Below are positions 1 to 64,000 of a stretch of DNA of 64,000 bases, piece by piece. Every line of letters starts with the position of its first letter. Positions within the stretch are counted from its first letter, which is position 1. Both the position numbers and the translations under genes were made by a program. Source of the DNA: Halococcus qingdaonensis (GTDB taxonomy: Archaea > Halobacteriota > Halobacteria > Halobacteriales > Halococcaceae); assembly GCF_024508235.1 (NCBI RefSeq), contig NZ_CP101943.1:558001-622000 (forward strand), read 5' to 3'. The notes under the pieces were generated by a model. That model saw only the letters and a program-made list of their open reading frames with translations, made no database searches and was not told where the DNA came from.

Positions 1-116
1 TCGAATCTGACGAACCCCGGCTGTTCGGCGATGTCCTCGGAGCTCTCGGTGAAGCGCTCGACGAGCTCGTCCCCGTAGCCGTCCGCGACCGTGAATCGGT
101 TCGCTGCAACGAACAT
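1..116 (-). CDS. antibiotic-biosynthesis-monooxygenase (ABM) domain protein, N-terminal part
   Basis: The window cuts this gene. The 38 visible residues begin MFVAANRFTVADGYGDELVE and continue to EQPGFVRF. This matches the first beta-strand and helix of the ABM/heme-oxygenase-like ferredoxin fold, in which small dimeric proteins act as monooxygenases or heme degraders. The ATG lies at 116 and the rest lies beyond position 1. Function within the family cannot be settled from the fragment. Confidence 0.7.
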   Translation of the reverse strand, partial: MFVAANRFTVADGYGDELVERFTESSEDIAEQPGFVRF

Positions 117-184
117 ACTTCCGTTTGTCCCGCAATCGGCATAAACCTACCGCAACAATGGCCGACACAATAATCCAAAACGGA

Positions 185-814
185 TTATAGAGAGAGCTCG
201 ACGCGGTTCGGCGGTCGGTGAGTGAGCTCGGCATCGAGATAGCTCGCGAGCCGATCCAGAACGCCGTCGTCGGCGTCGGTGCCGTGGGGCAGCCGGACGA
301 GGATCGTCTCCGCTTCGGAGACGACGGGATCGTCGGCCATCGCGACGGCGAACAGCTCCTCGGGCGTTACCGGCGTGTCCGAGCGGATGCGGTCGGCGGT
401 GTCGTCCACGGAGGTTCCGTACTCGGCGCGGACGTCGAAATCGACGGCGACGTCAGCGGTGCTACCGAGCGTGCCGGCGGCGTGAACCTCCTCGGCGCGG
501 CGGACGGCAGGGACGAGCACCTGCTCGAAATCCATCCCACTTTCCTTCAGTCCGAGATAGGTAAAGGAGAGCATCGAGAGCACGCCATCGACGAACGCCG
601 GATCGTCGACGGTGTCGAAAACCCCCTCCCTGTCCTTCGGTTTGAGCGTGTGGACGAGTAGCGTGAAGTCCTCGATGGCGTTGACGATGCGCTCGCGGAT
701 GCGTGCCTCGGCGTTCCGGCGCGACTGGTCGTGTGTCATCTCGGTCTCTCCGCGGAGGAACGCCCGATCGGCCGGCGAGAGGACGCCACGTGGTCTGTCG
801 GCGTCGTGGTCCAT
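185..814 (-). CDS. haloarchaeal conserved hypothetical protein
   Basis: About 209 residues, acidic and soluble, with no signal peptide or membrane segment. I place the start at the ATG ending at 814, giving MDHDADRPRGVLSPADRAFL. Its N-terminal block, RGVLSPADRAFLRGE, is a pattern I associate with a family of haloarchaeal uncharacterised proteins. The in-frame ATG at 862 would add 16 poorly structured residues. A helical middle (about 35-110) is followed by a C-terminal half that looks alpha/beta. No catalytic motif is recognised. It is transcribed away from the MOSC gene on its right, so the two probably use separate promoters between 815 and 937. Confidence 0.7.
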   Translation of the reverse strand: MDHDADRPRGVLSPADRAFLRGETEMTHDQSRRNAEARIRERIVNAIEDFTLLVHTLKPKDREGVFDTVDDPAFVDGVLSMLSFTYLGLKESGMDFEQVLVPAVRRAEEVHAAGTLGSTADVAVDFDVRAEYGTSVDDTADRIRSDTPVTPEELFAVAMADDPVVSEAETILVRLPHGTDADDGVLDRLASYLDAELTHRPPNRVELSL

Positions 815-937
815 GTAATCCCTCGATCGGCCGGCAACAAAGGGGTTCGTGGTCCGCTCCATGACGGTTCCCGTTCACGTGCTCGGCCGCTTGGCCACGG
901 AACGAAGGATTTTCCAACACGCTCGCCAACCGGAGGC

Positions 938-1453
938 ATGGCCACCGTCGAGACGATCTACACCACGCCGGAGGGCTCTGCGCCGATGGAGACCGTCGAG
1001 GGGATCGAGGCGGTCGAACGGCAGGGGCTGCGCGGCGATCGCTACATGATGGGCACGGGCTACTACTCCGGGATGGACGAGTGCGAGGTAACGCTCATCG
1101 AAAGCGAGGCCATCGAGGAGATCCATGAGAAGTACGACATCGATCTCTCGGACGGTCGCCACCGGCGCAACATCGTCACGCGCGGCATCTCGGTCCAGGA
1201 GCTGCTCGATCAGCAGTTCCGCATCGGCGAGGCGACCTTCGAGGGGACGCGCCCGCGCCCACCGTGTGCCCACGTCGAGCAGGTCGCCGACGAGTCGGGC
1301 GTCGCCCGTGCGCTCAAAAACCACCGTGGCGGCATCTGCGTCAGCGTCGTCGAGGGTGGCGATCTCCACGTCGGCGACGAGCTCGAACCCCTCGGCGAGA
1401 CCGACGGCGAGGACGTGGCCGATGCGATCAAGAGCCGGCTGATGGGCCAGTAA
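938..1453 (+). CDS. MOSC domain-containing protein
   Basis: A 171-residue single-domain MOSC protein. MOSC domains are the C-terminal module of molybdenum-cofactor sulfurases and of small stand-alone proteins thought to handle sulfur-carrying molybdenum cofactor. The family core is visible: GLRGDRY early, LIESEAIEEI, RRNIV in the middle, and TRPRPPCAHVEQ carrying the conserved cysteine at about residue 112. I use the ATG at 938 because the reading frame open since 731 has no conserved content before MATVETIYTTP. It ends 39 bp before tRNA-Leu. The substrate is unknown. Confidence 0.88.
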   Translation: MATVETIYTTPEGSAPMETVEGIEAVERQGLRGDRYMMGTGYYSGMDECEVTLIESEAIEEIHEKYDIDLSDGRHRRNIVTRGISVQELLDQQFRIGEATFEGTRPRPPCAHVEQVADESGVARALKNHRGGICVSVVEGGDLHVGDELEPLGETDGEDVADAIKSRLMGQ

Positions 1454-1492
1454 GCGACAGATTCTTTTTCGACTCGCCGGAAGGCAGACTGC

Positions 1493-1576
1493 GCGCGGGT
1501 AGCCAAGCTTGGAAACGGCGCAGCGCTTAGGACGCTGTCCCGTAGGGGTCCGCCGGTTCAAATCCGGTCCCGCGCA
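1493..1576 (+). tRNA. tRNA-Leu (anticodon TAG)
   Basis: An 84-nt class II tRNA. Acceptor arms GCGCGGG (1493-1499) and CCCGCGC (1569-1575) pair fully, with discriminator A at 1576 and no encoded CCA. The anticodon stem CAGCG/CGCTG encloses the loop CTTAGGA, so the anticodon is TAG (leucine CUN). A 14-nt variable arm fits Leu. The T-arm loop is TTCAAAT. No intron is seen. The DNA immediately downstream turns AT-rich and holds insertion sequences, which fits a tRNA 3' end used as an integration target. Confidence 0.96.
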
Positions 1577-1727
1577 ATAACAGTGGGGAGCAACTGACCC
1601 CATGTCATTGAGTTTTGTTCTATGTATTATTGATAGGGGGAGAGGAAAACGGCCCCATATGATTGAATTGTCTCTGGCGAATATCACAGCAAAATTTTAG
1701 ATACTGGAGATTAGATAGTCCTTCGCA

Positions 1728-1847
1728 ATGAGTAACAATGAGGAATGCTTTTTCATAGCTCCTATCGGAGATGAAGGAAGCGACATTCGCGAACGTTCAG
1801 ATACACTCATGGAGTATATCGTGGAGGAAGCAGTATCTGACTTTGAC
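1728..1847 (+). pseudogene. N-terminal fragment of an interrupted nucleoside 2-deoxyribosyltransferase-like gene
   Basis: The ATG at 1728 begins MSNNEECFFIAPIGDEGSDI. This is the first strand and phosphate-loop-like turn of the nucleoside 2-deoxyribosyltransferase/TIR-like Rossmann fold. After residue 40 (codon GAC at 1845-1847) the frame runs into the terminal hairpin of a TnpB element. The coding sequence resumes, still in frame, at the TAT codon at 3351: the intervening 1503 bp is a multiple of three. Joining the ends gives VSDFD followed by YSVSRADQLDQPG, which reads as a continuous domain. Codon use is much more AT-rich than the neighbours, consistent with recent transfer. Confidence 0.85.
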
Positions 1848-1852
1848 ATCCT

Positions 1853-1872
1853 CCCCGCCGTGAACGGCGAGG
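1853..1872 (-). ncRNA. terminal hairpin of the TnpB element, probable 3' end of its guide (omega) RNA
   Basis: A 6-bp perfect stem with a GA loop (1856-1869), extended by further G-C pairs, sits between the tnpB stop and the inferred element end. In characterised IS200/IS605 elements the omega RNA covers the tnpB 3' end and the right-end hairpin, and its guide continues into the flanking host DNA. Here that guide would read the disrupted host gene. The position is seen; the RNA itself is inferred from the family. Confidence 0.45.
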
Positions 1873-1894
1873 ATTCCCGACCGTAGTTGGGATA

Positions 1895-3175
1895 TTAGGG
1901 TTCGCAACGTGCTCGTTCTTGTGGATGGAACCGACCATCCGTAGCATCGAACGAACACACTACTGGCTGTGCCAAACAGCCGTTATCCCTATCGAGCCGG
2001 TCAAATGCGGCTGGATTCGGGAGTAGCGTTTGTCTGATGTTCTCCGCGCCGTTCGCGTCGGCGTTCGCCGTCCGTCCGCACTGCTGGCAGTGGTACAGAC
2101 CACGTTCGACGCGCTGGCTGCCGTTCTTGTGGCCACACACCGAGCACGTCTTTGACGTGTCCCGCTCGGACTCCACAACCACCTCGATACCGGCGGCTTC
2201 ACCCTTGTATTCGAGCATCGTCGTGAGGAGGCCGAAGCCCCATCCGTGGAGCATCTTGTTCCCGTGGCGGCCCCAGTCCCAACCGGAGCCGTCGTCTTCC
2301 GAACGGATGCCACCGAGGTCGCCCACCATGAGCCGTCCGACGCCGCGTTCGACACACTCGACGACGATACGCTTCGAGAGGGTGTGATGGAAGTGCTTTC
2401 GGCGGTCCTTGAGTGTGCGCTTCGCGTTCCGAGCGCGGCGCGAAAGCCCGTTCTCGCCTTCGCACTCGTACTCGACGCGCTTGTAGTAGTGCTTGGACTC
2501 TTTGAGCCATCCACCAGGGAACAGCATGGTTTCGTCGCCGAACGACACGGCAGCGATGTTGCTGATTCCGAGGTCCACACCCGCCGTTTGGTCGCCCGGC
2601 GGTTCAGGGTCGATGGTTGTTCGGCAAACGAACTGAAGCCGCCACTCACCGCGCTTGTGGACGGCCCGAACCTGCTGGATGTCCCACTCGGTGAGGTCCA
2701 CGTCGGGACGGGTTTCGTACCCACAGAGCACGAAGTCCGAACGGTGTTCTTTGAGATTCCGGCCTTTCGAGAGGCGAACGCGCTGATACTGTTCGTCGTG
2801 TTTGAAGCCAGCCGCTTTGAACGACACCGTGGAGCGTGGGTGCGAATCGCCGCGTTTGCGGTAGCCGGGCGGTCGGGCACGGCTATCGCCGTTCCGACGC
2901 TTCCCGAACCAGCCGTTGAACGCTTCAGCGAGTTCTTCGAGAACGCGCTGACTGGACTGTGAATGAAGGTCCGTGTAGCGTTCGTGGCCCTTGAGTTCGC
3001 GTTTGAGTTCCCCGTCATCGGGAATCTCACCCGTTTCGTCCCACACGCCTTGTGCATAGTAGCGACCGACGTTCCAGAGCTTCGACGCGGCCCACCCGAG
3101 TGCATCGAGGTCGTCCTGAACCTGTTGCTGGTTCGGGATGGTGGCCTCGAACGTTCGGATAGTTCGCGTCGGCAT
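1895..3175 (-). CDS. tnpB: RNA-guided endonuclease TnpB family protein
   Basis: 426 residues, full length for the family. It has a helical N-terminal region (about 1-190) and RuvC-I at AGVDLGISNIAA (Asp201). The zinc finger is CSVCG (344-348) with CQQCG (363-367), and RuvC-III is NADANGAEN (Asp373). These enzymes cut DNA next to a short target-adjacent motif using an RNA from the element end. At the usual RuvC-II position, where a Glu is expected, it reads LMVGDLGGI, with Gly in place of the Glu. The C-terminal 35 residues past the zinc finger may overlap the omega RNA. A palindrome CATAAC-TG-GTTATG (3183-3196) lies just upstream of the ATG. Confidence 0.93.
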   Translation of the reverse strand: MPTRTIRTFEATIPNQQQVQDDLDALGWAASKLWNVGRYYAQGVWDETGEIPDDGELKRELKGHERYTDLHSQSSQRVLEELAEAFNGWFGKRRNGDSRARPPGYRKRGDSHPRSTVSFKAAGFKHDEQYQRVRLSKGRNLKEHRSDFVLCGYETRPDVDLTEWDIQQVRAVHKRGEWRLQFVCRTTIDPEPPGDQTAGVDLGISNIAAVSFGDETMLFPGGWLKESKHYYKRVEYECEGENGLSRRARNAKRTLKDRRKHFHHTLSKRIVVECVERGVGRLMVGDLGGIRSEDDGSGWDWGRHGNKMLHGWGFGLLTTMLEYKGEAAGIEVVVESERDTSKTCSVCGHKNGSQRVERGLYHCQQCGRTANADANGAENIRQTLLPNPAAFDRLDRDNGCLAQPVVCSFDATDGRFHPQERARCEP

Positions 3176-3182
3176 CTAACTT

Positions 3183-3196
3183 CATAACTGGTTATG
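3183..3196. promoter_or_regulatory. palindrome upstream of tnpB
   Basis: CATAAC-TG-GTTATG, a perfect 6-bp inverted repeat beginning 8 bp upstream of the tnpB start codon. It may be an operator or a left-end secondary structure recognised during transposition. Which of the two cannot be told from sequence. Confidence 0.4.
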
Positions 3197-3309
3197 CGCC
3201 ACGTCAACGTGAATCCACCGATCCGACACCGACGACGAATATCTGGCTGGCCACCGACGGGTAGCCGGTGGTTGCACAGTAGTGAGACACAGCTTACGGC
3301 GCGTATCCC

Positions 3310-3323
3310 CTCCCTAAAGGGAG
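3310..3323. repeat. left-end hairpin of the TnpB element
   Basis: CTCCCT-AA-AGGGAG forms a 6-bp perfect stem about 30 bp inside the tnpB-upstream end of the element. HUH elements keep subterminal hairpins at this place for TnpA binding, so an intact hairpin suggests the ends could still be mobilised. Confidence 0.5.
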
Positions 3324-3350
3324 AGGTTTTGCGCCTGTCTTTCACATAAT

Positions 3351-3977
3351 TATTCAGTATCTAGAGCAGATCAATTGGACCAGCCGGGTAGCATTACGAG
3401 CCAGATTATTCAGAAGACAGTTGAGAGTGATTTGGTAATAGCGGACCTCACGGGTCACAACCCAAATGTATTCTATGAACTGGCAGTGAGACATGCAACT
3501 GGTGAGCCATATATTCAATTGATTGAATCGACAGATTCAATCCCATTTGATATATCGGATTTGAGGACAATAAAATATGGCTTGGATGTAGAAATGGCTG
3601 AAGAAGCGAGAACGAAAATTCGTTCACAATTAGAATTGCTAGATAGCGGTGATTCTGAGTTTGACAATCCGATTTCCCGATCGGCAGAGATGCAATCTTT
3701 ACGTGAAAGTGCAAATCCAGCAGATCAAAATCTTGCTGAGATATTAAAAACTATATCGAGCTTAGACAAGAAGGTGAGTCGATTAGAAAATAATATGGTG
3801 AATGAGGTAACTAAAACAGACCGGGAACAGGATGAAGGCGGTAAACGTATCACAATAGATGGACAACACTACGCATTTCCTGATAAGATAGCCACGGAGG
3901 ATTCAGTCATGTTTATCGCGGATGAAACAAATAGACCCCCTGAGGATATTGAAGATCTTCTAACAAACAATCGGTAG
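3351..3977 (+). pseudogene. C-terminal part of the interrupted nucleoside 2-deoxyribosyltransferase-like gene
   Basis: Continues the fragment at 1728-1847 in frame. It carries QPGSITSQIIQKTVESDLVI, then ADLTGHNPNVFYELAVRHA, the block that holds the family's catalytic-type Glu, then a helical, partly coiled-coil tail (KTISSLDKKVSRLENNM). A TTG at 3375 could start a truncated 200-residue product, but it would lack the first strand. The TAG at 3975-3977 belongs to the terminal repeat of the next insertion sequence. Removing that element restores six host codons (5415-5432, ending QIRII) before the original TAA. The ancestral gene would encode 252 residues. Ndt-like and TIR-like folds also occur in defence effectors, but the role here is unknown. 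Confidence 0.82.
3967..3971. repeat. target-site duplication of the ISH3-type element (left copy; right copy at 5410-5414)
   Basis: ACAAT occurs directly outside both terminal inverted repeats (3967-3971 and 5410-5414). A 5-bp duplication fits ISH3-family transposition and fixes the insertion point inside the last codons of the interrupted gene. Confidence 0.9.
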
Positions 3978-5409
3978 TTCCCAATCGAGTTGAGAGGCGG
4001 AGCTAAAGCGTCGGTCTGATTGCAGAAGATGTCTGGTTGGGTGAATGTGTTAGAATTACCGCAACCAGACGGCTTCCTTTCGGCGTGGGATGTCAAAGGT
4101 GTAGCGGCGGATGTGATCGGAGAGCTTCCCTTGCCAGGGATCGAGGGCTCGCCCCTCGATCCTGGCGACATCTGGTCCGTCGTTATCCTTGCCAGCACCA
4201 ATCAGAGCTCCATTCGAGAGGTCTGTGCCGAGAATCACGAGGCTCCCTGTGACGATACTGTCTTCGAGTGGCTCCACACGCTCGATCGAGGCTGGCTCGA
4301 ATTCGCCGCTAACCTCCTGTTCATGCAGTTGGCTATGACGATCCTCGACCCTGACCGGTCGAGGATCGTCTCCATCGATTTCGTCGATAACCCCTATCAC
4401 GGCACCTACAGCGACGAGGTAGGCGAACTCTGTCGAATGAGCCCCAAAGACGGTACCACGACCTGCCACCGATACTGCACTGCTTACCTCGTCTCGAACG
4501 GGAAACCGATCACGCTCGCGATGACGTACGTCCGCAGCGACGAGAAGCAGGCCGACGCGGTCGAGCGCGTCCTCGACCGCGTCGAGGCCTATCCCTTCGA
4601 GATCGAGCTGCTACTGGCTGATTCGGGCTTCTACAACGAGCGCGTCATCCGCCGCTCACGAGAGATCGCCGCGACTGTCGTGCCGGTCGCCGAGAAAGGC
4701 GACCGGCTCGAAGAGAAGCTTGAGACGCACAAATCGTACATGACGACCTACCGGATGTACAAGGACAGCGAGCGGGAACTGCGCTTCCCGCTCGCAGTCT
4801 CTGTCTCGTATCAGAACGGCGATCGCGGCAAGCATGGTGAAGTGGTCCGAGGGTACGCGGCGTGCGATCTGGGCGATCGCACGCCTACACAGGTCGAACA
4901 CTGCTACCGAAAGCGGTCAGCGATCGAATCGAGCTACCGTCTGTTTCGGAGTGCACGAGCGGTAACGTCGACGCAAGATCCGATCGTGCGGTTTGCGTTC
5001 GTGGTGGTGAGCTTTCTGCTGGAGAACCTGTGGTTGGTGCTACGATGGGCGGTCGTCGCCCGCCCTCGCCGAGGCGGGCGCGACCTGCCCGAGGAGTTCA
5101 CGTTCTCGGTGTTCTGTGACTGGATTCGACACGCGTTGGAAGAAGAGTTGGAGCGGCGGTGGAAGATCGAGATGAATGGTGTCGGCGTGCCGGACGCATA
5201 CACCGCGGCCGCGGGCTGAGGCCAGCCCGCGGCCTCGGGGGTGCCCTTCGTGAGCTCCAGCTGTTGGCTGGGTTCGTGAGGAGTCGATGCTGGGAAGCGT
5301 TGAGTACGCAGCGGCGCTTCTGACCTCCAGCCAACCGGTCCACTACGATGTTTACCTCGATAGCACACCGGTTCAGAGGAGATGTTGAGATTTCAGTTGG
5401 GAACTACCG
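3972..5409 (+). mobile_element. ISH3-family insertion sequence, apparently complete
   Basis: 1438 bp bounded by 13-bp perfect inverted repeats CGGTAGTTCCCAA (3972-3984) and its complement (5397-5409). It is flanked by the direct repeat ACAAT and contains one intact transposase gene. The length, single DDE transposase and 5-bp duplication all fit ISH3-type elements of haloarchaea. The identical duplications and unbroken transposase suggest a fairly recent, possibly still active insertion. From the transposase stop to the right end (5220-5409) I see no gene. Confidence 0.92.
4029..5219 (+). CDS. ISH3-family transposase
   Basis: 396 residues from the ATG at 4029; a TTG at 4020 would add three. 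It catalyses cut-and-paste movement of the surrounding element. The DDE triad is visible: Asp in IDFVDNPYHG (about residue 117-120), Asp in LLLADSGFYN (about 198), and Glu in RSAIESSYRLFR (about 300). The last block, with SSYRLF, is characteristic of this haloarchaeal family. The N-terminal 90 residues form the helical DNA-binding part. It is diverged from the best-known ISH3 copies but has no frameshift or internal stop. Confidence 0.9.
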   Translation: MSGWVNVLELPQPDGFLSAWDVKGVAADVIGELPLPGIEGSPLDPGDIWSVVILASTNQSSIREVCAENHEAPCDDTVFEWLHTLDRGWLEFAANLLFMQLAMTILDPDRSRIVSIDFVDNPYHGTYSDEVGELCRMSPKDGTTTCHRYCTAYLVSNGKPITLAMTYVRSDEKQADAVERVLDRVEAYPFEIELLLADSGFYNERVIRRSREIAATVVPVAEKGDRLEEKLETHKSYMTTYRMYKDSERELRFPLAVSVSYQNGDRGKHGEVVRGYAACDLGDRTPTQVEHCYRKRSAIESSYRLFRSARAVTSTQDPIVRFAFVVVSFLLENLWLVLRWAVVARPRRGGRDLPEEFTFSVFCDWIRHALEEELERRWKIEMNGVGVPDAYTAAAG

Positions 5410-5432
5410 ACAATCAGATACGTATAATATAA

Positions 5433-5577
5433 TAATTATGCCATTTTCGGATAGACAATTGCTCGCTCGCAGTTCTGCAAACTTATCTACACACAATGGA
5501 TCTGCGTAGTGGACCATCGAAATCAGTCCGGTATCGTTCAGCACAAGCTACTTGCTATCGTAGCAGAAAAGACTCGT
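5433..5577. other. AT-rich intergenic DNA at the right edge of the island
   Basis: Follows the restored stop codon (5430-5432) of the twice-interrupted gene. It begins with an AT-rich stretch and returns to normal composition by about 5500. No gene, repeat or second copy of the tRNA-Leu 3' end is seen here, so an attachment site for the island is not identified. Confidence 0.5.
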
Positions 5578-6000
5578 ATGAAGCGGCGCTGGTTTCTGGT
5601 GCTCGGTCTTGGGATGATCGTGGCCAATCTGGGATTCCTGTTTGCCTTCGATACGACGGTTCTCGAGAACCCGGCGACCGCCGCGACGAACGGCGTCCTC
5701 GCTCTCGGCGGTGTTCTGATGGTCATTGGCGGTGCCGGCGCGCAGCCTCGGGGCACGTGGTATCAGTTCGTCGGCGCTGGCGACGTCCTGATCGGTACCG
5801 GAATGGCCGCCTCGTACTTGCTACCGATGGTGTACGGAACGTCGCCCTACGGCAGCACCGAGAGTATTTTTCTCGTCATCTGTGCCGTTGGTGGCGGCGG
5901 CTCACTTGCATTCATGGGATTCGACTGGATCCGTGGCGGGCGACACTTCGACCTCTCGACGTTCGAGAGCGGCCCGATCCTCGACTCGATACGGACTTAA
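5578..6000 (+). CDS. small multi-pass membrane protein
   Basis: 140 residues from the ATG at 5578 (MKRRWFLVLGLGMIV), chosen because the preceding in-frame residues are not hydrophobic or conserved-looking. Four membrane segments are evident: about 5-22, 36-54, 64-84 and 94-112. They are followed by a short charged tail ending DSIRT. The layout resembles haloarchaeal 4-TM proteins of unknown function. It is the first normal-GC gene after the mobile island and is followed by another membrane protein on the same strand 54 bp later. Confidence 0.65.
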   Translation: MKRRWFLVLGLGMIVANLGFLFAFDTTVLENPATAATNGVLALGGVLMVIGGAGAQPRGTWYQFVGAGDVLIGTGMAASYLLPMVYGTSPYGSTESIFLVICAVGGGGSLAFMGFDWIRGGRHFDLSTFESGPILDSIRT

Positions 6001-6054
6001 AGTACCGTTTCACGCCGTCACGACGACTATGCGTCGGGCGTGGTAGGAATAGAC

Positions 6055-6564
6055 ATGAGCATTCGGTCACGAACGAGCGAGCGCGTGCAGACGGTGCGGA
6101 CCGGCGTCGCCGAGCGCGTTGAAGCGCTCGCGGGCACCATCGACAAGAAGGCACTCTACGCCGGCATCGCTGCCACGTTTCTGATTGGGTTGCTCTCGCT
6201 GGTCGTTCCGATCATCCCGTTTTTCGGCTTCATCACTGGCGGCGTCGTCGGCGGGTTCATCGCGGCCTACGCTGCTGGCGGGTTAGTGCGCGGGATCGTC
6301 CACGGCGTCGTCGCGGCGGTCGTCGGCGGGATCATCCTCGCCGGTCTCGGGGTGGGCCAGGGGCTGCTTCTGGGGTTCGTCTTCATCGAGACGCCGACGA
6401 TCATCGGAGCGTTCACGCCGGCGATTTCGGGAGTGTTCTCCCGACAGCCGCTAGTCGCGCTGATCGCCACGCTCGTCGTGCTCCCTGTGCTCGTGGGGTT
6501 CGACGGTGCCGTCGGCGGTGTGGTCGGCAGCGCGCTCCGCTGGGTTCGTGATCGCCTCGCCTGA
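6055..6564 (+). CDS. Gly-rich haloarchaeal membrane protein (DUF5518-like)
   Basis: 169 residues. A short charged N-terminus (to about 30) is followed by hydrophobic segments packed with small residues: FFGFITGGVVGGFIAAYAAG, then further helices to about 155. Glycine-zipper spacing in the GG-pair blocks resembles the haloarchaeal family I know as DUF5518, also seen at 18754-19308. It may form oligomeric membrane assemblies, but no function is established. The ATG at 6055 is preferred over the GTG at 6040 because MSIRSRTSERV starts the recognisable charged N-terminus. Confidence 0.7.
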   Translation: MSIRSRTSERVQTVRTGVAERVEALAGTIDKKALYAGIAATFLIGLLSLVVPIIPFFGFITGGVVGGFIAAYAAGGLVRGIVHGVVAAVVGGIILAGLGVGQGLLLGFVFIETPTIIGAFTPAISGVFSRQPLVALIATLVVLPVLVGFDGAVGGVVGSALRWVRDRLA

Positions 6565-6666
6565 TACTGTCGGACGGAAGTCCGCGATGACCGGACCGTG
6601 GAGATCCGTCGCATGGGCGACGTTTCGCAGCACGGATTTCCGATCAGTTCCGTCCGACAGTACGAG

Positions 6667-7236
6667 TTACCCCGTCGAATTTTCGAGGATCAGTCCGTAG
6701 ACGAGCCCCATCGCCCCGCCGTAGAGCGCCCACGCCACGACGCCGACGATCCCGCCGACGGTGAGATACGGTGCCGGCACCGACAGCCCCATCACCAGCC
6801 GGAGCCAGACCGGCATGGCGATCAGCTGGAAGAGCACGCCGACGGCGATCCCGTAGAGCTGGCCCACGCCGGCACAGGTGACGCCGAGCGCCGAGCGCTT
6901 GAGCAGCGGGACGAGCAGTTTCTGGAGTACCGAACTCCGCGAGGAGAGCATGATGACCGTGTTGGCGAACGAGTTGATCGATCCGGAGACGAACGCGACG
7001 AACGGAATGCCGAACAGGATTCCGAGCGCCAACAGCACGTACCAGCCGCCGTTGAGCGAGTAGAAACCGACGATGCCGCCGATCTCGTAGACCATCTCGG
7101 TGCGATAGAGACTCATGACGAGACCGGCTTGCAGCGCGCCGAACAGCCCGCCGATGACGACGCCTTCGACCGCGCTGGTGTCGATACTCGGCGAGAGCCG
7201 CGAGCGAAGCGCAGCGAGACGCGAACGGACGGCCAT
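6667..7236 (-). CDS. multi-pass membrane protein, unknown function
   Basis: 189 residues from the ATG at 7236 (MAVRSRLAALRSRLSPS). About four to five membrane helices follow: GVVIGGLFGALQAGLVMSL, WYVLLALGILFGIPFVAF, a central re-entrant-looking stretch around LGVTCAGVGQLYGIAVG, and a final Gly-rich helix near GIVGVVAWALYGGAMGLVYG. The frame is open upstream to 7263 but those residues look non-coding. It converges with the gene ending at 6564 and is probably first in its own transcript. No family is recognised with confidence. Confidence 0.65.
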   Translation of the reverse strand: MAVRSRLAALRSRLSPSIDTSAVEGVVIGGLFGALQAGLVMSLYRTEMVYEIGGIVGFYSLNGGWYVLLALGILFGIPFVAFVSGSINSFANTVIMLSSRSSVLQKLLVPLLKRSALGVTCAGVGQLYGIAVGVLFQLIAMPVWLRLVMGLSVPAPYLTVGGIVGVVAWALYGGAMGLVYGLILENSTG

Positions 7237-7300
7237 GTTCGATGCACTCGTGCATCGAGGCAAAAGCCTTCGGCGAGGTCAGCACGGCCCCTTATATCAC

Positions 7301-7837
7301 TCAGCCCGTGCCGGCGAACGGATCGGCTTCCGAGGAGCGCTGGTCGATGAGCACGAGTTGGTAGCGCGCGACGTTCGCGGGGTCGGTGTCGAGCGCCTGT
7401 GCGTCGAACGCCCACGTCTCGCCGACCGCGAAGTCGCTCTGGCTGTCGGAGGCGCGACCGATGTCGGTGCCCGATCGATCGAAGAACCGGGCGTACGCCG
7501 CGATGAAGTCGAGATCGACGTCGCCGCGGTTTGCGGTGCGTCCACGGACGCCGCCCGAACCGCTCCGATAGAACTCGTGGTCGAGCAGGACGAGTCCCTG
7601 ACTCGTCGGTGCATCGGTCGTTTCGGTGAGTTCGGTCGTTTCGGTGGCTCCAGTAGCTTCGGTAGCGCCGGTGGCTTCCGTGGCCCCGGTGGCTGCGGTC
7701 GTCTCGGTCGCCGTTGCGGTGGGGGAGCCGTTGATCGCGATGCGCCGTGCGTATTTGCCCTCGCCAGCGCCGAGACAGCCGGCCAGAAGCCCGGCGCAGC
7801 CGCTGCCCATGCCGACGAGCACTCGGCGTCGTTGCAT
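7301..7837 (-). CDS. lipoprotein with FxLYD-like extracellular domain
   Basis: 178 residues. The N-terminus MQRRRVLVGMGSGCAGLLAG has a twin-arginine-like start, a short hydrophobic core and a lipobox LAGC, so the mature protein should be lipid-anchored outside the cell. Residues about 38-75 form a Thr/Ala-rich spacer containing a repeated GATEAT hexapeptide (18-bp DNA period, about 7650-7720). The C-terminal 90 residues (LVLLDHEFYRSGSGGVRG through TDIGRASD) look like the FxLYD beta-sandwich common in archaeal lipoproteins. Repeat number in the spacer may vary between strains. Confidence 0.78.
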   Translation of the reverse strand: MQRRRVLVGMGSGCAGLLAGCLGAGEGKYARRIAINGSPTATATETTAATGATEATGATEATGATETTELTETTDAPTSQGLVLLDHEFYRSGSGGVRGRTANRGDVDLDFIAAYARFFDRSGTDIGRASDSQSDFAVGETWAFDAQALDTDPANVARYQLVLIDQRSSEADPFAGTG

Positions 7838-7975
7838 ACCGATGCGTTAGCCGCGGCACTCAAAAACCTGTGGACGATGATGAAATTTAGTGGCGGTTAT
7901 GGTGATATGGCCACGGACCGAGAAACGCCGCTGTCACAACCTTTTTGCGGGTTCGGCTGGCGCTATGGTATACGA

Positions 7976-8788
7976 ATGGCGAACGTACGCGACCTGCTCG
8001 ACGAACTCGTCGAGGGGGTCGAGACGGTGTTGTTGTTCTCGCCGAGCGAGGCCTACTACGAACGCTGTCGGGAGATCGAGGACGTCTCGGTGGTCGTCTG
8101 TGCCGGCGACAACGGCGTCGGAGCCGAGCGGTTCGTCGAGCTCCCGCTCGAGTTCGTCGCGGCCAAAGAGCGCATCCGTTTCGGCGTCGAGGGCGCGGCC
8201 GAGGAAGGATTTCTCGCCGAAGGCGACGAGGTGGTCTGCGCGCTGAAACTGTTCGACGACGTGATCGACAGCGTCTGTCGGGTGCGTGTGGGCGATCTCG
8301 ATCGCTCGGGCGTCTACGATCTCTTCACGAACTCGCGCGCCGATCCGGCGGTCATCAGCGCCGTCGTCGACGTGGCGGTCGAACTCGGCCAGAAAGGGCA
8401 GAAGGGGAAACCGGTTGGCGCGCTGTTCGTCATCGGCGATGCCGGCAAGGTGATGAACAAGTCCCGCCCCCTTTCGTACAACCCGTTCGAGAAGTCACAC
8501 GTCCACGTCGGCGACCCGATCGTGAACGTGATGTTGAAGGAATTCTCCCGGCTCGACGGCGCATTCGTCATCAGCGATTCGGGGAAGATCGTCTCGGCCT
8601 ATCGCTATCTGGAAGCGAACGCCGAGGGCGTCGACATCCCGAAGGGGCTTGGCACGCGTCACATGGCGGCGGCGTCGGTCACGCGCGATACGAACGCGAC
8701 GGCGGTCGTGTTGAGCGAGAGCGATCGGCTGGTGCGGGCGTTCAAGGGCGGCGAGCTGATCCTCGAACTCGATCCGGAGGAGTACTGA
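7976..8788 (+). CDS. dacZ: DacZ-type diadenylate cyclase (c-di-AMP synthase)
   Basis: 270 residues. It makes cyclic di-AMP from two ATP, the second messenger that archaea and many bacteria use in osmotic and potassium control. The C-terminal DAC domain shows the two catalytic blocks, DGAFVISDSG (194-203) and GLGTRHMAAASVT (224-236). The second has RHM where bacterial enzymes usually have RHR. The N-terminal 180 residues form the archaeal extension. The start at 7976 (MANVRDLLDEL) follows TATA-like ctttttg about 30 bp upstream. Its TGA overlaps the ATG of an MscS-like channel, so the two should be co-translated. Confidence 0.93.
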   Translation: MANVRDLLDELVEGVETVLLFSPSEAYYERCREIEDVSVVVCAGDNGVGAERFVELPLEFVAAKERIRFGVEGAAEEGFLAEGDEVVCALKLFDDVIDSVCRVRVGDLDRSGVYDLFTNSRADPAVISAVVDVAVELGQKGQKGKPVGALFVIGDAGKVMNKSRPLSYNPFEKSHVHVGDPIVNVMLKEFSRLDGAFVISDSGKIVSAYRYLEANAEGVDIPKGLGTRHMAAASVTRDTNATAVVLSESDRLVRAFKGGELILELDPEEY

Positions 8789-9567
8789 TGGCCCTCGGGG
8801 CGCTGCTCCAGAACCTTCTCGGCGGCCGGTTCGATCTCGTGTTGATCGTCATCATGCTGGTCGTCGGCGTGCTGGTGGCCTATCTCGTCGGCCAGGTGAG
8901 CGAGCGGATGCTCGTGGCCGCCGGCGTCGGCGAGGCCGTCGAGGGCACCGCCTTCGAGCGCACCGTCGGGCGGCTCGGCAGCTCGACGGTGTCGATGCTC
9001 GCGGGGCTGTTCGCGCTGTTCGTCGTCCTCGTGTTCGTCGTGCTCGCGCTCACCATCTCCGCCGTGCTCGACGTGCGGGTGTATCTCCGGCAGTTCATCA
9101 ACTTCCTCCCGCAGCTGTTCGTCGCCGCGCTGGTGGTCGTGCTCGGACTCATCGTTGCAGACAAGGCCGAGGTGTTCGTCTCCGAGCGACTCCGCAGCGT
9201 GAAGCTCCCCGAGATCGGGCTGCTCGCGCTACTGGTAAAATACAGCATCATCTACGTCGCGGCGCTGCTCGCGCTCGGACAGGTCGGCGTGTCGAACGTG
9301 GCCTTGCTGGTGCTGCTCGGGGCCTACGCCTTCGGACTCGTCTTCCTCGGCGGGCTTGCCTGCCGCGATCTCCTCGCCGCGAGCGCCGCCGGCTTCTATC
9401 TTCTGCTCGCCGAACCGATCGCCATCGGCGACGAGGTCCGCATCGACGGGCGATCGGGCATCGTTCAGGAGGTGGACGTCCTCGTCACTCACGTCGAGAA
9501 CGACGGTGAGGAGTTCATCGTCCCGAACGACCGCGTCTTCCGCTCGGGCATCATCCGCGTTCGGTAG
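8788..9567 (+). CDS. MscS-family mechanosensitive channel-like protein
   Basis: 259 residues with five membrane segments (about 17-36, 66-92, 105-126, 144-164, 168-190). An MscS beta domain follows, recognisable by EPIAIGDEVRIDGRSGIVQE and the closing EEFIVPNDRVFRSGIIRVR. The protein ends right after the beta domain, so the large cytoplasmic cage of classical MscS is missing. It overlaps dacZ by 1-4 bases (TGATG). An osmotic role coupled to c-di-AMP is an attractive inference from that overlap. Ion selectivity cannot be predicted. Confidence 0.85.
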   Translation: MALGALLQNLLGGRFDLVLIVIMLVVGVLVAYLVGQVSERMLVAAGVGEAVEGTAFERTVGRLGSSTVSMLAGLFALFVVLVFVVLALTISAVLDVRVYLRQFINFLPQLFVAALVVVLGLIVADKAEVFVSERLRSVKLPEIGLLALLVKYSIIYVAALLALGQVGVSNVALLVLLGAYAFGLVFLGGLACRDLLAASAAGFYLLLAEPIAIGDEVRIDGRSGIVQEVDVLVTHVENDGEEFIVPNDRVFRSGIIRVR

Positions 9568-9636
9568 CGCCGAACAAGCCTTTCGATCCAGGCCGACTCG
9601 GACAACCTCTTTGTGGTCGCCGCCCGTGGAGTGAGT

Positions 9637-9912
9637 ATGCAGTGGAAACTGTTCGCTACGCTCGCCGAGACCGCCGGCGAGCGCGAGGTCGCGATCGAGA
9701 CGGAGCCGAACGCGACGCTCAACGACGCGCTCGCGGCGCTGTTCGATCGCCACCCGGGGCTCGAAGACGAGATCGTCCAGGACGGCGAACTGCGAGAACA
9801 TATCAACCTCCTCCACAACGGCGAGGATCCGTTCACCGTCGGCGATGGGTTCGATACGGAGCTCGACGAGGACGACGAACTCGCCGCGTTTCCGCCGGTC
9901 AGCGGCGGTTAG
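9637..9912 (+). CDS. samp1: small archaeal modifier protein SAMP1 (MoaD/ubiquitin-like)
   Basis: 91 residues beginning MQWKLFATLAETAGEREV and ending AAFPPVSGG. The beta-grasp pattern and C-terminal Gly-Gly are those of haloarchaeal SAMP1. SAMP1 is adenylated by the E1-like UbaA, conjugated to lysines of target proteins, and also serves as sulfur carrier for molybdopterin synthesis. The start at 9637 aligns with the family; eight residues upstream in the same frame are not conserved. Its stop codon overlaps the stop of the convergent phosphorylase gene (9909-9912). Confidence 0.93.
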   Translation: MQWKLFATLAETAGEREVAIETEPNATLNDALAALFDRHPGLEDEIVQDGELREHINLLHNGEDPFTVGDGFDTELDEDDELAAFPPVSGG

Positions 9913-10634
9913 AGCGCGACCGCGGCGTCGAGCGCGATGGTGATGGCGCGCTCGACGTTGTCCTTCGCCTTCTCGGGCAGCTCCTCGCCGTCGGTTTCAC
10001 CCTTCTGGGACCCGGCGACGAGGTTGCCGTCGACGGTACAGAGCGCGCCCGCACGGAGCCCCTTCCGGCGCGCGAGCGTGAAGATCGCCGCGGCCTCCAT
10101 CTCGACGGCGAGCACGCCCGCGCGCTCCCACGATTCGATGTACTCGTCGGTCTCCGCGTAGAAGGCGTCGTCCGAGGCGATCGCGCCCACGTGGACGGGC
10201 TCCTCGCGTGATTCGGCCGCCTCGACCAGCCCGGAGAGCACGTCGTAGTCGGGCACCGCGGGGACGGTATCGCGCTCGTAGCGCCCCGTCGTCCCCTCGT
10301 CTTTGGCCGCGCCGGTCGCGACCACCACGTCGCCGACCTCGATGTCCGCTTGGAGCGCGCCCGTCGTTCCGACGCGAATGACGCTCTCGACACCCACGTT
10401 GGCGAGCTCCTCGACGGCGATCGCCGCCGACGGACAGCCGATCCCCGTCGAGCAGATCGTCACCGGAGTCCCCTCGTAGCTCGCGTTGACGATCTTGTAC
10501 TCGCGGTTTTCGGCCACCGTGGTCGCGTCCTTGCAGTGGCCCGCGATGCGATCGACACGCCCGGGATCGCCCGGCAGCAGCGCGACGTCGTTCAGATCGT
10601 CCGGTTCGACGAGCAGGTGTGGCTGTTTGGCCAT
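9909..10634 (-). CDS. udp: nucleoside (uridine-type) phosphorylase
   Basis: 241 residues of the PNP/UDP phosphorylase family, which splits nucleosides with phosphate into base and ribose-1-phosphate for salvage. Seen are the phosphate-binding LLPGDPGRVDRIA near residue 20, GIGCPSAAIAVEEL (about 84-97), VIRVGTTGAL, and AVEMEAAAIFTLARRKGLRA (about 173-192) with the ribose-binding Met-Glu. Length and motifs fit uridine phosphorylase better than purine enzymes, but specificity is not certain. It converges with samp1 with overlapping stop codons. Confidence 0.9.
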   Translation of the reverse strand: MAKQPHLLVEPDDLNDVALLPGDPGRVDRIAGHCKDATTVAENREYKIVNASYEGTPVTICSTGIGCPSAAIAVEELANVGVESVIRVGTTGALQADIEVGDVVVATGAAKDEGTTGRYERDTVPAVPDYDVLSGLVEAAESREEPVHVGAIASDDAFYAETDEYIESWERAGVLAVEMEAAAIFTLARRKGLRAGALCTVDGNLVAGSQKGETDGEELPEKAKDNVERAITIALDAAVAL

Positions 10635-10668
10635 GTCCCGAACTCGATGGCCGGCATGAAAAGTCGGT

Positions 10669-11130
10669 CTATCCGTATCGTTCGAGCAGTTCGCGTTCCT
10701 CGGCCAGCAGCTCGGAGATCCCGTGGGTCATGATCGCTTCGCCGAGCGCCGTCGCGGCGTAGTACGAATACAGTCCATCCGCGCCGCGTTCCTTCCGCTT
10801 CCGATTGGCGATCAGCCCCACCGATTCGAGTTTGTCGAGGTGGTAGTGCAGCCGGTTCGAGGGGATTTCGAGTACCTCGGCGAGTTCCGTTGCGCTCAGT
10901 TCGCCTTCGGCGAGGAGTGCGGAAAGCACCCTGTAGCGTGTCTCCTCGCCGATGGCGCGCTGCATGGCGAGATATTCTTCGAGCGAGAGCACGCTCTCTT
11001 CAGGTAGCTTGGGCGCACCCCGATGTTCTGTTTTGGCCATTTTGGTCCCGATAGCTGTCTGGTTTTCCATTTCACTGGGATTTGCTGTCCTCAGCGACGC
11101 CGACAGCAAATCCGCTACGTGATGTAGCAT
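10669..11130 (-). CDS. ArsR-type winged-helix transcription regulator
   Basis: 153 residues from the ATG at 11130. The DNA-binding domain covers about 55-120: TRYRVLSALLAEGELSATEL, then the recognition helix IPSNRLHYHLDKLESVGLI and a basic wing RKRKERGADG. A C-terminal helix could dimerise. I keep the far upstream ATG because a TATA-like TTTTTAA lies about 28 bp above it on the minus strand. The first 30 residues are not conserved-looking, and ATGs at 11070 and 11040 are alternatives. It is divergent from the gene at 11210 and may control it. Confidence 0.85.
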   Translation of the reverse strand: MLHHVADLLSASLRTANPSEMENQTAIGTKMAKTEHRGAPKLPEESVLSLEEYLAMQRAIGEETRYRVLSALLAEGELSATELAEVLEIPSNRLHYHLDKLESVGLIANRKRKERGADGLYSYYAATALGEAIMTHGISELLAEERELLERYG

Positions 11131-11209
11131 ACATAACTCTATTGCTGTTGAGTCATTAAAAACTGAAAAAGCCTGATTTTATATGTAGCAACCTCATCTA
11201 GCCATCTGC
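11131..11209. promoter_or_regulatory. divergent promoter region
   Basis: Only 79 bp separate two start codons. On the minus strand TTTTTAAT (complement centred near 11158) lies about 28 bp from the regulator ATG. On the plus strand TTTATAT (11178-11184) lies about 29 bp from the ATG at 11210. Both spacings fit archaeal leaderless transcription, and the two TATA boxes are about 23 bp apart. A regulator bound between them could affect both genes. Confidence 0.65.
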
Positions 11210-11734
11210 ATGCGCGACCGTCTCCTTGACAGTCTCGAACCCACACGCTATCGACGGTTTCTCGTGTATGTCATGGGGGCGTACAAGGCTCACGACATCG
11301 AGAACGAGGCGGCGTTCGTGTTTCTCGAACAGGTCCGCGACCGGCTTCGTTCGGAAGGATTCAACGCCTTCCTCGCAACTGATGTCGGAATCGAACTCGA
11401 TGAGATGGATGCCGGAACACAGAGTTTGGAGTTTGCCCGAGCGAGCAATGCAGTGATCTTCGTCGTTCGGAACGACGGACGAAATCTCGGCGTCGGGATC
11501 GAGACGGGAGCGGTGTTAGAAGACATGAGCAATCGGGCACGCGAGCGGGTGCTCTTCCTCCACGAAGCGGGTGTCCGAAGCGCGATGATCGCCGCCGTCG
11601 CCGACCGGTGGGATGCCACCGTTCGGACATTTGATGCCGAGGACGATCTCTACGACGAAGCACGCCTCTTCATCCGCGACGTGATGCGTCGTGAAATGAC
11701 TGATAAACTATCATTTCCACCAGAATCGGACTGA
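11210..11734 (+). CDS. haloarchaeal protein with TIR/deoxyribosyltransferase-like Rossmann fold (DUF7509-like)
   Basis: 174 residues starting MRDRLLDSLEPTRYRRFLVY. It shows a strand-helix pattern FLVYVMGAYKAHD, then FLEQVRDRLRSEGFNAFLAT, SLEFARASNAVIFVVRNDGR, and GVGIETGAVLEDMS with a conserved-looking Glu. This layout recalls TIR-like and nucleoside-deoxyribosyltransferase-like proteins. I believe it belongs to a haloarchaeal family labelled DUF7509, though I cannot verify the number. It sits head-to-head with an ArsR-type regulator. No enzymatic activity is established. Confidence 0.65.
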   Translation: MRDRLLDSLEPTRYRRFLVYVMGAYKAHDIENEAAFVFLEQVRDRLRSEGFNAFLATDVGIELDEMDAGTQSLEFARASNAVIFVVRNDGRNLGVGIETGAVLEDMSNRARERVLFLHEAGVRSAMIAAVADRWDATVRTFDAEDDLYDEARLFIRDVMRREMTDKLSFPPESD

Positions 11735-11779
11735 CCTCACAGCACCGCATGTTTTTACCATCGTTCGCGTAGCGACAGC

Positions 11780-12847
11780 ATGCGAATCGAACCGTTCGAA
11801 CTCGAACGCTGGTTCGGGAAGTACGAACACGACGCCGATATCATGCTCGCCGAGAGCGGCATCAGAAGCCTGCCCGCCGCGCGCTTCGACACCGATCCGG
11901 GCGATCTCGGTTACGTGATCCCGACCGACGGCGACCCCGATTTCCGAGCGGAGATCGCCGCACGCTACGGCCGCTCGGCCGACGAGGTGGTCTTCACCTG
12001 CGGCACGCAGGAGGCCAATCTCCTCGCCATGCTCGCGACGCTCGACGACGGGGATCACGCGGTCGTCGTCACGCCGACCTACCAGTCGCTGCACGCGCTG
12101 CCCCGCTCGATCGCGGACGTTTCGACGGTCGAGCTGGCACCCCCGGAGTGGACCCTCGATCCCGATGCCGTCGCCGACGCGATCGAACCGAACACGCGGC
12201 TCGTGGTCGTGAACAACCCGAACAACCCGACCGGGAAATACCACTCACAAGATACGGTCGACGCGCTCGCCGATCTCGCGGCCGACAACGACGCCTATCT
12301 GCTCTGCGACGAGGTGTATCGCCTGCTCGCCGAGGATTCCCTCCCGCCGGTAGCGAGTCTGGGCCCTCGGGGGATCAGCACGACGAGTCTGACGAAGGCT
12401 CACGGGCTGGCGGGACTGCGCTTCGGGTGGCTCGCCGGCCCGCCCGAGATCGTCGACGCCGCCCGCCGCTGGAAGGACTATACGACGATCTCGCCGTCGA
12501 TCTTCGGCCAGCACGTCGCCCGACAGGCGCTCGCCGAGGAGGAGTCGATTCTCGACGAGAACCGTGCGCTCGCGCAGGAGCATCGCGAGCGCGTCGGCGA
12601 GTTCCTCGCAGCGTACGGGCTCGACTGGCACGAACCCGTCGGCGTGAACGCCTTTCCCACGATTCCCGAGGGGTTCGACGACTCCCGGGAGTTCTGTCGC
12701 ACGGTGGTCGAAGAGGAATCGGTCGTGCTCGCGCCTGGCGACCTGTTCGGTTTCGACGACCGCTTTCGGCTGGGGTTCGGTTTGCCGACCGACGAGTTGG
12801 AGGATGGACTGGAGCGCGTCGGTCGGGTCGTCGAGAACGCCCGATAG
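11780..12847 (+). CDS. PLP-dependent class I/II aminotransferase
   Basis: 355 residues of fold-type I aminotransferase, soluble and cytoplasmic. Seen in order: [11 protein letters not shown] (about 75-85), the PLP-ring region TPTYQSLH (98-105), NNPNNPTG (145-152), DEVYR (177-181), [16 protein letters not shown] with the Schiff-base Lys206, and a terminal FRLGFG Arg for substrate carboxylate. The spacing is typical of aspartate/valine-type aminotransferases, but the amino-acid substrate cannot be named. It lies 49 bp before eIF5A and is probably transcribed separately, since eIF5A has its own TATA box. Confidence 0.9.
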
Positions 12848-12867
12848 CATCCGGGCTATCCAAACCG

Positions 12868-12873
12868 TTTATA
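12868..12873 (+). promoter_or_regulatory. TATA box of the eIF5A-agmatinase operon
   Basis: TTTATA centred about 27 bp before the eIF5A ATG at 12897, the spacing expected for a leaderless archaeal transcript. Confidence 0.7.
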
Positions 12874-12896
12874 CCGCCCCGTCAGCAATCGCGGAC

Positions 12897-13274
12897 ATGG
12901 CTAGGCAACAGAATCAGGTCCGCGAGCTCGACGAGGGAAGCTACGTGATGATCGACGACGCGCCGTGCAAGATCACCGCCTACAGCACGGCGAAACCCGG
13001 CAAACACGGCAGTGCGAAGGCACGCGTCGAGGGGAAGGGCGTCTTCGACGACAACAAGCGCAACTTCACCCAACCCGTCGACGCCAAGGTCTGGGTGCCG
13101 ATCATCCAGCGCAAACAGGGCCAGGTCGTCAGCGTCGAGAGCGAGGACGTCGCACAGGTGATGGATCTCGACACCTACGAGACGTTCACGATCAAGACCC
13201 CTGGCGACACGGAGCTCTCGCCGGACGACGAGATCGAGTATCTGGAGATGGACGAACAGCGAAAGATCGTCTGA
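12897..13274 (+). CDS. eif5A: translation initiation factor 5A (aIF5A)
   Basis: 125 residues; the factor helps ribosomes through difficult peptide bonds. The N-terminal SH3-like domain carries the hypusination loop [13 protein letters not shown], with Lys36 the expected modified residue. The C-terminal OB fold runs from about 70 to the end ([20 protein letters not shown]). The ATG at 12897 gives the family N-terminus [11 protein letters not shown]. The next gene, an agmatinase-like protein, starts on the base after the stop. Published work in Haloferax proposes that deoxyhypusine there is made from agmatine, which gives this neighbourhood a direct meaning. Confidence 0.96.
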
Positions 13275-14084
13275 ATGGGCTTTCCCGGCGCGAACGACGC
13301 GCGCGAAACGGCCGACTACGTCCTTCTGGGCGCACCGCTCGATGTCTCGACGAGCTTCCAGCCCGGCACGCGGTTCGGTCCCCGCGAGGTGCGCCACCAC
13401 GCACACACCTTCGACGACTACGACCGACGCACGGAAGCCCACTTCACCGATCTCGGCGTCCACGACGCCGGCGATCTCGACGCCTGGGAGGATGCCGCCG
13501 AGTATCTCGACTTCCTCCAGGGGATGGTCACGGATATCGAGGGCGAGAGCCGTCTCCCGCTACTCGTCGGCGGCGAACACACCGTCAGCGCCGCGGGCGT
13601 GCGCGCGACTAATCCCGATGTCTTCGTCTGTCTCGACGCCCATCTCGATCTCCGCGAGGAGTTCGCGGGCAACGAACTGAGCCACGCGACCGTCACCCGG
13701 CGCACCCTCGACGTCGTCGACGAGGTAATCGTCCTCGGTGCGCGCACCGGCAGCGAAGCCGAGTGGGAGCGCGCCGACCGCGACGACGTCACGGTGGTGC
13801 CGCCCGAGGACATCACCGACTGGGAACCCGAGTTCGACGGCGACGCCTATCTGAGCGTCGACATCGACGCTGCCGACCCCGCCTTCGCGCCGGGCACGGG
13901 GACGATGGAGCCGTTCGGGCTGGCTCCCCGCGAGCTGCGTCGGGTCGTCCGGGCGGTCGCTCCCCGATCGGTCGGCTTCGACGTCGTGGAAGTCAACGAC
14001 CGCGACGACGGCCAGGCCGCCGCCCTCGGTGGGAAACTCCTCCGCGAGTTCGTCTACGCGCACGCGGCGCGAGCGGACGACTGA
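13275..14084 (+). CDS. speB: agmatinase/ureohydrolase-like protein
   Basis: 269 residues of the arginase/agmatinase fold with the binuclear manganese ligands in place: GGEHTVS (His102), CLDAHLDLRE (Asp121, His123, Asp125) and SVDIDAADPAF (Asp196, Asp198). The closing active-site stretch is APGTGT. The family hydrolyses the guanidine of agmatine to putrescine and urea. Directly after eIF5A with no gap, it may instead act on agmatine-modified eIF5A, as proposed for the Haloferax homologue. GGEH in place of the usual GGDH is a small deviation. Confidence 0.9.
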   Translation: MGFPGANDARETADYVLLGAPLDVSTSFQPGTRFGPREVRHHAHTFDDYDRRTEAHFTDLGVHDAGDLDAWEDAAEYLDFLQGMVTDIEGESRLPLLVGGEHTVSAAGVRATNPDVFVCLDAHLDLREEFAGNELSHATVTRRTLDVVDEVIVLGARTGSEAEWERADRDDVTVVPPEDITDWEPEFDGDAYLSVDIDAADPAFAPGTGTMEPFGLAPRELRRVVRAVAPRSVGFDVVEVNDRDDGQAAALGGKLLREFVYAHAARADD

Positions 14085-14151
14085 GTTCGCCGGTCCTTTT
14101 CTGTCGCGGGCTATCGACGACTTGATTCGACGGGTGGCCGAACGACCGACG

Positions 14152-15180
14152 ATGGTCCTCGGTGGCGTGTTCCCCGACAGCCCGATCGTCCACGCTCTCG
14201 TGATCGTCGCCGCGACCGGCCTCATCTGGTTCGGCAGCGGCTGGCTGGAGTCGTCGGCCGAACGGCTCGCCGCCCACTACGGCCTGCCGGCAGTGGTTCA
14301 AGGCTCGATCGTCGTCGCGGTCGGGTCGAGTTTCCCCGAACTGTCGAGCGTCGTGTTCACGGCGCTCGCCGGTGCCTTCGACATGGGCGTCGGGGCGATC
14401 GTCGGCTCGGCGGTGTTCAACGTGCTGATGATCCCCGCACTGTCGGGCATCGCCACCGACTCGGATCTCGATGCGAACCGCGAGATCGTCTACAAGGAGG
14501 CGCAGTTCTACATGCTCGCTGTCGCCACGCTCGTCGTCACGTTCTCGCTCGCGGTCATCTATATCCCGACAGGAAACGGTCTCGTTGGGCAGGTCACGCG
14601 TCCGCTCGCGCTGATCCCGCTGCTGCTGTACGGGCTCTATCTCTTCATCCAGTGGCAGGACGTGAACGATCACGACGCCGACGGCGACACCGAGACCGAT
14701 ATCGGGCGCGCGTGGGGCAAGCTCGCCGTCGGGCTGGTCGTCATCCTCGTGGCCGTCGAACAGCTCGTCGGCAGCGTCGAGGCGCTCGGTACCACCTTCG
14801 GCGTGCCCGAGTTCCTCGCCGGCGTCACCGTCATCGCGGCGGCGACGAGCCTGCCAGACCTGCTCGTAAGCGTGCGTGCGGCCCGCGCGGGCAACTCCAC
14901 CACCAGCCTCGGCAACGTGCTCGGCTCGAACACGTTCGACCTGCTCGTGGCGATCCCGATCGGCGTCCTTATCGTCGGGAGCGTCCCGATCGATTTCGCC
15001 GTCGCCGTCCCGATGCTCGGCGTGCTCACGCTCGCGACGGTGCTGCTCTTCACCGTTCTCCGGACCGAACTCTCGATCACCACCCTCGAATCGTACGCGC
15101 TGCTCGTCGGCTACGGACTGTTCGTCGCGTGGGTCGTCGCCGAGACCGCCGGCGTGACACACCTGCTGCGCGGTTCCTGA
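14152..15180 (+). CDS. sodium/calcium exchanger family membrane protein
   Basis: 342 residues with about ten membrane segments in two inverted halves. Each half has the exchanger alpha-repeat: VVAVGSSFPELSSVVFTALAG (about 62-82) followed by VGSAVFNVLMIP, and VTVIAAATSLPDLLVSV (about 224-240) followed by LGSNTFDLLVAIP. An acidic cytoplasmic loop (DVNDHDADGDTETD) joins the halves. It should swap cations such as Ca2+ and Na+ across the membrane, but the ions cannot be specified. The start is ATG at 14152; GTG at 14134 is possible. It follows agmatinase by 67 bp. Confidence 0.88.
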   Translation: MVLGGVFPDSPIVHALVIVAATGLIWFGSGWLESSAERLAAHYGLPAVVQGSIVVAVGSSFPELSSVVFTALAGAFDMGVGAIVGSAVFNVLMIPALSGIATDSDLDANREIVYKEAQFYMLAVATLVVTFSLAVIYIPTGNGLVGQVTRPLALIPLLLYGLYLFIQWQDVNDHDADGDTETDIGRAWGKLAVGLVVILVAVEQLVGSVEALGTTFGVPEFLAGVTVIAAATSLPDLLVSVRAARAGNSTTSLGNVLGSNTFDLLVAIPIGVLIVGSVPIDFAVAVPMLGVLTLATVLLFTVLRTELSITTLESYALLVGYGLFVAWVVAETAGVTHLLRGS

Positions 15181-15198
15181 CGGCGTCGATAACCAAAT

Positions 15199-16536
15199 TC
15201 AGTCGAGCGGCCGGAGCTCGGCGCTGAAATGGCGAAGTTCGGCCATCGCGGGCTCGTCGACGATCTCGTAGCCCGGGAGCTCCTCGCGGCGGTCGGCGAC
15301 CGCCGCGAACGTCTCGGCGACGTGTTCGAGGTGATCGCGGAAGTAGGTGCGCCGTGGGAGACAGAGCCGGACGAGCTGGGGGCGATCCTCACCGGGGAAG
15401 GCGAGCTCGCCGAGCTCGACGGTGCGCACGCCACCCTCCTCGTAGAGCGCACAGACGAGCGCCTGTCCGGGGAACTGCTCGCGTGGAATTTCCGGCAGGA
15501 ACTCGCCGGCATCGACGTAGACCGCGTGACCGCCGGTCGGCGTGCGGATCGGGACGCCGACCTCCTGGAGGAGCGTGCCGAGTTCGGCGACCTGTTCGAC
15601 GCGTGATTCGATGTAGGGCCTCTCGACCGCCTCGCGCAGCCCGACGGCCATCGCTTCGAGATCGCGGCCGGCCATCCCGCCGTAGGTCGAAAACCCCTCG
15701 AATAAGATGCCGCGCTGGCGGGCCTGCTCGTAGAGCTCGTCGTCGTTCTCGCGCACACCGACGAACCCGCCGACGTTGGCGAGCCCGTCCTTCTTCCCGC
15801 TCATCACGATCGCGTCGGCCATCGAGAGCTGCTCGCGGGCGACGCTGGCGACGCTCTCGCCCTCGAATTCCGCCTCGCGCCGAGCGACGAAGTAGGCGTT
15901 CTCGGCGAACCGGCAGGCGTCGATCACGAGCCGCGCGTCGATCTCGTCGGCGACCGCGCGGGCCGCCTGGAGGTTGGCGATGCTGACGGGCTGGCCGGCC
16001 AGGGAATTGTTCGTGATCGTGACGACGACGGCCGGGATCCGCTCGGCACCGACCTCGTTCGCGAACTCGCGCACCGCATCGGTGTCGAGGTTTCCCTGGA
16101 AGGGATCGCCGGGATCGCTCTCAACCGGGCAGTCGACGGGCTCGCCGCCGGCGTTGACGATATGTGCCCGCGTCGTGTCGAAGTGGGTGTTGTTCGGGAC
16201 GTACTCGCCTTCCGAGACGAGCGCGCCGTAGAGGACGTTCTCCGCGCCGCGGCCCTGATGGGCGGGGACGATCCGCGAGAACCCCATCACGTCCTCGACC
16301 GCGGCTTCGAGCTCCTGGAAACTCTCACTGCCGGCGTAGGATTCGTCGCCACGATGGAGCGCCGCCCACTGCTCGTCGCTCATCGCGCCCGTTCCGCTGT
16401 CGGTCAGCAGATCGACGAACACCGCCTCGGCGTCGAGTTCGAAGGCGTTGTAGCCCGCCTCGCGGAGGTGGCGCTCGCGCGCCTCGCGGTCGGGAAGTTC
16501 GATTCGCTCGACCGACTTCGCCTTGTACGCTCGCAT
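15199..16536 (-). CDS. tnaA: tryptophanase / beta-eliminating lyase
   Basis: 445 residues of the tryptophanase-tyrosine phenol-lyase family, PLP enzymes that split tryptophan to indole, pyruvate and ammonia or tyrosine to phenol. Seen are VPAHQGRGAENVLYGAL (about 90-106), VPNNTHFDTTRAH (113-125), TITNNSLAGQPVS (173-185), DACRFAENAYF (206-216) and the PLP-lysine block MSGKKDGLANVGGF (Lys248/249). Length and motifs fit full-length enzymes. Specificity for Trp over Tyr is not proved. It converges with the exchanger gene. Confidence 0.9.
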   Translation of the reverse strand: MRAYKAKSVERIELPDREARERHLREAGYNAFELDAEAVFVDLLTDSGTGAMSDEQWAALHRGDESYAGSESFQELEAAVEDVMGFSRIVPAHQGRGAENVLYGALVSEGEYVPNNTHFDTTRAHIVNAGGEPVDCPVESDPGDPFQGNLDTDAVREFANEVGAERIPAVVVTITNNSLAGQPVSIANLQAARAVADEIDARLVIDACRFAENAYFVARREAEFEGESVASVAREQLSMADAIVMSGKKDGLANVGGFVGVRENDDELYEQARQRGILFEGFSTYGGMAGRDLEAMAVGLREAVERPYIESRVEQVAELGTLLQEVGVPIRTPTGGHAVYVDAGEFLPEIPREQFPGQALVCALYEEGGVRTVELGELAFPGEDRPQLVRLCLPRRTYFRDHLEHVAETFAAVADRREELPGYEIVDEPAMAELRHFSAELRPLD

Positions 16537-16702
16537 ACCCCATCGAGGGTCGAGCGCGTGAAAACGCTAATCGAGGAAATCAGTGGCTCGAAAACCGGTT
16601 TTGGACCTCGATGTTCGATTTCGGACATCGCCGTCCGACGTACCGGCAGCTCTCGACGATATTCCAGTGCGCCGTGGTGAGTTCCCCCGCACGGCGATAC
16701 GA

Positions 16703-17149
16703 CTACGCCGTCACGGCGAACGACTCGACCATCGCACCGGCGGTCGCTGCGAAGGTAACGGCGTCGCGCCAATCGATGCCGAGGCTGTAGTCGGTGTCGT
16801 TCGCGGAGACGAACAGATAGCACAGCCGCCAGCGCTCGCCGCCGGCGACGTAGGTGCATTCGAGCACGCAGCCGGTCTGCCCGCTCGCCACCCGTACGGC
16901 TCCGTCCATGAACAGTTCGAATCCGGTGACGTATCCGTCGACGTCGAGTTCGGCGAGCAGCGCGGTCGTCGACGCCGCCGTCGTTCGTCCGTCCCACTCG
17001 ACGACGGCGCTGACGTCGCTGTCGGGGGCCGCGAACGTCGTGTCGCCGCCGTTGACCGCGACCGACCAGTCGGCGGGATGAGCGAGACGGTAGCCGTGCT
17101 CCTCGTCGGTGTAGGCGTTCAGCCTTCGTTCGGTCGTGATCGGTGTCAT
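16703..17149 (-). CDS. PsbP/DUF1795-like small protein
   Basis: 148 residues from the ATG at 17149 (MTPITTERRLNAYTDEEHGY). The stretch YTDEEHGYRLAHPADWSVAV is the classic opening of PsbP-like/DUF1795 domains, followed by beta strands and paired cysteines (SGQTGCVLECTY, RWRLCYLF). No signal peptide is seen, so it may be cytoplasmic or exported by another gene's route. A GTG at 17200 would extend it by 17 unconserved residues. The role is unknown. Confidence 0.7.
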   Translation of the reverse strand: MTPITTERRLNAYTDEEHGYRLAHPADWSVAVNGGDTTFAAPDSDVSAVVEWDGRTTAASTTALLAELDVDGYVTGFELFMDGAVRVASGQTGCVLECTYVAGGERWRLCYLFVSANDTDYSLGIDWRDAVTFAATAGAMVESFAVTA

Positions 17150-17263
17150 CGTTCGCTGTGGGTGTTCATCGGCGTGTTGACCGTCGGCTCCCGGTGTCAC
17201 GCCGTGATCGGGCGTTCGTATCGTGTGTCGTGTGTGGTTAGAAGAGGGAGAGTTGTGTCGCGA

Positions 17264-17698
17264 TTACGCGAGCCGGTCGGCGATCGACGCGGCGATGGGG
17301 AGTCTGGCGACCTTTCCCTGGTAGGCCTTGATCATCAGATAGATCCAGGCGACGAAACTCCCGAGCGAGACGACGAGCCAGACCAGTCCGAGGATCAGTC
17401 CGAATAGACTCCCCGCGAGGAAGAGGCCTGAACTCCCGCTCACCGTTGCCATCGAGACGGCCGTTCCGAGAAACGAGAGCGCGATGTACGCGACGACGAG
17501 CACGCCGGTGAAGGCCATGCTCTGGGCGGCGTGCCAGCGCACGAACCGGTCCTCGCGCTCGATGAGATAGAAGAGCAGTCCCGAGACGAAGCCGAACAGA
17601 TACGACAGTGCCCCCGCGGTGGTGCTGTCGAGTCCGGATTCGCTTTCGCTTGCCGTCGATTCCTCGTCGATACCGATGTCCTGTGTGCTGCTTGCCAT
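17264..17698 (-). CDS. DUF4870-family membrane protein
   Basis: 144 residues from the ATG at 17698. An acidic Ser/Glu-rich N-terminus of about 28 residues is followed by TTAGALSYLFGFVSGLLFYL, EREDRFVRWHAAQSMAFTG and two more helices ending YQGKVARLPIAASIADRLA. The pattern of helix, charged REDRFVRWHAAQS loop, helices and short basic tail is that of DUF4870 (Tic20-like) proteins, whose function is unsettled. The frame is open upstream to 17803 but the extra residues do not look coding. Confidence 0.8.
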   Translation of the reverse strand: MASSTQDIGIDEESTASESESGLDSTTAGALSYLFGFVSGLLFYLIEREDRFVRWHAAQSMAFTGVLVVAYIALSFLGTAVSMATVSGSSGLFLAGSLFGLILGLVWLVVSLGSFVAWIYLMIKAYQGKVARLPIAASIADRLA

Positions 17699-17910
17699 CT
17701 GTGGTCTCCTGTGGGTTCGATCGTTCGCACGAGCGCCGGCGGCGACGCCGCCAACGGACGAACAAAGGCGCGTGCAGATGGTATAGCCATCGTGTGGGAT
17801 CATTGCACATCGCGGGATCGTTTCACACTGTGGGATGGTAGCATGCGATGGCTATATCTCCCGAAACGGCCTCTCTTCGGGCGAGCCACCCAGTGGCTCG
17901 GAGCACATCA

Positions 17911-18633
17911 ATGGATTTCGACGATTTCGTCCGATCACACGGACCAGACGAGACCACGAAGACGTTCGACCGCGAGAGCTCGAAGATGCTCGACGTCGCC
18001 CTCGACGGGGCCGTCATGGCCAAGGCCGGCTCGATGATCGGCTACACCGGTGAGGTTGCCTTCGAGCGCAAATCCTCCGGCGGACTGAAAGGCATGCTGA
18101 AAAAGCGTGTCACCGGCGAGGGAGGCGTGATGATGCGCGCGAGCGGCGTTGGCCATCTCTATCTCGCCGACGACGGCAAAGAGGTACAGATCCTCGAACT
18201 CGACGCCGACGACGAGGTGAGCGTCAACGGCAACGACGTACTCGCTTTCGAAGAGTCAGTAAACTGGGACATCAAGATGATGAGTTCCATCGCCGGGGTC
18301 TCCTCGGGCGGTATGTTCAACGTCTACCTGAAGGGACCGGGTCACATCGCCATCACCACTCACGGCGAGCCGCTGGTGCTGCCGACGCCCGTCCGGACCG
18401 ACCCGAACGCGACCGTCGCCTGGAGCGCGAACGTCTCGCCGAGCGCGAAGCGCGACCTGAACATCAAGAGTTTCATCGGGCGCTCGTCGGGCGAGAGCTT
18501 CCAACTGGAGTTCGCTGGCGAAGACGGGTTCGTCATCGTCCAGCCCTACGAGGAGAGCAACCCCGATGGAGGCGGATCGGGCGGTGAAAGCGCCGGCACG
18601 GGGGAGGGAATCAACGTCGGCGATTTCCTCTGA
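17911..18633 (+). CDS. AIM24 family protein
   Basis: 240 residues, all-beta, of the AIM24/TerD-like family (Pfam AIM24). It shows MLDVALDGAVMAKAGSMIGY, then SGGLKGMLKKRVTGEGGVMM, GVGHLYLADDGKEVQILEL, VSSGGMFNVYLKGPGHIAIT and FIGRSSGESFQLEFAG. The C-terminal 25 residues are a Gly/Ser-rich tail. AIM24 proteins bind no known cofactor, and their role in prokaryotes is unclear. The start at 17911 (MDFDDFVRSHG) is the first ATG matching the family; 21 residues upstream are in frame only. Confidence 0.85.
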   Translation: MDFDDFVRSHGPDETTKTFDRESSKMLDVALDGAVMAKAGSMIGYTGEVAFERKSSGGLKGMLKKRVTGEGGVMMRASGVGHLYLADDGKEVQILELDADDEVSVNGNDVLAFEESVNWDIKMMSSIAGVSSGGMFNVYLKGPGHIAITTHGEPLVLPTPVRTDPNATVAWSANVSPSAKRDLNIKSFIGRSSGESFQLEFAGEDGFVIVQPYEESNPDGGGSGGESAGTGEGINVGDFL

Positions 18634-18753
18634 ACCCTGCTGACGCCCACCGAACACCCTGTTCTTCTTTCGGACCCTCCCCCACCATTCATCAATCGTC
18701 TTCGACACGAGCGCGCCCGTGACCGTTTAGTTCGGACAGCACCGAATTCGACC

Positions 18754-19308
18754 ATGACGAACTGGCGCGCAGTCGGGCTGGGGCTGACCGTCGAGTTCGT
18801 GCTCGGTGTCGTCGGCCTCGTCGTTCCGGGGATCGGACAGTTCGTCGCCGGTCTCGTCGGCGGGTTTGTCGCCGGCTATCGCGCCGAAACCTCCATCGGT
18901 GGCGGGCTCTGGCACGGGCTGCTCGCCGGTTCGCTCGGCGGCTTCCTGCTGGCGATCTCTCTCGGTATCGGAGTCTCCATCGCGAGCATCGAGATCGGGG
19001 TTCTGGGCCAATCCGGCGGCCTGCTCGCCGGGCTCGGGACGACCCTGTTCGTGGTCGTCGTCGCCGTCGTCCTCGGGGCGAACAGCGCCCTCGGCGGAGC
19101 CATCGGCAGCCTCGTGGATGGTGCCAGCCGTGACCACCACGACAGCGGACGGCACTCTCGCGACCGCAACGACGCCCCGCGCAGCCCCCGCGACCGCCCA
19201 GTGGGTGCCGATCGCACGGCGGATACCGGCTCTACGCCAGCGAACTCCGAGCGTGATGACCGATCGAGCGCGCGGCTGACGGACGCGATCCTGGACGATC
19301 GACGATAG
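18754..19308 (+). CDS. DUF5518-like membrane protein with hydrophilic tail
   Basis: 184 residues. Residues 1-125 form about four Gly-rich membrane helices: MTNWRAVGLGLTVEFVLGVV, FVAGLVGGFVAGYRAE, HGLLAGSLGGFLLAISLGIG and LLAGLGTTLFVVVVAVVLG. Residues 126-184 are a very hydrophilic tail rich in Arg, Asp and Ser, presumably cytoplasmic. It shares the small-residue helix pattern of the protein at 6055-6564. No function is known. Confidence 0.75.
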   Translation: MTNWRAVGLGLTVEFVLGVVGLVVPGIGQFVAGLVGGFVAGYRAETSIGGGLWHGLLAGSLGGFLLAISLGIGVSIASIEIGVLGQSGGLLAGLGTTLFVVVVAVVLGANSALGGAIGSLVDGASRDHHDSGRHSRDRNDAPRSPRDRPVGADRTADTGSTPANSERDDRSSARLTDAILDDRR

Positions 19309-19357
19309 CTGCTCGGGCGATGGGACGGTTTATTCGTCCGCCGACGCCATTTATCAT

Positions 19358-20392
19358 GTGGAACTATCGATAGTCGATCTGGCACCAGTACCCGAGAACG
19401 GGTCGGCGACCGAGGCGTTCGAGAACACCGTCGAGCGCGCACGGAACGCCGAGGAACTCGGCTACTCGCGCTTCTGGGTGGCCGAGCATCACGACTTCCC
19501 CGATCGCCTCGCAAGCACCACCCCGGAGGCACTCATTCCCCATATCGCGGCCAAGACCGACAGCATCCGCGTCGGCTCCGGTACTGTGCTGCTCAACCAC
19601 TACAGCCCGTACAAGGTGGCCGAGACGTTCGGCGTGCTCGACGCGCTCGCGCCCGATCGCATCGATCTCGGGCTCGGCCGGGCGACCGGCAATCCGGTGG
19701 GCGACTACGCCCTCCAGCCCGATCGCAGCCAGCGCCGGCGCAGCGACGACCACGCCGAGAAGATCAACGAGACCGCCGCCCACCTCCACGACGGCTTTCC
19801 CGACGATCACCAGTTCAGCGAGCTCGACATCGCTCGCTCGGCGGAGTCGGTTCCCGAGGTGTGGGTGCTCGGATCGAGCCCATCGAGCGCGGCCATCGCC
19901 GGCGAGCTGGGGCTCCCCTACTGTTTCGCGTCGTTCATCAGACCCGGCCCCGCCGTCGAGGCGTTCGAGACCTATCGCGAGCGGTTCCAGCCCTCGTCGT
20001 TCGGTGCCGGGCCGAGTAGTCCAGAAGGGATGCTCGCGGTGAACGTCACCTGCGGGGAGACCGACGAGGAGGCCGCACGGCTGCGCGCGACGACCGAAGC
20101 CGCTCGCAAGCGACTTCAGAGTGGCATCGCCGACGCGCCGCCGATCCGTTCGACCGAGGAGGCGATCGAGGAGCTCGGCGGCGTGCCCGAACCGACCGAG
20201 CAACCGCTCGAACCGGGCGAGTGGCCGCGACAGATCTCGGGTAGTCCCGAGACCGCACGCGAACTCCTCGAAGAGATGGCCGCACAGGCCGGCGTCGAGC
20301 GTGTCATGGTCCAGAGCCAGCTCGCCGATCCCGACGACGTGCTCCGCTCGCACGAACTGCTCGCCGACGCGTTCGATCTCTCCTCCAACTGA
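19358..20392 (+). CDS. LLM-class flavin-dependent oxidoreductase
   Basis: 344 residues of the bacterial-luciferase-like TIM-barrel family, which use FMN or F420. Seen are AEELGYSRFWVAEHHDFPD (about 32-50), IRVGSGTVLLNHYSPYKVAETFGVLDAL and RIDLGLGRATGN (about 106-117). PEVWVLGSSPSSAAIAGELG (about 165-184) is the typical luciferase-like monooxygenase pattern. The start is a GTG at 19358, supported by a TATA-like TTTAT about 27 bp upstream. The substrate cannot be deduced. It converges with the UspA gene, 4 bp apart. Confidence 0.9.
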   Translation: MELSIVDLAPVPENGSATEAFENTVERARNAEELGYSRFWVAEHHDFPDRLASTTPEALIPHIAAKTDSIRVGSGTVLLNHYSPYKVAETFGVLDALAPDRIDLGLGRATGNPVGDYALQPDRSQRRRSDDHAEKINETAAHLHDGFPDDHQFSELDIARSAESVPEVWVLGSSPSSAAIAGELGLPYCFASFIRPGPAVEAFETYRERFQPSSFGAGPSSPEGMLAVNVTCGETDEEAARLRATTEAARKRLQSGIADAPPIRSTEEAIEELGGVPEPTEQPLEPGEWPRQISGSPETARELLEEMAAQAGVERVMVQSQLADPDDVLRSHELLADAFDLSSN

Positions 20393-20396
20393 GCCC

Positions 20397-20846
20397 TCAG
20401 CGGACGACCGTCACCGGCACCGGCGAGCGCCGCACGACCCGTTCGGCGACGCTGCCGAGCAGGATGCGCGTGAGATCGGTGCGGTCGTGGCTGCCGACGA
20501 CCACGTGATCGATCTCGTTGTTCTCGATATACCGAAGGATACGCCGTGCGGGATCGCCGACCTCGATCTCGCCGGATAGCACGATGTCGGCCTCGGCAGC
20601 CTGTTCGCTTGCCGCCGCGTGGAGTTCCTCGACCTCCGCTCGCGCGCCCTCGTACCACTCCTCGGAGTAGCCGGGCAGACCGGGAATCCCGGTCGGCGAC
20701 TGCAGGCCGATCGTGTTCGGATCGGTGTCGAAGGGATTGATGACGGTGATGACGGTGAGTTCGACGTCGTTCATGTCGAGTGCGTGCTCCAGCGCCCGCT
20801 CCGAGCGCGGCGAGCCGTCGATGGGGACGAGGACGTGTTCGGTCAT
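20397..20846 (-). CDS. universal stress protein (UspA family)
   Basis: 149 residues from MTEHVLVPIDGSPRSERALE. It has the Usp fold with the ATP-binding signature near the end: VVVGSHDRTDLTRILLGSVA then ERVVRRSPVPVTVVR. An N-terminal Asp (LVPIDGS) and this G-x2-G-x9-G(S/T)-like block suggest nucleotide binding. A longer open frame exists upstream to 21080 but lacks coding character. It is near and co-directional with the potassium-channel gene (61 bp), so co-transcription is possible. Confidence 0.9.
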   Translation of the reverse strand: MTEHVLVPIDGSPRSERALEHALDMNDVELTVITVINPFDTDPNTIGLQSPTGIPGLPGYSEEWYEGARAEVEELHAAASEQAAEADIVLSGEIEVGDPARRILRYIENNEIDHVVVGSHDRTDLTRILLGSVAERVVRRSPVPVTVVR

Positions 20847-20907
20847 ACGACTCACTACCGCCGCTTCGCCTATAGAAATTGTCGTTCGATCGGGGCCGAC
20901 ACGTGAT

Positions 20908-22077
20908 TCACTCCCCACCGAGCGCGGATTCGACGAGCCGGCGACCGCCGATGGCGGCTGGAGTGACGACGGTGTCCGCGCCGGCGCGTTCGAGCTTTGG
21001 GCCGTTCTCGCCCTCGGTGGCGGCGGCCACGACCGTGATCTCGGGATTGCGCTCGCGGACAGTGAGCACCGCCAGCGCATCGGTCGCGTCGTCGTCGCTG
21101 GCGACGATCACCGCCCGAGCGCGGTCGATGCCGGCACGGTCGAGCGCCGCGTCGTCGGTTGGATCGGCGACGAAGACGGGAAGCTCGCGCTCGGCGGCCG
21201 GCGGGAGTTTCGGTTCGTCGGCTTCCGGGACGACGAGCACCAGATCGTCGATATCGAGTTCGTCGAGGACGGATTCGGTCAGGCTGCCGTAGCCGAGTAC
21301 GAGCACGTGATCGTCGCGTTCGGCGAGCTGTGTGTCTGTCATGGTTCCGAGCGCGCGCGTGAGGCGGTCCTCGATCGCCGGGGAGACGAGCGCACCGATC
21401 GCGAGCCCGAAGCTCGACACGCCGACGACGATAACCGAGACGGTGAACAGCCGTGCCTGGCCGGTGACGGGCGTCGCGTCACCGTAGCCGACGGTGCTCG
21501 CGGTGATGATCGTGTAGTAGAAGGCATCGGTGAGCGTCTCGACGCCACGAAAGGACTCGCGGAGCGTGTACGCGCCGACGGTGCCGTAGAGCAGCGCGCC
21601 GCTGACGGCGATGAGTGCCGCGATCTGCGTTGTCGAGAGATCGAGCTCCTTGTCGAAGCGGTTGCGGGTGAGCACCAGCACGACGAGCGTCGCCACCGAG
21701 AGGGTGGCGACCGGAAACGAGACGACGCTCGACTGGACGATCGCCTCGAACACCGTCACCGAGAGCAGGACGACGGTCGCGAGCCACGCTGCGCGCCGCC
21801 CGCTGCGCAGATCGAGCGCGCTGATGAGGAGCAGAAAGCCCGTGATCACCGCCGAGAACCCCGCAGTTCGCCGGATGCCGCTGGCGATAACCCCCGTCAG
21901 CGGGCCGAACGTCTCCGGCGAGCCGAGCACGGCCACGCCGGTGAGGATCGACAGCAGCGCCACCGCGACGGTCAGCCAGACGGCTACTCGCCGGCCGAGC
22001 AGTACGCGCAGCCGTCGCGCGCCCACCCGCCGCCGCGTCGTCGCTCGTATCGCGTCGAGAACGCGCCTGAATCGCAT
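20908..22077 (-). CDS. potassium channel with RCK/TrkA-N regulatory domain
   Basis: 389 residues. A basic N-terminus leads into membrane helices (about 30-55, 70-90, 97-112, 118-137, 152-170, 205-228). The pore helix and selectivity filter ITASTVGYGDATP (TVGYGD at 195-200) follow. The cytoplasmic RCK domain begins at HVLVLGYGSLTESVLDEL (about 257), a Rossmann fold for NAD or other ligands, with ARAVIVASDDDATDALAVL. Six segments rather than two place it with voltage-channel-like K+ channels, but no S4-type arginine ladder is evident. It lies beside a UspA gene. Confidence 0.92.
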   Translation of the reverse strand: MRFRRVLDAIRATTRRRVGARRLRVLLGRRVAVWLTVAVALLSILTGVAVLGSPETFGPLTGVIASGIRRTAGFSAVITGFLLLISALDLRSGRRAAWLATVVLLSVTVFEAIVQSSVVSFPVATLSVATLVVLVLTRNRFDKELDLSTTQIAALIAVSGALLYGTVGAYTLRESFRGVETLTDAFYYTIITASTVGYGDATPVTGQARLFTVSVIVVGVSSFGLAIGALVSPAIEDRLTRALGTMTDTQLAERDDHVLVLGYGSLTESVLDELDIDDLVLVVPEADEPKLPPAAERELPVFVADPTDDAALDRAGIDRARAVIVASDDDATDALAVLTVRERNPEITVVAAATEGENGPKLERAGADTVVTPAAIGGRRLVESALGGE

Positions 22078-22149
22078 GCGCGCTCGGGCAATCGCCCATC
22101 GTGGGGATAAAAATGCTGGTCAGCGAGCCGCTCATGAACGGGAGGGCCC

Positions 22150-22797
22150 TCACTCGACGGCGCGGAGCAGCCCGAGCAGTTCCTCACGGTACGCGTTCGG
22201 GTCGTCGGGGTCGACCCCGGCGCTCTCGCACAGTCCGACGAACCCCTGGGTCGGGTAGGCACCGCCAGCGATGCGGAACCCGCCCCGCCGCGTCCAGACG
22301 GCGACCCAGCCCTCGATGGCGATGTCGTGATCGGGGTCGTCACTATCGTTGTCGTGACGCTCGACGGCGTATCGAGCGGTGTATTTCGTGAGGCGGGCAC
22401 GATCGCCAGTATCGGTACGCATGCGCTGGTTTCGCCCCCGTTCGACCGCGCGAAAGCCCCTGTCTTCGAGGTCGGACGCGAACGATCGCCGGAGTTCAGT
22501 TGCGACGGTCGGCAGCACCGACGCCGTGCCGATCCCGGGTGCGAGCGGCGGACGGAAGGCGAGACGGGTGGCGAAGAAAAACCGCCACGGCATGTCGAGG
22601 GCGTCGTCGGCCGCCCGCAGAGCCTCGCGGAGCGGGCCGTCCTCGTAGACGAGCGTGTGGCCGCTCACCCGCATCGTCGGCAGCGCGAACAGCGTCTCGG
22701 TCGTCTCCTCGACCATCGTCCAGCCGTCGAGGCGGTCGTCGGGAACGCTCGGCGCTCGGATGTCGGCCATCGATCGCAGTACGTCCTCGATGGGCAT
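22150..22797 (-). CDS. haloarchaeal hypothetical protein
   Basis: 215 residues, soluble. The N-terminal half alternates strands (WTMVEETTETLFALPTMRVS, GHTLVYEDG) with a helical RPPLAPGIGTASVLPTVATE. The C-terminal half (YTARYAVERH through DIAIEGWVAVWTRRGGFRIA) and the closing GGAYPTQGFVGLC look like a conserved beta domain. I recognise no named family. It lies upstream of the start of the K+ channel gene on the same strand, with a 72-bp gap. Confidence 0.6.
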   Translation of the reverse strand: MPIEDVLRSMADIRAPSVPDDRLDGWTMVEETTETLFALPTMRVSGHTLVYEDGPLREALRAADDALDMPWRFFFATRLAFRPPLAPGIGTASVLPTVATELRRSFASDLEDRGFRAVERGRNQRMRTDTGDRARLTKYTARYAVERHDNDSDDPDHDIAIEGWVAVWTRRGGFRIAGGAYPTQGFVGLCESAGVDPDDPNAYREELLGLLRAVE

Positions 22798-22975
22798 CAG
22801 TCATCGCACGCAGCATCGAGAAGCGTTCACACGAATTACGGACTCCCAATATCCCGCCGAGTGAGGAGACGATGCATCTATCGCGTGATCGCTCCGCGAT
22901 GTATTAGTTAGTATGAGTGAACCCTCGAAACGTGTGTGATTCGCGGGGATGGCAGCCGTTCTGTCGATCGTTCGT

Positions 22976-23767
22976 TCACACCCGTCGCACCAGATGCGCT
23001 CGGATCGCTCGTTGGCACTCGTCACAGATCTGTTCGACCCGAACGATCGTCGAGAGAACGGGATACGCCACCGGGAACCCGTCGTAGAGACAGTTCACGA
23101 GCTCCTGTTGGGTGATGCCGACCTGTGCGTCGACACTGGTGGTCGCGTGCAGCAGCGACTGGCGCTCGTGAGCGATCGTCCCGCATTGGTCATCGAACCC
23201 GTCCAAGCGCTCGTGTCGTGCTCGAAGCGCCGCGAACCCACAGTCGGTAAGCGCCGTCTCGTTCGCGTCGACGATCCACGCCAGCAGCTCGTCAATGGCG
23301 TCGTTCGCCGCGACGAGTGACGTCTCTTCGCGGTCGAGCGCCCGCTCCATCGCCCGGAGCTCGTGGCGTCGTTGTGCCGCCTCGGAGAGCACGCCCTGCT
23401 TGAGGTTGGCGGTGAACCCCGTCATGTTCTGCGGCGCGAGAGCCATCGCGACTTGCTCGGAGAGTTCGGCCCCGATCGTTTCGAGCAGCGTTTCGGGATC
23501 GTCGACGTCCGCAGTGCTGTGCGGGCGAACCGTCTCGGCGAACCGTTCACGGACCTGCCGGCGACTGTTCGATCCACCCGACGAGCTCGCCGCCACCGTG
23601 GCGGCAGGGCCGGTTCGGAGCCCGCCCCGCTGGGAAGTCGGCGTCTCGACGGCAACCCCTTCGACGCCGGTGACGAAGCGCTTGTACGCCGCCTGTTTCC
23701 CGTCGATGGCCGCCTGCTCCTCGTGCACGCGATCGATCGCCTGTCGAATATGGGTCTCGACAGTCAT
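22976..23767 (-). CDS. haloarchaeal helical protein (DUF7260-like), second gene of a DtxR-box operon
   Basis: 263 residues from the ATG at 23767 (MTVETHIRQAIDRVHEEQAA). Almost entirely alpha-helical with long heptad-like stretches (about 5-35, 140-175). The C-terminal third carries ICDECQRAIRAHLVRRV with a Cys-x2-Cys pair and single cysteines at FAALR-flanking positions. It resembles a haloarchaeal family I know as DUF7260; the number is unverified. Its ATG overlaps the TGA of the upstream gene (ATGA at 23764-23767), so it is translationally coupled and shares the DtxR-type operator at 24328. Confidence 0.65.
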   Translation of the reverse strand: MTVETHIRQAIDRVHEEQAAIDGKQAAYKRFVTGVEGVAVETPTSQRGGLRTGPAATVAASSSGGSNSRRQVRERFAETVRPHSTADVDDPETLLETIGAELSEQVAMALAPQNMTGFTANLKQGVLSEAAQRRHELRAMERALDREETSLVAANDAIDELLAWIVDANETALTDCGFAALRARHERLDGFDDQCGTIAHERQSLLHATTSVDAQVGITQQELVNCLYDGFPVAYPVLSTIVRVEQICDECQRAIRAHLVRRV

Positions 23768-24324
23768 GGCTCGCCCCCGCGGGCCGCACGCAGGCGCGCG
23801 AGTTCGCGGTCGGCGAGTGCCCAAAACCGGTACTGCCAGTCACGGCTCGTCGCCGTGCACGTGTTTCGATCCTCGCCGGCGGCCATCGCTTCACGAACGA
23901 TGAGATCGTGGTAGGCCACTCGGGGGTCGTAGCGGCGCAGCCGCATGCGGTAGCGCTGGGCGGCGCGGGCGGCCCGCGTGGCCGCTTCCCGATCGGGGAA
24001 CTGTCGCCCGGCGATCGGCACCGGTCGCGCGCCGGTGCGAGCGCAGACGATGGTGTACCGGCCGACGTCGGCCGCCAGGGAGTCGATTCGAGCGCGGAGA
24101 TCGTCGAGCGTGGGTTCGGTCATCGATGGTTGATTTCGTGTCGTTCGAAGGGACAGTCGCGAATCGGTGATCGTCGTGGCTTCATCCGTTGTCTTCGATC
24201 CGCTCGTCGCGCTATCGGCACCGATTCGGCTCGCACGGCCCGCGAACACCCCATCGCGAACGAGCGTGCTGGCAGCCGTGCCCGTTCCGCCGCACACTGG
24301 AACCGCGACTCTGGTATCGACCAT
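23764..24324 (-). CDS. haloarchaeal small protein (DUF7552-like), first gene of a DtxR-box operon
   Basis: 186 residues if started at the ATG at 24324, which lies about 29 bp downstream of a TATA-like TTTTA and directly behind an operator. The recognisable domain starts at the later ATG (24123, MTEPTLDDLRARIDSLAADV). It continues YTIVCARTGARPVPIAGRQF and QRYRMRLRRYDPRVAYHDLI, giving a 119-residue alternative. I favour the upstream start because haloarchaeal leaders are normally short, yet the first 67 residues are low-complexity. It is basic, probably small-domain alpha/beta, of unknown function. Coupled to the next gene by an ATGA overlap. Confidence 0.55.
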   Translation of the reverse strand: MVDTRVAVPVCGGTGTAASTLVRDGVFAGRASRIGADSATSGSKTTDEATTITDSRLSLRTTRNQPSMTEPTLDDLRARIDSLAADVGRYTIVCARTGARPVPIAGRQFPDREAATRAARAAQRYRMRLRRYDPRVAYHDLIVREAMAAGEDRNTCTATSRDWQYRFWALADRELARLRAARGGEP

Positions 24325-24327
24325 GCA

Positions 24328-24345
24328 CTTTAGGTCGGCCTAAAG
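24328..24345. promoter_or_regulatory. DtxR/SirR-type operator
   Basis: CTTTAGG-TCGG-CCTAAAG, two perfect 7-bp arms around a 4-bp centre. The TTAGG...CCTAA core is the known pattern for DtxR-family metal regulators (SirR/Idr in haloarchaea). It sits between a TATA-like TTTTA (complement of 24351-24355) and the ATG at 24324, so bound regulator would block initiation of the operon 24324-22976. Iron or manganese control is therefore inferred. Confidence 0.7.
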
Positions 24346-24416
24346 ACATGTAAAACCACCGTGAGACTCACCCACATCGCCGCCGATTCGCAAACCTCAC
24401 TCAGCGCTCGACGGGA

Positions 24417-25163
24417 TCAGTCCTCCAAACTCGGATGTGTCTGCTGCTCGTCGGGATGTGGTTCGGCGACGTGCTCGCGCAGCGTCTCCCGTGACGCATC
24501 CGCCCGGCGACGGCGTTCCTTCTCGCCGATTTCCTCGACACCGGGTGGCAGCTCTCGCTCGCGATCGGTGAAATAGCCCTCGGGGGCGACCCAATCGTGA
24601 TAGAACGGGCGGTCGTCGTCCTCCAGAAGCGTGACGGCGACCTCGGCACCGTGGCCGGCGGCCACGATCGCCTGGTGGGGTTTCTCGGCGAGGCGGCCCG
24701 CCACGTAGAGCCCCTCGACGCCCGTCCGCCCGCGTTCGTCCGTCTCGACGTAGGTCTTCCCGCGATCGACGATCCCGACTCCGTCGACGTCGGTGAGATA
24801 GTCGGTGGCGTTTTTCGTCGCGGCGACGACGTACTCGGCGTGATAGCGGTCGTCGCTGGCCGTCTCGACCGCGAAACCATCCGCTTTCGCCTCGACGGCG
24901 GTCGCCTCGGTCGAGCGACGATCACAGCCGGCCCCATCGGCCTGCTTTCTCATCATTTCGAGGAGCAATCGGGCGTTGATGCCGGCGGGAAAGCCCGGAT
25001 AGTTCTCCAGATGGGCGTTCCGTCGCATGATCGAGTCGCCGCCGTCGACGACGAGCGTGTCGAGACCGTGTCGTGCGGTGAAGATCCCCGCTGACAGGCC
25101 CGCCACGCCACCGCCGACGATGACGACGCTGTACGCGCTGTGATCGTCCGATTTGCCAGTCAT
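24417..25163 (-). CDS. thioredoxin-reductase-like FAD/NAD(P) oxidoreductase
   Basis: 248 residues. FAD-binding Rossmann motif VVIVGGGVAGLSAGIFTARH (about 13-32) and the second flavin-contact block GVEGLYVAGRLAE near 145-157 are seen. The layout is like thioredoxin reductase, but there is no CxxC redox pair and the NADPH domain is reduced, so disulfide chemistry is unlikely. A charged C-terminal extension (about 200-248) follows. The group is common in haloarchaea as NAD(P)/FAD-dependent oxidoreductase of unknown substrate. Its ATG overlaps the stop of a degenerate coding fragment upstream. Confidence 0.8.
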   Translation of the reverse strand: MTGKSDDHSAYSVVIVGGGVAGLSAGIFTARHGLDTLVVDGGDSIMRRNAHLENYPGFPAGINARLLLEMMRKQADGAGCDRRSTEATAVEAKADGFAVETASDDRYHAEYVVAATKNATDYLTDVDGVGIVDRGKTYVETDERGRTGVEGLYVAGRLAEKPHQAIVAAGHGAEVAVTLLEDDDRPFYHDWVAPEGYFTDRERELPPGVEEIGEKERRRRADASRETLREHVAEPHPDEQQTHPSLED

Positions 25164-25300
25164 CGTTGCTGATCGAGGGTTGCTGCGTGCTCACGGATGA
25201 GATCGTTGTCGATGTGTTTCAGGAGCGCCCGCTGACCCGCCGCGCCACGACGCTCGATCTCCTCGGCATCGATATACTGTTGGCCGATGTTCGAGAACGA
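25160..25300 (-). pseudogene. coding-like fragment without a start codon
   Basis: A frame after an upstream TGA reads NIGQQYIDAEEIERRGAAGQ and then RALLKHIDNDLIREHAATLD before a TGA that overlaps the ATG of the FAD protein (ATGA). The amino-acid mix and ATGA coupling look like the end of a real gene, yet no ATG, GTG or TTG opens the 46 codons. It may be a decayed or frameshifted gene, or chance. No family is recognised. Confidence 0.35.
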
Positions 25301-25439
25301 TCACGAAAACAGTTGTCCACGGGACGACCGAACCGATTCCCACGGGTCGAAACCCGCTTTCGAACGAGCTGTGGGGACCGATCGCTTGCCGAAGCGGACT
25401 TCGACCCACTTATGCGCGCCGACTAGCTCTGTTCGACGT

Positions 25440-27320
25440 ATGCGCTCGTGGTCCGGCCGGTGGCGGTGGCTCCTGCCGGTCGTGTCGCTCGCGTTCCTCG
25501 CTCACGCCGAAACGCTCGGCTACTGGTTCGTCGCGAGCGACACGCTACCGTTGATCGAGACGAGCCGTGCGACCGACCCCGCCGGATTCGCCGCACTGTT
25601 CGCCCAACCGCTGATGGCCGGCTCGGATTTCACCGCCACTGCGCTGTTCTACCGGCCGATCTCGACGCTCAGCTACGCCATCGACTACGCCGTCTGGGGG
25701 CTGAACCCCGTCGGCTACCATCTCACGAACGTCCTCCTGCACACGATCGCCGCCGGACTCGTCGCCGTCTGTGCGGCTCGAATCACACGCCGTCGGGCGG
25801 TCGGCGCGCTCGCGGGGGCGCTGTTCGCAATCCACCCAGTCAGCGCCGAGGTCGTCCCCGTGACAGCACGGCGACAGGATACCCTGTTGACGATCTTCGT
25901 GCTGGCCGCGCTCACCCTCTTCGTCCGCTGGTATCGTGCGACCCCGCCGGACGAGCGACTCCCGTGGGAGTGGACGAGCCATCGCGGGCTCGTGGGCGCG
26001 CTGGTCGCCTATGCGCTCGCGATCGGCGCGAAGGAGACGGCGCTCGTCGTTCCCGTTCTAGCCATCGTCTGGGTACTACTCGACCGCGACAGCGACCGTC
26101 CAACGCGGATCGTCAGAACCCTCGTCGGAACGATCGGCCCGTTCGTCGCCGTCACGGCGCTGTATCTCGCCGTCCGCATCGCCGTGCTCGGCGGTCTCGG
26201 CGGCTACGCGGTCCCGACGAGCGCTACGCTCGCCGATCGACTCCTGTTCGGTGTGAAATATCTCCTCTGGCTGTTCGTCCCGCAGAACGCCGTCGTCGAG
26301 CTACCGGCGTTGCGTTCCGTCGGGGTGCCGTCGCTCGTCATCGTCGCCATCGTGCTGATCGTCGGTGCAGTCGCGGTGATGACGCTGCTCCGGCGGGGCT
26401 ATTTCCATCGTGGTCGCTTTCGCTCGCTGCGGGCGCTCACACCGGTCGCGAGCGTCGTCGGCTTCGCGGGCATCCCGCTCGTGCTCGCCGGCGAATCGCT
26501 TGGCTCGGTGGCGTTACCGGCCGTCGCCGATCCTCTCGGGAGCTACCTCGCCGGGTTGCTGTTCGTCGGTGCCTGTCTCGCCGGTCTCGCCACCGCGCTG
26601 TTCGCGGACAGTATCGTTATCGACGGCCTGCGATGCCGACAGTTGGCGTTTTTCGCCTGCTGGATCCTCGTGCCGATCGTCCTGCTCGGCACGCGGGGGT
26701 TCGTCGCGAGCAAGCCGTTCACCTTCGGATTTGGGATACGCAACGCCTATCTCGCGACCGCACCCGCGATGGCCGCGCTCGCGCTGGTGGTGGTTCCCGC
26801 CCTGGAGCGAGTGATCTCCGCCGCCCGCAGCACACTCGGAAGCGACCACACCGTCGCGTTGCCCACCGGTGACGTGGCGCGTATCGCCGTCGTTCTCCTC
26901 CTGCTCGTTCCCGTGGTCAGTGCATCGCCGCTTCTCTACGCCGGCGACAGTTGGCGCTCGGCGGGCGCGCTCAACGAACGCTCGCTGTCGGGCCTCGCCG
27001 ACACGATCGACGACGCGCCCGGCGACGAGCCGATCTACGTCGCGAGCTTCCCGAACGCGTTCGACGCCGGCGAGCAGTCGTCTCCACACGCGCAATCGGT
27101 GACGCCGCTGCGGCCGTACTCGGTTGAGGCGTGGCTCTCGCTCACCGACACGGCCGACACACAGGTTCGGTTCGTCCGGCCGGCGGCCGTCTCCGATCTC
27201 CCCAAGCTCGACTTCCACGCCGAGGTACGCGAGCGGGCGACCCTCGTCTGGGTTCGGCGAGCGACGGATCGCGAGGCGACCACAAAGAGGAGTACCCCCG
27301 GTCGCGTTATCGACGAGTAA
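25440..27320 (+). CDS. TMTC/GT-C-like polytopic membrane protein (first of a tandem pair)
   Basis: 626 residues with about 11-13 membrane segments. The N-terminal extracytoplasmic loop and helices carry FYRPISTLSYAIDYAVWGLN, GYHLTNVLLHTIAAGLVAV, AGALFAIHPVSAEVVPVTAR and RQDTLLTIFVLAALTLF. This is the pattern of TMTC-type and other GT-C glycosyltransferases (PMT-like), where an early acidic residue and the HP-x3-E block are typical. No TPR repeats follow, unlike TMTC proteins. It probably takes part in surface glycan or lipid-linked sugar transfer; this is inference. The start at 25440 has a TATA-like box about 27 bp upstream. Confidence 0.75.
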   Translation: MRSWSGRWRWLLPVVSLAFLAHAETLGYWFVASDTLPLIETSRATDPAGFAALFAQPLMAGSDFTATALFYRPISTLSYAIDYAVWGLNPVGYHLTNVLLHTIAAGLVAVCAARITRRRAVGALAGALFAIHPVSAEVVPVTARRQDTLLTIFVLAALTLFVRWYRATPPDERLPWEWTSHRGLVGALVAYALAIGAKETALVVPVLAIVWVLLDRDSDRPTRIVRTLVGTIGPFVAVTALYLAVRIAVLGGLGGYAVPTSATLADRLLFGVKYLLWLFVPQNAVVELPALRSVGVPSLVIVAIVLIVGAVAVMTLLRRGYFHRGRFRSLRALTPVASVVGFAGIPLVLAGESLGSVALPAVADPLGSYLAGLLFVGACLAGLATALFADSIVIDGLRCRQLAFFACWILVPIVLLGTRGFVASKPFTFGFGIRNAYLATAPAMAALALVVVPALERVISAARSTLGSDHTVALPTGDVARIAVVLLLLVPVVSASPLLYAGDSWRSAGALNERSLSGLADTIDDAPGDEPIYVASFPNAFDAGEQSSPHAQSVTPLRPYSVEAWLSLTDTADTQVRFVRPAAVSDLPKLDFHAEVRERATLVWVRRATDREATTKRSTPGRVIDE

Positions 27321-27326
27321 CCACCG

Positions 27327-29030
27327 ATGAAGCGATCACACGGCGTCGCGCTCGCGGCGCTGCTCGTGTTCTCGCTGGCCGTGCTGGCACACGTCGAGTC
27401 GCTCGGCTACTGGTTCACCTCCTACGACTCGATCGCGCTCGTCGAGACGAGTCGCATCGCCTCGCTCGCCGATCTCCGGACGATCTTCACGAAACCACTG
27501 CTGTACGGCACCTCCTATCTCGATGCCGGGCGGTTCTACCGGCCGGTCGTCAACCTCGTCTACGCCGCCGAGTACGCGCTCTGGGGCGTCGACCCGTTCG
27601 GCTACCACTTCACGAACCTGCTGCTGCACGGGTTCGTCAGCGTGCTCGTCGTGCTCACGATTCGCTCGCTCACCGACTCGCTCCGCGCCGGCGCGCTCAC
27701 GGGTGCGCTGTTCGCGATCCACCCGCTCGGCACCGACGTCGTGCCGGCGATCTCGCGGCGGCAGGACATGTTGCTCGCCCTGTTCGGGTTGCTCGCGCTC
27801 TGGCTGTTCGTCGAGAGCGTCCGCCGTGACAGCCGACGGCTGCGCGTCGGATCGGCCGTGGCCTACGGACTCGCGCTGTTCTCCAAGGAAACCGCGGCCG
27901 TCGTCGGCCCGCTTGCCTTCCTCTGGCTGGTGCTCGACGGGCCCTCGCTGCGCCGACGCTCGACGTATCGCCGCGCCATCGTCGCGGTGGCCCCGCTGGC
28001 GGCCGTCGCGGTGGGCTATCTCGCCGTCCGATTCGCCGTGCTCGGCGGCATCGGTGGCTACACGCACGACCCACCGCTCTCCCAGACACTCCTCTTTCCG
28101 GTGCAGTACGTGCTCTCGCTGGTCTATCAGGCCGACGTTCTCGCCGCGATCGGCGGTGTTTCGACGCCGCTCGTGATTGTCGTCGTGGCTGCCGTCCCGC
28201 TGGCGCTGCTCGTCTCGTTCGCTCGCGATCGCGCGCTCGACCGGATCGCCCCGCGGCGCGCCCTCCCGCTCGTCGTCGCCATCGCCGGCTTCGCCGTTCT
28301 GCTCGTCGTCGCCCGATTTCCGGGCGCGTCGCCGCTCGCGTCGGTCGATGCGATCGATCACGCCGGCTGGTACACCGCCGGGATCGTCTTCGCCATCGCC
28401 GCCGCGAGCGCGCTATTGGCTGCCGTCGCTTCTGCTCGCTCGTTCACCGCCGGCCGCTCGACTGGCTTTTTCCTTCTGTGGCTGCTCTCACCGCTTCCTC
28501 TGTTCTTCCTCGCCAAGCAGTTCGCCTTCCGCGACGCGTATTTCTTCGTCATCCCGCTGCTCGCGCTGGCCGCGGTCTGTCTCGACGCCGCGCTTCCCGC
28601 CGTCGACGGATGGCGGACGTTTTCGGATCGGGACACCGACGCGCTGGTCGTCGTCGCCGTGCTGGTTCTCTTGATCCCGTCGCTCGCCGCATCACCGCTG
28701 CTGTACGCCGATTCGGGCTGGGGTGAAACGGGCGACGTCACGCGGTCGGTGCTCGACGAGATCGATCGTTCGGTGAGCGAGATCGATTCTGGGACGCCCG
28801 TCGCCATCGCCGGGGTTCCCACGAAAATCGACTATCGTCCGCAGCGACTCGGGCGGGCGCACAAGGCGACGATGCTCCAGCCACACTCGGTCCGGTCGTG
28901 GTTGCGGCTGCAGGGCCACGAGAATCGCGTCACCTTCGGCCGCCTGCAGTCGTTCCACAGCGTTCCGGGGAACGTCTCGACGAAGACCCGCGAGAACGAG
29001 CGGCTGCTCATCTGGCTTCGCTACGACTGA
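27327..29030 (+). CDS. TMTC/GT-C-like polytopic membrane protein (second of a tandem pair)
   Basis: 567 residues, clearly paralogous to the gene 6 bp upstream. It repeats the same landmarks in order: LGYWFTSYDSIALVETSRIA, FYRPVVNLVYAAEYALWGVD, GYHFTNLLLHGFVSVLVVL, LFAIHPLGTDVVPAISRRQD, LFSKETAAVVGPLAFLWLVL and, near the end, LQPHSVRSWLRLQGHE. About 11-12 membrane helices. Close spacing indicates one transcript. The duplication suggests two related acceptors or a heteromer. Catalysis is not proven. Confidence 0.75.
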   Translation: MKRSHGVALAALLVFSLAVLAHVESLGYWFTSYDSIALVETSRIASLADLRTIFTKPLLYGTSYLDAGRFYRPVVNLVYAAEYALWGVDPFGYHFTNLLLHGFVSVLVVLTIRSLTDSLRAGALTGALFAIHPLGTDVVPAISRRQDMLLALFGLLALWLFVESVRRDSRRLRVGSAVAYGLALFSKETAAVVGPLAFLWLVLDGPSLRRRSTYRRAIVAVAPLAAVAVGYLAVRFAVLGGIGGYTHDPPLSQTLLFPVQYVLSLVYQADVLAAIGGVSTPLVIVVVAAVPLALLVSFARDRALDRIAPRRALPLVVAIAGFAVLLVVARFPGASPLASVDAIDHAGWYTAGIVFAIAAASALLAAVASARSFTAGRSTGFFLLWLLSPLPLFFLAKQFAFRDAYFFVIPLLALAAVCLDAALPAVDGWRTFSDRDTDALVVVAVLVLLIPSLAASPLLYADSGWGETGDVTRSVLDEIDRSVSEIDSGTPVAIAGVPTKIDYRPQRLGRAHKATMLQPHSVRSWLRLQGHENRVTFGRLQSFHSVPGNVSTKTRENERLLIWLRYD

Positions 29031-29289
29031 CGATGGGATCGCCGCTGGCCCGGCGGTGTGGAAGCGTTTTTGCCCGCCGCCCCGCTCGACCCCAGTGGTG
29101 GCGATGACGAACCGTTACCCCCGCCGAGCCCCGTGTGACGAGGCCCTTTACCGAGCCACCCACTACTCGTCTATCCAGAACTGATTCGACGGGAACCCCT
29201 CCATCGTCCGATCCGATGGCGAACGTGGAGTTCGGTCGGCGTCGGCGAGACGGCAACGTTTTGCGTGGTGTTCTCGAATGGGTCGCCCG

Positions 29290-30468
29290 ATGGAAGAGCG
29301 CACGCGCGCGTATCTCCGGGGGCGCTTTCGCGACCACTACCGCCGAACGGAGCCGACGCTGCCGCCGGACGCCGACGCGCGCGAGTGGGGCCATATCCCG
29401 TGGACCGCCGGTCCCGGAACCACGATGGTGCGCCACAACTCGACGCTCGATCTCGGCTCCCTCCCGGATTTCCTCGCGCGCGAGCGCCCCCGTCACGTCT
29501 ACTTCTCGGCGGGGCGATACGACGATCCCGGCGCGAACTCGATGGCCGAGAAGGACTGGCGCGGCTCCGATCTGGTCTTCGATCTCGACGCCGACCACCT
29601 TCCGAGCGTGGAGCTCGGCGTGGACTCGTACAAGGAGATGCTCGCAAAGTGCAAGGCCGCACTGTTGCGCCTGCTCGACTTCCTGGAAAACGACTTCGGC
29701 TTTCGGGAGCTCACGATCGTCTTCTCGGGCGGGCGTGGCTACCACGTTCACGTCCGCGACGCGGGCGTCCAGCCGCTCGAAAGCGACGCGCGCCGGGAGA
29801 TCGTCGACTATGTCCGCGGGATCGGGCTCGATATCGACGCGCTCATCTCCCACGAGGCGGTCGGCGGCACGGCCGGCCGGAGCAGTCCGGCCCAGAAGCG
29901 CACGCTCGACACGACCGGCGGCTGGAGCCGACGCGCCCACCGCCACCTCCTCGACTTCGTTGACGAGCTGCTCGACATGGACGAGGACGACGCACTCGCG
30001 CGCCTCCGAGAGTTCGACGGCATCGGCGAGGGCAAGGCCGCGGCTGCACTGCGCGCCGCGCGGACGAACGGCGACGAGATCGAGGCGGGAAACGTCGACG
30101 TCCATCCGGCCTTCTACGCGCTCGCCCAGCGACTGTTCCCCGAAGTGGTCGCGGCGGACAACGCGCCGATCGACGAACCCGTCACCACCGACACCAATCG
30201 CTTGATCCGCCTGCCGGGCAGCCTCCACGGCGGCAGCGGGCTCTCCGTCGAGCGACTCGCACGCGACGAGATCGAGAGGTTCGATCCGCTCGTCGACGCG
30301 ATCCCGGAAACGTTCCGTGGGCAGGAGATCACCGTCGAGTGCGAGGAGGCAACGACCACGGAACTCGCTGGCGATAGCTTTACGGTGCCGGCGGGGACAT
30401 CTCACGTCCCGGAGTACGTCGGCGTGTTCCTCATGACGCGTGGCAGCGCCGAGAAGGGCGAAGAATGA
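29290..30468 (+). CDS. priS: DNA primase small (catalytic) subunit PriS
   Basis: 392 residues of archaeo-eukaryotic primase. Seen are MEERTRAYLRGRFRDHYRR, the metal-binding acidic pair in DLVFDLDADHLP (about 95-106), FSGGRGYHVHVRDA (about 145-158) and the zinc/insert region around GGTAGRSSPAQKRT. A later ITVECEEATTTELAGDSFTV tail follows. It synthesises primers together with PriL, which is not in this window. The ATG at 29290 gives the usual haloarchaeal start; ATG at 29278 adds four residues. It overlaps gins51 by four bases (ATGA), the conserved euryarchaeal pairing. Confidence 0.94.
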   Translation: MEERTRAYLRGRFRDHYRRTEPTLPPDADAREWGHIPWTAGPGTTMVRHNSTLDLGSLPDFLARERPRHVYFSAGRYDDPGANSMAEKDWRGSDLVFDLDADHLPSVELGVDSYKEMLAKCKAALLRLLDFLENDFGFRELTIVFSGGRGYHVHVRDAGVQPLESDARREIVDYVRGIGLDIDALISHEAVGGTAGRSSPAQKRTLDTTGGWSRRAHRHLLDFVDELLDMDEDDALARLREFDGIGEGKAAAALRAARTNGDEIEAGNVDVHPAFYALAQRLFPEVVAADNAPIDEPVTTDTNRLIRLPGSLHGGSGLSVERLARDEIERFDPLVDAIPETFRGQEITVECEEATTTELAGDSFTVPAGTSHVPEYVGVFLMTRGSAEKGEE

Positions 30469-31379
30469 ACCTCGGAGATCTCCAGTCGACCCGGAGCAAG
30501 GAGCGCCAGAAGGACAGCCTCCAGCATCTGCGCGAGGATTTTTACAGCGACGTGGGTGCGTTCGTCGCCGAGCTCAGAACCGAACGCGAGCGCGCGGCCG
30601 ACGCCGCCGACGACCCCTTCGACGCACCAGAGGTTCGCCGACTCACCGACGACATCGAGACAGCCGAGGACACCGTCGAAGCGATCTACGAGCGCCGCGT
30701 CGGCAAACTCGTCAAACTCGCCAGTCTCGCCGCCGCCGGCATGCCCGCGGAGAAAGAGGGGCTCACCGAGGAGGAGCGCGATCTGTTTGGAACACTCGTC
30801 GATGCGATCGAATCGAACCGCGAGCACGTCCTCGACGGCGTTCTCGCCAACGATTCCGCCGATGCGACGAGCGATGCCGACCGCTCGATGGAGACCGAAT
30901 CGGCCGTCACGACATCCGGCACAGCACCCGACGAGAGTCCACACGACGGTGTCGATGCGCCCTCGCCGGCGGCGACGGAGCCGCCGACAGCACCCGAATC
31001 CGTCGAATCGGAGGCTGCGGAGGGCACGAGCGGACGGGAATCTCCACCGGAGGCAGAGGGCGGCGTCAGCGCGGCCGACGTGATGGGGGGTGAAACGCCG
31101 GATCCGTCGAGCGGATCGGCAGCCGAACCCACATCCGAAACCGTGCAGGCTTCGCCCGATACGGCCGACACGAGCGCGGAATCGGGTGGGGATACTGCGG
31201 CTGACGACGATGCAGAGCGGGAAACGGAGCGAACGACCGTTCGCATCACGCGCGATGTCGGCGAAATCCTCGGCGCGGACGAGCGGACCTACGAGCTCGC
31301 GAGCGAGGACGTGGTGACGCTGCCCGACGTGAACGTGACGCCGCTTCTGGAGCGCGACGCGGCCGAACGACTCGATTAG
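30465..31379 (+). CDS. gins51: GINS complex subunit Gins51 (Gins15-type)
   Basis: 304 residues. An N-terminal helical GINS A domain (about 1-130: LGDLQSTRSKERQKDSLQHL, YERRVGKLVKLASLAAAGMP, LFGTLVDAIESNREHVLDGV) is joined to a small C-terminal B domain (about 255-304: VRITRDVGEILGADERTYEL, DVVTLPDVNVTPLLERDAAE). The roughly 115-residue linker is Ser/Thr/Glu/Pro-rich and surely disordered. Gins51 with MCM and Cdc45/RecJ forms the replicative helicase. It is coupled to priS by ATGA, placing primase and helicase parts in one transcript. Confidence 0.92.
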   Translation: MNLGDLQSTRSKERQKDSLQHLREDFYSDVGAFVAELRTERERAADAADDPFDAPEVRRLTDDIETAEDTVEAIYERRVGKLVKLASLAAAGMPAEKEGLTEEERDLFGTLVDAIESNREHVLDGVLANDSADATSDADRSMETESAVTTSGTAPDESPHDGVDAPSPAATEPPTAPESVESEAAEGTSGRESPPEAEGGVSAADVMGGETPDPSSGSAAEPTSETVQASPDTADTSAESGGDTAADDDAERETERTTVRITRDVGEILGADERTYELASEDVVTLPDVNVTPLLERDAAERLD

Positions 31380-32743
31380 TATTTCGCGCTCGCGCCGGTT
31401 GTCGCGTAGATGACGTCCATCAGCCCGTCGCGCTGGGCCTGCCACGATTCGAATTCGTCCGGACTGTCGGGGTACTCCTCGTAGTGATCGAGCAGGCGGT
31501 CGGCCTCCTGTTTCGTCTCGTAGAGATCGAACACCGTCTTCCAGTGGCCGAAGCTCTTGATCGCGGTTCTGATCTTGAGCGGGAGATCGATCGTCGCGCT
31601 GCCCGAGTAGAGCGCGTCCGAGAGCTTTGCTGCGGGCAGGGCGGCCAGCAGACCGGTGAGGTTGTTGAGGCCGGTCGCCATGACGAAGATGTTGTAGACG
31701 TCGAGCGCCGCGTAGCGCCCACCGAAGTGGTCCATCACCCGCTCGTTGTACTCCCAGAGCGCGTCCTCGCTCACGTCACCGTCCTCGATGGCGTCGATGG
31801 CCGCCTCGCCGGCGTATTTGCCCGCGTAGGCCGCTCCCGCGATGCCCCCGCCGGTGGTCGGGTTCACGTGAGCGGCGGCGTCGCCGATGGCCATGAAGCC
31901 GGGGGCGACGCCCGAGTCGTACGGCCGACGTGTCGGGAGTGCCGCGCCGAGCTTGTCCTTGACGGTGGCGTTTTTGAACTCCGAGCGCTCGCGAAGATCG
32001 CGCCGCAGCGCCTCGACGAGCTCCATCGGTTCCTCGCTCATCTGGAAGCCCAGCCCGACGTTGATCTCGGTCGGCGTCCGCGGGAAATACCAGAGATAGC
32101 CGGCCGCGCGCTGGGTTGGCTTGAGCACGAGTGCGTCCTGCCACTCGACGGGCTCGTCGACCTCGACGATCTCGCGGTACGCGGACGAAAACTGCGAGTA
32201 GTTCACGTTGGTGTCGAAGGTCGCGTCCGCGAGATCGGCTTTGTCCTGAAGAACGGAGAGCGCGCCGGCGGCATCGATGACGAGCTCGCTCTCGTACTCG
32301 ACTGGCTCGCCCTGTCGCTTGCCCGTCAGTCCCGTCACGCGCTCGTCGTTCTGTTGGACGTCGTTGACGACGGTGTCGTAGTGGATCTCCGCTCCTGCTT
32401 GCTCGGCTCCCTCGATGACGAGCTTGCCGTATTCGAGTCGGTCGATGACCGCGAGCTCGCCCGGGACGGGGATGTCGAGGACGGCGTCCTCTTGGGGGAT
32501 CTCGAAGCGGCCGTGATCGACTGCGGTGTTGGTGAACGAGGGTGCGATGTGGGATTTCGGGATCGCCTCGGGGAAGGCGTCGGCTCCCTTGAGCGCGTCG
32601 CCACAGGCGATGTGGCCGGCCTCGTCGGCCGTTTTGCGCTCGACGATGACGACAGCGTAGCCCGCTCGCGAGAGGGTTGCGGCGGCGTAGCAGCCGGCGG
32701 TCCCCGCGCCGACGATGGTGACGTCGGGTTCGTGCGTTCGCAT
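31376..32743 (-). CDS. geranylgeranyl reductase family FAD-dependent protein
   Basis: 455 residues. FAD Rossmann motif VTIVGAGTAGCYAAATLSRA near the N-terminus, then CGDALKGADAFPEAIPK, YLWYFPRTPTEINVGLGFQM and GVAPGFMAIGDAAAHVNPTT with GGGIAGAAYAGKYAG. These are the landmarks of archaeal (di)geranylgeranyl reductases that saturate isoprenoid lipid chains. Archaeal relatives also reduce other isoprenoids, so the exact substrate is open. The start at 32743 (MRTHEPDVTIVGAG) is preferred to one 13 residues upstream. Its stop overlaps the gins51 stop. Confidence 0.9.
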   Translation of the reverse strand: MRTHEPDVTIVGAGTAGCYAAATLSRAGYAVVIVERKTADEAGHIACGDALKGADAFPEAIPKSHIAPSFTNTAVDHGRFEIPQEDAVLDIPVPGELAVIDRLEYGKLVIEGAEQAGAEIHYDTVVNDVQQNDERVTGLTGKRQGEPVEYESELVIDAAGALSVLQDKADLADATFDTNVNYSQFSSAYREIVEVDEPVEWQDALVLKPTQRAAGYLWYFPRTPTEINVGLGFQMSEEPMELVEALRRDLRERSEFKNATVKDKLGAALPTRRPYDSGVAPGFMAIGDAAAHVNPTTGGGIAGAAYAGKYAGEAAIDAIEDGDVSEDALWEYNERVMDHFGGRYAALDVYNIFVMATGLNNLTGLLAALPAAKLSDALYSGSATIDLPLKIRTAIKSFGHWKTVFDLYETKQEADRLLDHYEEYPDSPDEFESWQAQRDGLMDVIYATTGASAKY

Positions 32744-32848
32744 TGGGCGATGGTCGAGGGGCGGGTGGAAAACTCTTCCCACCCGTCGCGGTCATCCCGT
32801 CGGCCGACATGGGTAAAGGGTTTTGTCGGGGCCGGCTGAGTGGAGTGT

Positions 32849-33169
32849 ATGACCGAGCACACCGTCGAGTTCGTTTCGACCGGCGAGACGATCACCGTCG
32901 CCGAGACCGAGACCATCCTCTCGCGCTGTCTCGAAGAGGGGATCGCCCAGGAGTACTCCTGTCGGGTCGGGATGTGTCTGGCCTGCTCGGCCGAGATCGT
33001 CGAGGGCGAGGTCACGCAGCCGGCCGCCCGCGGCTTCTCCGAGCGCGAAGCCGAGGAGTACGCCCTCACCTGCATGGCGCGGCCGCTCTCCGATTTGAAG
33101 CTCGATCGGGGGAAATACCCCCCGAGCATCGAGCCGGAGACCGGCCAGCCCGCACCGGCCGACAACTGA
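32849..33169 (+). CDS. 2Fe-2S plant-type ferredoxin
   Basis: 106 residues of a single beta-grasp 2Fe-2S domain. Cluster ligands are in YSCRVGMCLACSAEIVEGEV (C-x4-C-x2-C) with the fourth in YALTCMARPLSDLKL. The cytoplasmic protein carries single electrons, likely for a reductase; lying divergent from geranylgeranyl reductase, which needs such a donor, makes that a reasonable partner. It is shorter than the classical halophilic ferredoxin and lacks its acidic N-terminal insertion. The ATG at 32849 gives MTEHTVEFVSTGETI. Confidence 0.92.
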   Translation: MTEHTVEFVSTGETITVAETETILSRCLEEGIAQEYSCRVGMCLACSAEIVEGEVTQPAARGFSEREAEEYALTCMARPLSDLKLDRGKYPPSIEPETGQPAPADN

Positions 33170-33202
33170 TTCTCAGGTCGGGGTTCCGCCTGCCAAAGCA
33201 CA

Positions 33203-33469
33203 CTACAGCGCGAGCGGAACGGTATCGACGATCCAGTCGAACAGGCCGGCGAGAAACGTTGCGAGGAGTAGATAGGTGAACACGACGAGCGTGTTCCGGC
33301 GGGGTGCTCGCTTCCGAATGCCGGGGAGTCGCGAGATCGCGCGAACGACCGTCATCGACGGAGTGCGGTCGGCATCACTGTCGTCGATCGATTCGCGTGG
33401 GCGATCCGAAACCGTGTTGCCGTCTCCTCGGCGGCAGGCGGTCGTCGTGACCGTCCGAACGAGATACAT
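33203..33469 (-). CDS. small C-terminally anchored membrane protein
   Basis: 88 residues, start ATG at 33469 overlapping the TGA of the upstream DUF7344-type gene (ATGA). Residues 1-60 are basic and polar (MYLVRTVTTTACRRGDGNTV, RPRESIDDSDADRTPS). Residues about 63-80 form one membrane helix (TLVVFTYLLLATFLAGLFDW), leaving a short outer tail ending DTVPLAL. No family is recognised. Coupling suggests it works with the preceding membrane-bound winged-helix protein. Confidence 0.6.
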   Translation of the reverse strand: MYLVRTVTTTACRRGDGNTVSDRPRESIDDSDADRTPSMTVVRAISRLPGIRKRAPRRNTLVVFTYLLLATFLAGLFDWIVDTVPLAL

Positions 33470-34101
33470 CAGCGCTCCGGCGCGTCCGGTGGCGTGTCGG
33501 CCGCACCGAGCTGCATCCGTCGGTCGTAGTAGCTGTGGACGAGCGCCGAGACGAAGACGACGCCAGCGACGAGTGCGGCCCACGTCAGCTCGGGCATCAG
33601 CTCGAAGCCGGTGAGCCAGACGCCCCCGACGCCCGCGAGCGCCATCGCCGACAGGCCGAGGTAGTACCGACTCCACGGGATGTCGTCCTCGCCGACGACA
33701 TCGAGATAGACGTCGAGGCCGTCGGCCGCGTCAGTGAGCGAGACGGTACCCCGTGCGTCGTCGAACTCGATGACGCCTGCAGCGTCCATTTTCGGCAGAT
33801 GGAACTGCTGGAGGGCGGTGTAGACGCGCTTTCGCTCGGCGGCGCTGAGATCGACTTGCGGGACGCCGTTCTCCCATGCGGCGACCTGCTCGGCGAGGTC
33901 ACCGATGTTCGCCGTTCGCTCGTGCTGTTTGAGCGAGTGCAGCGCGTACCGTCGGCGGTGGTTGCTCAGTACATCGAAGAGCGCATCCCGTGAGAGATTC
34001 TGGCCACTCCGATCGTTCTCGTCCGCCCCCACCGGCTCCACCGACGGCTGTCCGTCGGTCACGTCCGGTTCGGCCGGGGGGTCGCTCGTGGCCGTGCCCA
34101 T
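33469..34101 (-). CDS. DUF7344-type winged-helix protein with two membrane helices
   Basis: 210 residues from the ATG at 34101. An acidic, disordered N-terminus to about 35 precedes the winged helix: SRDALFDVLSNHRRRYALHS, LAEQVAAWENGVPQVDLSAA, ERKRVYTALQQFHLPKMDAA and GVIEFDDARGTVSL. This is the domain haloarchaea carry in many copies (DUF7344). Two membrane helices follow (about 143-162, 168-187). A membrane-tethered DNA-binding protein is thus predicted. A TATA-like sequence lies about 27 bp upstream. It is coupled to the small membrane protein behind it. Confidence 0.82.
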   Translation of the reverse strand: MGTATSDPPAEPDVTDGQPSVEPVGADENDRSGQNLSRDALFDVLSNHRRRYALHSLKQHERTANIGDLAEQVAAWENGVPQVDLSAAERKRVYTALQQFHLPKMDAAGVIEFDDARGTVSLTDAADGLDVYLDVVGEDDIPWSRYYLGLSAMALAGVGGVWLTGFELMPELTWAALVAGVVFVSALVHSYYDRRMQLGAADTPPDAPER

Positions 34102-34209
34102 GTCTATCTTGTTGGATTCAGTATTAGTGTACTTCCTGCACAGCGTGCAAGGGCTGCACACCGGCTGTGCGTGGCCTTCTCTGTTGGAGAGTGATTTCTC
34201 GATGGACGT

Positions 34210-34989
34210 TTACGATACGCTGAACCCGTCGGCGTGGCGTTTGTAGCTGCGATACCGCTCCAACGCCCACTCACGCACCGTTTCGTTGGTCGTCTCCAGC
34301 AGCGCACGCGGTTCATCATCCTCGGCAACGACGATCTGTACTGTGTCGTCGAACACTCCGAGCGAGTACGGCAACGTTCCGTCGTAGGCGAACAGTTCGA
34401 GTCGCTCGGTTGCCACCATTTCTCTCAATAGCTCGGCGTATTCCTGGGCCGAACAGTAGAGATCCGCGATATCCGGCTCGACGACGAGCTCGCCCTCCGC
34501 GCCGTTTCCGACGATCTGCTCGTTCGCTGCCTCCGTTGCGTGCAGTCCGGTAAACGGGAGCACGACCCGATACCACTCCGTTTCCTTGATGAGCTGCACC
34601 TGCTTGTTGATCATCGCGTACGGATCGCCAGGCTGTGCCAGCGTGATTTTCGACTCCGCGAGCAGCGAGAGATCGAGGTCGAGCGTGTCGTCGGGAACCC
34701 ACCGCATGAACGATCGCAGTTTGTCCGTGAGCTCCACTTCGCTCACGAGATCGGCGAACGCCTCCGCGACCAGCTTGCCCTGCCGGGTGATCGTACACGT
34801 CCCGTTCGTCCGACTGATCCAGCCCTGCTCTTCGAGTGCGTCGAGGTTCCGCCCGATCGTCGTCCGCGAGGCATCGATTCGATCTCCGAGTACGTGTTTT
34901 TCGAGCGTGCCGTTCTCGCACAGCAGATCGAGGATCCGTACGCGATGCTCCGACCGTGCGAGCAGTTCGATGGTGTCGATTGCACTCAT
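34210..34989 (-). CDS. helix-turn-helix regulator with FilR1-type sensor domain
   Basis: 259 residues. The N-terminal winged helix is SEHRVRILDLLCENGTLEKH, then DRIDASRTTIGRNLDALEEQ and GWISRTNGTCTITRQGKLVA. The C-terminal 150 residues (MINKQVQLIKETEWYRVVLP, ELLREMVATERLELFAYDGT, LPYSLGVFDDTVQIVVAEDD) match the FilR1 middle-domain type of archaeal regulators. It stands head-to-head with the SipW export operon across 348 bp that contain a phased repeat, so it is a candidate regulator of that operon. The ligand is unknown. Confidence 0.85.
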   Translation of the reverse strand: MSAIDTIELLARSEHRVRILDLLCENGTLEKHVLGDRIDASRTTIGRNLDALEEQGWISRTNGTCTITRQGKLVAEAFADLVSEVELTDKLRSFMRWVPDDTLDLDLSLLAESKITLAQPGDPYAMINKQVQLIKETEWYRVVLPFTGLHATEAANEQIVGNGAEGELVVEPDIADLYCSAQEYAELLREMVATERLELFAYDGTLPYSLGVFDDTVQIVVAEDDEPRALLETTNETVREWALERYRSYKRHADGFSVS

Positions 34990-35337
34990 ATATCAATACG
35001 AAACACGGTATCACTTAGATTTGGACTCTAGCCAACTAGATCTCGCCGATCTGTTCCGGCAACGCTCCTCGTGAGTATTGATGCCCGTTTGGCTGTCGGT
35101 ACCCCTGATTCAGGCCGTCTGTACTGCTCTTCAGGCTCCCTTTACCACCGTTCAGGCCGCGTTTGCGCCGCTTCAAGCGGTGCCTGCGATTTGTTCAGGC
35201 AGCGTGATACAATGGAGGTATGGCTCATGGCCTCAGGTAGCGCGCCACGCTGCATCGATGTCGATGTTCGCGGGGCGTGCGGCGACGGCGGACGATGGTC
35301 CCCGCTGATGGGGAACGGAACACGGAGATCCAAGACA
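34990..35337. other. intergenic region between regulator and export operon
   Basis: 348 bp with no convincing gene. It holds the promoter of the FilR1-type regulator near 35012-35020 on the minus strand and the five-unit TTCAGGC repeat at 35109-35200. About 140 bp follow up to the first TasA-like ATG at 35338. A 76-codon frame (35078-35308) crosses the repeat but has no recognisable similarity. Confidence 0.6.
35109..35200 (+). repeat. five-unit phased direct repeat TTCAGGC, 21-bp period
   Basis: TTCAGGC occurs at 35109, 35130, 35151 and 35194, with TTCAAGC at 35172, giving steps of 21, 21, 21 and 22 bp. The steps equal two helical turns, so all copies face the same side of DNA. The spacers are only loosely alike (a T/C-rich middle and CC near the end). 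It lies between a regulator gene and the secretion operon it may control. Confidence 0.8.
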
Positions 35338-36138
35338 ATGGCAGACGACAACGACAAATCACCGCTAACCCGGCGACGGGTGCTCGGCGGCATGGCAACG
35401 ATCGGTGCGGCGGGCGCGCTCGGAGCGGGCTCGTGGGCCGCGTTTAGTGACGAATCACAGACGCTGGATGCGACGTTGGAGGCTGGCGAACTCGACGGTT
35501 CGACTACCTTCACCGGGAGCTACAACGACAACGACATCAGTAACAGTCTCACGAACGTGGAAGTGTCTGGCGAGGGCGAGGGCGTCGAGGTCACACTGTC
35601 CGATATCAAGCCAGGCGACTACGGCTCGGTCACGCTCGACATCTCACTCCAAGGCAACCCCGCATGGGTTGCATCCTGCCTCGACATTACTAACGAGGAT
35701 GGTAAGCTAGATAATAAGATTCAGACCATCCCGTTCTACTCGCCGAGCAATACAAACTCGTTCTTCGATATCGACGGCCCTGACTCCGACTGGAATGGGT
35801 CGATGGGCAAGTATTCCAACGGGACGTCGGAGGCGTTCTGGAACAGCCGCGAAGGAGCAAATGACTTCGATCAGCTTCGGCCACTAACGCTCAAGCAAGC
35901 AGCACGCCAGAGCGCAGCTGAAACGATAAACTGGAACAACCCGAATCAGTCGCCTCCAGCAGATACCGAAGTCGACGATGGCTGCATCCTCCTGTCGGGT
36001 GATCTCGCGAAAGATGACACGGACCACGATCCACAGGATGCGGTGCCGCTATACGGGGGGGGGGGGACAACCTCAGATTCGGTTACGACTGGCATCTTCC
36101 GTACACAGTCGGAAATGAGGTACAGAACGACAGCGTGA
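35338..36138 (+). CDS. TasA/camelysin-like SipW-dependent secreted protein, frameshifted at a poly-G tract
   Basis: 266 residues as sequenced. Its twin-arginine-like signal TRRRVLGGMATIGAAGALGA is followed by GSWAAFSDESQTLDATLEAG, the ATFSD-type start of SipW-dependent (TasA/camelysin) proteins, and then a secreted beta-sandwich. At 36055-36066 a run of 12 G shifts the frame, giving the short tail TTSDSVTTGIFRTQSEMRYR. The neighbouring frame instead reads DNLRFGYDWHLPYTVGNEVQ and NDSVTISLGTVFKQYRH to a TGA at 36234-36236, the expected family C-terminus. A tract of 10 or 13 G would restore a product of about 299 residues. Confidence 0.8.
   Translation: MADDNDKSPLTRRRVLGGMATIGAAGALGAGSWAAFSDESQTLDATLEAGELDGSTTFTGSYNDNDISNSLTNVEVSGEGEGVEVTLSDIKPGDYGSVTLDISLQGNPAWVASCLDITNEDGKLDNKIQTIPFYSPSNTNSFFDIDGPDSDWNGSMGKYSNGTSEAFWNSREGANDFDQLRPLTLKQAARQSAAETINWNNPNQSPPADTEVDDGCILLSGDLAKDDTDHDPQDAVPLYGGGGTTSDSVTTGIFRTQSEMRYRTTA
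36055..36066 (+). repeat. homopolymeric G12 tract
   Basis: Twelve consecutive G inside the TasA-like gene, at the exact point where the reading frame leaves the conserved C-terminus. Such tracts slip during replication, so the gene may switch between long and short forms. An assembly or sequencing error in a homopolymer is the main alternative. Confidence 0.85.
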
Positions 36139-36337
36139 CAATCAGTCTCGGGACCGTGTTCAAGCAATACCGTCACTCTGAGGGACCGTACATGCCGAAC
36201 ACCTTCGCTCCCGGGAACAACACACCGAACCCCTGACCTGACGGCAATGACAGACTGGCGACCGCACAGCGCGCTGCCAGCCCCACTGGCAGTCGAAACG
36301 CTCCCGGCGCGCGATTTTTCGAAACAACAGATCACAG

Positions 36338-37024
36338 ATGACCGATGAAACCACACGACGACGCGTACTGACGGCGATCGCCACCGCTGGCGGGATCGGC
36401 GCGCTCGGGGGTGCCGGCACGTACGCAGTCTTCAGCGACACCGCGAGCACGAAAGCGACGTTCACGAGCGGATCGCTCGACTTGCGTGTTCATTACGACA
36501 GGACATACGTGGGTACTGAAGAACAAACGGATTCGGGCACTATCGACGGTCAGGAATCGACCGAGTTACCCGGTTATAGCAACCTCATGGCCGGTGACTC
36601 CGGGCAACTGAAGTTCTGCTTCGAGCTCGCCAAAAACTCGGCGTACCTCTGGACTTGTGGCGAGTTGACTACCAGTAGCGATCTCGCGGATGCGATAGAG
36701 GCCACGGTTCGCTACTGCGATCAGGACGGGACGAAGGGGAATCCCATCGGTGAGCAGAATCGGAGCCTCAGTAGTGTGTTCTCGGCACTCAACGATGGTG
36801 TTCCGCTCGATTACAAGGGCCGGGATCGCGATGCAGGCAAACAGACTGCGTACGAGCCGAGTTCGTCGGGCGAGACTATCGGACCGTGTCTCTGCATCGA
36901 CTGGAAACTTCCTGACGATACCGACGCCACGGTTCAGAACAAGGAGTTCGGATTCAATCTCCGATTCCACGCGATGCAGGCCCGTCACCACGACGGGACG
37001 AACAATCCGTGCACCGGTGACTGA
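36338..37024 (+). CDS. second TasA/camelysin-like SipW-dependent secreted protein
   Basis: 228 residues. The N-terminus ETTRRRVLTAIATAGGIGAL is followed by GGAGTYAVFSDTASTKATFT, the family cleavage region and first strand. The mature part is cysteine-containing (KFCFELAK, LWTCGELT, RYCDQDG, PCLCIDW), unlike its upstream paralogue, so disulfides or metal binding are possible. It ends FHAMQARHHDGTNNPCTGD. It lies about 100 bp after the restored stop of the first gene and 108 bp before the signal peptidase, consistent with one operon. It may form surface fibres or a coat; this is inference from the Bacillus TasA family. Confidence 0.85.
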   Translation: MTDETTRRRVLTAIATAGGIGALGGAGTYAVFSDTASTKATFTSGSLDLRVHYDRTYVGTEEQTDSGTIDGQESTELPGYSNLMAGDSGQLKFCFELAKNSAYLWTCGELTTSSDLADAIEATVRYCDQDGTKGNPIGEQNRSLSSVFSALNDGVPLDYKGRDRDAGKQTAYEPSSSGETIGPCLCIDWKLPDDTDATVQNKEFGFNLRFHAMQARHHDGTNNPCTGD

Positions 37025-37132
37025 AACAGCGATATTGATTGTGATGATGACACCGATACAAACGACGAAGCTTGAACGAACTCGGCGATCGCGATCCACA
37101 GGACAGCAATCTGGGAGACGGGAACCACGATC

Positions 37133-37687
37133 ATGAACACGCCTGATCGCGGGACGATCCTGCGGTTTGTCGTACTGATCGTGTTGATCGCACTAGTCGT
37201 CCCGTTTGCCCTTTACGCCGTACCGAATGCTGTCGGCGCAGACCACAGCTACGTCGTCCTCTCGGGGAGCATGGAACCGACGATTTCGACGGGCGATGCC
37301 ATCCTCGTGGCCGAACAGTCACCGGAATCTATCGAGCGCGGTGACATCATCACATTTGCCACCGAAGACGAGCCAACTCCAACAACTCACCGTGTCGTTG
37401 AAATCATCCAGATGGACGAGGGTCGAGAGTTCGTTACGAAGGGTGATGCAAACGAGAACCGAGACCCGCAACAAGTATCCGACAGGAATGTCATCGGGAC
37501 ATTCGCGTTCTCGATTCCATTCATCGGGTACGTGATCAAGTTCGCAGGCACCCAGATGGGATTTCTCGCGCTGGTCGGGATACCACTCGGGCTACTGATA
37601 CTCGGGGAGCTCTACGATCTCGCGGCCGCGGCGCGAAGCACACCGACCGAGACCGATGGGCCGGCAGACGCAAACTCGGAGGATTGA
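37133..37687 (+). CDS. sipW: SipW-type signal peptidase I
   Basis: 184 residues with membrane helices at about 10-30 and 145-167. The catalytic Ser is in VVLSGSMEPTISTGDAILVA (Ser46), and instead of the bacterial Lys there is the ER/archaeal-type His in PTTHRVVEI (about residue 86). An Asp lies in the later GDANENRDPQQVS. SipW-class enzymes process TasA-like substrates outside the membrane, and two such substrates lie directly upstream. Its TGA overlaps the ATG of the next gene. Confidence 0.92.
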   Translation: MNTPDRGTILRFVVLIVLIALVVPFALYAVPNAVGADHSYVVLSGSMEPTISTGDAILVAEQSPESIERGDIITFATEDEPTPTTHRVVEIIQMDEGREFVTKGDANENRDPQQVSDRNVIGTFAFSIPFIGYVIKFAGTQMGFLALVGIPLGLLILGELYDLAAAARSTPTETDGPADANSED

Positions 37688-38130
37688 TGATGGAACGAAC
37701 TCGACTCATTACGGTTGTCGCGGTGTGCGCTATCGCCATCGCAGGTGCCGGCGGCGGTGCCGTTACCTATGCCCAACTTGGAGATTCGGCAGCTGGCGAA
37801 GTTTCCTTCTCTTCTGGGACATGGAACACCACTGCGAACACGACAACGACTCCAAACGAAACAAATACGACGGCAAACGGAACGGAGACTATGATGGAGT
37901 CCAGTGTGACTACAAATTCCACCACGACCTCGGTATCGATGACTACCGAACCAAACGTGACGGATACGCCTACAGAGGCGAGATCGAACACGACCGCCCT
38001 CACGACGGTGACGCCGTCGACGACTGAGACTACGGGGACGCCCACGTCCACATCTGAAACGACAACCGACGGGACGACGGCCGAAACCACGACGGCCGAG
38101 ACGACAACGACGAACGGGACGGCAACTTGA
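37687..38130 (+). CDS. Thr-rich, probably heavily glycosylated secreted protein
   Basis: 147 residues. A signal or anchor helix [20 protein letters not shown] is followed by the TasA-like start [20 protein letters not shown]. About 95 residues then consist mostly of Thr, Ser, Asn and Glu, with many N-x-T sequons (NTT, NET, NGT, NST, NVT) and [12 protein letters not shown] repeats near the end. A mucin-like glycosylated stalk outside the cell is likely. Start at 37687 overlaps the signal-peptidase stop (ATGA), linking it to the operon as a possible third SipW substrate. Confidence 0.75.
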
Positions 38131-38184
38131 ACCACCGGGCATAGCCGCAGACGAGTTTAGACACGCTGCGGGCTACCACGAACC

Positions 38185-39879
38185 ATGCCCGACGCCGCGC
38201 CGTGGTTCGACGAGTACGAACAGTTCGGCATCCCCGAGACCCTCGAACCGTATCCCGACGAGCCGGCTCACGCTTTTCTCTACGAGAGCGCCGACGCCCA
38301 TCCCGAGCAGGGGCTGGTCCAGCTCGGCGAGAAAGTCACATACCCTGAGCTCGCCGAACAGGTCGACAGGCTGGCGAGCGCGCTCACGGACCGCGGCGTC
38401 GGGACGGGCGATCGCGTGGCGACCATCCTGCCGACCTCGATCCAGTTCGTGCTCGCCGACTACGCGATCTCGCGGGCCGGCGGCGTCCACATCCCGAACG
38501 ACGTTCTCGACGCCGACGACGACCTGCGCTATCGTCTCGAACAGGGCAATCCGGAAGTGCTCATCGGCCAGGACGACCACCGCGAGCTGCTGTGTTCGCT
38601 CCGCGACGACCTCGACATCGACCATCTGATGCTTACCGATATCGAAGACTATTCCGACGATCCGCCGACCGATCATGACGACGTCGCTGGTGCCGAATGG
38701 CTACCCGACGTGATCGAAAACGCTGACGACGCGCCGCCCGCTATCGACTTCGATCCCGAGGAGGACGTCCATACACTGCTGTTCACCGGCGGCACCACCG
38801 GCCGGCCGAAGGGCTGTCTGCTCACCCATCGCAACGTCACCGCGAACGCCCTCCAGGCGACGGCGAACATGAGTCGGATGGCACAGCTGATGCGCGGCGG
38901 CGAGACGGCGCTGATGGCGCTGCCGCTCTATCACGCCTACGGGTATTCGGTACTGCACTCGCTGATCGAACTCGGACTCGACGTGCTCACGGTCCCCGAC
39001 GCGCGCGATACGGGGACGATGCGCGATCTCATCGAGACACACGATCCGGTGATCATGATGGGCGTGCCCACCCAGTTCATGGAGATCGTCGACGAGGAAC
39101 TGGGACAGGATATCATCGGCATCTCGGGATCGGCACCGCTGGCGAGCGAGACGAAGGACGCCTTCGCCGAGCAGAGCACGGGCGTTTCACAGGGCTACGG
39201 ACTCTCAGAAATGTCGCCGATCACGCATTTCAACACGCGTGGGTTGCTCGACATGATGACCGGCGGCAGCTCCGACGATGGCGGGTTCGACCAGCCGACC
39301 ATCGGCGTGCCGGTGCCCGACACAGAGGTGAAGCTCGTCGACATCGACTCCGGCGAACCGATCCCGCTCGACGAGGCCATCGATGACGAGCGCGAGGGCG
39401 AGCTGTATCTCAACGGTCCGCAGCGCATGCAGGGCTATCTCGATGCCGACAAACAGCCCTTCGACGACGAGGGGTTCGTGAGCACCGGCGACGTGGCCAG
39501 GATCGACGAAAGCGGCCGGTTCTACGTGGTCGATCGCGTGAAGGACATGATCAACGTCTCCGGGCTGAAGGTCTACTCCGAGGAGATCGACGAGGAGCTG
39601 TTCGGCCATCCGGGCGTCAAGCGCCCGGCAACGGTCGGGGTTCCCGATCCCGAGCGACCGGGCAGTGAGCGCGTGAAAGTCTACGTCGAGCCCGATCCCG
39701 ACTACGACGGCGATCTCACGGAAGGAGGGATCGTCGACTATCTGGAAGATCGTGTCGCAAAGCATGCCGTGCCCGACCAGGTCGAGTTCGTCGAGCACGT
39801 TCCGCTGACGGATATCGGCAAGACGGACAAGAAGGCGTTGCGCGAGCGCACCGAGCCGGCGACCGAGGCCGCCGAGTAG
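38185..39879 (+). CDS. AMP-binding acyl-CoA synthetase (fatty-acid ligase-like)
   Basis: 564 residues of the adenylate-forming superfamily. Motif A5-like LLFTGGTTGRPKGCLLTHRN (about 198-217) binds the ATP phosphates; LPLYHAYGYS, QGYGLSEMSPITHF, STGDVARIDESG and the hinge with VDRVKDMINVSGLKVY follow. The C-terminal catalytic Lys region is near DIGKTDKKALRE. It activates a carboxylic acid, probably a fatty acid, to its CoA thioester. A TATA-like TTTAGA about 28 bp upstream separates it from the export operon. Confidence 0.9.
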   Translation: MPDAAPWFDEYEQFGIPETLEPYPDEPAHAFLYESADAHPEQGLVQLGEKVTYPELAEQVDRLASALTDRGVGTGDRVATILPTSIQFVLADYAISRAGGVHIPNDVLDADDDLRYRLEQGNPEVLIGQDDHRELLCSLRDDLDIDHLMLTDIEDYSDDPPTDHDDVAGAEWLPDVIENADDAPPAIDFDPEEDVHTLLFTGGTTGRPKGCLLTHRNVTANALQATANMSRMAQLMRGGETALMALPLYHAYGYSVLHSLIELGLDVLTVPDARDTGTMRDLIETHDPVIMMGVPTQFMEIVDEELGQDIIGISGSAPLASETKDAFAEQSTGVSQGYGLSEMSPITHFNTRGLLDMMTGGSSDDGGFDQPTIGVPVPDTEVKLVDIDSGEPIPLDEAIDDEREGELYLNGPQRMQGYLDADKQPFDDEGFVSTGDVARIDESGRFYVVDRVKDMINVSGLKVYSEEIDEELFGHPGVKRPATVGVPDPERPGSERVKVYVEPDPDYDGDLTEGGIVDYLEDRVAKHAVPDQVEFVEHVPLTDIGKTDKKALRERTEPATEAAE

Positions 39880-40002
39880 TCCGCAGTGCCATTGCCTCCT
39901 GTCGGTCGTCGAGGGAAGGGTCTGGGGACGGACATGGAGGGTAGCAGAACGGGGAACATCGGCGGCACAATGCATTTGACCGAACGTCCCCTACGAGGGG
40001 GT

Positions 40003-40347
40003 ATGCCGTTCCAACCTGACAGCGGACTGGAGCAGGAGACCGTCACCGAGCGCGTCGATGCGGCGATCGACGAGAACGAGGTGGTGTTGTTCATGAAGGG
40101 CAACGAGCTGATGCCCCAGTGTGGCTACTCCGATCGCGCGCTCGGGCTGATCTCCCAGTATCGCGACGAGTTCGAGACGGTTGACGTGCTCGAATCGATC
40201 GACGAGTATCGGACGGCGCTCGAAGCCCACAGCGGCTGGACGACGACGCCCCAGACCTACGTCGACGGCGAGTTCATCGGCGGCAGCGACGTGTTGGCCG
40301 AACTCGACGAGCAGGGCGATCTCGAACCGGCGCTGGCCGGCGAGTGA
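40003..40347 (+). CDS. monothiol glutaredoxin (Grx4-type)
   Basis: 114 residues of the monothiol glutaredoxin fold. VVLFMKGNELMPQCGYSDRA carries CGYS, a close variant of the CGFS active site that binds and transfers a glutathione- or thiol-ligated 2Fe-2S cluster. TTPQTYVDGEFIGGSDVLAE is the canonical thiol-binding cis-Pro and GG region. Haloarchaea use gamma-glutamylcysteine instead of glutathione, so the ligand likely differs. The start at 40003 (MPFQPDSGLEQETV) is the family N-terminus. Confidence 0.9.
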   Translation: MPFQPDSGLEQETVTERVDAAIDENEVVLFMKGNELMPQCGYSDRALGLISQYRDEFETVDVLESIDEYRTALEAHSGWTTTPQTYVDGEFIGGSDVLAELDEQGDLEPALAGE

Positions 40348-40441
40348 TGGCGATGGACGAAAGACAGGGAATATACGTCCGGACCACCGATATATCGACG
40401 AACGGGCAGCGTCGGCAGCACGCCCGACTGCCGGTGATATC

Positions 40442-41026
40442 ATGAAGGACTGTGTATTCAAACTCCACTCGACGCTCGAACTGCCCCTCGAAGACCTGCA
40501 CGAGTTCCTCGACGATCCACCCCTCCCCGAGGAGCTCGAATCGATCGATCTCACCCGTCGGAACAACACGCTCATCGTCAGCGCCGTCGCCGAGGACGAC
40601 TCGCTGAGTAAATACACGCCGACGGCCCAGCTGAAAGCCAGCGTGTCCGAAAACCGGGTCTACGAGGAACCACCAGAGGAACAGAAACCGCCCGCCGGCG
40701 GCCCGCGCTGGGGTGGCGGTCCCGGCGAAGAGGACGAGATGCCGCCCTCCGAACTCGTCGAATACGCCTGTTTCAAGGGAGATCGGGAGACCGTTCTCCA
40801 GAACACCGCCGTCCAGTACGCCATGTTCGAGGTGCTCCGTGACATCGCCCGGATCGCCGAGAAGGGCACTCTGACGGCGATCACCGCCTGCGAGGGCGAT
40901 CTCACCGCCACCCGCATCGTCGACGGCGAGGAACGACCGGCCTCCCTCGAAGTCGTCGAGGACCCCACCGAGGGGCCGGCCGCGAGCAAGGGCGTCGACT
41001 GGCGCAACAACGAGTTCATCTCGTAG
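40442..41026 (+). CDS. haloarchaeal hypothetical protein (DUF7110-like)
   Basis: 194 residues beginning MKDCVFKLHSTLELPLEDLH. The N-terminal 75 residues are alpha/beta, followed by a Pro/Gly/Glu-rich linker (EEPPEEQKPPAGGPRWGGGP). The C-terminal helical part is SELVEYACFKGDRETVLQNT, then AVQYAMFEVLRDIARIAEKG and TLTAITACEGDLTATRIVDG. I recall this as a haloarchaea-specific family (DUF7110), unverified. It is soluble, with two lone cysteines; no enzyme motif is seen. Confidence 0.65.
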   Translation: MKDCVFKLHSTLELPLEDLHEFLDDPPLPEELESIDLTRRNNTLIVSAVAEDDSLSKYTPTAQLKASVSENRVYEEPPEEQKPPAGGPRWGGGPGEEDEMPPSELVEYACFKGDRETVLQNTAVQYAMFEVLRDIARIAEKGTLTAITACEGDLTATRIVDGEERPASLEVVEDPTEGPAASKGVDWRNNEFIS

Positions 41027-41217
41027 CGACCGGCTGCGAGACGGTATCGCGGCTCCGCAGTAGGCGAACGACCGAAACCGCTTCTCCACTGATCGATCCA
41101 CAGTTCAGCGCCCCAGCTACCGATATCCTCTTTCGTTCCGAACCCCAACCGACCCTGAACCGCAACCCCATCGTTCACTCTCTCTTCCCGACACGGGGGT
41201 GTCGATTTCGAGAAACG

Positions 41218-41225
41218 TTTATATA
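41218..41225 (+). promoter_or_regulatory. TATA box of the Hsp20-like/CDC48 operon
   Basis: TTTATATA centred about 29 bp upstream of the ATG at 41251. It is one of the clearest archaeal promoters in the window, predicting a leaderless transcript start at or just before the ATG. Confidence 0.8.
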
Positions 41226-41233
41226 GTAGTAGC

Positions 41234-41250
41234 CCTAACTCAGAGTTAGG
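41234..41250. promoter_or_regulatory. perfect inverted repeat abutting the start codon (operator candidate)
   Basis: CCTAACTCAGAGTTAGG, two perfect 8-bp arms around one A, ending on the base before the ATG at 41251 and lying 9 bp after the TATA box. A dimeric repressor bound here would cover the transcription start. No further copy is seen in the window. Confidence 0.75.
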
Positions 41251-41496
41251 ATGACACCAACACTCCAGCAGTTCGATGACCGAGACGGCGACGCGTTGAG
41301 CCGGTACGAGTACGACGCGTCGGTCGTCTACGCGGCCGACATCGGCTCCGACGCCGACGAGGCGACGGTCGATATCGTCGACGACACGGTGATGATCGTC
41401 AGCGGCGACGAACAGGCCGACTTCGAGATCCCGGAGTCGGGAACGGCCGAAGCGACCATCAACAACGGCGTGCTTACCGTCGAGGTGACGCAATGA
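41251..41496 (+). CDS. Hsp20-like small protein (DUF7127-type), coupled to CDC48
   Basis: 81 residues with an all-beta pattern: [60 protein letters not shown]. The closing GVLTVEV strand is the alpha-crystallin-domain landmark. It lacks the N-terminal arm of true small heat-shock proteins. I associate it with the haloarchaeal family DUF7127. Its stop overlaps the CDC48 ATG (ATGA), so it probably helps or targets the CDC48 unfoldase. Confidence 0.75.
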
Positions 41497-43763
41497 ACCT
41501 CACGATCAAACCGCTCAAACAGAAGGACGCCGGGCGCGGACTGGCGGCGGTCGACCGCGCGGCGATGGACGAGCTCGACCTCGAAAACGGCGACTACATC
41601 CTGATCGAGGGCGGCGAGGGCCGCGCCATCGCACGTGTCTGGCCCGGCTACCCTGACGATCAGGGACAGGGCGTGATCCGCATCGACGGCCAGCTCCGCA
41701 GCGAGGCCCAGGTCGGCATCGACGATCGCGTGAGCGTCGAGAAAGCCGAAGTCAAGCCCGCTCAGTCGGTCACGGTGGCGCTGCCCCAGAACCTCCGTAT
41801 CCGGGGGAACATCGGCCCCTACGTCCAGGACAAGCTCTCGGGACAGGCCATCACGCAGGGCCAGACGATCCCGTTCTCGCTCGGCTTCGGGCCGTTTTCG
41901 GGCGGTTCGGGCCAGCGCATCCCCCTCAGGATCGCCGAAACGAACCCCGACGGCACGGTGATCGTCGCCGAGAACACCGACATCGAGATCAGTGAGAAAC
42001 CCGCCGAGGAGATCGTCTCCGACGCTGGCGATGGCGGCGACAGCGCCACCACCCCATCGGTGACCTACGAGGACATCGGCGGACTCGACCGCGAGCTCGA
42101 ACAGGTCCGCGAGATGATCGAGCTGCCGATGCGCCACCCCGAGCTATTCCAGCAGCTGGGCATCGAACCCCCGAAGGGAGTCCTCCTGCACGGCCCGCCC
42201 GGCACCGGCAAGACGCTGATCGCCAAGGCGGTCGCCAACGAGATCGACGCCCACTTCGAGACGATCTCGGGTCCCGAGATCATGTCGAAATACTACGGCG
42301 AGAGCGAGGAACAGCTCCGCGAGATGTTCGACGAAGCGGAAGAAAACGAGCCGGCGATCGTCTTCATCGACGAGATCGACTCGATCGCGCCCAAGCGCGA
42401 CGAGACCTCCGGCGACGTCGAGCGCCGTGTCGTCGCCCAACTCCTCAGCCTGATGGACGGGCTCGAAGAGCGCGGCCAGGTGACGGTGATCGCCGCCACC
42501 AACCGCGTCGACGCGATCGACCCCGCGCTGCGCCGGGGTGGCCGCTTCGACCGCGAGATCGAGATCGGCGTCCCCGACAAGGAAGGCCGCAAGGAGATCC
42601 TGCAGGTCCACACGCGCGGGATGCCGCTTGCCGACGGTATCGATCTCGACACCTACGCCGAGAACACCCACGGGTTCGTGGGGTCGGACATCGAAAGCCT
42701 CGCCAAAGAGTCGGCGATGAACGCGCTGCGCCGGATCCGCCCCGAACTCGATCTCGACGAGGAGGAGATCGAGGCCGAAGTGCTCGAATCGATGCAGGTC
42801 ACTCGTGACGACATCAAGAGCGCGCTCAAGGGCATCGAGCCGAGCGCGCTCCGCGAGGTCTTCGTCGAGGTTCCGGACGTCACCTGGGAGAGCGTCGGCG
42901 GCCTGGAGAGCACCAAAGAGCGCCTCCGCGAAACCGTCCAGTGGCCGCTCGACTACCCCGAGGTGTTCGAGGCGATGGACATGAACGCCGCCAAGGGCGT
43001 GATGATGTACGGCCCGCCCGGTACGGGGAAGACGCTCCTGGCGAAGGCCATCGCCAACGAGGCCCAGTCGAACTTCATCTCGATCAAGGGGCCAGAACTC
43101 CTCAACAAGTTCGTCGGCGAATCGGAGAAGGGCGTCCGTGAAGTGTTCTCCAAGGCACGCGAGAACGCTCCCACGGTGATCTTCTTCGACGAGATCGACG
43201 CGATCGCCGGCGAGCGCGGCCGCAACATGGGCGACTCCGGTGTGGGCGAACGCGTCGTCTCCCAGCTCCTCACGGAGCTCGACGGGCTCGAAGAGCTGGA
43301 GGACGTCGTGGTGATCGCCACCTCCAACAGACCCGACCTCATCGACAGCGCACTCCTGCGCCCGGGGCGGCTCGACAGACACGTCCACGTCCCGGTGCCC
43401 GACGAGGACGCCCGCGAGGCGATCTTCGAGGTCCACACGCGCGACAAACCACTCGCCGACGACGTGGCTCTCGCCGATCTCGCCCGGCGGACGGAGGGCT
43501 ACGTCGGCGCGGACATCGAAGCCGTCACCCGCGAGGCCGCGATGGCCGCAACCCGCGAATTCATCCAAAGCGTCGATCCCGAGGATCTCGACGGCAGCGT
43601 CGGCAACGTCCGCATCGAGGACGAGCACTTCGACCAGGCGCTCGACGAGGTCACCCCGAGCGTCACCGCCGAAACCAAGGAGCGCTACGACGAGATCGAG
43701 GACCGCTTCGACAGCGGCGAACCCGCCACCGAGGAGCGCGAGGTCGGTCGTACCTTCCAATAG
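41493..43763 (+). CDS. cdc48: CDC48/VCP-like AAA+ ATPase
   Basis: 756 residues with the full p97 layout. The double-psi-barrel N-domain covers about 1-180 ([20 protein letters not shown]). D1 ATPase has Walker A GPPGTGKT near 232 and FIDEIDS near 291. D2 has the same Walker A near 506 and FFDEIDA near 565, with arginine-finger blocks [14 protein letters not shown] and [14 protein letters not shown]. It unfolds tagged or damaged proteins, feeding the proteasome. Translationally coupled to the Hsp20-like gene and under its dyad-bearing promoter. Confidence 0.95.
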
Positions 43764-44060
43764 GACCTTTTTACGTCGGGGTTCGCGCGCCTTCGGCGCG
43801 CTCAACCCCTCGTAAAAATCTCCACCAAAAACTCCCGCTCGCAAACCGCGCGAGCGGTGAACCGCACTCGCTACGCTCGTGCGGACACTTTGTTCTCCAC
43901 AAACCGCCCAGCACCGCCGAAGCCCTCGGCGCGCGCTCACTCCGTTCGCTACTCGCTCCCTACGGTCGCTCGCGCGCCTCGCCCTTCATCCGCCAGGACC
44001 GCACCGCGGCCACCGCCGGGCGGCCCGGGCCGCCGAAACTCGCGTTCGCGGTCGCGGTTC
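43764..44060 (+). repeat. hairpin-dense intergenic mosaic element, copy A
   Basis: A stretch without a credible gene between cdc48 and the TauE/SafE gene. It opens with a large dyad (about 43768-43817): TTTTACG and its complement outside, GCGCGCC-TTC-GGCGCGC (43785-43801) inside. It then shares ordered blocks with the 55844-56250 region: GGTGAACC, GCGGAC-CTTT, CAGCACCGC-GAAGCCCTC (43909-43927) and CTCGCCCTTCATCC-CCAGGA (43978-43998), each with about one mismatch. The first hairpin can serve as cdc48 terminator. Confidence 0.75.
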
Positions 44061-44108
44061 GAGCATCGAACCAGAACCCATTACGTCGACCGTACCGTAG
44101 CGACGGCA

Positions 44109-44954
44109 ATGGTTGCCAGCCCGCTCGCGGCCGTCGGGACGGGGATTTCCGGTCAGCTCTCGGGAGTCGCGACCGGTGGCTACGGGCTGGTGGTGTTCTT
44201 CCTCATCGGGCTCTTTGGGGGTGCCCACTGTATCGGGATGTGCGGACCGCTGGTCGCGACCTACGCAGAGCGCATGGAGACCGACGACCGCTGGTCGGGC
44301 GCGCTCACCCTCTACGAGGTGCGCCAGCACGCGCTGTTCAATCTCGGGCGCACGATTAGCTACGCGCTCATCGGCGGCTTGTTCGGCCTCGCCGGCGCAC
44401 TCCTCTACGGCACGGTGGAACTCGCGGGCGTGCTCGGCCCGATTCAGGGCGCGATCGGCATCGTGATGGGTGGTGCGATCGTCGTGATGGGCGTCACTCG
44501 GTTGGCGGGCTATCAACAGGGCACGGTCGAGGGGATCGTCGCCGGCACGGGGATCGGTTCGCTGTTCGCCCGGAGCTACACGGCCATCTCGACGCGCATC
44601 GACCGTTGGGTCAACGGCGTCGGGATCATGGGTCTGGGCGCGCTCCACGGCCTGCTCCCGTGCATGTTGCTCTATCCCGCCTTCCTCTACGCGTTCGCAC
44701 AGGGATCGCCCCTTCACGGACTCCTCTCGCTCGGCGCGCTCGGTCTCGGCACGATACCCAGTGTCTTTCTCTACGGCACGGTCATCCAGTCGGTGAGCGC
44801 ACGCCAGCGACAGGTCGTCCACTACGGCCTCGGCGTACTGTTTATCGGGCTCGGTTACGTACTGCTGGCGATGGGTTTCATGCGTTTCGGCATCACCCTC
44901 CCGCTGCCGGAGATCCCCTACTACCAGCCGCTCGGACCGGGTGGGAGCGCCTGA
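44109..44954 (+). CDS. sulfite-exporter TauE/SafE (UreH-like) family membrane protein
   Basis: 281 residues with six to seven membrane helices. FFLIGLFGGAHCIGMCGPLV (about 33-52) holds the Cys-x3-Cys motif of the UreH/SafE group, and RTISYALIGGLFGLAGALLY and GALHGLLPCMLLYPAFLYAF carry the second cysteine-containing half. Family members paired with CcoI-type ATPases handle copper for heme-copper oxidase assembly. The following P-type ATPase begins on the next base, supporting that role. The ATG at 44109 is chosen because the upstream open frame is the mosaic element. Confidence 0.85.
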   Translation: MVASPLAAVGTGISGQLSGVATGGYGLVVFFLIGLFGGAHCIGMCGPLVATYAERMETDDRWSGALTLYEVRQHALFNLGRTISYALIGGLFGLAGALLYGTVELAGVLGPIQGAIGIVMGGAIVVMGVTRLAGYQQGTVEGIVAGTGIGSLFARSYTAISTRIDRWVNGVGIMGLGALHGLLPCMLLYPAFLYAFAQGSPLHGLLSLGALGLGTIPSVFLYGTVIQSVSARQRQVVHYGLGVLFIGLGYVLLAMGFMRFGITLPLPEIPYYQPLGPGGSA

Positions 44955-47369
44955 ATGGCGGCGTGTACGCTCTGCGAACTCCCCGTCGAAGAACCGATCA
45001 CCGATCCGGACGTCGACGGCGAGTTCTGCTGTCGTGGCTGTCTCGAAGTCGCCCGCCTCGTCGACGAGGACGAGGAGACCGAGCTCTCGATCACGGCCAT
45101 CCGCGAGCGCGCGGCCGACGAGGACCCCGAACTCTCGGTTCCCGATAGCGCGGAGACGGCCTATCTCTCCGTCGACGGGATGCACTGTCAGACCTGCGAG
45201 GGGTTCATCGAACTGCTCGCCGAGGAGGAGTCGGGCGTCCACGAGGCGCGAGCGAGCTACGCGACCGAGATGCTCCGGATCGTCTACAATCCCGCCGAAA
45301 CCGACCGCGACGCACTCGCGGAGGCGGTGAGTCGCCTCGGCTATCGTGCGAGCGGGCCCGACGAGGAGGACGACTCGCTGCGCTCGCGCGTCGAGTTCGG
45401 GAAATATCGAGCGATTCTCGCCGCAGTGGTGATGATGCCCGTGCTGATCCCCTACATCCTGTTCATCTATCCCGTCTATCTCGGCATCTATCCCGAGAGC
45501 TTCCTCTACGGCGGAACCATCGAGACGATGGTGTTCGGCCCGCTCGCGGTCTGGAGCACGCTCATCCTGATCGGCCTCGGCTATCCGATCTTCCGCGGAG
45601 CTTACGTGAGCCTGCGCGTCGGCCGGCCGAACATGGACGTGCTCATCGCTATCGCCGTGTTCGCGGCCTACGGTTACTCGCTGGTGACCTTGCTCGCCGG
45701 CGGGCGTGACCCGTACTTCGACGTCGCGGTGATGGTGCTCGTCGTCGTCACGATCGGTAACCACATCGAGTCGCGCGTCAAGCGCGCTGCGCTCGGCAAC
45801 CGGACCGAACTCACCGACTCGCGGGCGAGCGAGGCGCGCCGGATGGTCGGTGATACCACCGAGACGATCGATATCGACGCCTGCGAACCGGGGGATCACT
45901 TGCTCGTCAAGCCAGGCGAGCGCATCCCGGTCGACGGAACCATCGTCGAGGGCACCGCGGCCATCGACGAGGCGCTCGTCACCGGCGAGTCGGTCCCGCA
46001 GCGCAAATCCGACGGCGACGACGTGCTGGGCGGATCGGTGCTCACCGACAGCGCGATCATCGTCGAAGTCGGCCCGGACGCCACGAGCACGATCGATCGG
46101 CTCGTCGAACTGCTCTGGAGCGTCAAGAGCTCGGATTCGGGCGTTCAGCGCCTCGTCAACCGGTTCGCGGTCGTGTTCGTCCCGCTCGTGGTCTCGATCG
46201 CCGCGCTCACGGCCGTCGGCTGGCTCGCGCTCGGCAACGACGTGAGCACGGCCATGCTGGCGGGCGTTTCGGTACTTGTGATCTCGTGTCCCTGCTCGCT
46301 CGGCATCGCCACGCCGCTCGCGCTCGCGGCGGCCACCCGCGACGCCGCCGACGATCGCGTGCTCGTGCTCAACGAGACCGTGCTCGAACGCGTCGACGAC
46401 TCGGATATCGTCGTCTTCGACAAGACGGGGACGCTCACCACAGGAGAAATGGAACTCGCCGACGTCGTTGGCGGAAACGAGGACGAGGTGCTCGCGATGG
46501 CCGCCGCCGTCGAGCGCCGGTCGAGCCACCCGATCGCCGCCGCCATCGATGCGGCCGCACCGCCGACCACCCGCTCGGTCTCCGCCTTCGAGCGCGCCGA
46601 TCGCACGGTCTCGGCACTCGTCGACGACACTCGCGTGGTCGTCGGCCATCCCGATTCGTTCGGCGACGAGTGGGCGATGCCGGAAGGGATCGAGGAAGCC
46701 GTCACCGAAGCCTACGATTCGGGAACCCATCCGACCGCAGTCGCGTGGGATGGCGCAGTGCGCGGGCTCGTGACCGTGCGCGACACTCCTCGCGAGGGCT
46801 GGGCCGACGTCGTCTCGGACCTCGCGGCCGACGACCGCGAGATCGTCGTGCTGACCGGTGACGACGAGCGGATGACCGGAACCTTCGCGAGTCATCCCGA
46901 CGTCGACCAGGTGTTCTCGGGCGTGCGTCCCGAGTCGAAAGGTGCGATCGTCCGTGGCCTGCGCGAACGCGGGACGACGACGATGGTCGGCGACGGGACG
47001 AACGACGCGCCGGCGCTCGCGAGCGCGGATCTCGGCATCGCCGTCGCGAGCGGCACCGAGATCGCCATCGAGGCGGCCGATGCCGTCGTGATGGACGACC
47101 GCCTCGAAGCCGTGCCCGAACTGTTCTCGCTGGCGACGGCGACGCGCGGGCGCATCAAGCAGAACCTGCTCTGGGCGGGCGCGTACAACGCGGTGGCGAT
47201 TCCGCTCGCGATCGCGGGCGTCATCACGCCGCTGCTCGCCGCCCTCATGATGGCCGTCAGCAGCCTCATCGTCGTCTACAACTCCAAGCGCCGGCTCCTG
47301 GACGAGTCCGAGCGGTCGATACCGTCCAGCGAGCGCCCGCAGGTACAGCCCCGACCGCAGTCGAACTGA
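44955..47369 (+). CDS. heavy-metal (copper) translocating P1B-type ATPase
   Basis: 804 residues. The N-terminal zinc-ribbon-like segment is CTLCELPVEE with FCCRGCLEVA (about 4-33). An HMA domain with GMHCQTCEGF (about 75) follows, then eight membrane helices, TGES (phosphatase loop, near 343), the ion-site CPC in VISCPCSLGIATPLAL (about 445) and the phosphorylation site DKTGTLTTG (about 488). The final GDGTNDAPALASADLGIAVA closes the ATP domain. The metal-binding front end is that of CcoI/FixI pumps delivering copper to oxidases. It follows the TauE/SafE gene with no gap. Confidence 0.93.
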   Translation: MAACTLCELPVEEPITDPDVDGEFCCRGCLEVARLVDEDEETELSITAIRERAADEDPELSVPDSAETAYLSVDGMHCQTCEGFIELLAEEESGVHEARASYATEMLRIVYNPAETDRDALAEAVSRLGYRASGPDEEDDSLRSRVEFGKYRAILAAVVMMPVLIPYILFIYPVYLGIYPESFLYGGTIETMVFGPLAVWSTLILIGLGYPIFRGAYVSLRVGRPNMDVLIAIAVFAAYGYSLVTLLAGGRDPYFDVAVMVLVVVTIGNHIESRVKRAALGNRTELTDSRASEARRMVGDTTETIDIDACEPGDHLLVKPGERIPVDGTIVEGTAAIDEALVTGESVPQRKSDGDDVLGGSVLTDSAIIVEVGPDATSTIDRLVELLWSVKSSDSGVQRLVNRFAVVFVPLVVSIAALTAVGWLALGNDVSTAMLAGVSVLVISCPCSLGIATPLALAAATRDAADDRVLVLNETVLERVDDSDIVVFDKTGTLTTGEMELADVVGGNEDEVLAMAAAVERRSSHPIAAAIDAAAPPTTRSVSAFERADRTVSALVDDTRVVVGHPDSFGDEWAMPEGIEEAVTEAYDSGTHPTAVAWDGAVRGLVTVRDTPREGWADVVSDLAADDREIVVLTGDDERMTGTFASHPDVDQVFSGVRPESKGAIVRGLRERGTTTMVGDGTNDAPALASADLGIAVASGTEIAIEAADAVVMDDRLEAVPELFSLATATRGRIKQNLLWAGAYNAVAIPLAIAGVITPLLAALMMAVSSLIVVYNSKRRLLDESERSIPSSERPQVQPRPQSN

Positions 47370-47406
47370 CCTGGCGCTCACACCGGTCATCGTCAGAATC
47401 GCGGCG

Positions 47407-48684
47407 CTACGGTCGTCGTTCGGCGATCTTTTGAATCGAATCGGTGAGTGTATCGACGCCGATGGCGATCGATTCCTCGTCGACGTCGAAGGTCGCAGTG
47501 TGATGCCCTCCTGGATGATCGGTGCCGACGCAGACGTAGGTCGCCAGCCCGTCGTTCTCCTGGACTTCTCGCATGAGATAGGTCGCGTCCTCGCTGCCGC
47601 CGAGCGCGTCGCGTTCGGTCGCCGTCTCGACACTTCCCATTTCCGTCGTGATCTCGTGGACGATATCGACGAGCCCGGCGTCGCTTTCGGCGCTCGGCGC
47701 GCCGCCAACGGTCGAGAGCGAGAGCGAACAGCCGTGCATCGCGGCGGCGTTGTCGAGGATCCGCTCGGCGTGCTCGCGGGTGTACTCCATCAGTTCCGTA
47801 CTCTGGCCTCGTACCTCGCCCTCGATGAACGCCTCCTCGGGAACGATGTTCGTCGCGCTGCCGCCACCGACCATTCCGGCGTTCACTCTCGTGGGACCGT
47901 CGCCGTGGCGCGGGATCGCGTAGAGGTTTTGAACGGCGGTCGCCATCGCCTGGACCGCGTTGTCGCCCGCGTTCGGCTCGTTGCCGGCGTGGGCGGGTGC
48001 ACCGGAGAAGTCCGCGCGGAAGTGGTGGACCGCGAGGAAGTCGTCGATGCCCGCGACGACCTCGCCCGTCGGGTGGTCGAGCCCGACGTGCACGGCCAGG
48101 AGGTAGTCCACGTCGTCGAGATGGCCGCTGTCGGCCATCGGCTTCCCGCCGGCGACCATCTCCTCGCCGGGCTGGAACAGTAGCTTCAGGGTTCCCTGGA
48201 AGTCGCTTTCGGCAATCGCTTCGAGCACCCCGATGCCGATCGTCGTGTGCGCGTCGTGCCCACAGGCGTGCATCGCGCCCGTTTCGGAGCGAAACCCCTC
48301 CCTGACCGGTGTGTGTTCCTCGTTCTTCGACTCCTCGCGCGGCAAGCCGTCGATGTCCACTCGGAGCGCGACCGTGGGACCTTCACCGCGTTCGAGTACC
48401 GCCACTGCGCCGGTGTAGCCACCCTCCTGTCGGTCGAGCACGTCCTCGCGTGCGCCGGCCTCGCGGGCGCGATCGAACCATTGCTGGAGTTCGGCGTCGT
48501 CGGGCACGGCCGTGCGCTCGCCGTCGGCGAGGGCGTCCAGGCCGACGTGGAGTTCGTCGACGCCGATGCGTTCGCATTCCTCGACGATACGGCTCGTGGT
48601 GTAGAACTCCCGCCAGGCGGGTTCGGGGTAGCGGTGGAGGTCGCGGCGCAGTTCGACGAGGTCGGCGTGGCGGGTGTCCTGCAT
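47407..48684 (-). CDS. M20-family amidohydrolase/peptidase (AbgB-like)
   Basis: 425 residues of the M20D zinc hydrolase group. HACGHDAHTTIG (about 140) holds the first metal His/Asp, LFQPGEEMVAGGKPM the Glu pair, and NAGMVGGGSATNIVPEEAFI the dimerisation lid. The C-terminal metal ligand is near TDHPGGHHTATFDVDE. Such enzymes remove acyl or aminobenzoyl groups from amino acids; the natural substrate is unknown. A loop of about 40 residues near 60-100 is longer than in typical aminoacylases. It converges with the copper ATPase. Confidence 0.88.
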   Translation of the reverse strand: MQDTRHADLVELRRDLHRYPEPAWREFYTTSRIVEECERIGVDELHVGLDALADGERTAVPDDAELQQWFDRAREAGAREDVLDRQEGGYTGAVAVLERGEGPTVALRVDIDGLPREESKNEEHTPVREGFRSETGAMHACGHDAHTTIGIGVLEAIAESDFQGTLKLLFQPGEEMVAGGKPMADSGHLDDVDYLLAVHVGLDHPTGEVVAGIDDFLAVHHFRADFSGAPAHAGNEPNAGDNAVQAMATAVQNLYAIPRHGDGPTRVNAGMVGGGSATNIVPEEAFIEGEVRGQSTELMEYTREHAERILDNAAAMHGCSLSLSTVGGAPSAESDAGLVDIVHEITTEMGSVETATERDALGGSEDATYLMREVQENDGLATYVCVGTDHPGGHHTATFDVDEESIAIGVDTLTDSIQKIAERRP

Positions 48685-48723
48685 ATCCCGACTGCGGGGC
48701 CCCGATTCTTAAATCCGGACGGC

Positions 48724-49038
48724 TCAGCGGACCCGTTCGACGTCGATCTCGACGTGGACGCCGGCGGGGAACCCGCTATCGGCGACGCTGCGGGCGAACT
48801 CGTCGTGGCCGACGATCTCGATCGTGCGCGAGTAGATCGTGTAGGTCCAGTCGGCGAACCGCCCGCCGGTCGTCGAGAGTCGTTTCGACTGTGGGGCGCG
48901 CTGCTGGCGGGGCTGACCCGCGTGCGGGCCGCCGAACTCGACGCCCTTGCGGGCGGCACTCTCCTTGATCTCCGTGACCGTGCGATCGAGCGCGCCCCGG
49001 TCGCCGCTCGTGAGGGCGAGCTTCGTGACGAAAGGCAT
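48724..49038 (-). CDS. uS10-family ribosomal-protein-like paralogue
   Basis: 104 residues resembling ribosomal protein S10. MPFVTKLALTSGDRGALDRT, then EIKESAARKGVEFGGPHAGQ, RLSTTGGRFADWTYTIYSRT and EIVGHDEFARSVADSGFPAG trace the S10 beta-alpha-beta order. The basic loop Gln/Arg-rich (GQPRQQRAPQSKR) corresponds to the rRNA-contacting extension. It stands alone, not in a ribosomal operon, suggesting a paralogue rather than the main rpsJ. Its job is unknown. Confidence 0.78.
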   Translation of the reverse strand: MPFVTKLALTSGDRGALDRTVTEIKESAARKGVEFGGPHAGQPRQQRAPQSKRLSTTGGRFADWTYTIYSRTIEIVGHDEFARSVADSGFPAGVHVEIDVERVR

Positions 49039-49136
49039 ACTCGGTAGTGAGTTCCCGACCGCTCAAAACGGCCCCGGTTGGCTGCGTCGCCCGGTGAAAC
49101 AACAACCAATTAAACGCTGCCCGAATAGTCACTCCA

Positions 49137-49562
49137 ATGGCAGTCGAAGCGACGAGCGCGGGGGCTATCCTCTTTCGCGACACGAGAGGCCGCCGCGAGT
49201 ATCTCTTGCTCAAGAGCCGCCCCGGGGACTGGGAGTTCCCCAAAGGCGGCGTCGAGGGCGAGGAAGAACTCCAGCAGACGGCGATTCGAGAGGTAACGGA
49301 GGAATCGGGGATTAGCGATTTCAGGCTCATCGACGGGTTCCGCCGCGAGTACAACTACGTGTTCCAGGCCGGCGGCGAAACCATCCACAAGACGGTGCAT
49401 CTGTTCATCGCCGAATCCGCCGAGGCCAGCGCCGAGCTCTCCCACGAACATCGTGATCACCAGTGGCGCGATTACGAGCAGGCGCTCAACACGATCACCC
49501 AAGATGGTCCGCGCGACATCTTCCGGGAGGCCCACGACTACATCGACGATGCGGACTACTGA
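49137..49562 (+). CDS. NUDIX hydrolase (diadenosine-tetraphosphatase-like)
   Basis: 141 residues. The Nudix box is complete: GGVEGEEELQQTAIREVTEE followed by SGI, with REVTEE supplying the metal glutamates. Upstream, WEFPKGG is typical of the bis(5'-nucleosyl)-tetraphosphatase branch, which clears Ap4A and related nucleotides. Cytoplasmic. It starts 98 bp from the divergent uS10-like gene and is followed by a DUF5787 gene 21 bp later, so those two probably share a transcript. Confidence 0.92.
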   Translation: MAVEATSAGAILFRDTRGRREYLLLKSRPGDWEFPKGGVEGEEELQQTAIREVTEESGISDFRLIDGFRREYNYVFQAGGETIHKTVHLFIAESAEASAELSHEHRDHQWRDYEQALNTITQDGPRDIFREAHDYIDDADY

Positions 49563-49583
49563 GGAACCGGTGGCCGACGGGAT

Positions 49584-50624
49584 GTGAGCCCCGACAGCGA
49601 GTTCGTCTTCGAACTCGGGGTCTGTGGCTGGGCCGAGCGCAACTGGCCGCCCGACGGTGAGCTCGATCCCGACACGGCGGCGATCGTCGCTCGCCAGCTC
49701 GGCACCAAACACCGGCGCTGGGACACGGTGATAATCGAAGCCGACAGGGAGGCACTCGCTCGGCGCGCTCACTTCGGCACTCGTGCGCTCGATAGCGACC
49801 TGCTCCGTGTCGTCAGAAACGCCCCCGAATCGTGGACGTGGTATCGGGACGCCCTGCCCGAGCCCGATTTCCCTTGGCGATACGTGCGCGAGGCGGTCCA
49901 TCGAGCCGCTGGCCGCGGGATCGTCGAAACTCGCCGGCAGAACAATCGCATCGAACTCCGGCGGAAATGGCGCTATCCGAACTGGGTCGAGCGGATCGTC
50001 GCCATCGAGAACAAACCCGATCTCGACGCGAGCGCTGCGCGCGCCCTCGCCGGGCAGATCGAACGCGACGTGGCGCTCGCGCTCTGCGACGAGGTCTGGG
50101 TCGCCACCGCCAGCACCGGGCACTCGATCGAACCCGTCCTTCTGGAGGATTTCCCCGTCGAGGCGGGCGTCCTGGTCGTCGACACGGACGACGAAGACAC
50201 CACAAGCGTCGCGTGGCATCCTCGGACGCTCGCCGCCAGCGAGGCGGGCACGCGGATCACCGACCGGGCCAGCGGCGACGAGGGTACGGCGACCGTCGAT
50301 TTCGCCGATCCGGACTGGAAGGCCGAGAAACGACTCGCCATCGCCGAGCGGGCCTACGAGCGCGGCTGGCGGTCGTACGTCGACACGATGCGCCCCGACT
50401 GTCGGCACTTCGAGTTGCGTGAGTCGGGTCGTACTGCCCTGCCGTGGTGTGCGGCGAAGGAAAAGCACCAGAGCGCCGCCGAGTGTGCAGGTTCCTGTCC
50501 GGAATTCGAGCCCGAACCGCCTGCGTGGCGATCACGCGACTGGCCGATCGAGGGCGGTCCAGGGAAGGCGATCCGACGCTTGCTGGCTGATCGGCGCGAG
50601 CGTCAACGACCGGCCGAGGAGTAG
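49584..50624 (+). CDS. haloarchaeal DUF5787-like protein
   Basis: 346 residues from a GTG at 49584. The N-terminus FVFELGVCGWAERNWPPDGE, the middle WRYPNWVERIVAIENKPDLD and AGQIERDVALALCDEVWVAT look like a PD-(D/E)xK-type core: acidic residue, then E-N-K in a strand. The C-terminus carries cysteines (RPDCRHFEL, LPWCAAKEKHQSAAECAGSC) that could bind zinc or a cluster. I recall this as DUF5787; nuclease character is only inferred. Its stop abuts the stop of the convergent gene. Confidence 0.68.
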   Translation: MSPDSEFVFELGVCGWAERNWPPDGELDPDTAAIVARQLGTKHRRWDTVIIEADREALARRAHFGTRALDSDLLRVVRNAPESWTWYRDALPEPDFPWRYVREAVHRAAGRGIVETRRQNNRIELRRKWRYPNWVERIVAIENKPDLDASAARALAGQIERDVALALCDEVWVATASTGHSIEPVLLEDFPVEAGVLVVDTDDEDTTSVAWHPRTLAASEAGTRITDRASGDEGTATVDFADPDWKAEKRLAIAERAYERGWRSYVDTMRPDCRHFELRESGRTALPWCAAKEKHQSAAECAGSCPEFEPEPPAWRSRDWPIEGGPGKAIRRLLADRRERQRPAEE

Positions 50625-51110
50625 CTACTCGTCGAGCGCTTCGACGACCACGTCCTCGCGCTCGACGGCCAGCCGGAAGGTCGGCACGGTCTTCTGGACG
50701 ACGTCGACGACGCCGCGGCGGGCCAGCCCGCGCAGCGCCGAGCGCACGTCCTCGGGCGCGGGGTCGATGTCGTGAGCGTCGCGGAGGCTGTGCAGGACCG
50801 AGACGACGCTCTCGGCGCGGTCGTTCTCGTCGGCGACGACGGCGAACACCTGTGCCTGGAGTGCGGGCACTGTCACCGTTCGCGGCCCGTCGCTTTCGGT
50901 GTCAGCTCCCACGAGATCGGCGGCGTCGGCGGTCGCACGGATCAGACTGTCTTCGTCGCGGTAGTAGTACGCTTTGAGCTCGCTTTCGAGATACTGGTGG
51001 ACCTCGCTGCCGCTGTCCATCCCCCAGCGCTCCTCGAGTTCGCCGTTCTTCGTCGGCTGGAGAGCCACCACGTCGGCGAGACGCTCCTGTGCCTCCTCGG
51101 AGAGGGCCAT
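50625..51110 (-). CDS. haloarchaeal DUF5797-like regulatory protein
   Basis: 161 residues from MALSEEAQERLADVVALQPT. A winged-helix-like N-terminus (TKNGELEERWGMDSGSEVHQ, YLESELKAYYYRDEDSLIRA) is followed by VPALQAQVFAVVADENDRAE and a second helical domain DVRSALRGLARRGVVDVVQK. The family, which I know as DUF5797, is haloarchaea-specific. A role in gene control is a guess from the folds. Its stop codon touches that of the DUF5787-like gene. Confidence 0.68.
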   Translation of the reverse strand: MALSEEAQERLADVVALQPTKNGELEERWGMDSGSEVHQYLESELKAYYYRDEDSLIRATADAADLVGADTESDGPRTVTVPALQAQVFAVVADENDRAESVVSVLHSLRDAHDIDPAPEDVRSALRGLARRGVVDVVQKTVPTFRLAVEREDVVVEALDE

Positions 51111-51300
51111 CGGCCGGCGGTATGGAAAGCGGCTATAACTTCTTTCTGGAATCACGTCGCTGGTGTCGATCGGTGAGCGATCGTGCGATTGTTAGTCACA
51201 GTGAAGCAGCAACGTTACAAGCGCTCGGCCCCACAAACGTGCAAATGCGTCGGTACGAGTGTTTCATCCCCCGTCCGAGCGCCCCAACGCCGCCGCAGCC

Positions 51301-52293
51301 ATGACGGATGCGGACGCCGATACCGATGGCGGGCGGCCCGCGGCCGCCGCGACCGACCGCCAGCCCCGTCTCTCGATCGCCGAGACCGGCGAACTCGCCA
51401 CCGCCGTCATCGAGAACACCGAAGAGGTGATCGTCGGCAGCCACGACGCCATCGAGCATATCGTGACGGCGATGCTCGCGCGCGGCCACGTTCTGCTCGA
51501 AGACGTGCCCGGCGTGGGCAAGACGATGCTCGCGCGCGCCATCGCGCGCTCGTTTGAGAGCTCGTTCAACCGCGTGCAGTTCACGCCCGACCTGCTTCCC
51601 TCCGACGTGACGGGCGTGAACGTCTTCAACCAGAAGACACGGGAGTTCGAGTTCCGGAGCGGCCCCATCTTCGCCAACGTCGTGCTCGGCGACGAGATCA
51701 ATCGCGCGCCGCCGAAGACCCAGAGCGCGCTGCTCGAAGCGATGGAAGAACAGCAGGTCACCGTCGACGGCGCGACGCACGCGCTCGCCGATCCCTTCAC
51801 CGTGATCGCGACACAGAACGCCGTCGAGCGCAATCGGACGTACGAACTCCCGCTGGCCGAGGTCGATCGGTTCATGAAACGGCTCGAACTCGGCTATCCG
51901 ACCCCGGACGACGAATCGGCGATGCTCGAAACCGTCGTCGGCACCCACCCCATCGAGACCCTCGAACCGGTTGCCAGCCTCGATCAGCTCCGGGCCGCCC
52001 GCGAGCGGGTCGCGGCGATCACCGTCGCCGAGCCCGTTCGCGAGTATGTCACCCGACTCGCCAACCACACCCGCGAGCGCGCCCAGCTCGGCGTGAGCCC
52101 GCGCGGATCGCTGTCGCTGCTGCGCGCCGCCCAGGCACGGGCCGCCCTCGACGGGCGCGAGTACGTCGTTCCCGACGATATCCAGCACGAAGCGGTCGTC
52201 ACCCTCGCCCATCGGGTCCGCCCGGTCGGCGAGAGCGACGAGACGGGCCGTGACGTGATCCGGGCGGCGCTGTCGTCGGTTCGAGTCGAATGA
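51301..52293 (+). CDS. MoxR-family AAA+ ATPase
   Basis: 330 residues. AAA+ core of the MoxR clade: Walker A LEDVPGVGKTMLARAIARSF (about 82-101), NVFNQKTREFEFRSGPIFAN, Walker B GDEINRAPPKTQSALLEAME and sensor-1 FTVIATQNAVERNRTYELPL. MoxR ATPases act as chaperones together with VWA or DUF58 partners. The next gene is a DUF58 protein overlapping by ATGA. An acidic, disordered N-terminus (about 1-25) precedes the domain. Start at the ATG 51301. Confidence 0.92.
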   Translation: MTDADADTDGGRPAAAATDRQPRLSIAETGELATAVIENTEEVIVGSHDAIEHIVTAMLARGHVLLEDVPGVGKTMLARAIARSFESSFNRVQFTPDLLPSDVTGVNVFNQKTREFEFRSGPIFANVVLGDEINRAPPKTQSALLEAMEEQQVTVDGATHALADPFTVIATQNAVERNRTYELPLAEVDRFMKRLELGYPTPDDESAMLETVVGTHPIETLEPVASLDQLRAARERVAAITVAEPVREYVTRLANHTRERAQLGVSPRGSLSLLRAAQARAALDGREYVVPDDIQHEAVVTLAHRVRPVGESDETGRDVIRAALSSVRVE

Positions 52294-53264
52294 GACCGAC
52301 GCGCCGGGCGATCGGACTGATCGCGCTGGTCGTGCTGGCCGTCTGGCTCGCCGTCACGTTCGGGGCTCGCTCGCTGAACGCCCTGGTCGTGCCCGCGCTC
52401 GTCGCGCTCGTCGCAGCCGCCGTCCAGCTCCTGCTTGCCGACCGCCCGACCATCCGGCGTCGCCCGCCAGCCGCTGGGTTTCCGGGTGAGACGCGCCGTA
52501 TCGAACTCGCCATCGAGACCGACGACCCGCTCGTCGCACGGCTCTCCGAGCAGGTCGGTGACGGATTGGCATCGAACTTCGACGGGGCGACCCTGAGCGT
52601 GCCGACGACGATCGAGTACGAGATCGAGCTTCGAGAGCGCGGCGAACACCGACTCGGGCCGCTCACGCTCACCGTCACCGACGCGTTCGGCCTGCTCTCA
52701 CGCACCTTCGAATATCCACGGCGTACGCCCGTACTCGTTTATCCCGCGCTCCACGACATCGGTGATATGGGCGTCGTCGGCGGGCTCGTCGAGCACGCCG
52801 CCGAGCGCGAACGGTTCGACGGGCTCCGCGAGTACGTCCGTGGCGACAGCCTCCGCGACGTCCACTGGAAATCGAGCGCGAAACGCGACGATCTCGTCGT
52901 GATGGAGTTCGACGGGACGCGCGAGCTGACTGCACTCACGGTCGCCGCCGAGGCGACCGCCGGCCACGCCGACGAGATGGCGAGCGCGGCCGCGAGCGTC
53001 GCCGTCTCGCTGCTCGACGCCGGCTTCGCCGTCGCGCTCCACCATCCGGGTGGCGAGGTCGAACGGACCGGCGGCGAGCAACAGCATGAGCGGGTGTTGA
53101 GTGCGCTCGCGCGGGCGGGCACGGGCCGTGTCGAACACGAGGCCGATCTCCGCGTCCTCACCGACGATCGCGGCACGCGGCTCACGGTCGATGGCCGCGA
53201 GTTCCCCTTCGAGTCGATCGGTACAGCAGCGAACGCCGCGGCTACCGGGAGGGCGGAGTCGTGA
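52290..53264 (+). CDS. DUF58 domain protein
   Basis: 324 residues. Two N-terminal membrane helices (about 8-24, 30-48) precede a beta-rich domain. DUF58 is marked by ERFDGLREYVRGDSLRDVHW then KSSAKRDDLVVMEFDG (about 173-210), a vWA-like domain. The remainder ends with a short beta tail. DUF58 proteins pair with MoxR ATPases and transglutaminase-like proteins, just as here: overlaps on both sides (ATGA before, GTGA after) show a single operon. Confidence 0.9.
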   Translation: MRPTRRAIGLIALVVLAVWLAVTFGARSLNALVVPALVALVAAAVQLLLADRPTIRRRPPAAGFPGETRRIELAIETDDPLVARLSEQVGDGLASNFDGATLSVPTTIEYEIELRERGEHRLGPLTLTVTDAFGLLSRTFEYPRRTPVLVYPALHDIGDMGVVGGLVEHAAERERFDGLREYVRGDSLRDVHWKSSAKRDDLVVMEFDGTRELTALTVAAEATAGHADEMASAAASVAVSLLDAGFAVALHHPGGEVERTGGEQQHERVLSALARAGTGRVEHEADLRVLTDDRGTRLTVDGREFPFESIGTAANAAATGRAES

Positions 53265-55522
53265 GCGTCGCGACCGAGCGTTCGTGGGTCGGTGACGGAG
53301 CGCGGCGCGCGCTTGCCCTCGGCGCGACGGCGCTGCTGATGGGTACCTTCCTCGCCGTTCTCTCGCACGTCACCGACGTCGCCGGCGGCACCGACCGGCT
53401 GGTGCTGTTCGTCGCCGGTAGCCTCCTCGCGGCGACGGTGCTGGCGCGCTTTCTGCCGGCGGCGCTTGCGCCCATCCTCGCCGCCGGACTGTTCGCTATC
53501 GGACTCTGGAGCTACGTACAGGCGGTGCCGAACGGTGAGCTGCTCCTCCGATCGTTCGACGCGGTGCGCGCGGACGTGGTCGCACTGCTGACGGGACTCT
53601 CGATCCTCCGGATCGCGGAGGCGGGCGTCTGGGCGATCGGTTTCGCACCCGCGCCGACGTTTCTGACGTGGTATCTTGCGTTGCGGCGGCACTACGTCGC
53701 CAGCGCGGTCAGCGGCAGCGCGGCGCTCGGCTTCTTCGTCCTCACCGGCGATGCGGGACCGATCGTCGCCCTCGTCGGCGTCGTCGGTGCGGCCGGTGTC
53801 GTCGGTTTCGGCGAGCTCGAACGCCATCGAGGGAGCGTCGGACAGGTCGAGACGCTCGTGGCCGTGCTCGCGGCGATGATCGTGCTCGCACCGCTCGTGA
53901 GCGTCGTTCCCGGTGGTGCTGCCGATCCGATCGTGTCCGCCGGTAGTGACGGTCCGGAGACGGTCGAGGCCGGCCTGCTCACGGGTGGCGACGAGGTGAG
54001 CGTCCAGGGGTCGATATCGCTCTCGCCGAAGGTCCGGTTCACTGTCGAGAGCAGCAGTCAAGAGTACTGGCGCGTGGCGAGCTACGACCGCTATACGGGT
54101 CAGGGATGGGTCAGAACCGGCGACGACCGCCCCTACAACGGCTCGCTCGCCGGCCCGCCGGGCGACGCGACGCGCCTCACGCAGAACTACACGACCGAGA
54201 CGTCGCTCTCGATCATGCCGGCGGCGTGGAAACCGAGCACCGTTTCGGGCGACCCAGCTGACAACGCGCGCGTGACGTCGCTCGCCGGCCTCCAGCCCGA
54301 CGGAACGCTGACGAACGGGACGAGCTACACGGTCACGAGCCAGCGGCCGAACTGGACGGCCGACGAGCTGCGCTCGGCTGGCGAGGACTACCCCGACGGG
54401 ATTCGGAGCCGATACACACAGCTACCAGAGAGTACGCCCGAGCGCGTCGCCAACCGGACCGATCGCCTCACGAGCAACGCCGACACCCCCTACGACACCG
54501 CTCGTACCATCGAGCGCTGGCTCGAAGGATCGAAGAACTACTCGCTCGACGTGGATCGACCGGACGGCTCCATCGCCGACTCGTATCTCTTCGAGATGAA
54601 CGCCGGCTACTGCACCTACTACGCGACGACGATGGCGACGATGCTGCGGACACAGGACATCCCGGCACGGTTCGTGACGGGCTACACGCCGGGCCAGCGC
54701 GTCGCGCGCGACGAGTGGGTCGTCCGCGGGCTCGACAGCCACGCCTGGGTCGAGGTCTACTTCCCCGAGACCGGCTGGGTGCGCTTCGATCCGACGCCGG
54801 CCGAGTCGCGCTCGGCCGTCGAGGAGAGCAACCTTGAAAACGCGCGTGCGGGCAACGAATCGAACGTCGACACCAACCGATCGGAGGACGGGGAATGGAC
54901 GCCGACGCCCGAGTCGACACCCACTGGCGGAAGCGCCGATGCCGAGGACACGGCTTCCACCGATTCGGCCAACCCGGCCGGACTCCAACGCGCCGCCGAA
55001 CAGGACGCGCCGGATGCAGCCAACGGCTCAGCGACGCCGGCCGGTGGGGGAGCGGCAGGTGGCACGACGTCGGCCACGAACTCGTCGCCGCTGCCGGAAC
55101 TCCCCTCACCGTCACGCGAGCAGATGGCGTTCGCGCTCGTCGCGCTCGTCGGGCTCGCGGCGGGCGCACACCGCACCGGGCTGGCCGAGCGGCTCTACCG
55201 CGCGCTCTGGCTGCGCTACTGGCCGAGCGGATCGCCGACCGAAACGATCGAGGCGGCCTTCGAGCGCCTCGAATATCTGCTCGCCGACGAACACCGCCCA
55301 CGTCGCGATGGCGAAACGCCACGGGAGTATCTCGCCGCGATCGATGCCGACGACCGCGCTCGCCGGGTCGGCGCGATCTTCGAGCGTGCTCACTACGGCG
55401 AGGCGGTGAGTGACGCCGACGCGACCGAGGCACGGGCGCTGATCGACGAACTCCGCGGCGAGCGCACCCCCGTACTCGGTCGGTTTCGGCGCTCGCGCGA
55501 GCGAGGTCCCGACAGTATTTAA
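53261..55522 (+). CDS. TgpA-like transglutaminase membrane protein
   Basis: 753 residues from a GTG at 53261. About seven N-terminal membrane helices to residue 220, then an extracytoplasmic region with the transglutaminase core. The catalytic Cys is in NAGYCTYYATTMATMLRTQD (about 450), and the His and Asp are in DSHAWVEVYFPETGWVRFDP. A disordered Ser/Thr/Pro-rich stretch (about 520-610), one more helix (about 622-640) and a cytoplasmic DUF4129-like tail follow. It likely remodels surface proteins with its MoxR and DUF58 partners. Its stop codon is part of the next gene's TATA box. Confidence 0.9.
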   Translation: MSVATERSWVGDGARRALALGATALLMGTFLAVLSHVTDVAGGTDRLVLFVAGSLLAATVLARFLPAALAPILAAGLFAIGLWSYVQAVPNGELLLRSFDAVRADVVALLTGLSILRIAEAGVWAIGFAPAPTFLTWYLALRRHYVASAVSGSAALGFFVLTGDAGPIVALVGVVGAAGVVGFGELERHRGSVGQVETLVAVLAAMIVLAPLVSVVPGGAADPIVSAGSDGPETVEAGLLTGGDEVSVQGSISLSPKVRFTVESSSQEYWRVASYDRYTGQGWVRTGDDRPYNGSLAGPPGDATRLTQNYTTETSLSIMPAAWKPSTVSGDPADNARVTSLAGLQPDGTLTNGTSYTVTSQRPNWTADELRSAGEDYPDGIRSRYTQLPESTPERVANRTDRLTSNADTPYDTARTIERWLEGSKNYSLDVDRPDGSIADSYLFEMNAGYCTYYATTMATMLRTQDIPARFVTGYTPGQRVARDEWVVRGLDSHAWVEVYFPETGWVRFDPTPAESRSAVEESNLENARAGNESNVDTNRSEDGEWTPTPESTPTGGSADAEDTASTDSANPAGLQRAAEQDAPDAANGSATPAGGGAAGGTTSATNSSPLPELPSPSREQMAFALVALVGLAAGAHRTGLAERLYRALWLRYWPSGSPTETIEAAFERLEYLLADEHRPRRDGETPREYLAAIDADDRARRVGAIFERAHYGEAVSDADATEARALIDELRGERTPVLGRFRRSRERGPDSI

Positions 55523-55525
55523 TAT
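55518..55525 (+). promoter_or_regulatory. TATA box of the eIF1 gene, inside the preceding stop codon
   Basis: TTTAATAT overlaps the TAA (55520-55522) of the transglutaminase gene and is centred about 29 bp before the eIF1 ATG at 55550, so eIF1 has its own promoter despite a 27-bp gap. Confidence 0.65.
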
Positions 55526-55549
55526 GGCCGTCTCATATATCTCGGTGTA

Positions 55550-55843
55550 ATGTCGGAAGTCTGCTCGACGTGCGGCCTGCCCGAGGAACTCTGCGTCTGC
55601 GAAGACGTCGCCAGAGAGTCCCAGCAGATCACCATCCGCATCGACGAGCGTAGATATGGAAAGGAGGTAACGATCGTCGAAGGGTTCGATCCGCAGGACG
55701 TCGACATGTCGAGTCTGTCCTCGGACCTGAAATCCAAGTTCGCCTGTGGCGGCACCATCGAGGACGACGCCATCGAACTCCAGGGCAATCACACCGGCCG
55801 CATCGAGGACTTCCTCCGCGACAAGGGCTACAACGTCGCCTAA
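55550..55843 (+). CDS. translation initiation factor aIF1 (SUI1)
   Basis: 97 residues of the SUI1/eIF1 fold, which checks start-codon choice on the small ribosomal subunit. [20 protein letters not shown] gives an N-terminal Cys-x2-Cys and Cys-x-Cys zinc-ribbon-like knuckle. The core follows: [54 protein letters not shown]. Length fits archaeal aIF1. It is followed by the hairpin-dense mosaic element, copy B. Confidence 0.95.
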
Positions 55844-56250
55844 GCACCCACTTTTTTAATCGGGGGGTGTCGCGCGCTCGTTTCACTCGCGCGCTCAACC
55901 CCCGAGCAAAAACCTGGACTAAAAACCCCCGCGAGCGCCGCAGGCGCTCGCGGTGAACCCCGCTCACTCCGTTCGCGCGGACGCTTTCCACTCCGCACAG
56001 CACCGCGACCGCTGACCCAACGCCACCGCAGCCACACAGCACCGCAGAAGCCCTCACTCCCTCACTTCGTTCGGTCGTCTGCTCGCGGGCCGGAGGCCCG
56101 CTCGCACGGTACGAGGGACCTTCGGTCCCTCGCTACTCGCCCTTCATCCACCAGGAGAGCAAAGCTCTCCTGAGCCTGCGGTCGCTCCGCGACCGCAGAC
56201 GCCGAGGACCGCCACCGCAACCGTTGCGGGCCACCGAAACCCGACGGGTT
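55844..56250 (+). repeat. hairpin-dense intergenic mosaic element, copy B
   Basis: 435 bp between aIF1 and gltX hold no credible gene. The region shares ordered blocks with copy A (43764-44060): GGTGAACC, GCGGAC-CTTT, CAGCACCGC-GAAGCCCTC (56037-56055) and CTCGCCCTTCATCC-CCAGGA (56136-56156). It is longer because of extra perfect hairpins: stems at 55931-55951 (9 bp), 56085-56101 (7 bp), 56112-56132 (9 bp), 56152-56172 (9 bp) and 56176-56198 (10 bp), each with a 3-nt loop. It begins with a T-rich stretch that may end aIF1 transcription. Confidence 0.75.
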
Positions 56251-56278
56251 TTCATCGCCGGCGACTGAGCCACCGGTA

Positions 56279-57991
56279 ATGAACGAGGACCTCCGCGAAC
56301 GCATCGAACACGAGGCCGAGCGCCACGCTCTGCTCAACGCGGTCAAACACGGCGAGGAGGCCGACGTCGGCGCGGTCATCGGCCCGCTGATGGGCGAAAA
56401 TCCCGACTTCCAGGAGCACGGCGACGAGGTGCCGGGGGTCGTCGCCCCCGTCGTCTCACAGGTAAACGAACTCGACGAGGAGGGTCGACAGAAGCGCCTC
56501 GAAGCGCTCGCGCCCGACCTGCTCGCCGATCTCGAAGCCGATGACGAGGGCGACGACCATCCGCTGCCCGATCTGCCGAACGCCGAGGACGGTGCGATCC
56601 GAATGCGGCTGGCACCCAACCCGAACGGGCCGTGGCATCTCGGTAGCGCACGCATGCCCGCCGTCATCGGCACCTACAAGGACCGGTACGACGGCTGGAT
56701 GCTCTGCCGATTCGACGACACCGATCCCGAGACCAAACGCCCCGACCCCGCGGCCTACGACGCCATCCTCGACGCCATCGACTACCTGGGCTTCGAGCCC
56801 GACGAAGTGGCCCGGGCCTCCGACCGGATGGAGACCTACTACGGACACGCGCGCGAACTCATCGATCTCGGCGGTGCGTACACCTGCTCCTGTCCCGCCG
56901 CGGAGTTCTCCGAACTGAAGAACTCGGGCGAAGCCTGCCCGCATCGGGAGAAAGCGCCCGAGACGACGCGCGAGGAGTTCGACGCGATGGTCGCCGGCGA
57001 GTACGACGCCGGCGAGATGGTCCTCCGGGTGCGCACCGACATCGAGCACAAGAATCCCGCACTCAGGGACTGGGTCGCCTTCCGGATGGTCGACACGCCA
57101 CACCCCCGCGAGGTGGCCAGCGAGTACCGCTGCTGGCCCCTGCTCGACTTCCAGTCGGGTGTCGACGACCATCTGTTCGAGATCACGCACATCATCCGCG
57201 GCATCGACCTCCAGGACTCCGCCAAGCGCCAGCGCTTCCTCTACGACTACTTCGACTGGGAGTATCCCGAGGTCGTCCACTGGGGCCACGTCCAGCTCGA
57301 CGCCTACGACGTGAAGATGAGCACCTCGACGATCAAGGGGCTCGTCGAGGCGGGCGAACTCGACGGCTGGGACGACCCGCGCGCGCCCACGGTCGCGAGC
57401 CTCCGCCGGCGCGGGATCCGCGGTGACGCCATCACCGAGGCGATGGTCTCGCTCGGCACGTCGACGAGCAACGTCGATCTGGCGATGAGCGCGGTCTACG
57501 CCGCCAACCGCGAGCGCATCGACGAGGAAACCGACCGTGCCTTCCTCGTTCGCGACGGTGTGGAAAAGACCGTCGTCGGTGGCCCGGAAACGGGTGAACC
57601 ACCGGTCCATCCCAACCACGAGGAGCGCGGCGTTCGTGAGATCCCCGTCGAGGGAGCAGTGTTGACCGAACCCGACGACATGCCAGCCAACGGCGAGCGC
57701 GTCTGGCTCAAGGGATATGGCTGTGTGCGCCATACGCGCGACGCCTTCGAGTTCGTCGGCACCGACATCGACGTCGTTCGCGAGGAGGACGTTCCCGTGG
57801 TGCACTGGGTGCCAGCCGACGACAACCGCACGGTCCTGTTGCGAACGATGGACGGTGACGTCGAGGGCCGTGCCGAGTCCGGTATCGCCGATCGAGAGCC
57901 CGACGAGATGGTCCAGTTCGAGCGCATCGGTTTCGCACGCATCGATTCCCAGCACGAGGGCGAAACCGTCGCGTACTACGCCCATCCCTGA
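56279..57991 (+). CDS. gltX: glutamyl-tRNA synthetase (archaeal type)
   Basis: 570 residues of class I synthetase. The HIGH-type motif is APNPNGPWHLGSAR (about 113-126, HLGS). The KMSKS-type motif is YDVKMSTSTIKGL (near 345). CSCPAAEFSELKNSGEACPH suggests a zinc site in the insertion. The C-terminal half is the all-beta anticodon-binding domain typical of archaeal GltX and eukaryotic GlnRS. In haloarchaea it charges tRNA-Glu and, without a GlnRS, usually also tRNA-Gln for later amidation. A helical N-terminal extension of about 100 residues is present. Confidence 0.95.
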   Translation: MNEDLRERIEHEAERHALLNAVKHGEEADVGAVIGPLMGENPDFQEHGDEVPGVVAPVVSQVNELDEEGRQKRLEALAPDLLADLEADDEGDDHPLPDLPNAEDGAIRMRLAPNPNGPWHLGSARMPAVIGTYKDRYDGWMLCRFDDTDPETKRPDPAAYDAILDAIDYLGFEPDEVARASDRMETYYGHARELIDLGGAYTCSCPAAEFSELKNSGEACPHREKAPETTREEFDAMVAGEYDAGEMVLRVRTDIEHKNPALRDWVAFRMVDTPHPREVASEYRCWPLLDFQSGVDDHLFEITHIIRGIDLQDSAKRQRFLYDYFDWEYPEVVHWGHVQLDAYDVKMSTSTIKGLVEAGELDGWDDPRAPTVASLRRRGIRGDAITEAMVSLGTSTSNVDLAMSAVYAANRERIDEETDRAFLVRDGVEKTVVGGPETGEPPVHPNHEERGVREIPVEGAVLTEPDDMPANGERVWLKGYGCVRHTRDAFEFVGTDIDVVREEDVPVVHWVPADDNRTVLLRTMDGDVEGRAESGIADREPDEMVQFERIGFARIDSQHEGETVAYYAHP

Positions 57992-58073
57992 GCCGTCGAC
58001 TCTCCTTCCTCTGGGGCCATCGGTCTTCGTTTCTGACCCGTACGTTTTCGTCCCCGGACGTGCTATCGCCGCC

Positions 58074-58499
58074 ATGACGGGCGCGGAACTCACGGAGTAC
58101 GTCGAGGGGATCGTCCACGAGGAGACACAGGTCGACGGCGACGGACTCGATCTGACGCTCGCGGCCGTCCACGAGATCGAGACGCCGGGACGCGTGGATT
58201 TCGGCGGCGGAGAACTCGACGCTGCGAGCACGACACCCCGCGGGACCGAGAAACGAAACGCCGAGGACGACTACGGCTGGTGGCGACTCGAAGCGGGCCA
58301 GTATCTCGTCGCATTCAACGAACGGGTGGATGCCGACGAACCACTCGTTCTCCAGACGCGCGCCGAACTGCGTGATCGTGGCGCGTTCCACCCGACGCTG
58401 TTCGTCCGCGAGGTCGAGCGCGTCCCGCTGTCGGTCCCGTCCGGCGGGATCCACCTGAAGGAGAACGCACGGATCTCGACGCTGCTCGCCCCGCCGTGA
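58074..58499 (+). CDS. dCTP deaminase/dUTPase-like protein
   Basis: 141 residues from the ATG at 58074. Core strands VDFGGGELDAASTTPRGTEK, WWRLEAGQYLVAFNERVDAD and RDRGAFHPTLFVREVERVPL, with the closing GIHLKENARISTLL, resemble the jelly-roll of dCTP deaminase and dUTPase. It is shorter than dCTP deaminase (about 190). The catalytic Ser-Arg block of true enzymes is not evident, so a regulatory or divergent role is possible. It follows gltX by 82 bp, same strand. Confidence 0.72.
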   Translation: MTGAELTEYVEGIVHEETQVDGDGLDLTLAAVHEIETPGRVDFGGGELDAASTTPRGTEKRNAEDDYGWWRLEAGQYLVAFNERVDADEPLVLQTRAELRDRGAFHPTLFVREVERVPLSVPSGGIHLKENARISTLLAPP

Positions 58500-58542
58500 C
58501 CGATCCCGTTCGGTCGAAGAGTTAAATAGTCGGCTGTCGTGA

Positions 58543-58884
<342 letters not shown>

Positions 58885-58975
58885 TTCGATAGCGGCAAAA
58901 ACATACGGAATACCGGGACGGTAATAGTTGTCGGGTGAGTATGTTAGAAATAGTCATACGGGTGAACGACTAGCA

Positions 58976-59833
58976 ATGCACACAATCACGCTGACGAAGG
59001 GCGTTCCCGATTTTCGCGAGGGACAGGTATCGTTCGACGAGGACGGCCATCTCGAACGGGGCAACACCCCGACGGTGATGAACCCCAACGACAAGCACGC
59101 GCTCCGGACGGCGCTCCAGACGAAGGTCCGCCATGGGGGTCGGCTGAGCGTGATGAGCATGGGTCCACCGGGCTACGGCGACGTGCTCGGCGAGGCGATG
59201 GAGTCGGTCTACGCCGACGGGCTCTATCTCCTCTCGGATCGCGAGCTCGCGGCCTCCGACACCTGGGCGACGGCGATCACGATCGCCACGGGATTGAAAA
59301 AACTCGACGAGACTCCCGACCTCGTGTTCGCGGGGTTCAAAACCGCCGACGGCGAGACCGGTCACACCGGCCCGCAGGCGTGCTGGTGTCTCGATTGGCC
59401 GATCATCACCCACGTGATCGCGCTCGACGTCGACGAAGACGAGGGTACGGTGCGCGCGAAGCGCCTCGTCGAGGGCGACATCGAGGAGATCGAGACCGTC
59501 GAAGCGCCGATGCCGGCGTTCATCGTCGCCGATCCGGAGTTCGAGCCTACCTATCGAACCGCCGGCGATCGACTCACGCTGAAGGACCTCCGTGCGGAGA
59601 CGAAAGAGCGCGCGGAGAACCACGAGGAGCACATGACGACCTGGGATCACGCGGATCTGAACCTCGATCCCGACTACATCGGACTGGACGGCTCGCCGAC
59701 GATCGTCTCGTCGGTCGATCCGATCCCGAAAGCGCCTGCCGAGCGCGAGGCGACGATGGTCGATCCGGGTGACGAAGCGGGCATGAGCGAGGTCTTCGAC
59801 GCGATGGCGGCCCACGCGGGAGGCGAGCGATGA
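58976..59833 (+). CDS. etfB: electron transfer flavoprotein beta subunit (FixA)
   Basis: 285 residues of the ETF beta family. MNPNDKHALRTALQTKVRHG, VMSMGPPGYGDVLGEAMESV, DLVFAGFKTADGETGHTGPQ and the Ser/Thr-rich AMP-binding area are seen. It pairs with FixB to carry electrons from dehydrogenases. It begins at the ATG 58976 (MHTITLTKG), with a TATA-like ttagaaata about 27 bp upstream, and overlaps etfA by ATGA. A linker of about 20 residues near 205-225 is charged. Confidence 0.93.
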   Translation: MHTITLTKGVPDFREGQVSFDEDGHLERGNTPTVMNPNDKHALRTALQTKVRHGGRLSVMSMGPPGYGDVLGEAMESVYADGLYLLSDRELAASDTWATAITIATGLKKLDETPDLVFAGFKTADGETGHTGPQACWCLDWPIITHVIALDVDEDEGTVRAKRLVEGDIEEIETVEAPMPAFIVADPEFEPTYRTAGDRLTLKDLRAETKERAENHEEHMTTWDHADLNLDPDYIGLDGSPTIVSSVDPIPKAPAEREATMVDPGDEAGMSEVFDAMAAHAGGER

Positions 59834-61734
59834 GCGAGATCGACCCCGGCGAGCACACCGTTGAACAGCTCCAGAACGAGCTGGACGAGATCGACAGCCC
59901 GCGCGAGCTCGAAGGGCTGCTCGACGCCGAGAAGGACGGCAAACAGCGAAAGACGGCCCAGGAAGCGATCCGTGCGCGGATGCGCGCGATGAACGCCGAC
60001 GAGGACGAAGCGGTCGACGAGGACACCGAAACCGAGGGCGAGTATCGCGAGTCGGCCGACGAGATCGAGGACCTCGCGCTCGACCCGTCGGAGTACGACA
60101 TCGCCGAGTTCGGCCCGGCGATCAAGGACGTGGAGGATCCCGACGAACTCGACGCGATCCTCGATGCGGAACGAGCGGGCGAGGACCGAGAGAACGTCGT
60201 GACGCTGATCGAGAGTCGGATCGAAAAAGTCGGTGAGAGCGAGGAAGACGAGGATGGCGAGATCGATCCCACCGAACTCTCGACGGCCGGGCTCGGCAAC
60301 GCGCTCCAGGGTATCGACGATAGCGAGCGCCTGCAAGGGGTCCTCGACGCCGAGCAGGCTGGCGAGGATCGGGACGCCGCGACGAACCTCATCGAAAAGC
60401 GCATCGAGTCAGTCCAAGAGGAGGACGAACCGGACGAGATCGAGGTCATTCCTCCAGAAGAGAAACACCCGGATCTCGACCATCCGACGGCGGACAAACA
60501 GTACGTCAAGGCGCTCGACGACGGCGTCTACCGGGACATGTGGGTCTACTGCGAGACGCAGGCGGGCGAGCTCGTCGATGTCTCGAAGGAGATGCTCGGC
60601 AAGGCCCGCGAGCTGATGGACGGCTACAACGACGCCTACGACGAGGACGAGCGCGTCGTGGCGGTGCTCATCGGCAGCGACGTCGAAAAACACGCCGCGG
60701 ACGTCATCGCCTACGGGGCTGACGTTGTGGCTCACCACGAGGACGATCGGTTGGAGCGGTTCCAGCACAAGCCCTACACCGAACTGTTCTGCGACATGGC
60801 GCGGGCGGGCGCGATCCCCGGTGAGAGCCGCGGTCGCGACGCAGCCGTCGACTGGCGCGAGTACGACGAGCCGCGCTATACGGTGTTCCCGGCGACGAAC
60901 AACGGGCGGGACCTCTCGGCGCTCGTCCAGGGCGAACTCGATTCCGGACTGGCCTCCGACTGTTCGGATCTCTACATCGAGGAGTCGATGATCTCGAACC
61001 CGGCCAAGACCGGGCGGCCGGGCGCGAAAAAGGAGTTCGAGCGCGTGCTCCATATGAAGCGCCCGGATTTCTCCGGGTTCGAGTATTCGACCATCCTCTG
61101 TCTCGACAACCCGACCAGGGAGTTCCACCCACAGGGCGCGTCGGTGATCCCGGGGAGTTTCGACCTGCCCGAACCCGATCACGACAGGGTGGGTGAGATC
61201 GTCGACCACGATGGCGAGCTCGACGAGGACTGGCTTCGTGTTTCGGTCACCGATCACGACCGACTGGACGAAGGCGTCGATCTCACTGGTCACGACGTGG
61301 TGGTGGCGATGGGGCGGGGGATCGGCGACAGCCCCACCGAGGGAATGGAGCTCGGGCTCGATCTCCGCGACGCCTTCGACGACGCCGCGCTCGGCGTCTC
61401 CCGAGGGATCGTCACCGGTGCCTACGAGTTCGCGGGCCACGTCACGGAGTACACGGCCGAAGAACGACAGATCGGCGAGACGGGGCAGGTCGTCGAGCCG
61501 GAGCTCTACATCGCCGCCGGGATTTCGGGAGCCGTCCAACACAAGGTGGGGATGGACGAATCCGAGACGATCGTCGCGATCAATACTGATCCCGACGCGC
61601 GCATCGGTGACTTCTCCGACTACTTCATCGAGGGCGATCTCTTCGATGTACTGCCGACGCTCACGACGGCGCTCGAATCCGGCGAACTCGAACCACAAGA
61701 ACTCGCGGCCGATGGAGGCACCAACGATGACTGA
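59830..61734 (+). CDS. etfA: electron transfer flavoprotein alpha subunit with N-terminal repeats (FixB)
   Basis: 634 residues, about twice the usual ETF alpha length. Residues about 5-54, 85-134 and 146-195 are three copies of a 50-residue acidic helical repeat, each with a DP-x-E start and a LDAE core (LLDAEKDGKQR, ILDAERAGEDR, VLDAEQAGEDR). The ETF alpha core starts near 222. The FAD-binding C-terminus has SRGIVTGAYEFAGH, YIAAGISGAVQHKVGMDESE and IVAINTDPDARI. It passes electrons with FixA to the FixC partner, whose ATG lies inside this gene's last codons. Confidence 0.93.
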   Translation: MSEIDPGEHTVEQLQNELDEIDSPRELEGLLDAEKDGKQRKTAQEAIRARMRAMNADEDEAVDEDTETEGEYRESADEIEDLALDPSEYDIAEFGPAIKDVEDPDELDAILDAERAGEDRENVVTLIESRIEKVGESEEDEDGEIDPTELSTAGLGNALQGIDDSERLQGVLDAEQAGEDRDAATNLIEKRIESVQEEDEPDEIEVIPPEEKHPDLDHPTADKQYVKALDDGVYRDMWVYCETQAGELVDVSKEMLGKARELMDGYNDAYDEDERVVAVLIGSDVEKHAADVIAYGADVVAHHEDDRLERFQHKPYTELFCDMARAGAIPGESRGRDAAVDWREYDEPRYTVFPATNNGRDLSALVQGELDSGLASDCSDLYIEESMISNPAKTGRPGAKKEFERVLHMKRPDFSGFEYSTILCLDNPTREFHPQGASVIPGSFDLPEPDHDRVGEIVDHDGELDEDWLRVSVTDHDRLDEGVDLTGHDVVVAMGRGIGDSPTEGMELGLDLRDAFDDAALGVSRGIVTGAYEFAGHVTEYTAEERQIGETGQVVEPELYIAAGISGAVQHKVGMDESETIVAINTDPDARIGDFSDYFIEGDLFDVLPTLTTALESGELEPQELAADGGTNDD

Positions 61735-63460
61735 CGAACACGAACACTACGAGGCGGTGGTGGTCGGGGCGGGACCGGGCGGTGCGGCGGCAGCCGCAAC
61801 GCTTGCACGGAGCGGGGTCGAAACCGTGGTCCTGGAACGGGGCGTCGATGCTGGATCGAAAAACGTCACCGGGGGCCTCATCTACGCCGAGGAATCCGCC
61901 CCCTACACGATCGACGGGCTCCTACCGGGATTTCGCGAGCACGCGACCGAACGGCCCGTCACCGACTACTACATTCACAACATCGCCGGCGAGAAGGTGA
62001 AGACGTTCGACATCACCCGGGGACACGAGCGCGACACTGAGTGGGCCGATGCGGTCCTCCGCCGGAAGATGGACTCGTGGATGGCCGAACGAGTCCACGA
62101 GCTCACCCGCGAGACCGGCGGCGGGCTGCTGACGGGCGTGAAGGTGAACGGTCTCCTCAGGGAGGACAGCGAGGGGCGCGTTCGCCCCTCGGATGGGTCG
62201 AGCGGGGAGCAACGCGACCCGCGAGACGGCGAAATCGTCGGCGTTACCTGCGAGGAACTCGATCCGATCGAGGCCGATTTCATCGTGGCCGCCGACGGCG
62301 TGAACTCCGAACTCGCGCGTGCAGCGGGGCTGATGGACTGGGAAGAGCCCGAGGAGTGGTTCCAGGGCGTGAAGGCCGTCGTCGATATGCCCGGCGATGC
62401 CATCAACGAACGGTTCGGGATCGACGACGACGAGGGCGAAGCCCATCTGTTCTCCGGCGATCTCTACGACGGTGTCCGTGGCGGTGGCTTCCTCTACACC
62501 AACGAGAGCTCGCTGTGCATCGGGAACGTCTTCCATCTCGATAGCATCGTCGCGGAGGAAGCCGAGGTTCAGGAGTTGCTCGACGCGCTGCTCACCCACC
62601 CGCTGCTCGCCCAGTGGCTCGGCGAGGAGTACGACGAACGGGAGTATTCGGCCAAACTCGTCCCCGATTCGAAGAAGGCCGCCAATCCCTCGCCTCACGA
62701 GGGACGACTCGTGCTCGTCGGCGATGCGGGCGGCCAGATGCAGGCTCAGGGACCGATCATCAAGGGGATGAACCACGCGGTGACGGCCGGCGCGCTCGCC
62801 GCCGAGGCGTTCGTCGAAGCTCGTTCCAGGGGAAAACCCAGTACCGCCGGCGAGCGCTACGAGCAGCGCCTGCACGACGAGGGCGTGATGGCGAAGCTCC
62901 GACCGATGCGCTACGAGGTCGCGAGCGCGGCCGGCGAAAACGATATTACCACCGATCTCGCCGAACGACTGCTCGATTCGCCGCTCGGGCGTGCCGGCGT
63001 GCGCGCCGCCGACACGGCCGGGCTGCTCGGGCGGGCCTACGGCTCGCCGTATCTGGCGACGATGATGCCCGATACGAAGACGCCCTACGTGACGCTGCCG
63101 ACGATCATCGCCGAGGAGCTCGGAACGCGTGTCGCGGACGACAACACCGTCGAGCCGCCGAGTCTCGGCGAGCGCATCGGCGATCTGACCTACGACACCG
63201 ACGTCGGCAACCCACATATCGTTCTGGAAGACGACTCCGTCGCAGCCAGCGGCGCGGCCGTGACGGCCTGTCCGGTGAGTGCCGAGGGGTTCGGCGGTGG
63301 CTGCTATCGTGAGGAGACAGTGCAATCGAACGGCGACGAGGAGCGCGTCGTGAGCCTCGACACCCAGCCCTGCGTCGAGTGTGGCACCTGTGCCATCGTT
63401 GCCGACACCCAGTGGGAACACCCGCGCGGCGGCAAGGGCGTCGAGTTCCGGGAGGGCTGA
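61727..63460 (+). CDS. fixC: FixC/ETF-quinone-oxidoreductase-like flavoprotein with fused ferredoxin domain
   Basis: 577 residues. FAD-binding VVVGAGPGGAAAAATLARSG (near 10-30), then GSKNVTGGLIYAEESA and GRLVLVGDAGGQMQAQGPII complete the FixC pattern. The last 90 residues are FixX-like: ACPVSAEGFGGGCYREE and QPCVECGTCAIVADTQWEHP. They give C followed by C-x2-C-x2-C, the four ligands of the ETF-QO 4Fe-4S cluster, while the usual extra cysteines of a second FixX cluster are absent. It moves electrons from ETF to menaquinone or ferredoxin. The ATG at 61727 overlaps the etfA stop by eight bases. Confidence 0.9.
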   Translation: MTDEHEHYEAVVVGAGPGGAAAAATLARSGVETVVLERGVDAGSKNVTGGLIYAEESAPYTIDGLLPGFREHATERPVTDYYIHNIAGEKVKTFDITRGHERDTEWADAVLRRKMDSWMAERVHELTRETGGGLLTGVKVNGLLREDSEGRVRPSDGSSGEQRDPRDGEIVGVTCEELDPIEADFIVAADGVNSELARAAGLMDWEEPEEWFQGVKAVVDMPGDAINERFGIDDDEGEAHLFSGDLYDGVRGGGFLYTNESSLCIGNVFHLDSIVAEEAEVQELLDALLTHPLLAQWLGEEYDEREYSAKLVPDSKKAANPSPHEGRLVLVGDAGGQMQAQGPIIKGMNHAVTAGALAAEAFVEARSRGKPSTAGERYEQRLHDEGVMAKLRPMRYEVASAAGENDITTDLAERLLDSPLGRAGVRAADTAGLLGRAYGSPYLATMMPDTKTPYVTLPTIIAEELGTRVADDNTVEPPSLGERIGDLTYDTDVGNPHIVLEDDSVAASGAAVTACPVSAEGFGGGCYREETVQSNGDEERVVSLDTQPCVECGTCAIVADTQWEHPRGGKGVEFREG

Positions 63461-63840
63461 TGGCGCGCCCGGCAACGGACTACCGCGAGCGGATCGACGA
63501 ACTCGCCGCGCGGGCCGCCCGTGATCGTGCGACGTTCGAGCCGCCCCCGAACCCGCCGGACGAAGAGCGGGCGATGGCGTTCCTTCGCGAAGGGCTCGGC
63601 CCGCTCGTGGTGCTCTATCTCGACGCGCGGACTGCGGACGAAGCGGTCGTCTTCTCGGACGAAGAGTTGGCCCGGTTCCACCGCGCGACGAACGACTGGC
63701 TCGCGCTGTACGCACGCTGTTACGGCGTTTCGATGGAGCCGGACGCGACCATCAGGAAGGCCGCCGAGGTGCTCGTCGGGACGGACGACATCAGGGCGAC
63801 GGCGCAGTTGCTCACGCACGTCCCGGCGCCCACGGGCTAG
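63460..63840 (+). CDS. small haloarchaeal protein coupled to the ETF operon
   Basis: 126 residues from the ATG at 63460, which shares a base with the fixC stop (TGATG). Mostly helical: YRERIDELAARAARDRATFE, AMAFLREGLGPLVVLYLDAR, FSDEELARFHRATNDWLALY and RKAAEVLVGTDDIRATAQLL. It has no cofactor motif and one cysteine. Position at the end of the ETF/Fix operon suggests an accessory role. Its TAG overlaps the stop of the convergent cyclase-domain gene. Confidence 0.72.
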   Translation: MARPATDYRERIDELAARAARDRATFEPPPNPPDEERAMAFLREGLGPLVVLYLDARTADEAVVFSDEELARFHRATNDWLALYARCYGVSMEPDATIRKAAEVLVGTDDIRATAQLLTHVPAPTG

Positions 63841-64000
63841 CCCTGCGCGCGCCAGCGGCCGCCGAGTTCGGCTCGATCGTAGTCCTCGAACGCGCCGTCG
63901 ACGAACGTCGTCACGCGGTCGGTCTCCTCGCTGAGTGTGATCGTCGCGACCACGCCGTCGCGCAGCGAGGTGTCGAGCGCGCTCATGTGTCGCGATCCCA
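63837..64000 (-). CDS. diadenylate-cyclase (DisA_N)-domain protein, C-terminal part
   Basis: About 53 C-terminal residues are visible; the gene continues past the window end. They begin GSRHMSALDTSLRDGVVATI and continue TLSEETDRVTTFVDGAFED, matching the second catalytic block (G-x-RH) and last strands of the DAC fold. The window's DacZ has GTRHMAA at the same place. An ATG at 63985 would start too late to include the block. A second DAC-domain protein distinct from DacZ is implied; activity is unknown. Confidence 0.72.
   Translation of the reverse strand, partial: GSRHMSALDTSLRDGVVATITLSEETDRVTTFVDGAFEDYDRAELGGRWRAQG

Follow-up and report, generated by a model that had tools for sequence, protein, structure and literature searches.

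A candidate poly-G contingency locus in a TasA-like surface-protein gene of the archaeon Halococcus qingdaonensis

Poly-G contingency loci are classic elements of bacterial genomes, and homopolymer phase variation has been documented almost wholly in Bacteria, where such tracts change length at rates of roughly 1e-4 to 1e-2 per generation. The locus described here, in the haloarchaeon H. qingdaonensis, resembles the poly-G/poly-C loci of Neisseria (hmbR and hpuA) and of Campylobacter surface genes in several respects: a G tract above the slippage threshold lies within a gene, one-base changes in its length switch the reading frame, the target is related to the cell surface, and the tract is an outlier in the run-length distribution of its genome. 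However, it differs from the bacterial loci in its archaeal host, in concerning one gene rather than a set, in lying in the last fifth of the gene, away from the 5´ end, and in not being conserved among relatives, and it is known from a single genome assembly.

Across 99 prokaryotic genomes, 18 of which were archaeal, it was mainly poly-A/T tracts that proved overrepresented in a homopolymer survey (PMC2831843). In Halobacterium, one-base differences in poly-C/G tracts, comparable to the present case as one-base changes in G/C tracts of haloarchaeal genes, have been attributed to sequencing error (PMC11834397). A sequence-only reading of this locus had described homopolymer phase variation as little known in archaea. 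A 2025 review mentions archaea only as a place where the distribution of phase variation awaits mapping (PMC11868660), and a search of the open-access literature for archaeal phase variation by fixed phrases found no paper. The kind of system is known; its demonstration in an archaeon would be new. As a clean candidate at a hypervariable surface-protein locus of a culturable genus, the tract makes the question directly testable.

The window analysed comprises 64,000 nucleotides (G000:C1:558001-622000) of a genome assembled as a single contig of 2.70 Mb. The homopolymer at 36055-36066 of the window (+ strand) consists of exactly 12 G (G12). With this number of G, the frame opened by the ATG at 35338 encodes a secreted TasA-like protein of 266 amino acids (P0002, 35338-36138, + strand), with an N-terminal RR/SipW-type signal peptide, a C-terminal end that reads GGGGTTSDSVTTGIFRTQSEMRYRTTA and a stop codon at 36136-36138. 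The conserved C-terminus of the family, which begins FGYDWHLPYTVGNEVQND and includes the motif GNExQxD, is found in the -1 frame (P0003, 36066-36236, + strand), where 56 amino acids reading DNLRFGYDWHLPYTVGNEVQNDSVTISLGTVFKQYRHSEGPYMPNTFAPGNNTPNP are followed by a TGA at 36234-36236. The 12-G product carries 23 unrelated residues after the tract, including the peptide TQSEMR, while a tract of 10 or 13 G would join the -1 frame and give a full-length protein whose peptides include FGYDWHLPYTVGNEVQNDSVTISLGTVFK. Both earlier claims on the frame, that G12 displaces the conserved C-terminus and that one more or two fewer G would restore it up to the TGA at 36234, are thus confirmed. Frame analysis and homology indicate that a change in tract length would toggle the gene between the full-length conserved protein and a disrupted product.

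The displaced segment is homologous to the ends of two related proteins, with 45% identity over 51 amino acids to the intact H. thailandensis orthologue (E 1e-12) and 57% identity over 49 amino acids to a Halorubrum homologue (E 1e-20). In the GNExQxD motif, 16 aligned homologues show little or no variation at N, Q and D. Without recourse to homology, a codon model places the coding phase differently before and after the tract, with the -1 phase following it, and the GC content at the three codon positions (GC1/2/3) is 0.57/0.44/0.69 in the gene body before the tract and, only in the -1 frame, 0.51/0.42/0.70 after it. The identity to the Halorubrum homologue, combined with the codon GC profile of the gene body, indicates that the segment was coding until recently. 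Moreover, the conserved frame stays open for all 56 codons downstream of the tract, uninterrupted by any second stop or frameshift, which makes the break a recent or intermittent one.

Long G or C runs are exceptional in this genome. In a 384-kb sample, 1670 runs of length 4, 291 of length 5 and 28 of length 6 were counted, followed by none of lengths 7-11 and a single run of 12. A genome-wide search for the longer runs found 14 of at least 7 bases and 8 of at least 10, none being exactly 9 bases long. An order-1 Markov model expects approximately 0.16 runs of at least 12 in 2.7 Mb, and extrapolation of the observed tail approximately 0.0003; these expectations, together with the run-length distribution, rule out a chance run. 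The long tracts thus stand apart from the shorter runs, which is what growth by slippage beyond a threshold length would produce. Of the 8 runs of at least 10 bases, seven lie outside recognisable genes, although coding sequence makes up about 84% of the window; the tract of the window is the only one to interrupt a gene. The tract therefore stands well above the genome background and inside a reading frame, as in phase-variable genes of the SSR poly-G type. Elsewhere in the genome, a perfect G14C15 palindrome follows a T7 run directly upstream of an apparent chorismate synthase gene (L014:4045-4073, G000:C1:2088644-2088672), an unusual element that is hard to sequence.

The second group of described systems to which the gene can be compared is that of the TasA/camelysin proteins (Peptidase_M73), which are exported through SipW. 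The tract gene shares with them a SipW-type signal peptide and a neighbouring SipW-type peptidase gene; its secreted domain is probably beta-rich and may resemble the TasA fibre 8aur weakly in sequence and fold. It differs in falling below the TasA equivalog cut-off and would represent a divergent haloarchaeal branch with a hypervariable body; in the assembled frame, its C-terminus is missing. With the signal-peptide model TIGR04088, P0002 alone scores 15.2 bits (cut-off 19) and the orthologue, which has the same residues 1-38, 32.7 bits. The M73 domain scores 25.6 bits in the orthologue (P0001, cut-off 22.5), with no match in P0002 itself. The orthologue was modelled with AlphaFold at low overall confidence (pLDDT 50); two better-predicted strands, residues 242-250 and 264-274, come immediately after the position of the tract. 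In a Foldseek search with this low-confidence model, 8aur ranked second by E-value (probability 0.85, E 0.016), and a profile search matched it weakly (E 0.06), which are weak hints of a TasA-type fold.

Two further genes of the cluster in which the tract gene lies are found downstream of it. A second TasA-like/camelysin-type secreted protein, intact, is encoded at 36338-37024 (+ strand; PF12389, 27.8 bits, cut-off 22.5; TIGR04088, 29.4 bits, cut-off 19), and a SipW-type/archaeal type I signal peptidase at 37133-37687 (+ strand; TIGR02228, 119.7 bits, cut-off 51.85, E 1e-34), which scores 114 bits against the SipW model NF046067, below its cut-off of 190. It had been claimed that SipW lies beside the gene and processes its product; the peptidase gene is indeed there, and processing is suggested by the neighbourhood and the signal type. 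They are followed by a Thr-rich secreted protein with a weak camelysin-like start (37687-38130, + strand; PF12389, 16.1 bits, below the cut-off), and a divergent HVO_A0261/FilR1-type winged-helix regulator lies on the other side (34210-34989, - strand; PF25213, PF08350).

Comparison with relatives, including Halococcus morrhuae DSM 1307 and H. thailandensis JCM 13552, divides the region sharply. The leader, start codon and signal-peptide segment (35200-35430, + strand) are near-identical in related Halococcus, with 93-98% identity per 100 nt to H. thailandensis and about 95-98% to H. morrhuae, and the ATG is conserved in both species. This leader is present in few relatives, all of them Halococcaceae. 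In the mature body that holds the tract (35440-36250, + strand), only about 55-66% of the DNA positions agree with H. thailandensis, against about 90-99% on either side (the leader, the signal peptide and most downstream genes), and the tract-gene protein is 44% identical to the intact orthologue of that species. In H. morrhuae, the same leader and signal peptide are joined to a different body. To judge from these DNA comparisons, this is a hypervariable surface-protein locus, and the body between its near-identical flanks is possibly a surface-protein cassette that has been exchanged. In the wider comparison of 33200-40000 with the H. thailandensis locus (L051), the body forms an island of low identity that is perhaps more telling than the tract. 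In the H. morrhuae gene, the first 25 codons are duplicated around one N (L053:4890-5080), probably as a scaffolding artefact.

The tract itself was found in none of the homologues examined. At its position the H. thailandensis orthologue reads GEGGKINFGYDW, which holds no homopolymer. For 34 distinct C-termini with the GNExQ motif, G/C runs were measured in the 100 nt ahead of it: the longest has 12 bases in the window and at most 7 in the other 33. The tract is thus peculiar to this allele. A search for closer alleles found none in viral contigs and one distant Halobellus protein in plasmids.

Runs of at least 10 bases were also examined in seven other Halococcus genomes, where with few exceptions they fall outside genes. 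Two tracts lie clearly within coding sequence, each a G10 and each out of frame. One breaks the frame of a gene in genome G004 (L140, G004:C27 about 34766) that is presumably a GT2-like glycosyltransferase, a name read from the sequence, as Pfam gave no match for its pieces; at a distance of 18 kb there is an intact paralogue of 86% identity (L176), which carries GGTGGG at the place of the tract. The other lies in a gene of the enolase superfamily, in the N-domain of a mandelate racemase/muconate lactonizing enzyme (L111:1502-1511, G002:C30). Furthermore, a poly-C tract that separates an NmrA-like gene from a divergent UspA-like gene is C14 in the present genome (L013:4072-4085, G000:C1:1924871-1924884), and its homologue in H. 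morrhuae is C18 (L099:1493-1510), with flanks about 91-92% identical. Such tracts, then, change length between species. H. thailandensis has an intergenic G9 where the window has no such run at the corresponding place. MutS-family homologues are present in all ten genomes searched, so the tracts are not explained simply by a lack of mismatch repair. As a separate observation, the C14/C18 tract lies shortly before the NmrA-like start codon and is a candidate promoter-side length switch.

Taken together, these findings make the tract gene an archaeal candidate for a poly-G contingency locus, and a slippage switch of this TasA-like surface-protein gene is a reading that we advance tentatively, as plausible. 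The tract would have grown from a glycine-rich loop in one allele of a hypervariable, SipW-exported protein and, being longer than about 8-9 bases, would slip when the DNA is replicated. With 12 G, the ribosome would depart from the conserved frame at the tract and add the 23 unrelated residues; the protein would lack the GNExQxD motif and the final strands of its beta domain, giving an OFF state or a defective subunit; the 10- and 13-G states would give the full-length protein and be ON. Populations would be mixed, with and without the surface component, as with bacterial poly-G contingency loci. The rate of slippage, its reversibility and any benefit, such as escape from viruses that use the protein, are what we infer for such a locus.

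The switch reading is supported by the uniqueness of the long intragenic tract, by the displaced C-terminus, whose conservation and codon structure persist, by the secreted-protein setting with its signal peptidase, by the changes in length of long tracts in the genus (C14/C18, and the G9 of H. thailandensis) and by the hypervariable body between near-identical flanks, which is typical of surface proteins under diversifying pressure. Against it stand the absence of the tract in every relative examined, the genus G10 tracts, whose targets fit undirected slippage, the presence of MutS-family homologues, the C-terminal position of the tract and the frequent miscounting of long homopolymers. The earlier proposal of phase variation stands in part: the assembly does contain the tract, which is non-random, is the sole long intragenic one, breaks a conserved C-terminus and lies in a secreted TasA-like gene with a mature part that is hypervariable between close species. 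The missing tract in relatives and the similar breaks in a glycosyltransferase and a metabolic enzyme leave room for ordinary slippage into a null allele or for a one-base miscall. The fuller version of this reading appears somewhat unlikely: a working slipped-strand locus that reversibly toggles a hypervariable SipW-exported TasA-like filament or surface protein and forms, with the similar tracts (the glycosyltransferase in another Halococcus and promoter-side tracts of different length in sister species), a small haloarchaeal phasome.

A serious rival, possible if rather doubtful, is that a chance expansion broke a dispensable, fast-evolving gene, leaving a null allele born of slippage, that is, a young and revertible pseudogene with no selected switch. 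The restriction of the tract to one allele agrees with this, as do the G10 breaks in one glycosyltransferase copy, beside its intact paralogue, and in the enolase-superfamily gene, and the fact that long tracts are otherwise kept out of genes. However, the open frame downstream of the tract shows no decay, and surface proteins and glycosyltransferases are also classic targets of switches. Should the switch reading fail, the locus would still be a good example of G-tract expansion breaking genes in GC-rich haloarchaea.

An equally serious objection in kind, although an unlikely one, is that the long G tract is present with a miscounted length, the true number (such as 10 or 13) being in frame and the gene intact. 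Long homopolymers are the commonest site of indel errors, the Halobacterium differences cited above were judged likely to be such errors, and the displaced tail is intact. On the other hand, coding G7 runs of this assembly are in frame, and coding sequence of the window shows few frameshift differences to H. thailandensis, most of them occurring in clusters or near the ends of genes; these two observations leave a general homopolymer problem of the assembly unsupported, while G12 itself may be miscounted. Even a miscount would leave a long, slippage-prone tract.

Recoding, in which both products would come from one DNA through -1 ribosomal frameshifting or through slippage of transcription at the tract, agrees with the -1 frame of the tail and with the G-GGG-GGG slippery heptamers within G12, but is highly improbable, as the RNA structure downstream is no better than in shuffled sequences (z -0.86 and -0.28) and the homologues examined have neither tract nor frame break, which rejects a conserved recoding site.

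Long poly-G tracts were also noted elsewhere. Two other haloarchaeal genomes, G055 and G070 (L070, L071), have more than 100 poly-G runs each; the loci examined adjoin assembly gaps (N runs), and a phasome was rejected there, the runs being probably artefacts. In G004, an element repeated at two contig ends (L108, L135; 95.6% identity over 227 nt) has the same G12 tract in both copies and is perhaps a mobile element spreading it. Finally, the runs of at least 10 G in contig G107:C1 change strand along its length: every one in the first 0.9 Mb or so is on the + strand, and every one between 1.2 and 1.9 Mb is on the - strand, as if their orientation were set by replication.
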